A DNA stretch of 36,343 bases from a virus: IMG/VR virus record IMGVR_UViG_3300025674_000151, positions 1 through 36,343 of that record; one strand, 5' to 3'. Position numbers and translations under genes: made by a program. How positions within the stretch are numbered: position 1 is the stretch's first letter; each line of letters begins with the position of its first letter. Of this stretch, positions 1 through 36,343 are shown one piece after another. The notes beneath the pieces were generated by a model. It searched no databases and was not told the DNA's origin. It worked only from the letters and a program-made list of their open reading frames with translations.

Positions 1-50
1 GCCCTGGTCCTGCCCTGGTCCTGCCCTGGTCCTGCCCTGGTCCTGCCCTG
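1..50. repeat. 11-bp tandem repeat, about 4.5 units
   Basis: The unit GCCCTGGTCCT is repeated four times without change and followed by GCCCTG. The same array, with the same unit number, sits at 36262-36311. Tandem arrays at T7-like genome ends can relate to concatemer processing, but no function can be assigned from sequence. Confidence 0.9.
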
Positions 51-82
51 CCGTACAGCCGGAAAAGCGTGTAAACATGGCC
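1..82. repeat. Left copy of 82-bp direct terminal repeat
   Basis: These 82 bases are identical to 36262-36343. The copy starts with four full units of an 11-base tandem repeat (GCCCTGGTCCT) plus a partial unit, and ends with a GTGTAAAC octamer at 69-76. T7-like phages have direct terminal repeats, usually longer (T7: 160 bp), so this may be a genuine short repeat or only the overlap left by an assembler on a circularly closing contig. The identity is seen directly; the biological meaning is inferred. Confidence 0.9.
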
Positions 83-481
83 TCCCGTAGGTTTTTTGGG
101 GCTTAGAACGCACTGAGGGCAGTTTCACGGATTACCAGGATATTTTGAGGTTAAAGGCCTTCCCGCTAGCCGAAGGTATTCATGTGGGTCAACGAGACCC
201 CGCCGCCCAGCGGCGCCGCTCTTTAAAAACCAGTAGGCTCAGCACTCCCTGCGGGGACTCCACGGAGCTAGTCGCTACCCATGAACAAGGTAGCTAGGCT
301 AGGGTGAGAGCTTGAACCGACGATGCGTAGGCACTCGCCGCTAGGCGAGCCGCTACGGGGGGAACCCCGCAGTGCTGCGCACTTGGAAGGGGGTCTAGGT
401 TACCTGCCGCTACTGCGGAAGCGCCTAGTCCACCGCTAGCTCAGACCCCTAGCCAAACAGCTAGGTGCGCCAACGGCAAGC

Positions 482-489
482 GTTTACAC
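482..489 (+). repeat. GTTTACAC octamer, non-coding copy 1
   Basis: This copy sits in a perfect hairpin-capable palindrome, AGCGT-TTAC-ACGCT (479-492). The octamer recurs in the same orientation at 1855, 2260, 2323, 3249, 4738, 5169, 6742 and 7852. It recurs inverted (GTGTAAAC) at 69, 9445, 15608, 22433, 25060 and 36330. Function unknown; see findings. Confidence 0.7.
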
Positions 490-843
490 GCTACCCAAGC
501 TACACTCACTAGCGGTGTAGTGATTCTCGCGAGAGAGAGAGGGAGTCCGAGAGCGGCAAACGGTAACTAGGCGACTGCCTGGGGAGTAGGTAGCACTACC
601 TTCGGGGTGACGAGTCGCCTAGGCTAGACAAGGCGAAACACCGCCAACGCACACGCACTAAAAGCAAGCTAACAGCCTAGCTTAGGTCTTCCTTCCTGGC
701 ATCCGAACCAGGGACCACACTCCCGTAGGAGTGCGGTCGAGCGACAGTCTCAGCTTGAACCCGGCGAAACTCCGAGTCCTCAGTGGACGCGAGTGCAGGA
801 CGGTGTAGGTAGGAACCTTGGCAGTCCTACCCTGACGAGCTAG

Positions 844-884
844 CCAACCACACACAACCACACGCAACCACAACCACACCAACC
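844..884 (+). promoter_or_regulatory. A/C-only leader before the 885 gene
   Basis: The 41 bases directly before the ATG are all A or C except one G, built from repeats of CAACCACA. There is no purine-rich Shine-Dalgarno sequence. It is the first of a series of similar leaders in the early block. Confidence 0.7.
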
Positions 885-1166
885 ATGACCGAATTACCAC
901 TAGATTCTATTCTCTCGCATCCGTTCGCTTGGCCTGGAGGCTATGAGCGGTTCCTAGTCACCGATGATGGCGGCTGTATCTGCCACAAGTGCGCGAAGGC
1001 GGAGAAGGAGTTAATCAAGAACGCAACTCCCGGCGACGGATGGCACGCCGTCGGCATCGGATGCGCCGCCGAAATCGACGGTCCAAGCCACTGTGACCAT
1101 TGTCATCACGCGATTGTCGAATGCTGGCAGTGCGAAGACGACGCTTGCCGAGGATGCACCGAGTAG
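885..1166 (+). CDS. Small Cys/His-rich putative zinc-binding protein
   Basis: A 93-residue protein with ten cysteines: C31, C33, C36, C60, C70, C73, C80, C83, C88 and C91, arranged as CxxC pairs, with nearby histidines (H34, H69, H74, H75). This suggests one or two structural zinc sites. The N-terminal part (HPFAWPGGY, then a CHKC) resembles small conserved phage proteins of unknown function. It is the first gene after the non-coding left region, where T7-like phages keep early host-takeover genes, so a host- or defence-directed role is possible but not shown. The start is the ATG right after the A/C leader and has no Shine-Dalgarno site. Confident as a gene, not as to function. Confidence 0.8.
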   Translation: MTELPLDSILSHPFAWPGGYERFLVTDDGGCICHKCAKAEKELIKNATPGDGWHAVGIGCAAEIDGPSHCDHCHHAIVECWQCEDDACRGCTE

Positions 1167-1174
1167 GCAAGCCG

Positions 1175-1265
1175 ACTACACCACACCCAACCACACACAA
1201 CCACACCAACCACACCCAACCCCCACAACCACACACGCAACCACACCCAACCACACGCACACAAA
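1175..1265 (+). promoter_or_regulatory. A/C-only leader before the 1266 gene
   Basis: About 90 bases of CCACAC / CAACC repeats on the coding strand with hardly any G or T. No Shine-Dalgarno site precedes the ATG at 1266. Confidence 0.7.
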
Positions 1266-1853
1266 ATGCACCACCACGCAACCCGAGAATCCTGGCTTAT
1301 CGAAGCCGCCGAACACCTAACGCCGCTCATCCTGGAGGCAGGAGGGCCGGAGTTTAAACAGCCACTTGTCTCCGTCGGTCTTCCGTCGGGCCGAGGTGGG
1401 AAGAATCAAGCCATCGGTCAATGCTGGTCGGCTGCTTGCTCCGACGATAAAGAGCGGAGCCACATCTTCGTATCGCCGACGCTTGACAACCCGACGCGAG
1501 TTCTCGATGTCCTGGCGCATGAGCTAATCCACAGTTCCGTGGGCGTCGAACACGGACACAAGGCCCCCTTCCGAAAGGTCGCTGTGGCCCTCGGCCTGGA
1601 GGGAAAGATGACCGCTACGGTTGCCGGACCTGAGCTACAGGCCAAGCTAGAGAAACTCGCGGAGACTCTCGGCGACTACCCACACGCCAAGCTCGACCCG
1701 AGGTCAGGCCGGAAGAAGCAGACGACGCGGATGCTGAAACTGGAGTGTCCGTCTTGCGGCGCGGTCGCTCGCATCAGCCGCAAGTGGGCCGATACGGTAA
1801 CGCTGAACTGCGACTGCGGCCTGGACGGCTGCACCCCCATGGAACTGGCATAG
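1266..1853 (+). CDS. SprT-like zinc metallopeptidase
   Basis: A 195-residue protein with a zincin motif, HELIH at residues 85-89, followed by E95-H96-G-H98, the arrangement of SprT-like peptidases where a third histidine completes the zinc site. The C-terminal third has a zinc-ribbon-like set of cysteines (C161, C164, C182, C184, C189). SprT-family proteases (Spartan, bacterial SprT) are linked to cleavage of proteins bound to DNA, and SprT-like proteins are frequent in phages with unknown targets. A second zincin of a different subtype lies at 33155-33466 on the other strand. Being early, this one may act on host proteins; that is inference. The start follows an A/C leader. The family call is firm, the substrate unknown. 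Confidence 0.8.
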   Translation: MHHHATRESWLIEAAEHLTPLILEAGGPEFKQPLVSVGLPSGRGGKNQAIGQCWSAACSDDKERSHIFVSPTLDNPTRVLDVLAHELIHSSVGVEHGHKAPFRKVAVALGLEGKMTATVAGPELQAKLEKLAETLGDYPHAKLDPRSGRKKQTTRMLKLECPSCGAVARISRKWADTVTLNCDCGLDGCTPMELA

Positions 1854-1854
1854 C

Positions 1855-1862
1855 GTTTACAC
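1855..1862 (+). repeat. GTTTACAC octamer, non-coding copy 2
   Basis: It lies inside GCGTTTACACGC just after the zincin stop codon. The same dodecamer occurs at 480-491 and 2258-2269 and can fold as GCGT-TTAC-ACGC. Confidence 0.7.
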
Positions 1863-1917
1863 GCACCCAACCCAACCCCCACACCACACACACGCACCCA
1901 ACCCAACACACCGCACC
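1863..1917 (+). promoter_or_regulatory. A/C-only leader before the 1918 gene
   Basis: Spacer of CACCCAACC / CACACAC repeats with two isolated G and no T before the ATG at 1918. No Shine-Dalgarno site. Confidence 0.65.
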
Positions 1918-2253
1918 ATGAAAACCATCCACACCGAACACACCACCAACGGCAGCCGATACACCTACGACTTCAGTCTGTCGTCTACCCAATGGGCGCA
2001 GCTTGACACGCCGCAGGATGCCAGCTATTACGGCGTATGGGTCAACCCCTTCCGGCTGCGCGTCCTGACCTATGTCGAGGGCGACAGCACCGTGCTTCAA
2101 GCGGAATCCAAGGCCGACCTGACCGCATACCTCCGCCGACTGGAAGACTACTACAAAGAGGGCGACCGAGAGCTACCGAAAATCGACCCTGGATTCGACG
2201 ACAGTCTCCGCGCCGAGTTTGTGCGCCTTGGCCTGGAGGACATGATTCACTAG
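1918..2253 (+). CDS. Conserved phage-type protein of unknown function
   Basis: A 111-residue soluble protein with many aromatic residues in the middle (WAQLDTPQDASYYGVWVNP, residues 22-40) and a charged C-terminal half. The central stretch resembles small hypothetical proteins seen in other phages, but no domain or catalytic motif is recognised. It is flanked by GTTTACAC octamers at 1855 and 2260 and preceded by an A/C leader. Coding is supported by the leader-ATG arrangement shared with its neighbours and by a clean stop before the next spacer. Early host-directed role possible, not demonstrated. Confidence 0.75.
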   Translation: MKTIHTEHTTNGSRYTYDFSLSSTQWAQLDTPQDASYYGVWVNPFRLRVLTYVEGDSTVLQAESKADLTAYLRRLEDYYKEGDRELPKIDPGFDDSLRAEFVRLGLEDMIH

Positions 2254-2340
2254 CGCAGCGTTTACACGCACCCAACCCCCACACCCAACCACACACAACC
2301 ACACACAACCACAACCCACACCGTTTACACAGCACCAACC
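2254..2340 (+). promoter_or_regulatory. A/C leader with two GTTTACAC octamers
   Basis: The octamers lie at 2260-2267 and 2323-2330; between them are only A and C. The first is inside GCGTTTACACGC; the second is 10 bases before the ATG at 2341. No Shine-Dalgarno site is present. Confidence 0.65.
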
Positions 2341-2607
2341 ATGAACATCAATCGCACCGTTGAAGATTTGGTTCCAGGAATGCCGGACCGCGAAGTCCTC
2401 GTCCAGATGCCGCCTGCGCTCGGGGGCGCGCTCCCTGGGGAACGGTTCCAGGCGACCCTGGTAAACGGGGTCTCGCTGCGGACGCAGGACGGGCGCAGGC
2501 TGGCCGTTACGGGCGCGGCAGGCGACGATTATGTCATCGTTAGCTGCTTCCTCGGGGGCAACCTCGTCCAGGCTGGCCGGAAGGCGTTCATCTCCTGGCC
2601 GGAATAA
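2341..2607 (+). CDS. Small early protein of unknown function
   Basis: An 88-residue protein, Val/Gly/Leu-rich in the middle with alternating hydrophobic residues typical of a small beta-barrel or sandwich fold (ATLVNGVSLRTQDGRRLAV, then DDYVIVSCFL). It has no signal peptide, membrane segment or recognisable motif. Its ATG follows a leader carrying two GTTTACAC octamers, and the stop runs directly into the next A/C spacer. Not assigned to a family; the beta-rich impression is from hydrophobic patterning only. Confidence 0.7.
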   Translation: MNINRTVEDLVPGMPDREVLVQMPPALGGALPGERFQATLVNGVSLRTQDGRRLAVTGAAGDDYVIVSCFLGGNLVQAGRKAFISWPE

Positions 2608-2649
2608 CCTACCAACCACACCCAACCACACACAACCACACACCCAACC
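2608..2649 (+). promoter_or_regulatory. A/C-only leader before the 2650 gene
   Basis: 42 bases with a single T and no G, made of CCAACCACAC units, ending at the ATG. No Shine-Dalgarno site. Confidence 0.7.
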
Positions 2650-2982
2650 ATGACTGAACCCACCTTTGACCCTTGCTGCAACTGTGGCAGAGATACCTTC
2701 ATCCGACGCGGGGAACTGTTCTGCGACCGCCCTAGCTGCCGGACGGGGCAGGAGACTGCCGCCACCACCCCCGACGAAGCATCCACCAAGGCCGCAGAAG
2801 CCCTTGAAGCTCTGTCCGATTCCCTCAACCGCGATAACCTCGTGGAGGAGTGCTGGAGCATCCGTGGGATGGCCGATGCCCTAGTCGGACACAGCGAGCC
2901 GACCATGGACGCCGACCATCTCTACTCCGCCGACTACTGGCGCGGCTTCAGGGCCGTCCAGGCTGCGCTCTCCTCCTCCTAA
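2650..2982 (+). CDS. Small protein with N-terminal zinc ribbon
   Basis: A 110-residue protein. The first 30 residues carry CCNCG, then a CDRPSC about 15 residues later, a CxxC...CxxxxC pattern that suggests a small zinc ribbon. The rest is alpha-helical and acidic (EASTKAAEALEALSDSL, then a DADHLYSADYWRGF segment). The second half resembles small phage proteins of unknown role. It is one of four Cys-rich proteins in this early block, which could bind nucleic acid or host proteins. Start chosen as the ATG immediately after the A/C spacer. Confidence 0.7.
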   Translation: MTEPTFDPCCNCGRDTFIRRGELFCDRPSCRTGQETAATTPDEASTKAAEALEALSDSLNRDNLVEECWSIRGMADALVGHSEPTMDADHLYSADYWRGFRAVQAALSSS

Positions 2983-3024
2983 CCAACCACACACAACCCA
3001 ACCACACACAACCACACGCACACC
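2983..3024 (+). promoter_or_regulatory. A/C-only leader before the 3025 gene
   Basis: 42 bases containing one G and no T between the stop codon and the ATG at 3025. This is the clearest example of the A/C leader class. Confidence 0.7.
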
Positions 3025-3213
3025 ATGTCCCATCCTGACCTGCCCCGAAGCATCGAGACCAGTCCCATCGAGGATTTGGAAGCACTCTTTGTCAAGCTTG
3101 ACGGCCCCGCCATCTTCGACGAAATCAGCGCCCCCGAGCATGATGCCGACGAAGGCGAGCAACGCGCCTATCGGGAAGAAATCGAAGCAGCCCTCTACGA
3201 ACTGCTTAACTAA
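3025..3213 (+). CDS. Small acidic early protein, unknown
   Basis: A 62-residue strongly acidic protein (many Asp and Glu, few Lys or Arg) with two probable helices, around residues 17-27 and 46-61. Small acidic early proteins of T7-like phages are often DNA mimics or enzyme inhibitors (for example Ocr, Gp2), but there is no sequence match here and the analogy is only by size, charge and position. The start follows an A/C leader; the stop is followed by another A/C spacer. Confidence 0.65.
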   Translation: MSHPDLPRSIETSPIEDLEALFVKLDGPAIFDEISAPEHDADEGEQRAYREEIEAALYELLN

Positions 3214-3262
3214 CCACACCACAACCACCACCACCCACAACCCACACCGTTTACACACAACC
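3214..3262 (+). promoter_or_regulatory. A/C leader with GTTTACAC octamer before the 3263 gene
   Basis: The spacer is built of ACCACC / ACAACC units. The octamer lies at 3249-3256, six bases before the ATG, as at 2323-2330. It decides the start of the next gene at 3263 rather than at an upstream in-frame ATG (3089) buried in the preceding gene. Confidence 0.65.
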
Positions 3263-4141
3263 ATGAACGACACCACCACCCTGACCGCCGCCGACCTGAA
3301 GTTCAACCCCGAAGCGAAGGACTGGCACGGCGACTCCATCGAGCGCTTTAACCAGCTGCATGAGATTAACCAGACTGGCATCCTCAACAACCTCAGTCAG
3401 TTCTTCTCCTCCCTTCAGGAGTTCAGCGTCACCGAGCCTTCCTTCCTGCCCTTCGACCTGGAAATCACCAAGACTCGGCTTGACATCCCGAACAACTGGT
3501 GTGGCGTCTCCACGCGGTTCACTTTCACCCTCGACGGCAGGGAGGCCTTCTACATGCCGGTCATCGCTTGGGGGACGCCCTCTCTCAAAGCCGAGGTCTG
3601 GCTCGACGGCGCCTGGAAGAAGTTCCACTGCCGCGACTCCTCGGATGAGAAGAAGTACGCGAGCTTCATCAAGCGCCTGACGAAGGCCCTTATCCAGGCC
3701 CAAGTAAAGTTCACCGAGAAGCAGGCCGCGAAGCGTAAGTCCGCCGAGGTCGACGAGGCCTTCCGCAAGACCGAGCGTTACCGGCTGGAGCGTGAGGGCA
3801 TCAAGATGCAGAAAGCCGTCACCCGCCTCGGCCAGCGCATGGACCGCGAGCTAAAGGACAGCACTGGTATCGACTTCGTCTGGCGCCGCAGCACCTGCTA
3901 CCTTCGCTGCTCCCAGGACACCATTCAATTCGGTGACGATGAGAGGGCGATTGACAGGACGATTGATTACGACTTCGGCGTCGACCTCCGCGACGCCAAC
4001 CTCAACCTGCTGGAGAAGGCGCTGCCCATCATCAAGCGCTACGAGACCTGGGTCCGTCAGTACTTCGCCGGCTTCCGCGTCAACGCCGAGCGCCTCGCCG
4101 AACTCCCCTCCCGCGCCGACCTGCGCAAGCTCCGCTCCTAA
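3263..4141 (+). CDS. Early protein of unknown function, 292 aa
   Basis: This is the largest gene of the early block. An upstream in-frame ATG at 3089 lies inside the neighbouring gene, so the start at 3263, right after the A/C leader, is preferred. The N-terminal half looks mixed alpha/beta. The middle (about residues 130-200) is a long, very charged, probably coiled helix rich in Lys, Arg and Glu (KFTEKQAAKRKSAEVDEAF and onward). The C-terminus is again helical and basic. No enzyme motif, membrane segment or known domain is recognised. The charged helix could bind nucleic acid or support oligomerisation; that is a guess. Confidence 0.75.
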   Translation: MNDTTTLTAADLKFNPEAKDWHGDSIERFNQLHEINQTGILNNLSQFFSSLQEFSVTEPSFLPFDLEITKTRLDIPNNWCGVSTRFTFTLDGREAFYMPVIAWGTPSLKAEVWLDGAWKKFHCRDSSDEKKYASFIKRLTKALIQAQVKFTEKQAAKRKSAEVDEAFRKTERYRLEREGIKMQKAVTRLGQRMDRELKDSTGIDFVWRRSTCYLRCSQDTIQFGDDERAIDRTIDYDFGVDLRDANLNLLEKALPIIKRYETWVRQYFAGFRVNAERLAELPSRADLRKLRS

Positions 4142-4172
4142 CCCACACCGCCACCACCACCACCTCAGAAAC
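4142..4172 (+). promoter_or_regulatory. A/C-rich leader before the 4173 gene
   Basis: Dominated by CCA triplets, with a final CTCAGAAAC before the ATG. No good Shine-Dalgarno site. Confidence 0.55.
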
Positions 4173-4418
4173 ATGACCACCATCACCACCGCTGACGCAT
4201 TTGAAATCGGCGTGCAGTCCGCCGCTGAATACGAGGGCAACCTCGACGAGGTAGACGGCCTCATGGCCGCGACCGAGGAACTGACCCAGGCGCGCCTGAC
4301 CCCGAACTTCTCCCCGTGGTACGCCGCCCCCCTAGCCAGGGATGGCCGCGGCGACCTCCTCGCCGCCTTCGAAGACGGCTGGAACCACTGGGTCACCGAA
4401 GTCCACGAGCGATTCTAA
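4173..4418 (+). CDS. Small acidic early protein, unknown
   Basis: An 81-residue acidic protein beginning MTTITTADAFEIG with a run of Glu and Asp in the middle, and a C-terminal segment LAAFEDGWNHWVTEVHERF that resembles the end of small phage proteins of unknown function. The start is the ATG after the CCA-rich spacer. An in-frame upstream ATG at 3933 would run through the previous gene and is not used here. No function is assigned. Confidence 0.65.
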   Translation: MTTITTADAFEIGVQSAAEYEGNLDEVDGLMAATEELTQARLTPNFSPWYAAPLARDGRGDLLAAFEDGWNHWVTEVHERF

Positions 4419-4462
4419 CCACCACCACCACACACCACCACACAGACAGAACCAGAAGAAGA
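4419..4462 (+). promoter_or_regulatory. A/C-rich leader ending in a purine run
   Basis: CCA/CAC repeats followed by AGAAGAAGA before the ATG at 4463. This is the only early leader of the A/C type that ends in a purine stretch which might serve as a weak ribosome-binding site. Confidence 0.5.
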
Positions 4463-4597
4463 ATGACTTGGCGCTGGCTCACCCCTAACACTACCCGACA
4501 AGCCTTCCAGTTCAGCATCTACTGCTTCAACTATGTCGGCATCACAATCATGCTCGCTGGCTGGGGCTTCATGCTCTACTACAATCGCCAACCATGA
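4463..4597 (+). CDS. Small membrane protein, 44 aa
   Basis: A 44-residue protein with one hydrophobic segment (FNYVGITIMLAGWGFMLYY, about residues 22-40) and a short positively charged N-terminus, so probably a single-pass inner-membrane peptide. Its stop codon overlaps the start of the next gene in ATGA (4594-4597), and that gene also encodes a tiny membrane protein, so the two may act as a pair. Possible roles include superinfection exclusion or membrane perturbation; nothing in the sequence decides this. Confidence 0.6.
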   Translation: MTWRWLTPNTTRQAFQFSIYCFNYVGITIMLAGWGFMLYYNRQP

Positions 4598-4692
4598 AGA
4601 AACCCACCACCTCTGACCTCAAGGATGGATTGTGCTGCGCCGCCACCGCTGTGCTGCTGCTGGCTATCCTCATCCTCTTTCCTTCCACCTAA
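4594..4692 (+). CDS. Very small membrane protein, 32 aa
   Basis: Reading from the ATG that overlaps the previous stop gives 32 residues: MKKPTTSDLKDG, then a hydrophobic segment of Cys, Ala and Leu (about residues 13-30), then a stop. The ATGA overlap suggests translational coupling. A basic N-terminus with one short hydrophobic helix is the form of a membrane-inserted microprotein. The next gene starts only 13 bases after the stop, so this ORF fills what would otherwise be a gap. Not recognised as any known family. Confidence 0.55.
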   Translation: MKKPTTSDLKDGLCCAATAVLLLAILILFPST

Positions 4693-4705
4693 CCACCAAC
4701 CAAAG

Positions 4706-5014
4706 ATGACCGAAATCACCACCACTGACAACGCTGCGTTTACACAGGGCTACCTGTTGACCTCCTCTGGCAACCAAGTCGAGATGCCTGAGCCAGCCAA
4801 TGACGATGGAACCTACAGCCTCCAGCAACTGCAAGAAGCTGTGGGTGGCTACATCGAAATCCTTACCCCTGTCAGCGAACTGCCTGGGACTGTCGTGCTT
4901 GGCAACGAAGAGGGGCTTCAGAAACGGTTGCCCCTGAACTTGGCAGCTTCAACCTTGTGCGGCTTTCCTGTTGTCGGTAACATTGCCGTCGTGCCAGCTA
5001 GTACCGTCCAATGA
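4706..5014 (+). CDS. DUF3846-like protein
   Basis: A 102-residue protein. The arrangement LQ..VGGYIE (about residues 41-50), NEEG with a following basic patch and PLN (about 67-77), and a C-terminal VVGN..VVP matches the DUF3846 family of small phage and bacterial proteins as I remember it; the function of that family is unknown. A GTTTACAC octamer (4738-4745) lies inside the coding sequence. The start at 4706 follows a short A/C spacer ending in AAAG. It overlaps the next gene by ATGA. From here on the genes overlap rather than being spaced by A/C leaders. Confidence 0.65.
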   Translation: MTEITTTDNAAFTQGYLLTSSGNQVEMPEPANDDGTYSLQQLQEAVGGYIEILTPVSELPGTVVLGNEEGLQKRLPLNLAASTLCGFPVVGNIAVVPASTVQ

Positions 5015-5373
5015 AAACTTTCTACGGCGTCGATTGTCAAACCTGTGGCGACACTGGGATTGCAACCGAACTCCGCGACGAAGAAACCTTGATGGAGGTG
5101 CGTTGCTATCACTGCAACCGACGCCCGAAACTACCACCCAACTTCAAAAACATGAACCATTACCCCTTGTTTACACGGCCCACCAAGAGCAACCTTGAGG
5201 AGGCGGCAGCCCAACTAGGCGACCTGACCGAGCGCACCTATGAGTTGTCATGGGTGAACAGCAAACTTGTTCTGTTCCGTGAGGGCATCGCCGTCTCTCC
5301 TCCGTTCACCAAGAAAGAGATGGCTGCTTTTCTTCTGGCTTCCCTGACCTGCCTTCAGTCTGACGAAAGATGA
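5011..5373 (+). CDS. Small zinc-finger protein, unknown
   Basis: A 120-residue protein with a CQTCGDTG motif near the N-terminus (residues 9-16) and CYHC about 20 residues later, a DnaJ-like or rubredoxin-like zinc knuckle. The rest is a mixed helix/strand region with no motif. It overlaps both neighbours by ATGA (5011-5014 and 5370-5373), so it is probably made by coupled translation with them. Zinc knuckles of this kind often mediate nucleic-acid or protein contacts; the actual role is unknown. A GTTTACAC octamer lies at 5169-5176. Confidence 0.7.
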   Translation: MKTFYGVDCQTCGDTGIATELRDEETLMEVRCYHCNRRPKLPPNFKNMNHYPLFTRPTKSNLEEAAAQLGDLTERTYELSWVNSKLVLFREGIAVSPPFTKKEMAAFLLASLTCLQSDER

Positions 5374-5753
5374 GCAAGCTCATCGTCGTTACGGACCAAG
5401 GCACACGCTACCACCGCAGTGCGAAAATCCTGTCCCTTGACCCAAGCGAATACCAACTGCTGACTTCTGGCAACATTGGTCTAAGTCAGGTCTACGCTTT
5501 GGAAGAGTTCACGCTGGCCGACTTGCAAGGCGCAGTGAACCGCTACGAGGACGAAGAGGACAATCTGACGGAGGAAGACGAAGGCCATCGCAGCGATTGC
5601 TCCGATACTTCCTTCAAGGCCGTGGTCGGGGAGTTCTACTTCCACATCACCGCAATGCGAGGCGGCGCATTAATCCAAGTGCTGTACGCCAAGGATGACA
5701 GCATGGCGATGACGACCTTTCTTCCAAACCGCAAGGATGAAGGACAGCGATAA
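5370..5753 (+). CDS. Acidic early protein of unknown function
   Basis: A 127-residue protein, very acidic in the centre (NRYEDEEDNLTEEDEG, about residues 57-72), with beta-like hydrophobic patterning on both sides (SKLIVVTDQGTRY at the N-terminus, EFYFHITAMRGGALIQVLY near the C-terminus). It begins in an ATGA overlap with the previous stop and overlaps the next gene by 17 bases. No known domain. Confidence 0.65.
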   Translation: MSKLIVVTDQGTRYHRSAKILSLDPSEYQLLTSGNIGLSQVYALEEFTLADLQGAVNRYEDEEDNLTEEDEGHRSDCSDTSFKAVVGEFYFHITAMRGGALIQVLYAKDDSMAMTTFLPNRKDEGQR

Positions 5754-6093
5754 CAAGCCGCCACGACTGGTGGCCTTAGCTGGCGCAGTGTGGCAAGTGG
5801 GCGACAAGACTTGTCGCATCCCTGTTGAGGATAAGGATGACCCGAGCAAAGGTGAGTGGGTCGAAGTTCCCCTGGTCCGCTGCGATGTCTGTCTTCAGGT
5901 TGCCCCAACTTCGCCATGTCCTGACTGCGAAGTAACTGACATCCACCTTTACCCTGAACGAGAGTGCGACATTTGTGGTGGACCGTACCGCGACCGTGCG
6001 AACATCTTGACTTGCTCGCAGTCTTGCTCTACCTTGAAGGCCAACACTCACAACGCGAACTTCCAATACCGAAAGTTCAAAAACCCTGACTAA
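5737..6093 (+). CDS. Small protein with three CxxC pairs
   Basis: A 118-residue protein. Cysteine pairs occur as CDVC, CPDC, CDIC and a final C...C, giving perhaps two zinc-binding knuckles (about residues 49-92). The C-terminal segment (ECDICGGPYRDRANILTC) looks like a small treble-clef or HNH-type zinc scaffold but lacks the catalytic His-Asn-His, so nuclease activity is not claimed. It is the last gene before the integrase and probably co-transcribed with it; the 26-base gap to the integrase contains a strong Shine-Dalgarno site. Confidence 0.65.
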   Translation: MKDSDNKPPRLVALAGAVWQVGDKTCRIPVEDKDDPSKGEWVEVPLVRCDVCLQVAPTSPCPDCEVTDIHLYPERECDICGGPYRDRANILTCSQSCSTLKANTHNANFQYRKFKNPD

Positions 6094-6110
6094 CTAACAC
6101 ACTCACACTT

Positions 6111-6116
6111 AGGAGG
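6111..6116 (+). promoter_or_regulatory. Shine-Dalgarno site of the integrase
   Basis: AGGAGG lies 3 bases before the GTG at 6120. It is the first canonical ribosome-binding site in the genome, in contrast to the A/C leaders upstream. It fixes the GTG as the start. Confidence 0.7.
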
Positions 6117-6119
6117 AAA

Positions 6120-7190
6120 GTGAACAAAACCATTACACCTAGAGGTAACAGTTGGGAGGCGACGGTTCGACATGAGTCTCTGCCTTCTGGCCGTCTTCGC
6201 CGCTCATTCCGATGCAAGTACACGGCGGAAGCCTGGGCATCCCAAGCTCTCGCGGATGTCCTGAACGGGAAGCCTGTTGACCTTCGCCGTCTCAAGGCTC
6301 CCGCACGGGGGAAGACCCTGGAGGAGGGCATCGCCCATGTTCTCAAGCACCGCTGGTCTGGCACAAAGTCTGAGCAGTCGCACCTACTGAACACTCACGC
6401 GCTGATTGACTTCTTCGGGGCCACCGCCAAGCTGGAGGACATCACCGAGGATAAGGTGGAAGACTTCACCCTTCACCTGCGAGAGCAAGGTAAGGCGGAT
6501 GGAACCATCAACCGCAAACTGAGTTGCCTTTCGGTCATCTTGCGAGCGGCGTACAAGAGAGGGTGGATTGCCACTCGACCTGAGATAGGCCGACGCAAGG
6601 AGAAGCTGACCCGAATCAGTTACTACTCCAAGGCGGAGCAGCAGGAGATTACCAAGTGTTTCAACAGCATGGGTCTGCACCGCTATGCTGCCTTGTTTGG
6701 TTTCCTGTGCGACACGGGGCTTCGCATCTCCGAGGCACTGCGTTTACACTACTCGGACATTCGGCCCATCGATGGGGGAGACGATAAGTCTCGGCCAGCT
6801 ATCTATGTCTACGAAAGTAAGCACAGCGATAGCCCACCTCGTGCCATCCCCCTGACCAACCGTGCGTTTCGTGCGGTGTACCCACAAAGCGAGTCAACCC
6901 CCAGTCTTCTTGACGGGATGGCTGGCCCATTCAGCGGCCTGACCAAGAGGAGTTGTCGCAGTGCGTGGGACAGGCTCCGCAAAGCCCTATGTAAACAAGG
7001 TCAGCCTGACTTTATCTGGCACACCTGTCGGCACACCTTCTGTTCCCTGCTGGTACAAGCTGGTGAAAGCCTAGCGGTGGTCAAAGAGTTGGCTGGACAC
7101 AAGGACATTAGCACGACGCTTCGTTACGCACACCTTAGCCCACAGAACAAGCTGTCGGCCATCGACAAGCTGGAGACATGGACGAAGTAA
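6120..7190 (+). CDS. int: Tyrosine-family integrase
   Basis: A 356-residue tyrosine recombinase with all the catalytic residues visible: R202 in TGLRISEAL, K234, H301 and R304 in HTCRH, H327 in AGHKDISTT, and the nucleophile Y336 in LRYAH. An N-terminal arm-binding region (residues 1-60) and a core-binding helical domain (about 65-165) precede the catalytic domain. The start is a GTG with AGGAGG upstream. It lies directly before the RNA polymerase gene and overlaps it by 13 bases, the position known from integrase-bearing T7-like phages of marine bacteria. No matching attP can be identified without a host genome. Confidence 0.9.
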   Translation: MNKTITPRGNSWEATVRHESLPSGRLRRSFRCKYTAEAWASQALADVLNGKPVDLRRLKAPARGKTLEEGIAHVLKHRWSGTKSEQSHLLNTHALIDFFGATAKLEDITEDKVEDFTLHLREQGKADGTINRKLSCLSVILRAAYKRGWIATRPEIGRRKEKLTRISYYSKAEQQEITKCFNSMGLHRYAALFGFLCDTGLRISEALRLHYSDIRPIDGGDDKSRPAIYVYESKHSDSPPRAIPLTNRAFRAVYPQSESTPSLLDGMAGPFSGLTKRSCRSAWDRLRKALCKQGQPDFIWHTCRHTFCSLLVQAGESLAVVKELAGHKDISTTLRYAHLSPQNKLSAIDKLETWTK

Positions 7191-9541
7191 AGCTAGAGAA
7201 GCTGGCTGTTGACAAAGCCAAGCAGCGGTATCGGGCTACGGTTAGCCACTACAAGGAGAACCGTGAGGAATGCGAGACGGCGGTCGGTCGCCTTGCCTTG
7301 GCAAACCTTTCCCCCTTCGTAGAGGAGGCGTTAGATAAGTGGAAGGTCAAGGCGGCAACCCAAGCTGGCAGAGGCCACGCTGCTTTCCCTTTGTTGGATG
7401 CGCTGCCTCTGGAAACCACGGCGTTGCTGATTAGTCGGGCCATCCTGAACTCGCTGTCTTCTGCCAAGAGCATCACCGCTTTACACATGGCGGTGGGTTC
7501 GGCGATAGCCCAAGAGCAAGCACTTGATTGCTACCGTCGCCAGTCGCCTGAGTGGTTTGCTGTTATTCAGAAATCGGTGTGGAGGAATCGCGGTACTCAG
7601 CGACAGACGAACGCGATGTTTCAAACCCTGCGTAAACGCTTGGGTGAGCTAGAGAACACATGGACAACGGCGGACAAGTTACGGGCTGGGGTTGTGGGCC
7701 TGGACTTGTTCGTCGCTTCCACTGGTGTCGTTGAGATTCAAACTCGTTACGACAGCCGCCGCAACAGGAACAAAAGTGTGGTTGTTCCGACTGCATCTAT
7801 GATGGAGTGGCTGGAGAATGCTCACACTTTTCGTGAGGAGCTTCGGCCACTGTTTACACCGATGGTCAGCGAGCCTGTGCCTTGGACATCACACGATACT
7901 GGCGGGTTCCTGACTATCCCTACCACCTTGGTCAAGAGCCAAGCCGATTACAGTCACCTAACTCCTGAGTCTGCACCTGAAGTCTACGAAGCGGTCAACC
8001 GTGTGCAGTCAACTGGCTGGGCGGTCAACCAAGATGTCTTGAAGGTCGTCCGCCACCTGTACGACAATCAGGTCGAGCTTCCTGGACTGCCGACGAAGGA
8101 GCCAATCCCTTTGCCGACCAAGCCCACGGACATTGAGGACAACCCTGAGTCTCGCAAAGCCTACGGAGCGGCTAAGGCATGGGTACTGAACGCCAACAAC
8201 AAGCGCAAGAACAGGAAGCTAACGGTTGCGCGGCTGTTGCAGCAAGCGGAGGAGTACAGTCAGTACCCTGAGTTCTACTTCGTGCAGCAGTTGGACTTTC
8301 GTGGCCGTATGTACTCGACCTCGACTGGCCTGAACAACCAAGGTGATGACCTGAACCGCTCCCTGCTGAAGTTCTCGGTGGGTAAGCCCCTGACTACTGA
8401 CGAGCAGCGCAAAGCGTACAAGGTTCAAGGTGCAAACCACTACGGGTTGACTTCGGAAACCTTGGATGACCGCATCGCCTGGGTGGATAGCGCATCGGAA
8501 GACCTTGTCAACGCTGGACGCGAACCGCTAAACCACATGAGCTTTTGGTTGAGCGCCAAAGACCCCTTTCAGTTCATGGCGTGGTGCATCGAATACGCGG
8601 CCATTGAGGCTGACCCCTCGACGCCTAGCTCTTTGCCTTGCTCAATCGACGGCACGAACAACGGCTGCCAAATCTGGTCGCTGATTATGCGTGACCGTAA
8701 GACAGGCGAGGCCACCAACTGCACCGACCTGGGGAGTCCGCAAGACCTGTACGCCGATGTCGCTGCTGATGTCTCGGCCACCCTGGAGGAGAACTTCTTC
8801 GCTAGGGAGTGGAGGCGCATCGGCATCGACCGAAGCACCGTCAAGCACGGGGTCATGATTATCCCCTACTCTGCTACGCTTGCTGGGGTAGCCCATACTA
8901 TTTATGACTGGCTCCAGAAGAAGCGGGTGGAGGGGACCATCGACCCTTCATGGCGCAGCGATTACCAGGGGGCGAACTACCTAGCTAAACAGGTGTGGAG
9001 GGTTTTGCCTGACCACATCCCTGCTGTGCTGCAAGGCAAGGAATACCTCCAGAGTTGTGTGGGGCTGGCGTTCAAGCAACAGGAGGGTGTCTCCTGGACC
9101 CTGCCCACGGGGCTACAGGTCACCAACAAGTACATGAAAAAAGCCCTGCGGAAAGTCCGCACAAACCTGGGGCAACGCTACCATGTTAGTTATGTCCAAG
9201 AACCCACGCTTGGACTGAGCGGTAAGCGGCAGAAGCAGACCATTACCGCGAACTTCACACACAGCATGGACAGCGCACTGTTGACGAAGACCGTCTGCGC
9301 GGCGACAGCCGTCACGCACTTCAGCATGGTTCACGATAGTTACGGCTGCCATGCTGCCGACCTCCCTGTCCTCGCCCATGCCGTGCGCGAGGCCGCTTCT
9401 CAGTTGTTCAGCGTCGATGTCCTCCAGGACTTCCGCGACCAATTGTGTAAACAGTTGCCGGATATTGATTTCCCGCAACCACCTCAGCTTGGCGATTTGA
9501 ATCCAAGTGAGGTACTTCATTCCACCTACTTCTTTAACTAG
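7178..9541 (+). CDS. T7-like single-subunit DNA-directed RNA polymerase
   Basis: A 787-residue homologue of T7 gp1 (883 aa), somewhat short, mainly in the N-terminal domain. The catalytic motifs are clear: the DFRGR element at about 373-377; motif A with D491 in SIDGTNNGCQ; motif B with R552 and K556 followed by PYSA; and motif C with H719-D720 in MVHDSYG. It transcribes the phage middle and late genes from its own promoters. The start overlaps the integrase end by 13 bases, so the two are made from one message. GTTTACAC octamers lie at 7852 (plus) and 9445 (inverted). Confidence 0.95.
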   Translation: MDEVKLEKLAVDKAKQRYRATVSHYKENREECETAVGRLALANLSPFVEEALDKWKVKAATQAGRGHAAFPLLDALPLETTALLISRAILNSLSSAKSITALHMAVGSAIAQEQALDCYRRQSPEWFAVIQKSVWRNRGTQRQTNAMFQTLRKRLGELENTWTTADKLRAGVVGLDLFVASTGVVEIQTRYDSRRNRNKSVVVPTASMMEWLENAHTFREELRPLFTPMVSEPVPWTSHDTGGFLTIPTTLVKSQADYSHLTPESAPEVYEAVNRVQSTGWAVNQDVLKVVRHLYDNQVELPGLPTKEPIPLPTKPTDIEDNPESRKAYGAAKAWVLNANNKRKNRKLTVARLLQQAEEYSQYPEFYFVQQLDFRGRMYSTSTGLNNQGDDLNRSLLKFSVGKPLTTDEQRKAYKVQGANHYGLTSETLDDRIAWVDSASEDLVNAGREPLNHMSFWLSAKDPFQFMAWCIEYAAIEADPSTPSSLPCSIDGTNNGCQIWSLIMRDRKTGEATNCTDLGSPQDLYADVAADVSATLEENFFAREWRRIGIDRSTVKHGVMIIPYSATLAGVAHTIYDWLQKKRVEGTIDPSWRSDYQGANYLAKQVWRVLPDHIPAVLQGKEYLQSCVGLAFKQQEGVSWTLPTGLQVTNKYMKKALRKVRTNLGQRYHVSYVQEPTLGLSGKRQKQTITANFTHSMDSALLTKTVCAATAVTHFSMVHDSYGCHAADLPVLAHAVREAASQLFSVDVLQDFRDQLCKQLPDIDFPQPPQLGDLNPSEVLHSTYFFN

Positions 9542-9552
9542 AAGAAACACGC

Positions 9553-10191
9553 ATGACAAACAAACCGCAAGTACTGGCGAGTCCCAAAGGGGTTGCTCGC
9601 TATCCGTGGCTGACCCAGCCTGACTACGATTTTGCTGAGAAGTACAACTCGGCTCCTGAGTACAAGTGCCAGCTTGTCCTGAACAAGGCCGACAGCGAGG
9701 CGTTCAAGGCACAGTTGACTAAGGTTTACCAGGAGGCGTACAACACCGCTTGCCAGGAAGAGGGGAAGAAGCTGAAGCAATACAGCGAGTTCCCTTGGGT
9801 TGACCTTGAAGACCCCGATACTGGTGAGGCGACTGGCGAGACGGCCTTCAAGTTCAAACTGAAGGCGACTGGCGAGAACCGTCGCACTGGCAAGACCTGG
9901 GAGAACCGCATCGCTTGGCTGAACGCAAGCCGTCAGCCGATGGAAGTCCCGATGGAAAGTGTCGGTGGCGGCAGCGTCATCCGCATTGCCTTTGAGCCGT
10001 ACACTTGGAACGCACCGATTGGCTTCGGCCTGACGCTGCGTATCAAGATTGTTCAACTCATCGACCACAAGACTTATGTGACTAACTCCGACGAGTTGGC
10101 CAATAAGCTGTTCGATGTAGAGGGTGATGGCTTTCCTGGAGTGGAGGACTCCAGCGACAGCCCAGCGACCGATAGCGGCGCTGACTTTTAG
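9553..10191 (+). CDS. gp2.5-like single-stranded DNA-binding protein
   Basis: A 212-residue protein, close in size to T7 gp2.5 (232 aa), with a mixed beta-barrel-like central part containing conserved aromatic residues and an acidic C-terminal tail (about residues 185-212) ending in phenylalanine. The acidic tail with terminal Phe is the hallmark of gp2.5-type SSBs, used to contact the polymerase and helicase. It sits between RNA polymerase and the resolvase, as in T7, and its TAG overlaps the GTG of the next gene by one base. Confidence 0.8.
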   Translation: MTNKPQVLASPKGVARYPWLTQPDYDFAEKYNSAPEYKCQLVLNKADSEAFKAQLTKVYQEAYNTACQEEGKKLKQYSEFPWVDLEDPDTGEATGETAFKFKLKATGENRRTGKTWENRIAWLNASRQPMEVPMESVGGGSVIRIAFEPYTWNAPIGFGLTLRIKIVQLIDHKTYVTNSDELANKLFDVEGDGFPGVEDSSDSPATDSGADF

Positions 10192-10601
10192 TGGCGAGGA
10201 GTTACCTCAAGTTCACTATCCCCATCAACCCTGTGCCAGCTAGTAGGCCAAGGGTTTCAAAGTGGGGATGCTATTACAGCAAGACATACACCGCGTTTCG
10301 GAAGGCTGCACCAGAAGCAATCGAAGAAGCGGTACGAAACTCAGGGGTAGGTCGGGGTGACCTACCCTTGTCCCAAACAGTTGAGTGCGAGTTCGTATTC
10401 AACTTCAAGCAACCCAAGTCTACGAAGCTGGAGTACCCCAGGGCTGATGTTGACAACTGCCTTAAGGCGATTCAAGATAGCATCCAGGACATCATCCTCG
10501 TAGACGATAACCAAATCACCATAGTCAAGGGAGAGAAGCGATGGGCGGAGACGGGCCAAGAGGGTTTCATCGAGATGAAGCTACGGATAGTCGATTCCTA
10601 A
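10191..10601 (+). CDS. RusA-like Holliday-junction resolvase
   Basis: A 136-residue protein with the RusA signature: an N-terminal PVPASRPR segment (about residues 14-21), D86-V-D88-N89 followed by K92, and a downstream DD pair (D105-D106) with a Lys/Arg cluster. RusA resolves Holliday junctions as a dimer. It occupies the position of T7 gene 3 (endonuclease I), so it probably replaces that enzyme in resolving branched replication intermediates before packaging. The start is a GTG overlapping the SSB stop; the end overlaps the primase-helicase start by 61 bases. Confidence 0.85.
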   Translation: MARSYLKFTIPINPVPASRPRVSKWGCYYSKTYTAFRKAAPEAIEEAVRNSGVGRGDLPLSQTVECEFVFNFKQPKSTKLEYPRADVDNCLKAIQDSIQDIILVDDNQITIVKGEKRWAETGQEGFIEMKLRIVDS

Positions 10602-12166
10602 GGCACGGCCCGTGCGACGAGTGCGGCAGCAGTGATGCTAGAGCTATCTACTCTGACCACGAATACTGCTTTAGCTGTCGTTCACATACACAGACACATG
10701 AAACACCCAGCAAAGGAGGAAACATGGAAACGCTGACTCAACGATTCCTTAATGTTGAGTACGGTGACATCCCTAAGCGCAAACTGCGGGAGGATACCTG
10801 CCGTAAGTTTGGCTACGGGATTAGCGGCAAGTACCAAGTTGCCAGCTACCGAGATAAAGATGGACGGGTCGTGGCGCAGAAGCTCCGTGACTCTGAGAAG
10901 AACTTCCGCATTGTCGGCGACGCACGGCGGATGCAACTGTTTGGTCAGCACCTGTGGTCTGGCGGCAAGCAGCTTGTTATCTGCGAAGGGGAGGTTGATA
11001 CCTGCTCTATGGGTCAGGTCCAAAGCCTGAAGTGGCCCGTTGTCGGCGTACCGAACGGCGCACAGTCGGCTTCCAAAAGCATCCGCGACAACATTGAGTT
11101 TGTCGAGAGCTTTGAAAAGGTTGTGTTCATGTTCGACATGGACAAGCCAGGGCAGGAAGCTGCGGTTGAGTGCGCGGCACTGCTCAGTCCAGGCAAGGCG
11201 CACATCGCCCAGCTACCTGAAGGTTTCAAGGACATCAACGAGATGCTCCAAGCCAACAAGGTGCAGGAGCTTGTGTCTTGTATGTGGTCGGCCAAGCCCC
11301 ACCGCCCTGATGGCCTAGCGTTTAAGGATGAAATCTACGCTGCCGTGACGGACATGACCGAGGTGGAGGCTTACGATTACCCCTGGCCTGGATGGAACCA
11401 GAAGACCTATGGCTTACGCCGTGGGGAACTGGTCGTTGTCACGGCGGGAACTGGTATCGGCAAGTCCACGGTATGCCGTGAGATTGCTTACCACCTGAGC
11501 CGACAAACCAAGGTGGCCTACATCGCCTTGGAAGAGAATGTCCGCCAGTCTGCGCTTCAGTTCCTCGGTATCCACACGGGGAAAGCCCTGCACTTGAACT
11601 ACGACATCTCGGAAGACGAGCGTGACAAGGCGTTTGAGGAAGTGTTCGGCACGGAACACATCGTCCTCTACGACCACTTCGGTTCCATCGACCCCGATAA
11701 CCTGATGAAGAAGATTCAGTTCCTGGCTCACGCTGGGTACAAGTATGTCTTCCTTGACCACCTGACCCTGATGCTGTCAGGCGGTGCTGACCAAGGCGAC
11801 GAGCGCCGGCGGATTGACGCGGTGATGACCAAGCTGCGGCAGACGGTGGAGAACCTGAACATCGGTCTGGTTGTTGTCAGTCACCTCAAGCGCACCGAAG
11901 GTAGACCGATGGAGGAAGGTGGTCAGACCTCTCTGTCTCTGCTCCGTGGCTCGACTCAAATCGCTGGCCTTGCCGATATGTGCATTGGCCTGGAGCGTGA
12001 CCAGCAGGATGAGGAGAACCCTAACCATGTCCTTTGCCGTTGCCTGAAGAACCGATTCTCTGGCGACACTGGCCCGATGGAAACGCTGGTGTTCGACAAG
12101 AAGAAGATGCGCTTCTCCATCGTCAGCCCCAAACAGCCCGATGAACCAAAGCACTTTGATTTTTGA
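10541..12166 (+). CDS. T7 gp4-like primase-helicase (long form)
   Basis: A 541-residue protein with all parts of T7 gp4. There is an N-terminal zinc-binding module (C25, C28, C43, C46) for primer-site recognition. A TOPRIM primase core follows, with E149 in EGEVD and D199-M-D201. The RecA-like hexameric helicase has its Walker A at G303-T310 (GTGIGKST). The start lies inside the resolvase gene, after a purine-rich AGGGAGAGAA. A second, strong internal start at 10724 would give a form without the zinc module, as in T7 gp4B. It overlaps the polymerase gene by 26 bases. Confidence 0.9.
   Translation: MGGDGPRGFHRDEATDSRFLRHGPCDECGSSDARAIYSDHEYCFSCRSHTQTHETPSKGGNMETLTQRFLNVEYGDIPKRKLREDTCRKFGYGISGKYQVASYRDKDGRVVAQKLRDSEKNFRIVGDARRMQLFGQHLWSGGKQLVICEGEVDTCSMGQVQSLKWPVVGVPNGAQSASKSIRDNIEFVESFEKVVFMFDMDKPGQEAAVECAALLSPGKAHIAQLPEGFKDINEMLQANKVQELVSCMWSAKPHRPDGLAFKDEIYAAVTDMTEVEAYDYPWPGWNQKTYGLRRGELVVVTAGTGIGKSTVCREIAYHLSRQTKVAYIALEENVRQSALQFLGIHTGKALHLNYDISEDERDKAFEEVFGTEHIVLYDHFGSIDPDNLMKKIQFLAHAGYKYVFLDHLTLMLSGGADQGDERRRIDAVMTKLRQTVENLNIGLVVVSHLKRTEGRPMEEGGQTSLSLLRGSTQIAGLADMCIGLERDQQDEENPNHVLCRCLKNRFSGDTGPMETLVFDKKKMRFSIVSPKQPDEPKHFDF
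10715..10726 (+). promoter_or_regulatory. Internal Shine-Dalgarno and ATG for a short helicase form
   Basis: AGGAGG at 10715-10720 lies 3 bases before an in-frame ATG at 10724, codon 62 of the primase-helicase. Translation from here removes the zinc-binding module only. T7 gene 4 has the same design, with gp4B starting at Met64. This is a stronger Shine-Dalgarno site than the one at the long start. Confidence 0.75.
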
Positions 12167-13958
12167 CCTGGAGACGGACGGTCTGCTTGACTCCGTTTCC
12201 GTGATTCACTGCATTGGTGTGGTCAGCGAAGATGGCAGCTACAAGCGACTGTTCGGCCCCGATGAGATTATTGAGGGGCTGGATGTGTTGGCCGCTGCCG
12301 ACCGATTGATTGGTCACAACATCCAGGGGTACGACCTTCCTGTTCTCCAAAAGCTGCACCCTGAGTGGACCTTTGGGGGGGACATCCGTGACACGGTGAT
12401 TATGTCTCGCATCAAGTTTGCGGACATGAAGAACCAGGACTTCACCAGGGAAGACTTCCCCCCGAAGCTGATTGGCCGTCACTCCCTGGAATCCTGGGGA
12501 CACCGTTTAAACTTCTACAAGGGAGACTACGGTAAGCAGGAGAACGCCTGGGAGAAGTACACCGAGGAGATGGGGGAGTACTGTCTTCAGGACTGCGAGC
12601 TAACTCGGAGACTGTACCACCACCTAAAGCTCCCTGACTCCTGTGTCGAGTTGGAGCAGGGATTTGCAAAGGTACTCGACAGTCAGATGGAGGTGGGGTT
12701 TGAGTTCGATGTCGCCAAGGCCCAAGTCCTGTATGGGAAGCTGGTCAAGCGGAGAGCCGAGATTGAGGAAGAGTTGATATCGGTGTTCCCTGCGAAGGAG
12801 ACTCCGATGAAGACTCGCCAGTACTGGGTTCACCCAGAGACTCAGGAGCGGTACGCCCTTAAGGGTGACTGTCCCGCCAAGGAGCGAAAGCTGCTGGAGC
12901 CTGGGCCGTACAAGGTGAAGCGCGAGGAGTTCAACCCGAACAGCCGACTTCAGATTGCCGAAGCCCTGACCAATCACTACGGGTGGAAGCCTAAAGAGTT
13001 CACTCCCGATGGCCGACCAAAGGTAGACGAAAAGGTTCTATCCAAGCTGCACTTCCCTGAAGCAAGGCTGCTTAATGAGTTCCTGATGATTACCAAGCGT
13101 CTCGGTATGTTGGGTGATGGTGACTCGGCGTGGCTGAAGCTGGAGAAGCAAGGCCGCATTTACGGGCGCATCAACCACAACGGCGCGGTCAGTGGTCGCT
13201 GTACTCACAGCCGACCCAACATTGGGCAGACAACTGGCCTTGGCGCAGCCTACGGCAAGGAGTGTCGGGAACTGTTTACGGTCCCCCCAGGCTACAAGCT
13301 GGTTGGTGCTGACCTTGCTCAGGTGGAGCTTCGGATTCTCGCCCACTACACGGGGCGGTGGTCAGACGATTACACTAAGGCTATCCTTGAGGGCGACATT
13401 CACTCGGTAAACCAACACGCCGCTGGACTTGGCGATGACCCCAACGGACGGAGCAAGGCTAAGACTTTAATCTACTGCACCCTGTACGGTGGCGGTCCAG
13501 CTAAGATTGGTGAGACGATTGGCGTCAGCCCTGCGGCGGGGAAGAAACTTCAGAAGGCTTTCCTTGATGGGATGCCAGCCCTGAAGACCCTGATTGAGCA
13601 GGTCAAGGCCGTTGTCCGAGACAAAGGCAACCTTACGGGCCTGGACGGTAGACCATTGACCTGCCGCTCGGAACACTCGGCGCTTAACACTCTTCTCCAG
13701 AGTGGCGCAGCCGTCGCCATGAAGAAGGCAACGGTCCTGGCAAATGAGAAGTTTGCCGCAGCGGGATGGACTACCGAAGATGTAGCCCAAGTCGCACACA
13801 TCCACGATGAACTTCAAGTACAGGTCCGCGAACCGCTGGCCGAACAGGTTGGAGAGATTCTGGTGGAGTCGTTCCGTGAAGCGGGGCGGTTCTTTAACCT
13901 TCGCTGCCCTTTGGATGGCGATTACAAGATTGGAAACAACTGGGCGGAAACCCACTAA
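12141..13958 (+). CDS. Family A DNA polymerase (T7 gp5-like)
   Basis: A 605-residue polymerase. The N-terminal 3'-5' exonuclease domain is intact at motif Exo I (D9-L-E11-T-D-G). The polymerase motifs follow: motif A with D391 in DLAQVELRI, motif B starting R437 in RSKAKTLIYCTLYGG, and motif C with H555-D556 in HIHDELQV. T7 gp5 is 704 aa, so the protein is compact. Motif B has Tyr where many family A enzymes have Phe or Tyr, so nothing suggests altered nucleotide selectivity. It starts 26 bases inside the helicase gene. Confidence 0.95.
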   Translation: MNQSTLIFDLETDGLLDSVSVIHCIGVVSEDGSYKRLFGPDEIIEGLDVLAAADRLIGHNIQGYDLPVLQKLHPEWTFGGDIRDTVIMSRIKFADMKNQDFTREDFPPKLIGRHSLESWGHRLNFYKGDYGKQENAWEKYTEEMGEYCLQDCELTRRLYHHLKLPDSCVELEQGFAKVLDSQMEVGFEFDVAKAQVLYGKLVKRRAEIEEELISVFPAKETPMKTRQYWVHPETQERYALKGDCPAKERKLLEPGPYKVKREEFNPNSRLQIAEALTNHYGWKPKEFTPDGRPKVDEKVLSKLHFPEARLLNEFLMITKRLGMLGDGDSAWLKLEKQGRIYGRINHNGAVSGRCTHSRPNIGQTTGLGAAYGKECRELFTVPPGYKLVGADLAQVELRILAHYTGRWSDDYTKAILEGDIHSVNQHAAGLGDDPNGRSKAKTLIYCTLYGGGPAKIGETIGVSPAAGKKLQKAFLDGMPALKTLIEQVKAVVRDKGNLTGLDGRPLTCRSEHSALNTLLQSGAAVAMKKATVLANEKFAAAGWTTEDVAQVAHIHDELQVQVREPLAEQVGEILVESFREAGRFFNLRCPLDGDYKIGNNWAETH

Positions 13959-13963
13959 CACAC

Positions 13964-14743
13964 ATGAGTTCAAAAATAATCATCGACGGGGACATCTTCC
14001 TTTACCAGTGTGCTTTTGCCAGTGAGACAGAGGTCTGCTGGGACGCTGGGAAGAACTTCTACACCCTTTACGGGGAGCTTGGCCCTGCTCAACGGGCCTT
14101 CTCGGAACAGGTAGACAAGGTGGTGTCCACGGTTGGCGTGGATGACTTCATCATCTGCTTCTCTGGGAAGGACATCTTCCGCAAGAAGCTCGACCCTGAG
14201 TACAAGGCCAACCGCTCTGGGAAGCGCAAGCCTGTGGTCCTGGTCCCGCTTCGGGAGTACATCATGGAGAAGTACCGAAGCATGGCTGTCCCTCACCTAG
14301 AGGCTGATGACCTGCTGGGTATTCTGGCCCAGGAGGGCGACATCATGGTCACCTCCGACAAGGACTTGCAGACTGTCCCTGGGCTGCATTACGACCCCAG
14401 AAGCGAAGCCAAGAAGGGCGAGAGTGGGGTCTACCAAATCAAGCCCCATGAGGCCATCTACCACCACCTGATTCAGACTCTGACGGGTGACTCAACGGAC
14501 AACATCAAGGGCTGCCCCAAGGTTGGCCCTGTGACCGCACGGAAGAAGCTCCGCGCTGCCCCGCCTTCAGATATGTGGAGCCAAGTCGTGGGGATATTTG
14601 AAGAATCGGGGATGAATGAGGAATACGCAATCACTCAGGCCCGACTGACCTACATTCTCAGAGGCGACGATTACGACTTCCGCACTGGCAACATTAACCA
14701 CTGGACCCCCGAGACTTACAATGAATACGACCGAACTGTTTGA
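13964..14743 (+). CDS. 5'-3' exonuclease (T7 gp6-like, FEN family)
   Basis: A 259-residue protein with the acidic metal-binding motifs of the flap-endonuclease/5' nuclease family: DGD at residues 8-10, LEADD about residue 110, SDKDL about 130, and GDSTDNIKG followed by the H3TH-like VGPVTARKKL at 180-200. T7 gp6 degrades host DNA and removes primers. It starts 5 bases after the polymerase stop and overlaps the next gene by 23 bases, in the tightly packed replication operon. Confidence 0.85.
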   Translation: MSSKIIIDGDIFLYQCAFASETEVCWDAGKNFYTLYGELGPAQRAFSEQVDKVVSTVGVDDFIICFSGKDIFRKKLDPEYKANRSGKRKPVVLVPLREYIMEKYRSMAVPHLEADDLLGILAQEGDIMVTSDKDLQTVPGLHYDPRSEAKKGESGVYQIKPHEAIYHHLIQTLTGDSTDNIKGCPKVGPVTARKKLRAAPPSDMWSQVVGIFEESGMNEEYAITQARLTYILRGDDYDFRTGNINHWTPETYNEYDRTV

Positions 14744-15053
14744 ACTCCATCGCAGCCTGTGTGGTCAGGCGTTGGAACTGATGCGTAAGAAGAACAACGA
14801 TTACGCTGGTCACAAGGGGGACACCCCATTTGCCAACTTCCAGCGGGTCGAGTCGATGGGAATCACCTCTACCGAGAAGGGCTTTCTTGTGCGGATGACG
14901 GATAAGATGTCCAGGCTCAGTACTATGGCGACGGGGGCCGACCTCTTGGTCCCCGACGAAAAGGTCGAAGATACTCTGATTGACCTGATTAACTACTCGG
15001 TCTTGCTTTACGCATACCTACAGTCTCATGGAAGAAATCCCACTAATCCCTAG
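14721..15053 (+). CDS. DUF1599-type (nucleotide-modification-associated) protein
   Basis: A 110-residue protein matching the DUF1599 / Nmad1 pattern as I know it: KKNNDYAGHKGD early, then F.N, a central helix with KMSRL, and a final DTLIDLINYSVLLYAYL. The fold is an all-alpha MazG-like bundle. The family is widespread in phages and is thought to be connected with nucleotide handling or modified DNA, without a settled activity. Its position in the replication operon fits a role in nucleotide metabolism. It overlaps both neighbours (23 and 26 bases). Confidence 0.7.
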   Translation: MNTTELFELHRSLCGQALELMRKKNNDYAGHKGDTPFANFQRVESMGITSTEKGFLVRMTDKMSRLSTMATGADLLVPDEKVEDTLIDLINYSVLLYAYLQSHGRNPTNP

Positions 15054-15222
15054 CAATCTGCTTGATGCGCTGGATAAGCTGTACCCCCACCGCTGCCCTG
15101 AGTTAACTTTAGACGAGAAAGAGGTCTGGTTTAAGGCAGGGCAGCGTAGCGTTATTGACTTCCTGGTAGCGGTCAAGGCTGAACAGGAAAACACTGTATT
15201 CCCTCCAGACGAGTTGAAATAA
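15028..15222 (+). CDS. Small protein of unknown function
   Basis: A 64-residue protein starting inside the end of the DUF1599 gene. It is slightly acidic, with a helical C-terminal half (AGQRSVIDFLVAVKAEQE) and a conserved-looking Leu/Tyr-Pro-His start. No motif or family is recognised. The next gene begins two bases after its stop, so it is part of the same coupled series. Confidence 0.55.
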   Translation: MEEIPLIPSNLLDALDKLYPHRCPELTLDEKEVWFKAGQRSVIDFLVAVKAEQENTVFPPDELK

Positions 15223-15223
15223 A

Positions 15224-15427
15224 ATGTGCATCGGACGGCCCAAAACGCCTCCTCGAAGCGACCCTGTTCCTGAGCCTCCCAAGGAAGTGTTCTCGAAAAC
15301 CGCTGGTCGGGTCGGGAACATTAAGAAGGCTGGCGTCAAAGATGTTGGCGGTCAAGAGCAGGTTCGTGGTCGCGGCCTGTCTGCGCTGCGTCTGAGGAAC
15401 TACAGCGGCATGAATGTTAGGTACTAA
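15224..15427 (+). CDS. gp7.3-like small basic virion-associated protein
   Basis: A 67-residue basic, Pro/Lys/Arg-rich protein immediately before the portal gene. The C-terminal RGLSALRLRNYSGMNV resembles the end of T7 gp7.3 (KSLSVARSSGGGINI), a tail/host-range assembly protein with the same location. The resemblance is short, so the assignment rests on position, size, basic charge and this tail. The portal TTG start follows two bases after its stop. Confidence 0.5.
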   Translation: MCIGRPKTPPRSDPVPEPPKEVFSKTAGRVGNIKKAGVKDVGGQEQVRGRGLSALRLRNYSGMNVRY

Positions 15428-15429
15428 GG

Positions 15430-16977
15430 TTGGAATACACCCACGGAACGGTTGCGTCTCAGTACGAGAAGCTGTCAGCGAGCCGCCTTCCCTACCTCCA
15501 ACGCGCTAGGGATTGCGCCCGTCTGACTATCCCCTCTCTGTTCGTAGACGAGGGGTTTAACGCTTCGTCTCGGATTGACACGCCGTATAACAGCATCGGT
15601 GCAAGGGGTGTAAACAACCTCTCTGCGGCTCTGCTGCTGGCGCTCTTGCCTCCCCAAGACCAGCCGTTCTTTCGTCTCGCCTTGGATGAGGCGGCTCTGA
15701 AAGACCTGGATGGTCTTGACGATGTCAAGTCGGAGATTGATTCCAGCCTAGCCCGTATGGAACGGGCGGTGATGAAGGAAGTAGAAATCTCTAACTTCCG
15801 CCCATCCCTGGCAGAGGCTCTCAAGCACTTGATTGTCGCGGGTAACTGCTTGCTGTTCCTCCGTGAGGATAACAGCTTGCGGATGTTTAACCTGAACAAC
15901 TACGCAGTCAAGCGTGACCCTTCCGGCAATGTCCTGAAGGTCATCACGAAGGAGGAAATCGCTCACTCTGCGTTGCCTGAAAGTGCCGCTGAAATCCTTC
16001 AGGTGAAGGGTGACAAGAACGAGACTTCCTGCGACCTGTACACCTGTGCGTACCTGGAGGACCGTACTTACTACATCCATCAGGAGATTTACGGGGAGGT
16101 TATCCCTGGCTCCGAGGGCGAGTACCCGATGGAGAAGTCCCCCTTCATGGCCCTGCGTATGCACATCGTTGATGGGCAGGACTATGGCCGCTCCCTGGTG
16201 GAGGAATACTACGGCGACCTGATGTCGATGGAGGCGCTGCAAAAGGCGCTGGTCGAGGGGTCAGCCGCTGCTGCTCGTTGCCTGTTCCTGGTGTCCCCCA
16301 ACGGTACGACCCGTGCGCGGACGATTGCGGAAGCTCCCAATGGGGCTATCCGTGAGGGCAATGCAGGTGATGTCTCCGTCCTTCAGCTAGGTAAGTTTGC
16401 GGACTTCCGCATTGCCTTTGAGACGGTCAACAAGATTCAGGAGCGGCTGAACTACGCCTTCCTCCTGACCACGGACACCATCCGCAACGCGGAGCGTGTG
16501 ACCGCAGAGGAGGTTCGTTTGGTGCAGCAAAGCATTGAGCGTCAGCACTCCTCGGTCTACTCGCAACTGGCGACTACCCTCCAGTTGCCTTTGGTAACCC
16601 GCTTGATTGAGCAGATGTCCAAGACGGGCAAGCTGCCGAAGCTGCCAAAGGAATACATTACGCCGATGATTATTACTGGCGTTGACGCTATGGGTCGGGG
16701 CATGGACTTGTCTCGTCTTGACGGCTTCATCGCTGGCATCGGTCAAGTCTTTGGGCCTGAAGCTGTCCAGAACTACATCAACATCGGAGAGTACCTGACT
16801 CGCCGCGCTGCTTCTCTTGGTATCAACCCTGAAGGGCTGGTCCGTAAACCAGATGAAGTGATGGCTGAGTCCCAGCAAGCTCAGATGATGCAGATGGTTC
16901 AGAACGCCGCTCCTGGAGTCATCCAAGAGGGCGTAAGGGGCATGATGGCCGCACCCCAACAACCGCCACAGGAATAA
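15430..16977 (+). CDS. Portal (head-tail connector) protein
   Basis: A 515-residue protein similar in length to T7 gp8 (536 aa). The N-terminal segment (YEKLSASRLPYLQRARDCARLTIPSLF) is typical of podovirus portals. It forms the dodecameric vertex through which DNA is packaged. The start is the rare codon TTG at 15430, two bases after the previous stop; no in-frame ATG or GTG exists near the conserved N-terminus, so TTG is well supported. Scaffold and capsid genes follow. A GTGTAAAC octamer lies at 15608-15615. Confidence 0.9.
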   Translation: MEYTHGTVASQYEKLSASRLPYLQRARDCARLTIPSLFVDEGFNASSRIDTPYNSIGARGVNNLSAALLLALLPPQDQPFFRLALDEAALKDLDGLDDVKSEIDSSLARMERAVMKEVEISNFRPSLAEALKHLIVAGNCLLFLREDNSLRMFNLNNYAVKRDPSGNVLKVITKEEIAHSALPESAAEILQVKGDKNETSCDLYTCAYLEDRTYYIHQEIYGEVIPGSEGEYPMEKSPFMALRMHIVDGQDYGRSLVEEYYGDLMSMEALQKALVEGSAAAARCLFLVSPNGTTRARTIAEAPNGAIREGNAGDVSVLQLGKFADFRIAFETVNKIQERLNYAFLLTTDTIRNAERVTAEEVRLVQQSIERQHSSVYSQLATTLQLPLVTRLIEQMSKTGKLPKLPKEYITPMIITGVDAMGRGMDLSRLDGFIAGIGQVFGPEAVQNYINIGEYLTRRAASLGINPEGLVRKPDEVMAESQQAQMMQMVQNAAPGVIQEGVRGMMAAPQQPPQE

Positions 16978-16980
16978 CCC

Positions 16981-17700
16981 ATGCACGAACGCGTTGAACT
17001 TACCGATGAAACTGAGACTCCCGACTCTGCCCCCGCGACTGAGCCAGTCACTGAAGAAACTCCTGAAGCCCGTCCAGAGTGGCTGCCGGAAAAGTTTGGC
17101 TCTCCTGAAGCGATGGCTCAAGCGTATGCTGAACTGGAGCGTAAGCAAAGTAGCGATGCTCCTGATGAGGCTGGCGAACAGGCTGACCAAGTTCAAGCTC
17201 CCGCTCTAACGCAGGAAGTCCTGCAAGAGTACTCAAACGCTTGGCAGCAGCAGGATTACAAGTTCACCGATGAGCAATACGGTGAGCTTGAGAAAATGGG
17301 CCTGCCCCGCGAAATCGTAGACCTGTATGCTGAAGGCCAGCTAGCTCTCGTCCAGTTCCAAGCCAAGGAACTTGTGTCCACGATTGGTGGCGAGGAGAAC
17401 TACAAAGCTATGGCAGAATGGGCGCAATCTACTTTGTCTGAGGCGGAGATTAACGCCTATGACAAAGCTATTGAGCTAGATAAAGAGACTGCAAAGATGG
17501 CGGTACAGGGTATGTATGCCCAGTACATCAAAGCTGTCGGCAAGGCTCCAAATCTAGTCCAAGGTACTCAGGCCCAACCAGGGTCTGAGGTGTTTCACTC
17601 TATCGCTGAGGTTAGGGCTGCAATGAGCGACCCGCGCTACAAGACTGACGCTGCGTACCGTCAGTCGGTGGCGAATCGGATTGCCGCATCCAACATCTAA
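16981..17700 (+). CDS. Scaffolding protein
   Basis: A 239-residue protein, acidic and Pro/Glu-rich in its first third (ETETPDSAPATEPVTEETPE) and helical in the rest, ending with a small basic helix. Position between portal and capsid and this composition match T7 gp9 (307 aa), the internal scaffold that directs procapsid assembly. Short but complete. It is followed by a 110-base gap with possible control elements. Confidence 0.85.
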   Translation: MHERVELTDETETPDSAPATEPVTEETPEARPEWLPEKFGSPEAMAQAYAELERKQSSDAPDEAGEQADQVQAPALTQEVLQEYSNAWQQQDYKFTDEQYGELEKMGLPREIVDLYAEGQLALVQFQAKELVSTIGGEENYKAMAEWAQSTLSEAEINAYDKAIELDKETAKMAVQGMYAQYIKAVGKAPNLVQGTQAQPGSEVFHSIAEVRAAMSDPRYKTDAAYRQSVANRIAASNI

Positions 17701-17810
17701 GCGAACCCCGCGTAGGAATCTAGTGTCTGCCCCTTGCGAGGGATAACTTTCACGAAAGCCAAACGCACTTCTTACTCTTTCTCTTTGACCTACTAAAATA
17801 GGAAAAAACT
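17701..17810 (+). promoter_or_regulatory. Scaffold-capsid gap with hairpins and a possible phage promoter
   Basis: Two small hairpins are present: CCCT-TGCG-AGGG (17731-17742) and CTTTC-AC-GAAAG (17747-17758). A pyrimidine-rich run follows, then GACCTACTAAAATAGGA (about 17787-17803). The last string has some resemblance to T3/T7 class promoters (CACTAAAGGGA type) and lies where T7 has phi10 upstream of the capsid gene. AGGA at 17800-17803 is also the Shine-Dalgarno site of the capsid gene. Function is inferred. Confidence 0.35.
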
Positions 17811-18824
17811 ATGGCTATGAAAGTCTCTCTTGGCGGTCAGGCTAGCGGTTCCGGCGCTCATACTGGAACTTGGGCTACCGACAACGCCATGTTCCTCAAG
17901 GTGTTTGCTGGCGAAGTGTCTACCGCCTTCGCTGAAGCGAATGTCATGCTCCCGCTTACCCGTGTCCGCACTATCTCCTCGGGTCGTTCGGCACAGTTCC
18001 CCATCACTGGCAAGGCTGTTGCCAAGTATCACACTCCTGGTGAGTCCCTGATTCTTGACAAGGACGCTGGCACTACTGATTACCTCAGCACGATGAAGAC
18101 CAACGAGAAGCTCGTCAAGATTGACGACCTGCTCACGGCTTCGTGCTTTATCGACTCCCTGGACGAGGCCAAGTCGCACTACGACTACCGTGGCCCCTTC
18201 TCGCAAGAGCTTGGTCGCGCTCTGTCCTACGAGCTTGATAAGAACATCATCCGCGCCATGTATCAGTCGGCTGGCGGCAGCGCCTCCGACCCGATTCTTT
18301 CTGGTATGGGCAATGTGGACCTCGGTGCTGCCACCAAGGCCGATGTGACCAGTGCTGGCATGATTGGTGCTTTCTTTGAGGCGGCTGAGAAGATGGACGC
18401 GAACGACCTCCCCGAAGAGGGGCGCTTTGCGGTCGTTGGCCCTGAACTGTACTACCGCCTGATTCAGAAGGCTGGAACCCTTGGCAACGCCATCAACCTT
18501 GACTACAGCGGTAGCGGCTCTGTCGCCACTGGTAAGGTCATGGAAGTGGCTGGCATCAAGGTCTACAAGTCGAACCATGTCGATGATGTTGGTGTGAACT
18601 ACACTGTCGCTGCGGGTAACCAGAACCAAGCTAGCGTGGATTATTCCCTCTACGCTGGTGTGTTTGGTCACGAAGAGGCTGTCGCCACCGTGAAGCTGAA
18701 GGACATTGCTCTGGAAAGCGATTACATGGTTGAGCGTCAGGGTACTCTGTTCGTCGCTAAGATGGCTCTGGGTACTGCTCCCCTGCGCCAGGACGCGGCT
18801 GGCTACTTCAAGCTGGCTGTCTAA
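17811..18824 (+). CDS. Major capsid protein (T7 gp10-like)
   Basis: A 337-residue capsid protein. The stretch FLKVFAGEVSTAFAEANVMLPL through RTISSGRSAQFPITGKA closely follows T7 gp10 (FLKVFGGEVLTAF..., SISSGKSAQFPVLGR...), and TNEKLVKIDDLLTASCFI corresponds to its next conserved block. The HK97-type fold is expected. It has its own Shine-Dalgarno site (AGGA, 7 bases before the ATG) and its own terminator downstream, so it can be highly expressed. I see no sign of the gp10B frameshift extension. Confidence 0.95.
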   Translation: MAMKVSLGGQASGSGAHTGTWATDNAMFLKVFAGEVSTAFAEANVMLPLTRVRTISSGRSAQFPITGKAVAKYHTPGESLILDKDAGTTDYLSTMKTNEKLVKIDDLLTASCFIDSLDEAKSHYDYRGPFSQELGRALSYELDKNIIRAMYQSAGGSASDPILSGMGNVDLGAATKADVTSAGMIGAFFEAAEKMDANDLPEEGRFAVVGPELYYRLIQKAGTLGNAINLDYSGSGSVATGKVMEVAGIKVYKSNHVDDVGVNYTVAAGNQNQASVDYSLYAGVFGHEEAVATVKLKDIALESDYMVERQGTLFVAKMALGTAPLRQDAAGYFKLAV

Positions 18825-18829
18825 CCAGC

Positions 18830-18899
18830 GGGAGGTTTATCCTCCTTGCTGTGTGTGTGTGTGTTTGGGGGAGGTGGCTTCGGCTGCTTCCCCCTTTTC
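18830..18899 (+). terminator. Strong intrinsic terminator after the capsid gene
   Basis: A 12-bp stem (18865-18876 with 18881-18892, three G-T wobble pairs) is closed by a TTCG tetraloop and followed by TTTTCTT. A preceding small hairpin GGAGG-TTTAT-CCTCC (18831-18845) and a run of about six to seven GT dinucleotides (18850-18862) separate it from the stop codon. T7 carries its main terminator T-phi in the same position. Confidence 0.85.
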
Positions 18900-18915
18900 T
18901 TGAAAAGTAAAAGCA

Positions 18916-19518
18916 ATGCTCTCCAACCTCTCAAAACTAGAAGCCATCAATACGATGCTCTCCGTGATTGGAGAGTCGCCTGTCAACACTCTGGTTGGCG
19001 CTGTATCTGCTGATACGCAGATTGCTCTTAATGTCTTGGACGAAGTGAACCGCGATGTCCAAGCTAAGGGCTGGCACTTCAACACTGAGTTTGATGTGGT
19101 GCTGACTCCCGATGTGAACACCAAGTTAATTTCGTTCCCCTCGGGTTATCTCCGCGTAGACCTTGAGGCCCACAATGCGGGGGATTTGGATGTGGTGGTT
19201 CGCGGCACGAAGCTGTACGACCGTAAGGAACACACCTTTGAGTTTGACGACGAGGTCAAGGCCACGGTCGTCTACGGGCTGGACTTTGAAGACCTGCCCC
19301 ACTCCGCGAAACAATACATCACCATCCGTGCCGCTCGTATTCTTCAGGACCGTGTGGTTGGTTCTACCACTCACCACCAGTTCACGCGGAATGACGAGAG
19401 CTACGCCTGGACTAGCCTGATAGAGTACGAAGGCTGGACGGCGGACCACAGCATCTTCGATAATGCGGACACCTTTAACGCTGTTCGCCGTGGTTCCCCG
19501 ATTGACCGCGTCAGCTAA
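18916..19518 (+). CDS. Tail tubular protein A (T7 gp11-like)
   Basis: A 200-residue protein, the same size as T7 gp11 (196 aa), beginning with a helical region (LSNLSKLEAINTMLSVIGESPVNTL) that is diagnostic of this adaptor family, and continuing into beta-rich segments. It forms the ring between portal and nozzle. It starts 16 bases after the T-rich tail of the terminator, so expression depends on read-through. Its stop overlaps the next start by one base (TAATG). Confidence 0.85.
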   Translation: MLSNLSKLEAINTMLSVIGESPVNTLVGAVSADTQIALNVLDEVNRDVQAKGWHFNTEFDVVLTPDVNTKLISFPSGYLRVDLEAHNAGDLDVVVRGTKLYDRKEHTFEFDDEVKATVVYGLDFEDLPHSAKQYITIRAARILQDRVVGSTTHHQFTRNDESYAWTSLIEYEGWTADHSIFDNADTFNAVRRGSPIDRVS

Positions 19519-21974
19519 TGGTACAAGAGCGTTTCTTATCGTTCCCTGTCAGGGGAATCTTCAATGGTGTCAGCCAGCAGCCCACGGTTATTCGCCGTGA
19601 GGGCTTTGCCGAATCTCAGGAGAACGGCTACTCCTCCATCATTGAAGGTCTGCGCAAGCGCCCTCCGACTGAGCATATTAAGAAACTAAAGGCAGACACG
19701 GGTTCCGATACGGACCTCAACAGCGTCCACATTATCGACCGTGGTAGTTCTGACCAGCATCTAGTTCTCATTGAGGATGAGACGCTGACTGTGTATGACC
19801 TGGACGGCACTGCAAAGACTGTCCACACGCCGGATGGAACCAGTTACCTTTCTGTGGCCGCAGATGACCCAGAGTACAGGTTTCTGACCCTGGCTGATGT
19901 CACCTTTGTCCTGAACCCGTCACAGACGGTGGCGATGGACTCTTCCCTGAGTCCCACCAACAACGCGCTGGGGTCGATGACGGGGGGCCAAGCCCTTATT
20001 TTTCTTAAGGGTAGCGGCAGCCACGGCTCATATAAGGTGACTGTTGATGGCGTGACCGTGACAGAGAATGACAGCGGGGATATAGAAAGCGCTGCGTCCA
20101 ACTTGGCTTCTGACCTAAACGCTATCTCAGGAATCACCGCTACTTCGGCTGGTCCTACCATTTGGCTGTACAACGATGCAGACTCGGATGACATCGTTGT
20201 GTCTTCCCTCCACACAAGGAATGAGGATTACATAGGGACGATTAAGGACGAGGTTAGAGAGCTATCAGACCTCCCCGTCTACGCCCCCGAAGGCTTTATC
20301 GTCAAGATTACGGGCGCTCCAGAGTCGGCCATTGATGACTACTATGTTAAGTTTGATATGCGGGACTCTGATGTCCTTGCGACGATGGGGGAAGGCCAGT
20401 GGGTTGAAACGGTGGCTCCAGGCATTGAGTACAAGCTGGACCCCGCAACGATGCCCCATGTCCTGTTCAAGAACACGGACGGCTCCTTTACCTTTGCTAA
20501 AGCAGATGGTGACTTTACCCCCGCTGGCCCTAGCACCTTTGCCTGGGCTGACCGTGAAGCTGGGGATGCCCTAACGAACAAGAATCCCCTGTTCGTTGGC
20601 GCAAAAATCCGAGACATGGTGTTCCATAAGAACCGTCTCGGGTTCCTGACGAACGATAACATCACCTTCTCAGAGGGCGGGGAGTTCTTTAACTTCTACA
20701 CGGTGTCCGTGTCCGACTCTCTGGCGACTGACCGCATCAACCTGACCATCAACCACAATGATGCGGTCAACTTCCACAGCGCAGCGTCCTTCCAGGATGA
20801 CCTTATCATGTTTGGTGACAACGACCAGTTCCGCGTCACGGGAACGCCCGTTCTCAGCAACGATACGGTCCAGGCGATGCTGCTTTCCAGTTACCGTTCA
20901 AGCGGCGAAGCTCGTCCTGTTGTCAACGCTAACCGCATTTTCTTCTCGTTCGGACGGGGGGACTATAGTGGGGTGTATCAGCTAATCCCTTCGGGTACTG
21001 TGGAGGGCCAGTACAGCGATACGGAGATTACCTTCCACATCCCTAGGTACATCCCTGGCAACATCAAGGAGATGGCCGCGTTTGGTACGGAGAACCTGAT
21101 GTGCGCTAGGTCTTCCTCTGAGACGGGAAGCCTGTTCATCTACAAGTATTACGCTGGACGCGAGGAGGATGTTCAAACTAGCTGGAGCAAGTTCACCTTT
21201 GCCAACAGCAACATCCGAGGCATGGGCTTTGCCAACAACTCGCTGTATATGGTGAACCGTCGTGCTGGTGAGGGGTGGTTCCTGGAGAGGATTACTTTCC
21301 AAGCGAAGCAAGTGGACACCGATGCGGACTACCTGACGCATCTGGACCGCCGACTGAAGGACTCCGATACCACCATTGCCTACGATTCGACTACCGACCT
21401 GACAACCTACACTCTGCCCTATAACATTGGGTCAGGCGTAACGATGCAGGTGGTGACCCGCTCTACGACTTCCGTGACTGGAGGTAAACTGCTTACCCTG
21501 TCCACCACCCCTGGGCATAACGCCGCTGGTCAGGCCGAACTTAAGGTTCAAGGCGACCACCGCACGACCGCTGTGTGGATTGGAGAGAAATACACCCTGA
21601 CCTACCAGATGTCTCCGCCCAGGATGCGCGACAGCCAAGGCCAAATCATCTACGAAGGTCGCCTTCAGTTGCGTCGAGGCACGATTGAATACGCAGATTC
21701 GGGTTTCTTCCGCATTGAGGTCACCCCCGTCAACCGTGATGCCTATGAGTATGACTTTACGGGACGAGTGTTGGGCGCTGCGGTTCTGGTGATTGGTGAT
21801 AACCCCGTCAGTTCGGGGACATTCAACTTCCCAATCAGGTGTCGTGCGGATGATGCCACGATTAAAGTCATCAACGACTCCCCCCTTCCCAGCACTATCT
21901 CAAGCATTCACTTTGAGGGTGCGTATACCTCCCGAACTTCACGGGCGTACACCCCCACCACTTCACGCATCTGA
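19518..21974 (+). CDS. Tail tubular protein B / nozzle (T7 gp12-like)
   Basis: An 818-residue protein, close to T7 gp12 (794 aa). The N-terminal GIFNGVSQQPTVIRREGFAE is a strong signature of this family. It is beta-rich throughout with a conserved aromatic core (FVGAKIRDMVFHKNRLGFL around residue 360). It builds the hexameric nozzle to which tail fibres attach. It overlaps tail tubular protein A by one base and the next gene by one base (TGATG). Confidence 0.9.
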   Translation: MVQERFLSFPVRGIFNGVSQQPTVIRREGFAESQENGYSSIIEGLRKRPPTEHIKKLKADTGSDTDLNSVHIIDRGSSDQHLVLIEDETLTVYDLDGTAKTVHTPDGTSYLSVAADDPEYRFLTLADVTFVLNPSQTVAMDSSLSPTNNALGSMTGGQALIFLKGSGSHGSYKVTVDGVTVTENDSGDIESAASNLASDLNAISGITATSAGPTIWLYNDADSDDIVVSSLHTRNEDYIGTIKDEVRELSDLPVYAPEGFIVKITGAPESAIDDYYVKFDMRDSDVLATMGEGQWVETVAPGIEYKLDPATMPHVLFKNTDGSFTFAKADGDFTPAGPSTFAWADREAGDALTNKNPLFVGAKIRDMVFHKNRLGFLTNDNITFSEGGEFFNFYTVSVSDSLATDRINLTINHNDAVNFHSAASFQDDLIMFGDNDQFRVTGTPVLSNDTVQAMLLSSYRSSGEARPVVNANRIFFSFGRGDYSGVYQLIPSGTVEGQYSDTEITFHIPRYIPGNIKEMAAFGTENLMCARSSSETGSLFIYKYYAGREEDVQTSWSKFTFANSNIRGMGFANNSLYMVNRRAGEGWFLERITFQAKQVDTDADYLTHLDRRLKDSDTTIAYDSTTDLTTYTLPYNIGSGVTMQVVTRSTTSVTGGKLLTLSTTPGHNAAGQAELKVQGDHRTTAVWIGEKYTLTYQMSPPRMRDSQGQIIYEGRLQLRRGTIEYADSGFFRIEVTPVNRDAYEYDFTGRVLGAAVLVIGDNPVSSGTFNFPIRCRADDATIKVINDSPLPSTISSIHFEGAYTSRTSRAYTPTTSRI

Positions 21975-22438
21975 TGAGGATTCAAGTGCTGGCGTCGGTG
22001 CTGGAAGACGCGTTGTATATCGCGGACAATCTGCGCCCTGCGGATGCTAAGGAAATCGAAGCAATGGTGGGGAGCGATGACTATAAGGAGTCCTTGATTG
22101 AGGGCTTCTACTACAGCGTCCAGCCCATGACTCTTCATGTTGACGGCAAGCCAGCCGCCATGTTTGGTGTTGTCCCCGCCCAGGAGGGCGAGGGGTGCGT
22201 GTGGCTGCTTGGAACTCCTGACATTGAGAAGGTCACCTTCTCGTTTATCCGTGAGTCTAAGCCGTACTTAATCGACCTTATGAAAGACTACGACTTTGTG
22301 TATAACTATGCACATAAGGACAACCAGCTTCACCTTAAGTGGCTGAAGTGGTTGGGCTTTGATGTCAGTGAACCAGTAGAAAGTTCGGATTTTGTGTTCA
22401 TTAGCTACTCCCACCAAGGAGAAATGATTTATGTGTAA
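21974..22438 (+). CDS. Internal virion protein, T7 gp13-like (GNAT-like fold)
   Basis: A 154-residue protein in the position and size class of T7 gp13 (138 aa). The pattern A.MFGVVP...VWLLGT, a helix with SFIRESKPYLIDLM and DFVYNYAHKDNQLHLKWLKWLGF resembles the acetyltransferase-like fold shared by gp13-type proteins, but the acetyl-CoA loop is not obvious, so catalysis is not claimed. In T7 the protein is needed for core assembly. It overlaps the next gene by 8 bases. Confidence 0.75.
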   Translation: MRIQVLASVLEDALYIADNLRPADAKEIEAMVGSDDYKESLIEGFYYSVQPMTLHVDGKPAAMFGVVPAQEGEGCVWLLGTPDIEKVTFSFIRESKPYLIDLMKDYDFVYNYAHKDNQLHLKWLKWLGFDVSEPVESSDFVFISYSHQGEMIYV

Positions 22439-22955
22439 ACCTCAACTGATAGCAGGTATGTCTGCCGCTTCCCAGGCGGCTCAGTCTTACGGGGCTTATC
22501 GTTCTTCTAAAGCTGCCCAAGAGGCGGGGATTACCTACGCCGAACAGGGAGCGGCGAACGCCAGGAAAGCCTACCTTCAAACGCTAAGTGACCTCACAAA
22601 GCGGGGCTTGCAGGAGGCCAGCATCCTCTCGGCAAACACGGCTGCTGAACTGAGGAAGCGGGACAAGCGGATTCACATGGAGAGCTTGTCTGCTGGGGAG
22701 AACCTTGTAAACGCCTCCCTTCACGACAACATTCGATACCGTCTACAGGCGGCAGAGCAAGGCCGCAGAGCGCAACGGGCATCCGCCACTAACATCGCTT
22801 CTATGGCGCGGGGAGCGAATGTTCAGTACCAGTCCCGCGTCAACCAACTCTACAGTCAAATCCCTGTGGCTAGTGGGTTTGGTATTTCGGACATCCTGGG
22901 CATTGCTTCGGCTGGAGTCCGAGGCTACTCGTTGGGTAAAGACCTTTTTGACTAG
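22431..22955 (+). CDS. Internal virion protein B (T7 gp14-like)
   Basis: A 174-residue Ala-rich protein, helical throughout, beginning MCKPQLIAGMSAASQAAQSYGAY and ending with a Gly/Ala hydrophobic stretch. T7 gp14 (196 aa) forms the outer-membrane part of the ejection channel; the position after the gp13 equivalent and this composition support the call. The start overlaps the previous stop, and a GTGTAAAC octamer spans the first codons (22433-22440). Confidence 0.8.
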   Translation: MCKPQLIAGMSAASQAAQSYGAYRSSKAAQEAGITYAEQGAANARKAYLQTLSDLTKRGLQEASILSANTAAELRKRDKRIHMESLSAGENLVNASLHDNIRYRLQAAEQGRRAQRASATNIASMARGANVQYQSRVNQLYSQIPVASGFGISDILGIASAGVRGYSLGKDLFD

Positions 22956-22958
22956 ACT

Positions 22959-25499
22959 ATGGCTAACAAGCGTATCTCTTTTGACGAAGAAGCTCCCAAA
23001 ATCAGTGAGCCTCTTGTTCGCGTTTCGGACGACTTTGTAGCGCCGTATGCGGAGCCTGTCGCTCGTCCCCAGGATGACCCTTTGGTCCGCATGGGTCAGG
23101 CTCTGTCGGGGCTTAGTAGCAGCCTTGAGCTATACGCTAAGGCCACTGAGCCAGAGCGCATTGAGGCCGATAAGACTGCCTGGGTAGAGTGGCAAGAGCT
23201 AACGCCAGAGCAGAGGAAAGCTGCTGTCGATGAGGGCGCATACAAAGCCCGTCAGTTTGAATATATCTGGAAACAAAAGGCGGCCAACGACGCGAAAGAG
23301 TTTGAGCGGCAAGCGAACCTTCGGTTTGCTGAAGCGACAGACTGGAATAACCCAGAGCAAGCCGCAGCTATCCTGGATGAGACTCGGGCAGCAATGCTGG
23401 AGAACAATCCTGAGCATCTGAAGAACAACGCTCTGTACCTTAACCAGCTTGATGAGTCGAGCCGCGAGTTCAGGGAGCGGTTTAAGACGCAAGCGTCAGC
23501 TAAGGCCGAGGAGCGCCGCGTTGCTGAGGGCATAAGAACTGCGAAGACGGGGCTTGTTGAATCACTTGGAGGCTTCTTTGAGGAAACCGAGGGCGTTACC
23601 TCAAATCTGGAAGAGCCTTTTACGGAGTTAGTTTCCAAAGGCATGAACGAGGTGTTTAAGACCTTTAGGCAAACCTTGAAGCCAGGGGAGCAGCAAGAGA
23701 TTCTGGACGATGTGCTGGTTACCTTGGCTGACCGGCTCAAACAAAGCAATAGACTTGAGGATTTGGTAGAGCTGAAAACAGTCGCGGAAGAGTTGGGAGA
23801 TACCCCGATTGTGGGCCTTAGTAAGGTTTCCCAGGAGGCGATGGCACGTATTGATGAGGCCATCGATGTGTTAGGGCGTCGTCCGACGGGGACGAACGAA
23901 ACGGAGCAGGAGCTTACCAATGCCAGAATCGAGTTCTCGTATGTTGGGGAGGCTGCTATTGCTGACTTTAATAAAAATAAAATTACTCTAGAACATAAAT
24001 ATTTTCAGGACAAGGCAGCGGAAATCTTAGTCGGCTACAGCAAACGAGCAGTGAATGAGATTGCTGACGAAACGTTCAACGAATACATGGAGACAGTACG
24101 GCGCATCGGCTCGCAGCAACACACCCAAACTACTCGGGACCGAACGGAGAAGGAGATACAAGATGGGGAGTTGGTTTTGGCATCAAGGAATACCGCTGCG
24201 GAAACCCCGCTGGTTGCATTGAACGAGTGGAAAAGACTCAAAGACCAAGTTGAACCTAGGCTTTGGCTCAACCACCTTTCATATCTTCAGGAGGCAGTGA
24301 AGAACAGCGACCAGAAAGACATTGCAAAAGAGGCACTTGTGTCTGCTAAGTCACCTTCATTGACGGAGACATACAGAAAACTAGCTCAGGATAAACAAAG
24401 TGACCGGCCTGACGTCCAGGCTGTGGCCAGCCTTACTAAAAGTGACGCAGACAAGTTGGTTAGTTTGATTGCTACGCGAGTCCTCGATGAGTGGTTTACC
24501 CCGTATGAGGACGACAAAGGAAACACCGTTACTAAGTTTTCTGTCCAGGGGCAGAGTGCGCTGAAAGGAGCCTTTGAAGCTGAACTAGAAGAGGCTTTTG
24601 TTCCCTTCCTAGACCAATATGAACTTCAGGACATTTACAGGGAGGGGTCGGCTCCAGCCGCTGTGTCTCCAATGGAGACAGCTACCATAACTGCCAAAAG
24701 GGAGAGGGGGATATTTTCGCAAGCGGAGTTTGATACTACCCACGGACATGAGTTTTTCCAGGCTCAGAAACAGCTTCAAGAAGGCGGATTTAGCCCAGAA
24801 AACTGGCAGACCTTCCGCGAAGCTGCCGCTAATCTGGTGTCCGAGCAGCAGCGGTATGCTTCACGATATGGTGCAATCCCCGCAAACCGCGAGATAAAGA
24901 CAAAGGTTCCATTTACCAACGCATTTCGTAGTGAGTTCATCACTCTTGGCCCTAACAATCGGCCCGTAAAGGTCATTGGGTACAGAACAAGTGACCTCAC
25001 TAAGAAGTTTACCGTTGTTATTAACACTAAGGAGGTTCCTCTTACGCCCACTACAGAAGGTGTAAACAACACAGTTAGAAGGGTGTTTACGCCGGATACA
25101 GTGGAATCGGCAGACTTTTGGATGACGGAGCAGGTCTCAGCCATTCAGGCTACTGGCCTTACAGTAAAACACCTTACCGACACCAATGTTGTCGCTCTGC
25201 CCTTCGGGGAAGGACGCATTGTGCTGACTCCTGCCGAAGAGCGGGCCTTGACTGACCCATCAAGGACTTTGATGTTGCCTCCTGAAACGACGCAGGAAGA
25301 GGCAAATGCTGTGTTAACTGCCGCTAAAGATGAAAACCAGTTTGAAACTTGGTCAGCAACGGATATGGGCCGCTTTTATCTCGCCTATAGAAAAGCAAAC
25401 AAAGGGCAAGAAAAGCTGATGAATCCAGAACAGTTTGTAAAAGCTGCTATTAGCTATAACATCGGGGCTGGCTTTATGAAGGCAAGAGAGCAGAACTAA
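22959..25499 (+). CDS. Internal virion protein C (T7 gp15-like)
   Basis: An 846-residue, helical, charged protein, slightly longer than T7 gp15 (747 aa), in the conserved gp14-gp15-gp16 order. It is part of the ejected core that builds the periplasmic channel and helps pull DNA into the cell. The second half of the gene, from about 23,930 onward, is richer in A and T than the surrounding genes; the 60 bases at 23941-24000 are about 30 percent GC. This hints at a recombinant segment. A GTGTAAAC octamer lies at 25060-25067. Confidence 0.85.
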   Translation: MANKRISFDEEAPKISEPLVRVSDDFVAPYAEPVARPQDDPLVRMGQALSGLSSSLELYAKATEPERIEADKTAWVEWQELTPEQRKAAVDEGAYKARQFEYIWKQKAANDAKEFERQANLRFAEATDWNNPEQAAAILDETRAAMLENNPEHLKNNALYLNQLDESSREFRERFKTQASAKAEERRVAEGIRTAKTGLVESLGGFFEETEGVTSNLEEPFTELVSKGMNEVFKTFRQTLKPGEQQEILDDVLVTLADRLKQSNRLEDLVELKTVAEELGDTPIVGLSKVSQEAMARIDEAIDVLGRRPTGTNETEQELTNARIEFSYVGEAAIADFNKNKITLEHKYFQDKAAEILVGYSKRAVNEIADETFNEYMETVRRIGSQQHTQTTRDRTEKEIQDGELVLASRNTAAETPLVALNEWKRLKDQVEPRLWLNHLSYLQEAVKNSDQKDIAKEALVSAKSPSLTETYRKLAQDKQSDRPDVQAVASLTKSDADKLVSLIATRVLDEWFTPYEDDKGNTVTKFSVQGQSALKGAFEAELEEAFVPFLDQYELQDIYREGSAPAAVSPMETATITAKRERGIFSQAEFDTTHGHEFFQAQKQLQEGGFSPENWQTFREAAANLVSEQQRYASRYGAIPANREIKTKVPFTNAFRSEFITLGPNNRPVKVIGYRTSDLTKKFTVVINTKEVPLTPTTEGVNNTVRRVFTPDTVESADFWMTEQVSAIQATGLTVKHLTDTNVVALPFGEGRIVLTPAEERALTDPSRTLMLPPETTQEEANAVLTAAKDENQFETWSATDMGRFYLAYRKANKGQEKLMNPEQFVKAAISYNIGAGFMKAREQN

Positions 25500-25501
25500 T
25501 C

Positions 25502-28500
25502 ATGGCTCAAGAACCAGAATACGACGATTTTTGGGATAAGGTTTGGCTTACCGCACCCCAACCACTAACCCCCAACCCCCTTGCCTCTATCCCAGAAACG
25601 GAAGAGGAAGACCTCCGCTGGTGGGAATACGGAACCGATGTTCTCGGTGGTGTTGCGCGGGGTGTGGCTGGTGCAGCCGAAGGCATCCTTGAAATCGGCA
25701 ACATCATCCCTGGTGTCGATTACGACATTGCAGACAACTTGGGGTTAGGCGAGAGTCGAACCTTTGTCGGCAACATGGCGGACAGCATTGTGAACTTTGC
25801 GGTTGGCTTTGCTGTCCCTGGGATTGGCGGTGCGTCCTTGGGTCTACGAGCGGCAGCAGCGGCCAGTAAAGCCAAGAAAGCTGTGGGCCTCAGTAAGACG
25901 GCTCGTACTGCGGCTGAACTAAAGAAAGCTGCCAAGGCTGGTGAGCTATCCAAGAAAGCAAAGATTGGACTTACCACCGTCCAGTCTGGCTTTACGGACC
26001 ACTTGTTCTTCAAGGGCCACGAGGGTCGGCTGGCGGACTTGGTTAACGAGTACCCCCTGCTCCGTAACCCCATCAGTGAGTTCCTTGCGACTGACCCTGC
26101 GGACTCTGAGGCAGAGGGCAGGTTCAAGAACTTTCTTGAGGGGGTCTTGATTGGTCTTCAGATGGAGGCCGTGTTTATCGGCGTTAAGGCGCTCCGCAAG
26201 TACAAGAAGGTGGCCGAAGAGACGGGCGACCTGAACAAGGCCCAAGTAGAGGCCGAGCAGGTTGCTCAAGAAACCTCTGAACAGCTAGAGCAGCAACGGC
26301 TCTTTGACGAAGATGCAGAGGCGTTGCCGCCTGTCGAGGACGCTGGTGTTCCTCGGGTAGACGAAGTCGAGCCTGATGGTCTGGAAGACCTGACTAGGGC
26401 TGAACTACAAGCACAGGCCAAGGAAGCTGGCATTAAGGCAAACCAGAAGTCTGCCGACATTATTGAGCAGCTTCGGGCGCAGCGAGCGGGTCAGGTAGAT
26501 GATGGTCTGGAAGAACTGACCAGGGCTGAACTACAGGCGAAAGCTAAGGAAGCTGGTGTCAAGGCGAACCAAAAGTCTGCCGACATCATTGAGCAGCTTC
26601 GGGCAAAAGAAGTTGATGCCCCTAAAGCCGAAGCTCCCACGCCGGAAGCCCCTCGGGCCGAAGCTCCAACGCTGGATGTACCCACGGCTGAAGGAGTCGC
26701 ACGAAGCGCACCCCGCGCCGCTTGGGATAACCTGAGTTCAGCAGAGAAGAGCGTCTTTAAGGAAGAGGTAGAGAGCCTTGATGTCGAGTTCTTTGATGAC
26801 AAGGCGTATGACCTTGGGCTGATTTGGGCTTACGCAGGTGACCCAGCTAACCCTGGTCGCTTGACCAAGGACATGGATGTGCGTGACTTGATTACGCAGA
26901 CCGTCCGTGAGCTAGAAATCCAAGGACAGACTGGTCAGAAGACGACCACCGCGATGGACCGTGCAGATGCGGAGCAGACGGCAACTCTGTTCGGGGACAT
27001 CATTCCTGGTCTGGACTTCGACAGTCTTTACAAGATGTTGGCGGATGAGACTGGACGGTTCCGTGAGGTCCGCGTTCGGATGATGGCGCTTCGTAAGGTC
27101 ACGACCGCCATGGTGCACGACTACAAGAAGCAACTGTTTGATTTGCGTTCAAAGAGACGGGCTGGGGAAGCTATCTCTGCCGAAGAGTTGGAGAGCGCCA
27201 TCATCGCGGAGAAGCGGGTTGGTGCGCTGCTCTCAACTGTGTCTGATGCAAACAGTCAGTTTGGCCGTGGACTTGCCGACCTTAACAGCGTTCCCCGCAG
27301 CTTCCTGGAACTCCCCGAAAGTGGGCAGTTCATTCGCGGTGGGGAGGCTGATGCGAAGGACTTGGCGGCACTGCGGAAGCAGCTAAATAAGGGCAAGTTC
27401 GATGCGGAGAAGTGGCTAGACCAGCGGCTTCATGCGGTTGACGCTGGAGATATGGCGGCGATGCGTATCGCTCACGCTAGCTCGACTAAGACGCTTCCAC
27501 AGGTTCTCAGTGAAGTTATCTACAACTCTTACTTGTCTGGCCCACGGTCTCAAACCGTCAACTTACTTGGCTCTTTGACCAACCTTTTCTTCGTCCCCCT
27601 TGAGAGGGCGATTGGTCACAGCTTGCGGGGCGATAGGAAAGCCATCACCGAAGTGAGGGGTATGCTGGAACAGTTTATGCAGATGAAAGATGCACTCAAG
27701 TTGGGGTATGTGGCGTACAGGCAAGGCTCTCCTCAACTTGATACGGCTGGCCGAGGAACTGTGGATGTCGATGGGTCTATCCGAGGGAAGACCTCTATTA
27801 CGGAAACCCTGGCTGGTCCTGCACTTGACGATTCCAACAAAGCTCTTCGGGAAACGATTGATTGGCTGTGGAACCGAACGAATATGTTTACCCGTGCGAT
27901 GGGCGGTACGGATGAGGCATTTAAACAAATCGTCTACCGTTCCCGTGTCATGGCTGACCTGTGGGAACAGGCGATGAACAACCAAGCTCTCGGCACGGTC
28001 GAGATGAAAGCGGAGTGGATTCAAAGAAACTTTGAAATCATGACCGCTAATGGGCAGTTCTACAGCGAAGGCCGCACCCTGAGCCTTGCGTTCAAGAGGG
28101 CGGAAGAGATTCTGCGGAAAGAGAACCCCGACATTGAACCCGCTAAGACTGACATTCGCCGCCTTGGGCGGGAGATGTTTGAGGGGACTGGGCGTTTTGC
28201 CAGCCACGGCCCCATGTGGGACGAAGGTCTAGGGGGCATTGCCCAACGCGCCCTTGACGCGGCTAGGGAAACGACCTTCACTACCCGTAACGCCGCCGAG
28301 AACGCCAACAACCCGCTCTCTCGCGGCCTCCAAAGGCTGGGTGAAAAGGGTCAGAAAGTCCTTACGCAGTCTGCACACCCTTGGATTCGGTCCCTGGTTG
28401 TCCCCTTTATCAACACTCCGACTAACTTGCTGACCTTCTTCCTAGATAGGACGGCGGGTGTCCCGTTTGAAGCCTACCGAATGGCTAAGTATGGCGTTCG

Positions 28501-29668
28501 GGAACAGATGGTTAAACGGATGGGCAAGGTCGAGGCCGAAAAGCTGATTGAGGACAACAAAGTCCTGAAGCGGATGTTTGACGAGTTCTCAGAAGAGGTC
28601 TTCAGTTCGCCTGAAGCCAGAGCGCAAGCCATCGGCAAGATGGTCACTGGCTCCGCCATCATGGCTTCTGTTGGAATCGCTGCTGCCGAAGGCGTTATCA
28701 CTGGTGGTGGACCTAAGGACTACGAGCAGCGGAAGCTGTGGATGGATGCAGGACATCAACCGTACTCCATTAGGGTTGGCGACAAGTATTACAGCTACCG
28801 CCGCCTTGACCCGTGGGCTACCTTCCTCGGCGTCGCGGCTGACCTGATGGAGATTGAGCAGAACACTTACGGTGAACTCTCGGATGCCGAATCTAACGAA
28901 ATCGGGTCGCTGGCTAAGGCTGCGGCCTTGGCGATGTTCCGCAACCTGGGCGAGAAGTCGTACCTTCAGGGCGCGATTCGCCTTGCTGGAGCGTTGGCTG
29001 CGCCAGAGCGGGAAGCGGAAAGCTGGCTGGAAGGTGCTGTGGGCGTAGGTGTCCCCAACCTGTTTAACCAGCTAAACGATGACCCCTACTTGAGGGAGAT
29101 TCAGAGTCTAACAGACAAGCTCAAGTCTCGCACCCCTGGCCTTTCGGACACCTTGGCTCCACGGCGGAACATCTTCGGAGAGAAGATTAAGAAGCCGTCT
29201 TACGCTGGCTCTGGAATCTTTGAGGCACTATCGCCGTTCGCGTACAGCGAAGTGGAGAACGATATTGTCAAGAAAGAGCTTATCCGAGTCCAACATAACT
29301 TCTCCCCACCCCGCTCCATCAAGGAAGGGATGATTGACCTGCGGCAGTTTGAGAACGCCAGGGGCCAATCCGCCTACGATAGGTGGCAAGAGCTTCACGG
29401 CTCTGTCGTTATCAAGGGCCGAACTCTGAAAGAAGAACTAGAACGGCTCATTCAAAGCGCCGACTATCAGCGGATGCTGGATAGTTCCGACTCTGGACTG
29501 AACCCCAAGGTCGATGAACTAAAGAAGGTACTCCGCAAATATAGAGCGAGAGCGTACAAGCAACTTCTTGTGGAATACCCTGAACTTAATGCCGCTGAAA
29601 ATCAAACTCGCGCTGAAAAGCAAGCGAATCGGGAAGGGTATAGTATGGACGCTATTCTGAACTACTAA
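25502..29668 (+). CDS. Internal virion protein D (T7 gp16-like) with two SAP-like repeats
   Basis: A 1388-residue protein, the size of T7 gp16 (1318 aa). The N-terminal region lacks the lytic transglycosylase motif of T7 gp16; instead it has a Gly/Ala-rich hydrophobic stretch (about 45-125). Residues 292-326 and 334-368 are a near-identical tandem repeat (LTRAELQA.AKEAG.KANQK then IIEQLR) that resembles SAP or HeH DNA-binding helices, followed by a Pro/Glu/Ala linker. A hydrophobic helix lies near residue 1045. It is ejected with the genome to form the inner-membrane part of the channel. Confidence 0.85.
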   Translation: MAQEPEYDDFWDKVWLTAPQPLTPNPLASIPETEEEDLRWWEYGTDVLGGVARGVAGAAEGILEIGNIIPGVDYDIADNLGLGESRTFVGNMADSIVNFAVGFAVPGIGGASLGLRAAAAASKAKKAVGLSKTARTAAELKKAAKAGELSKKAKIGLTTVQSGFTDHLFFKGHEGRLADLVNEYPLLRNPISEFLATDPADSEAEGRFKNFLEGVLIGLQMEAVFIGVKALRKYKKVAEETGDLNKAQVEAEQVAQETSEQLEQQRLFDEDAEALPPVEDAGVPRVDEVEPDGLEDLTRAELQAQAKEAGIKANQKSADIIEQLRAQRAGQVDDGLEELTRAELQAKAKEAGVKANQKSADIIEQLRAKEVDAPKAEAPTPEAPRAEAPTLDVPTAEGVARSAPRAAWDNLSSAEKSVFKEEVESLDVEFFDDKAYDLGLIWAYAGDPANPGRLTKDMDVRDLITQTVRELEIQGQTGQKTTTAMDRADAEQTATLFGDIIPGLDFDSLYKMLADETGRFREVRVRMMALRKVTTAMVHDYKKQLFDLRSKRRAGEAISAEELESAIIAEKRVGALLSTVSDANSQFGRGLADLNSVPRSFLELPESGQFIRGGEADAKDLAALRKQLNKGKFDAEKWLDQRLHAVDAGDMAAMRIAHASSTKTLPQVLSEVIYNSYLSGPRSQTVNLLGSLTNLFFVPLERAIGHSLRGDRKAITEVRGMLEQFMQMKDALKLGYVAYRQGSPQLDTAGRGTVDVDGSIRGKTSITETLAGPALDDSNKALRETIDWLWNRTNMFTRAMGGTDEAFKQIVYRSRVMADLWEQAMNNQALGTVEMKAEWIQRNFEIMTANGQFYSEGRTLSLAFKRAEEILRKENPDIEPAKTDIRRLGREMFEGTGRFASHGPMWDEGLGGIAQRALDAARETTFTTRNAAENANNPLSRGLQRLGEKGQKVLTQSAHPWIRSLVVPFINTPTNLLTFFLDRTAGVPFEAYRMAKYGVREQMVKRMGKVEAEKLIEDNKVLKRMFDEFSEEVFSSPEARAQAIGKMVTGSAIMASVGIAAAEGVITGGGPKDYEQRKLWMDAGHQPYSIRVGDKYYSYRRLDPWATFLGVAADLMEIEQNTYGELSDAESNEIGSLAKAAALAMFRNLGEKSYLQGAIRLAGALAAPEREAESWLEGAVGVGVPNLFNQLNDDPYLREIQSLTDKLKSRTPGLSDTLAPRRNIFGEKIKKPSYAGSGIFEALSPFAYSEVENDIVKKELIRVQHNFSPPRSIKEGMIDLRQFENARGQSAYDRWQELHGSVVIKGRTLKEELERLIQSADYQRMLDSSDSGLNPKVDELKKVLRKYRARAYKQLLVEYPELNAAENQTRAEKQANREGYSMDAILNY
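26375..26605 (+). repeat. 126-bp tandem duplication in the gp16-like gene
   Basis: Two 35-codon units (26375-26479 and 26501-26605, period 126 bases or 42 codons) encode almost identical SAP-like helices. They differ at residues such as D/E, Q/K and I/V, and the DNA has also diverged at synonymous sites, so the duplication is not very recent and is kept under selection. Confidence 0.8.
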
Positions 29669-29670
29669 CT

Positions 29671-31386
29671 ATGGCTTACTCCTATAAAACTTATTCTGGT
29701 ACTGGCTCCCAGGTTGATTTCAACATCGCGTTTGACGATGAACCTGGAATCGACGGTAAGCCGTACCTTTCTAGCTCCCACATTGAGGTCTACCTAGACG
29801 CGGTCAAGCAGACCAGCGGCTACACGATTGACGAAACGAGCAGTCCTCCAAAGGTAACTTTTGATTCTGCTCCCTCGTCTACGGTGACCGTAAAAATCCA
29901 GCGTGTCACTCCGAAGACTGCGGGTGCGCGGGTGGTGGACTTCCAGGACGGCTCTATTCTGTCGGAGTCTGACCTGGATACTGCGGCTCTACAGAACCTG
30001 TACATCGCGCAAGAGGCGCAGGATGTGGGCGTTGGTGGCCTTCCGAAAACAACGGCTGGCACGGAGTGGACCGCTGGTGGTCTTCGGGTAACGGAGATTG
30101 CTGACCCTACGGACAACCAGGATGCCGCAACTCGCGCCTATGTTGACGCCATCTCGACCTGGGGTTCTACTGCGGCCCCTCAGGTGTGGGAGTTGACTGG
30201 GACTGGGTCCACCAACACCTTTACCCTGAGCAGCCCGACTCCTGCGGCGTCCATCAACGAGATGTTCGTGGTCTATGTTGACGGCATTGTTCAGGCTCCA
30301 ACGGCTAACGACCTGACCACGGTTCGGGACTATCGGATTACGGAGACTGCGGGGGTCTACAGTCTGGTGTTTGAGGCGGATGCGTTCGGCTCTGGCGTTT
30401 CAAACCCCCCATCTGGCGCTGTTATCTACATCCAGAACTTTGGCTACGCCCGAAGCGTCTTCGATTCCCCGCTGACCTTGACTGCGGATGAGGCAACGGA
30501 TACCCCGATGTCTCTGAAGGGTGCGTCTGGGCAGACTGCCAAGCTGCTGTCTATCAAGACCAGCGCCAACACCGAAGTTGCCTCTATTAATGTGGACGGC
30601 GACATCGCGGCTACGGACATCGCCTGCACCAATGTCACCGCAAGCGCCACCAGCGCCGCTAATGCTGTCACCTCGTCTACCACGGTGGTCGCTGGGACTG
30701 GCATGACGGCCACTACTGGCAACATCACGGCCACTACTGGTGACTTTGTCGCCACCGCTGGTGGCCTTACGGCCCCTGCGGGTCTGGTCAAGGCCAGCAA
30801 GATTGGCACTTATGGCATCGCCAGTAACCCTGGGGCTAACGAAGTCCGCGCCGTCACGCTGACCGCTGATGGAACCGTCAGTGCGGCTTCTGCCGACATC
30901 ACGGGCAACCTTGACGCGGCCACGATTGTGACCACTGGTGACATTACGGTCGGCGGGGATGTGAATATGTCGGGTGGCCTGACGGGGCCAGGGACTATTT
31001 TTGCTCATGTTAGGTTCGTAGGTCGAAATTCGGCGGGAACCTGCACCCTACGGAGTAACCCCATTAATCGCAATGTTGCCAGCGTTGTTTACGAGAGCAG
31101 TGTAAATACTGGAGTAGATTCACAACACCACCACATTTACAAGGTCACCTTTGCCAGTAACCGCCCAGACGGGAAAACTCTGCACTACGCTATGTGCTTC
31201 CCACACATGACCACTGCAGTCAGCGGCACTGGGCCAGGATACCGTGTTTACGATTCCTTTGACGCGGCGTTCACTATCGCCAAGTACAACTGGATTGAGG
31301 TCCAAACGCAGACGGCCAACTCCCTGAAGCTGCACATCTCAGACGACCTCAACGGCGCAACAGACTTTTCCCTTATCGTTTTCTAA
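29671..31386 (+). CDS. Tail fibre protein with T7 gp17-type N-terminus
   Basis: A 571-residue protein. The first ~150 residues (YSYKTYSGTGSQVDFNIAF, then SPPKVTFDSAPSSTVTVKIQRVTP, then the DLDTAALQNLYIAQEAQD segment) are the T7 gp17-like domain that anchors the fibre to the tail. The rest is Thr/Ala/Ser-rich beta repeats, and a distinct C-terminal part (from about residue 440) is probably the receptor-binding tip. It starts three bases after the gp16-like stop. Confidence 0.9.
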   Translation: MAYSYKTYSGTGSQVDFNIAFDDEPGIDGKPYLSSSHIEVYLDAVKQTSGYTIDETSSPPKVTFDSAPSSTVTVKIQRVTPKTAGARVVDFQDGSILSESDLDTAALQNLYIAQEAQDVGVGGLPKTTAGTEWTAGGLRVTEIADPTDNQDAATRAYVDAISTWGSTAAPQVWELTGTGSTNTFTLSSPTPAASINEMFVVYVDGIVQAPTANDLTTVRDYRITETAGVYSLVFEADAFGSGVSNPPSGAVIYIQNFGYARSVFDSPLTLTADEATDTPMSLKGASGQTAKLLSIKTSANTEVASINVDGDIAATDIACTNVTASATSAANAVTSSTTVVAGTGMTATTGNITATTGDFVATAGGLTAPAGLVKASKIGTYGIASNPGANEVRAVTLTADGTVSAASADITGNLDAATIVTTGDITVGGDVNMSGGLTGPGTIFAHVRFVGRNSAGTCTLRSNPINRNVASVVYESSVNTGVDSQHHHIYKVTFASNRPDGKTLHYAMCFPHMTTAVSGTGPGYRVYDSFDAAFTIAKYNWIEVQTQTANSLKLHISDDLNGATDFSLIVF

Positions 31387-31422
31387 TCCCCCCCTTTAGT
31401 CCCCCAACATCAACTAATACTT

Positions 31423-31806
31423 ATGGCTATTACCGCTACTAATGTTCTCCGAACGCCAAACAAGTCGGTCACTAAGGTTGTCACGACTGGAACTGGACAG
31501 GTTTCGGAGGCTTACGACCTGACTGGAGTTCGCTCCCTGTTCATCGCTGGCACTGGAGCGAATGTCGTTGAGGCGTGGCTCCCCAATGTGAGCGATGCTG
31601 GTGTTATCAGCGTTCCTGCTCATGCCGCCGAGGAAGACCCTAACTACGAGATTACCGCTATCGTCGTGGGTTCGGGCTTGTCTGGCGACATTATCGAAGG
31701 GTCCAACACCTACCCTCTGTTTATCCCTGAACACGCGATGCCGCCCCACTGTTACTTTAAGTTTGCCGTGGCGGGTACTTATTACATCACCATCAACTAC
31801 TCGTAA
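31423..31806 (+). CDS. Probable structural protein of unknown function
   Basis: A 127-residue protein with alternating hydrophobic residues typical of a beta-sandwich (VTKVVTTGTGQVSEAYDL, then CYFKFAVAGTYYITINYS at the end). Placed between the tail fibre and the glycine-rich protein, it may be a fibre-associated or head-decoration protein. No domain is recognised. A 36-base pyrimidine-rich gap precedes it and only three bases separate it from the next gene. Confidence 0.6.
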   Translation: MAITATNVLRTPNKSVTKVVTTGTGQVSEAYDLTGVRSLFIAGTGANVVEAWLPNVSDAGVISVPAHAAEEDPNYEITAIVVGSGLSGDIIEGSNTYPLFIPEHAMPPHCYFKFAVAGTYYITINYS

Positions 31807-31809
31807 CCA

Positions 31810-32568
31810 ATGACTCAGGCTCAATCACGAATGATTGGGGACATTGCGCTGGGAACAGCCGCTGGAGAAGTCCCTATCCTGGACGGCAGCGGAAAGCTCC
31901 CCAGTGCTGTAGTCCCCACTCCCGTTGCAAATGCCAACGGCCTTCAAAGTATGCAGGTGTTTACTTCGTCGGGAACTTGGACGAAACCTGCTGGCATTTC
32001 CAAAGTCAAGGTCACCGTTGTTGGTGGCGGCGGTGGAGGTGGGGGTGGCACTAACGACCAGCTTGCTGGCGGTGGCGGTGGTGGCGGTGGTGCAGCCATT
32101 GAGATTATTGATGTCACTAGCATCACCTCTGAAACCGTCACGGTAGGCGCTGGAGGCGCTGGTGGGGCTTCTGGCTCTGGCGGCGGCGATGGCACTGATG
32201 GCTCTACTGGCGGCACTACCAGCTTTGGTAGCCACTGCTCTGCCACGGGAGGCGGCGGTGGCGGCGGTCACGATGCGGCCCCGAACGCGGCTGGCGTTGG
32301 CGCTGGTGGTGGCGTAGGCTCTAACGGCGACCTTAACTTTACTGGTGGAGCGGGGGGTAACGGTGTCGCAAGCGACGGCAGTGGGGGTGACTCCACTTCT
32401 GGTCAAGGCGGAGCGTCGTTCCTTGGCGGTGGGGGCGCGTCTGTCATGGCCGACACCGATGGCAACACTGGTGGTAACTATGGTGGCGGCGGCTCTGGCG
32501 CTCGTCACACGGGGACCACGGGTGGTGCTGGTGCTGGTGGCTGCGTTATTGTCGAGGAATACAAGTAA
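31810..32568 (+). CDS. Glycine-rich tail tip / adhesin-like protein
   Basis: A 252-residue protein. An N-terminal helix/strand region (residues 1-60) includes the GTWTKPAGISKVKVTVVGGGGGG motif that begins the glycine-rich domains of many phage tail proteins. The remaining 190 residues are long Gly runs and Gly-Ser-Asp-Thr repeats, ending CVIVEEYK. Such domains can form a polyglycine-II bundle; in other phages they are receptor-binding tips. It probably joins the fibre in host recognition. The G+C-rich repeats make the gene a recombination-prone site. Confidence 0.75.
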   Translation: MTQAQSRMIGDIALGTAAGEVPILDGSGKLPSAVVPTPVANANGLQSMQVFTSSGTWTKPAGISKVKVTVVGGGGGGGGGTNDQLAGGGGGGGGAAIEIIDVTSITSETVTVGAGGAGGASGSGGGDGTDGSTGGTTSFGSHCSATGGGGGGGHDAAPNAAGVGAGGGVGSNGDLNFTGGAGGNGVASDGSGGDSTSGQGGASFLGGGGASVMADTDGNTGGNYGGGGSGARHTGTTGGAGAGGCVIVEEYK

Positions 32569-32585
32569 CAAGTGGACGCTCGACA

Positions 32586-32792
32586 ATGGAAGACCGAGAA
32601 ATCTTGTTGGCTTTGGGTCGCTTAGAAGGCAAAGTCGATGCACTTATTGCGGCTTCTAAGGTCCACTCCGAGAATCTAACGGCCCACGACCAGCGCATCA
32701 GGGCGTTGGAATCTAGTAAATCGCTAATGCTTGGGGCTTGCAGTCTACTGGGGGCAGCAACTAGCTGGGTCGTGACTTACCTATCTCGATGA
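32586..32792 (+). CDS. Putative holin, XhlA-like
   Basis: A 68-residue protein: an amphipathic, charged coiled-coil region (residues 1-45, LGRLEGKVDALIAASKV onward) and one C-terminal hydrophobic segment (LMLGACSLLGAATSWVVTYL, about 47-66). This is the form of XhlA-type phage lysis proteins. It lies in the T7 gene 17.5 (holin) neighbourhood and overlaps the next gene by ATGA. Holin activity is inferred from topology and position. Confidence 0.55.
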   Translation: MEDREILLALGRLEGKVDALIAASKVHSENLTAHDQRIRALESSKSLMLGACSLLGAATSWVVTYLSR

Positions 32793-33091
32793 AGCGTTAT
32801 CTTCTTCTCGCCGCTACGGCCACGCTGTTTAGTTGCTCTCTGCTCCCAGATGGGGGCTTTTTTGGAGGCTCAAACGACCCAAAAGAGCCAGCCCCCACGA
32901 CAGCGGTGGGGGAAGTTCTGAACGAAACGACGGACCTGTTGGTGGAGTTCAGGTGGTGGATGCTGCTGGCGATTCTGTTCTTTCCTCAGGCGAGGGCGGC
33001 AGTATCGACCTTTATCCAGACCGTGTTCTCGGCCCTGACCGTGCCGTTTCAGATGGTCCGAGAGTGGCACAAAGCCAAAATGAAGAGCTAA
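32789..33091 (+). CDS. Putative lipoprotein with C-terminal membrane segment (u-spanin candidate)
   Basis: A 100-residue protein. The N-terminus (KRYLLLAATATLFSC) is a lipoprotein signal peptide with the cysteine at residue 15. A 35-40 residue linker follows, then a hydrophobic segment (WWMLLAILFF..., about 56-85) and a basic C-terminus. Lipobox at one end and membrane helix at the other is the layout of a unimolecular spanin, which links the outer and inner membrane in the last step of lysis of Gram-negative hosts. It is shorter than known u-spanins, so the call is tentative. Confidence 0.5.
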   Translation: MKRYLLLAATATLFSCSLLPDGGFFGGSNDPKEPAPTTAVGEVLNETTDLLVEFRWWMLLAILFFPQARAAVSTFIQTVFSALTVPFQMVREWHKAKMKS

Positions 33092-33189
33092 ACGCTCCTC
33101 TTTGGGCCGTTTTATATGTTACGGTCGGGCCAATGGTACTGCTGATTCTGGCTGTTAACGCTCGTCGTAAACGACGCAGTACGCTCTAG
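33064..33189 (+). CDS. Small membrane protein, 41 aa, GTG start
   Basis: In the +1 frame relative to the lipoprotein gene, GTG at 33064 opens a 41-residue ORF overlapping that gene's last 28 bases. It has a hydrophobic segment (LWAVLYVTVGPMVLLILAV, about residues 13-31) and a basic tail (RRKRRS). It fills the gap between the lysis-type genes and the leftward zincin gene, whose 3' end it overlaps (33155-33189). It could be a second holin, antiholin or spanin partner. The GTG start and the lack of a good ribosome site keep confidence low. Confidence 0.4.
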   Translation: MAQSQNEELNAPLWAVLYVTVGPMVLLILAVNARRKRRSTL

Positions 33190-33466
33190 CAAAACACACA
33201 CCCCACTCAGGCCCGTGGTCAAGGACAGTAAAACCAAACCCGTAGCACAGAGCGTGCGCCCACTCATGTATCAGGGTGTCTACCGCTCCGACCTCGTCAA
33301 GCTGGCTGCTGACCCTGATGTGGAAGAACTCACTTCCCTCTTTCCCCCGAAGCTCGCAACTCCCGTGTTCATTGGAGTTCTTGGGCCGAGTTACCCTGAT
33401 TGGGTAGGGTAAAGGGCAACCAAATTGCAGCTTTTTTATGCACTGCTTAAAGTAAGAATCAGCCAT
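33155..33466 (-). CDS. SprT/Wlm-like zincin, only leftward gene
   Basis: A 103-residue minus-strand protein with HEWAH at residues 67-71 (zincin motif HExxH) and H84 in DHGPEWG as the probable third zinc ligand. Small proteins of this type occur in many phages, often near terminase or lysis genes; their targets are unknown. It is the only minus-strand gene of the genome. Its ATG (33466 down to 33464) shares CATG with the terS start on the other strand, so the two genes face away from each other from overlapping start codons. Confidence 0.75.
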   Translation of the reverse strand: MADSYFKQCIKKLQFGCPLPYPIRVTRPKNSNEHGSCELRGKEGSEFFHIRVSSQLDEVGAVDTLIHEWAHALCYGFGFTVLDHGPEWGVCFARAYCVVYDER

Positions 33467-33692
33467 GAATGAAAAAACTCAAAAACTCCTTGCCAATCTA
33501 CACGAAATCGTGTGCGAGGAACTCCTAAACCGCATCATTTCTGACGAGGCGACCACAGGAGACATTGTAGCGGCTATCCGTCTCCTCAAGGATAACGGCA
33601 TTACTAGCACTCCAGAGGCGTCAGAACCTTTGCGTGACCTAGCGAAGTCGGTTCCTTTCCGTGTTGTAGAGGATATGCGAGAGGTGAACTAA
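33465..33692 (+). CDS. terS: Terminase small subunit (T7 gp18-like)
   Basis: A 75-residue helical protein directly before the large terminase, close to the size of T7 gp18 (89 aa). The conserved pattern (NRIISDEATTGDIVAAIRLLKDNGI) is that of podovirus small subunits, and a C-terminal segment FRVV follows. It recognises DNA for packaging. The start ATG overlaps the zincin start on the other strand, and its stop abuts the GTG of the large subunit. Confidence 0.8.
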   Translation: MNEKTQKLLANLHEIVCEELLNRIISDEATTGDIVAAIRLLKDNGITSTPEASEPLRDLAKSVPFRVVEDMREVN

Positions 33693-35384
33693 GTGTCTCC
33701 TAAGCTGGCCCCAGAGCTACAGGACTTTAGGAACTTCCTCTGGCTTGTGTGGGAGCATTTGAGGCTACCAGACCCCACCCCGATTCAATACGACATCTCT
33801 GAGTACCTACAGCACGGTCCCAAGCGCCGCATTATCTGCGCTTTCCGTGGAGTAGGGAAGTCTTACGCTACCTCTGCATACGCCTGTTGGCGTCTGTTGC
33901 TGGAACCAGACGATAAGATTCTGGTTGTCTCGGCCTCCAAGGAGCGGTCAGACGCTTTCTCGGTGTTCACCAAGCGCCTCATTTGGGAGATGCCTGTGTT
34001 GCAACACCTGAAGCCAACAGAGGACCAGAGGACATCTAATGTGGCTTTTGATGTTGGGCCAGCTAAAGCGGCACACTCTCCGTCCGTGAAATCGGTGGGC
34101 ATCACGGGTCAGATGACTGGCTCCCGTGCTAACATCATCATCGCGGATGACATCGAAACGCCTTCTAACAGCGAAACACAACTTAAAAGAGATAAAATTT
34201 CCGAGTTAGTTAAGGAGTTCGATTCCATCCTAATCCCAGGTGGCGAAGCGATTTACCTGGGGACTCCTCAAATCGAAGCGTCTCTCTACAACGCTTTGAC
34301 AGAGCGGGGATACCAGAAGCGCGTTTGGCCTTCTCTATTCCCCTCTCCCGCCCAGGCGGAGAAATACGCTGGGACTTTAGCTCCGTACATTGAGGAAAAG
34401 CTAGAGGAAGACCCCGACCTTGTTGGGAAGTCCACAGACCCCCTCAGGTTCTCTGATGATGACCTATTGGAACGCCAGTTGTCCTATGGTCGCACAGGGT
34501 TTGCCCTACAGTTCCAGCTAGACACCAGCCTAAGTGATGCCGATAGGTATCCCCTGAAGCTGTCTGACTTGGTGGTCATGGACCTGGACCCAGAGAAAGC
34601 TCCTGAGAAGGTCATCTGGTGTAACGACCCAGCCAAAGAGCTACGAGATGTCCCCAATGTGGGACTGACGGGTGACCGTATGTACCGCCCCTATGACACC
34701 GAAGGTGGATGGGCCAAATACGACGGCATCGTCATGTCCATTGACCCCTCTGGTCGAGGACGAGATGAGACGGCATATGCAGTCGTTGCCATCCTGTCGG
34801 GAACACTGTTTGTGTTGGACTGTGGGGGCTTTGATGGTGGCTTCGCCCCAGAGGTGCTTAGGAAGCTCGCTGAGAAGTCCAAGCAGTACAAGGTGAATGA
34901 GGTCATAGTCGAGTCCAACATGGGCGCAGGAGCCTTTACAGAGCTTCTGAAGCCACATTACCGTGAGGTCTACCCTGTGACCATCTCAGAGGTCTGGCAC
35001 AGCAAGTCCAAAGAGGCCCGAATCTTGGACACCCTGGAGCCAGTATGGTCAAACCACAAGCTGATTATGGATGCCTCAATGGTCAGACGGGATTACGACA
35101 GCACCACCCACCTGCCACCTGAGAAAGCCCAAGCGTATCGCCTGATGTACCAAGCCACCCGTATCCAAAGGGTCAAGGGGGCGCTGCAACAGGATGACCG
35201 CTTGGATGCCCTGTCGATGGCCGTCGGTTACTGGGTGGAACAAACGGGTATTACGGTGGACGAAGGGATGGCTAAGAGGAAAGAGGAAGCCCTGGCAAAG
35301 GAACTGGAAGCCTTTGAAGCCCACGCCTTCGGACAGACACCACAAAGAGATGGGTCTAACTGGCTGAAGCAAGGGCTGGGTTAG
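33693..35384 (+). CDS. terL: Terminase large subunit (T7 gp19-like)
   Basis: A 563-residue packaging motor, close to T7 gp19 (586 aa). The ATPase has Walker A at residues 51-57 (FRGVGKS) and Walker B around D152-D153 (IIIADDIE). The RNase H-like nuclease has D351 in SIDPSGRGRDE, the VESNMGAG segment, and D501-D502...D505 in DDRLDAL. It starts with GTG directly after the small subunit stop. It is the last gene, ending where the non-coding right region begins. Confidence 0.95.
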   Translation: MSPKLAPELQDFRNFLWLVWEHLRLPDPTPIQYDISEYLQHGPKRRIICAFRGVGKSYATSAYACWRLLLEPDDKILVVSASKERSDAFSVFTKRLIWEMPVLQHLKPTEDQRTSNVAFDVGPAKAAHSPSVKSVGITGQMTGSRANIIIADDIETPSNSETQLKRDKISELVKEFDSILIPGGEAIYLGTPQIEASLYNALTERGYQKRVWPSLFPSPAQAEKYAGTLAPYIEEKLEEDPDLVGKSTDPLRFSDDDLLERQLSYGRTGFALQFQLDTSLSDADRYPLKLSDLVVMDLDPEKAPEKVIWCNDPAKELRDVPNVGLTGDRMYRPYDTEGGWAKYDGIVMSIDPSGRGRDETAYAVVAILSGTLFVLDCGGFDGGFAPEVLRKLAEKSKQYKVNEVIVESNMGAGAFTELLKPHYREVYPVTISEVWHSKSKEARILDTLEPVWSNHKLIMDASMVRRDYDSTTHLPPEKAQAYRLMYQATRIQRVKGALQQDDRLDALSMAVGYWVEQTGITVDEGMAKRKEEALAKELEAFEAHAFGQTPQRDGSNWLKQGLG

Positions 35385-35444
35385 ACAGCCTTTCCCTCAG
35401 AGCCACAGAAAGGGGCCGTGTAGGCCCGATAAGCCAAAAACCCT

Positions 35445-35463
35445 GTTCCCTATAGGGTGACCT
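35445..35463 (-). promoter_or_regulatory. T7/K11-class promoter-like sequence, leftward
   Basis: Read on the minus strand the 19 bases are AGGTCACCCTATAGGGAAC. Against the K11 class promoter AGGGCACACTATAGGGAGA this gives 15 of 19 matches, including the CTATAGGG core; the SP6 promoter shares the AGGT(G/C)AC...CTATAG part. The core CCCTATAGGG is a palindrome, so a rightward reading is also possible but fits less well. Use by this phage's own polymerase is inferred. Confidence 0.35.
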
Positions 35464-35655
35464 GAAGAAGCCGTTAGGAGGGCTTAGGAGACGCCTGAGC
35501 GATAGACCCCCCTTTGGGGACGACGCCCGTTAAGGAGACAGGATTGAGGGGGTTATCATCCCCCGATATGGCGACACCCTAACTGCTTATCTGTAAGGGG
35601 TTTATAAAAAGTGGTCATATAGAGGTAAGGAAGAATCTGTATATAGATATACATA

Positions 35656-35766
35656 AAGTTTATATAAAGTAAACTTAAGACATGATTATCATGAATGATT
35701 ATCATTCATATCATGAATGATTAGAATGTATAAAGTCTATATAAAGTAGACATAAAGTAGACTTTA
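35656..35766. repeat. AT-rich iteron-like direct and inverted repeats
   Basis: Direct 14-base repeat ATCATGAATGATTA at 35688-35701 and 35710-35723. Inverted repeat ATGAATGA/TCATTCAT at 35691-35698/35702-35709. A palindromic module of the form AAGT(T/C)TA-TATAAAG-TA(A/G)AC occurs at 35656-35675 and 35733-35751. A 9-base inverted repeat lies at 35731-35739/35758-35766. The set looks like an iteron cluster beside an AT-rich melting region. Confidence 0.6.
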
Positions 35767-35943
35767 GATGACTTTATATGGGGATTACCATCCCCTCATA
35801 TGAAGATTCACTTATGGGTGGCTGTAAGTGAACAACAGGATTACTTAAGGTGTAATGCTGTGTTTAAGGTTTCGTTCATTTTTGGTGTGGTTAGGTCGGT
35901 TGCTCTACTCCTCCTCCCTGGGGTAACTGATTTATTCGGTAAG

Positions 35944-35980
35944 AGGGGTCGTGTTCTCTAGGCTCGGCCCCTTTTACTTT
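35944..35980 (+). terminator. Probable intrinsic terminator near the right end
   Basis: An 8-bp stem AGGGGTCG (35944-35951) with CGGCCCCT (35965-35972), one G-T wobble and a 13-base loop, is followed by TTTACTTTT. It would stop rightward transcription that runs past terL. Confidence 0.6.
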
Positions 35981-36261
35981 TGGTGAAGGCGTTTTTGTTG
36001 GAAATTTTTAAGCGGGTAAATATATAGCGCGGAGCGAACAACCCCCCCGATGGGGGTCGGTCTTCCTGCGCGCATGATGCGCGGGCGCAAAATGCCCGAC
36101 TATCCTTTATAAACCGAAAAAACTGCCGTTCTTCGCTCGACTACCTCGGTCGTCGGGACGGCATCCGCCACAGTCCGCGCCACAGGCTGACGGGGGGACG
36201 GTCTAAGCGCCTATAGCGTAGCGGCCTTGGCCTGTCAAGCACTGGACCGACAATCCTGTGC

Positions 36262-36343
36262 GCCCTGGTCCTGCCCTGGTCCTGCCCTGGTCCTGCCCTG
36301 GTCCTGCCCTGCCGTACAGCCGGAAAAGCGTGTAAACATGGCC
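36262..36343. repeat. Right copy of 82-bp direct terminal repeat
   Basis: Identical to 1-82, including four and a half units of the 11-base tandem repeat and the GTGTAAAC octamer (36330-36337). Confidence 0.9.

Follow-up and report, generated by a model that had tools for sequence, protein, structure and literature searches.

The question raised by this locus is what kind of element occupies the 802 nt (83–884) preceding the early genes of a phage genome. A preliminary description took this region to be non-coding, structured and rich in CTAG, and left open a structured phage RNA or a DNA element. The window, i.e., the whole stretch of 36,343 nucleotides analysed here, is a circularly assembled virus record whose first 82 bases are identical to its last 82. 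It represents a T7-like phage coding for a single-subunit RNA polymerase, an integrase, a DNA polymerase and a T7-type terminase, and the closest relatives of its portal are found in Pseudomonas phage LUZ100 and Roseobacter phages.

Position and conservation of the region

In LUZ100, a related integrase-bearing T7-like phage, host-type early promoters lie directly after the left terminal repeat, and the position of 83–884 matches this start of host-driven early transcription. Because the corresponding site in LUZ100 carries such promoters, the region probably forms, by analogy, the head of the transcript made first by the host polymerase; a search of the window near the region yielded no convincing promoter. 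The first early gene (885–1166, + strand; 93 aa, with a weak PHROG match) is preceded on the same strand by a CA-rich leader (848–884). Similar G-poor CA-repeat leaders (AACCACACACAACC), which are devoid of a Shine-Dalgarno sequence, recur 5' of the early genes (848–884, 1167–1265, 1854–1917, 2254–2340, 2608–2649, 2983–3024 and 3214–3262 of the window), and the leaders of the relative L054 are similar in style. A further motif, GTTTACAC, often extended to GCGTTTACACGC, occurs at 480, 1853, 2258, 2323 and 3249, i.e., in early intergenic leaders and once within the structured RNA (hairpin 479–492), and is a possible promoter or protein site.

That the region is non-coding is borne out by the lack of any + strand ORF of at least 60 aa and by single-base indels relative to L054, which was reached by way of its 98%-identical terminase and possesses the whole region at 83% identity. 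The comparison comprises two distinct sequences, the window and L054, near-identical contigs adding no information. In the sequence preceding window position 1 they are mostly 94–100% identical, while in 50-nt bins identity is only 56–78% from 83 to about 215 and 82–94% from about 300 to 850; divergence is greater than in the latter stretch both at 150–250 and in the early genes beyond 850. The conserved island hence spans about 216–850, narrower than the edges of 83–884 first given. In L055–L058, with terminase identities of 83–85%, the terminase region is followed by the early genes and the element is absent, and the element therefore seems restricted to one lineage. Searches with blastn against phages and plasmids gave chance matches only or none, genome scans for the pattern found nothing, and pattern scans of viral contigs recovered only the window and L054 lineages, plus a match in L212 that was set aside as chance, being without hammerhead geometry. 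A folding-energy scan of the corresponding gap in 26 relatives was uninformative. At the other end of the window, TTTTTAAGCGGGTAAATATATAGCGC (36005–36035) is recognisable left of the early genes in the diverged relatives L055 and L056, and is likely to be a promoter or end signal.

Consensus fold and CTAG content

The run of hairpins first described across the region is present, and the whole region folds with an energy z-score of −3.9 against dinucleotide shuffles, about the same on either strand; this is suggestive of structure without being strand-specific or proof of an RNA. The decisive evidence is covariation, the check proposed in the preliminary description, which reveals compensatory changes between the window and L054. 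On the + strand, the RNAalifold consensus of 200–850 contains 17 two-sided compensatory pairs, as against 2.8±1.6 (maximum 6) in 100 column shuffles, and its energy is −257.3 as against −180±7.6 (z = −10.2). Since the two sequences compared are also those from which the structure was built, shuffles that kept variable and invariant column classes separate and were then refolded constitute a fair control. The reverse complement attains −255.6 against −200±7.5 (z = −7.3), with 13 compensatory pairs against 3.4±1.8. The + strand is favoured because covariation is stronger on it and because the hammerhead core considered below occurs on it alone; a strand test from G-U versus A-C changes between the two sequences had too few events to decide. 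When the model is held fixed, its 195 pairs are paired in 100% of cells in the window and L054 alike, and a shift of the partners by 1–3 columns lowers pairing to 33–43% and compensatory pairs to 0–1. Covariation thus lends strong support to one of the readings first offered, that of a structured RNA made from the phage's early region.

The consensus of the window and L054 places a multibranched domain on the + strand at 216–556, closed by a CCGCUC/GAGCGG helix (216–221/551–556). Its long-range helices (236–245/465–471, 268–271/461–464, 297–304/447–454 and 308–312/438–442) are invariant between the two sequences, the evidence for them being energy and conservation, whereas its local hairpins covary. 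Among the latter, GCUACC/GGUAGC (274–294) shows three consecutive compensatory pairs, and a branched arm (317–386) has compensatory changes in both its outer stem and its GGAA-capped hairpin (357–368). The GGAA-capped stem, originally drawn at 356–369, is real and kept in L054 with a compensatory G-C to C-G change. Two hairpins in 499–536 (499–506/514–521 and 525–528/533–536) contribute one compensatory pair each. Beyond the domain lies a long hairpin (567–622) with six compensatory pairs in total, whose 10-bp stem (567–576/613–622) is exactly as first described; in L054 four pairs in a row within it have both partners replaced with pairing retained, and an inner stem (578–589/596–606) lies within it. 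Compensation is overall concentrated in 274–294, 317–386, 499–536, 567–622, 713–738, 776–788 and stem I of the hammerhead. A search of Rfam at gathering thresholds and at E≤10 gave no family for the upstream domain. Short direct repeats within the RNA (309–318/752–761, 449–459/840–850 and 632–643/763–774) may be traces of duplication events that gave rise to parts of it.

The initial estimate of CTAG at about four times chance holds by base composition, with 16 observed in the 802 nt against 2.8 expected (about 5-fold), but shrinks to about 2.2-fold under the stricter control of dinucleotide shuffles (7.3±2.3; 16 reached in 2 of 2000). Likewise, the placement of CTAG largely inside paired segments is only mildly true: 8 of the 15 copies in 200–850 lie wholly in modelled stems, against a baseline of about 60% of bases paired overall. 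Fourteen of these 15 are conserved in L054. Elsewhere in the window CTAG is not rare (65 observed, 68 expected from a Markov model). Several long-range helices of the upstream domain consist of CUAG paired with CUAG, which offers an account of part of the excess. Other palindromes are depleted across 1–36343, with GATC absent (about 138 expected), ACGT seen 3 times (95 expected) and AATT 9 times (52 expected), a strong avoidance of these three that looks like an escape from restriction.

A predicted type II hammerhead at the 3' end

The 3' end of the region is predicted from its sequence to be a type II hammerhead ribozyme, a feature absent from the preliminary description. The 5' block (632–643, + strand, as for all parts that follow) comprises the 3' strand of stem II (GC, 633–634), GAAA (635–638) and the 5' strand of stem III (ACACCG, 638–643); GGCGAAACACCG at 632–643, which supplies the GAAA and the stem III strand, belongs to a stretch of about 45 nt that L054 shares without a change. 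The segment 801–807 carries the other strand of stem III (CGGUGU) and the cleavage-site A807 (C in L054), so that stem III is a perfect 6-bp helix (638–643/801–806), the cleavage triplet is GUA in the window and GUC in L054, and the predicted cut falls after 807 (A807|G808). Stem I (808–831; 808–814/825–831, 7 bp, loop ACCUUGGCAG) shows a change of G809–C830 to A-U in L054, where its terminal pair A814–U825 reads A/C. The core CUGACGA (832–838; CUGAUGA in L054), recovered in motif scans, is followed in 839–847 by the 5' strand of stem II (GC, 839–840) and the pseudoknot strand GCCAA (843–847). Both the 2-bp stem II (839–840 with 633–634) and the 5-bp pseudoknot between loop I and the tail (UUGGC 818–822/GCCAA 843–847) are conserved in L054.

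A complete hammerhead core, stems and pseudoknot are in this way conserved together with the fold. No core base is disrupted in either sequence, and the only ones that vary, N7 (C/U) and the cleavage-site H17 (A/C), do so within permitted bases. The hallmarks of type II, namely CUGAnGA (832–838), GAAA (635–638) and a UH site (806–807), are present with the stems in type II order. A short stem II and a pseudoknot between loop I and the 3' tail both figure in the published type II consensus, the pseudoknot being common, not universal (PMC3088659). Simulated DNA of the same composition, amounting to 200 Mb, contained 0 matches with equal stem and pseudoknot lengths.

The unusual feature is the closure of stem III, which is formed not by a short loop but by a structured insert of 157 nt (644–800) that folds in the consensus as an extended stem with hairpins (666–683, 695–712, 713–738 and 776–788) and has compensatory pairs in 713–738, 762–774 and 776–788. 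It is because of this large insert that Rfam models miss the predicted ribozyme, making it an example of how an insertion in a stem can hide one. Apart from chance hits, they return for the window and L054 only sub-threshold type II matches (22.2 bits at 762–849, and 17.4 bits; cut-off 37) in the wrong register, and the core so registered, GAAA at 766–769, was rejected as it reads GCAA in L054. The conserved GAAA at 635 was found by a motif scan permitting a long stem III. Also rejected was a partial hammerhead-like repeat (583–612) whose sequence L054 does not conserve. No second hammerhead, which would be a sign of circular RNA, was found at the 5' end; within the first 3.6 kb the only CTGANGA is that at 832.

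Calculated folds reveal pairings that compete with the ribozyme. Stems I and III have a probability of about 0.93 in the window; in L054 folded alone that of stem III is 0.004. The free consensus fold of 200–850 forms stems I and III and replaces stem II and the pseudoknot by 622–627/840–845, in which GGCUA (622–626, + strand) is the alternative partner of UAGCC (841–845). A free fold of the longer stretch 83–884 favours the ribozyme-blocking pairings 435–442/837–844 and 467–471/802–806, with a gain in stability of about 6 kcal/mol when pseudoknot and tertiary energies are left out. These alternatives may be regulatory, or an artefact of the tertiary energies absent from the calculation.

Possible roles of the structured RNA

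The reading that we regard as likely is that a large structured RNA heads the early transcript at its 5' end and is terminated by a type II hammerhead that would cut it free. We infer a course of events in which the early transcript would be made through the region, the hammerhead would fold by way of its three stems and the pseudoknot of loop I with the tail, and cleavage in the cell would take place between A807 and G808. An upstream RNA of about 600–800 nt would thereby be released with a 2',3'-cyclic phosphate end and would persist as a separate molecule. The early mRNA that is left would bear a 5'-hydroxyl and open with the stem I hairpin; next would come the CA-rich leader that precedes the gene at 885. 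Both 5'-OH ends and 5' hairpins retard RNase E-type decay, and the early mRNA may be protected by them. More tentatively, the RNA might represent a novel family of large, ornate non-coding RNAs of phages, self-freed from the early transcript by a built-in hammerhead, with the stem III insert fused into the architecture. To our knowledge, phage hammerheads, known since 2011, have no agreed purpose; the union of one with a conserved upstream RNA of about 400 nt heading the early genes suggests two purposes, namely to set a functional RNA free and to let the early mRNA process itself.

The competing pairings might instead be the point of the element, which would then be a regulated leader whose structured domain switches the ribozyme, with cleavage setting the stability or timing of the early mRNA: the tail GAGCUAGC (837–844) would block when paired with GCUAGCUC (435–442) or GGCUA (622–626), and the loop I pseudoknot would permit. 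Free folds favour the two alternative pairings, each of which is conserved without change, and the CUAG repeats, with 14 of 15 CTAGs conserved, furnish many interchangeable partners. Set against this, the alternative helices are invariant, leaving covariation silent, no ligand or trigger is known, and a simple switch would have no need of most of the 600 nt; we consider it unlikely. More doubtful still is that the hammerhead is an inactive relic and the structure serves as an mRNA 5' leader (in stability, translation or as a shield from RNase). This would accommodate the competing folds and the second copy of GGCGAAAC (763–770), whose degeneration in L054 (GCAA) indicates that copies can decay, but conservation of the true core block is 100%, the changes at N7 and H17 stay among the bases allowed there, and stem I carries a compensatory change. 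A DNA element near the genome end (a cruciform, or a packaging or replication signal) is suggested by the adjoining 82-base end repeat of the assembly, the CTAG palindromes and the good folding of the reverse strand, but is highly improbable given the hammerhead core on the + strand only, the stronger covariation there, the conserved and newly formed G-U pairs in stems, and the absence of the element from L055–L058, by which it is no general end signal.

Returning to a self-freed structured RNA, the more specific proposals of a packaging RNA, a decoy or a host-RNA mimic find no support, the weak hammerhead being the only Rfam family match. A parallel might be struck with ROOL and GOLLD (PMC12286853), which are likewise phage-encoded, 600–800 nt long, highly structured and of unknown function, whereas the region here has no tRNA nearby, heads the early genes and has a predicted ribozyme. 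By this analogy it is a guess that the upstream domain is a stable phage RNA acting alone, as is supposed for these two. The likeness is one of size, complexity and phage origin, and the region is not filed under either because no Rfam family match was found; covariance models of ROOL, GOLLD and OLE gave no match to the window or L054 at gathering thresholds or at E≤10. We know of no ribozyme in ROOL or GOLLD. No group I or group II intron was detected in the window by the respective models, a group II fragment in L054 being at chance level (14.3 bits; cut-off 34), and ARAGORN found no tRNA or tmRNA.

With the type II hammerhead (RF02276; Perreault et al. 2011, PMC3088659) the predicted ribozyme shares the order of GAAA block, cleavage site with stem I, and CUGAnGA block, the 2-bp stem II, the pseudoknot between loop I and the 3' tail and the intergenic phage context. 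It departs from it in the 157-nt multi-hairpin insert in place of the published short loop, in the structured region of about 400 nt that precedes it and in a score below the Rfam cut-off. In the literature searched, no hammerhead is described that combines a stem III insert of 157 nt with a large upstream RNA that is itself conserved. Phage genes flanked by clusters of hammerheads were described in 2011 (PMC3088659), and that context is already known.

In the early polycistronic mRNA of phage T7, RNase III cuts at structured sites; the present case parallels this as a T7-like early RNA cut at structured sites, with the difference that here the cutting would be by the RNA itself, as read from sequence features. 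The occurrence of hammerheads in early regions of relatives also speaks for the main reading, and the phage group includes one relative with several strung through its early genes. A hammerhead scanner run over 2.24 Mb of phage loci recovered five in this T7-like relative (L062), one each in L083, L179, L186 and L210, and a doubtful one in L032, as against one hit in 4.4 Mb of control. The five in L062 (13165–16500), two of type III and three of type I, lie between early genes and look like a means of self-processing of the early operon. That of L179 (8685–8749) is a type II hammerhead of 44.4 bits, which reaches the Rfam cut-off, directly upstream of a SprT-like gene.
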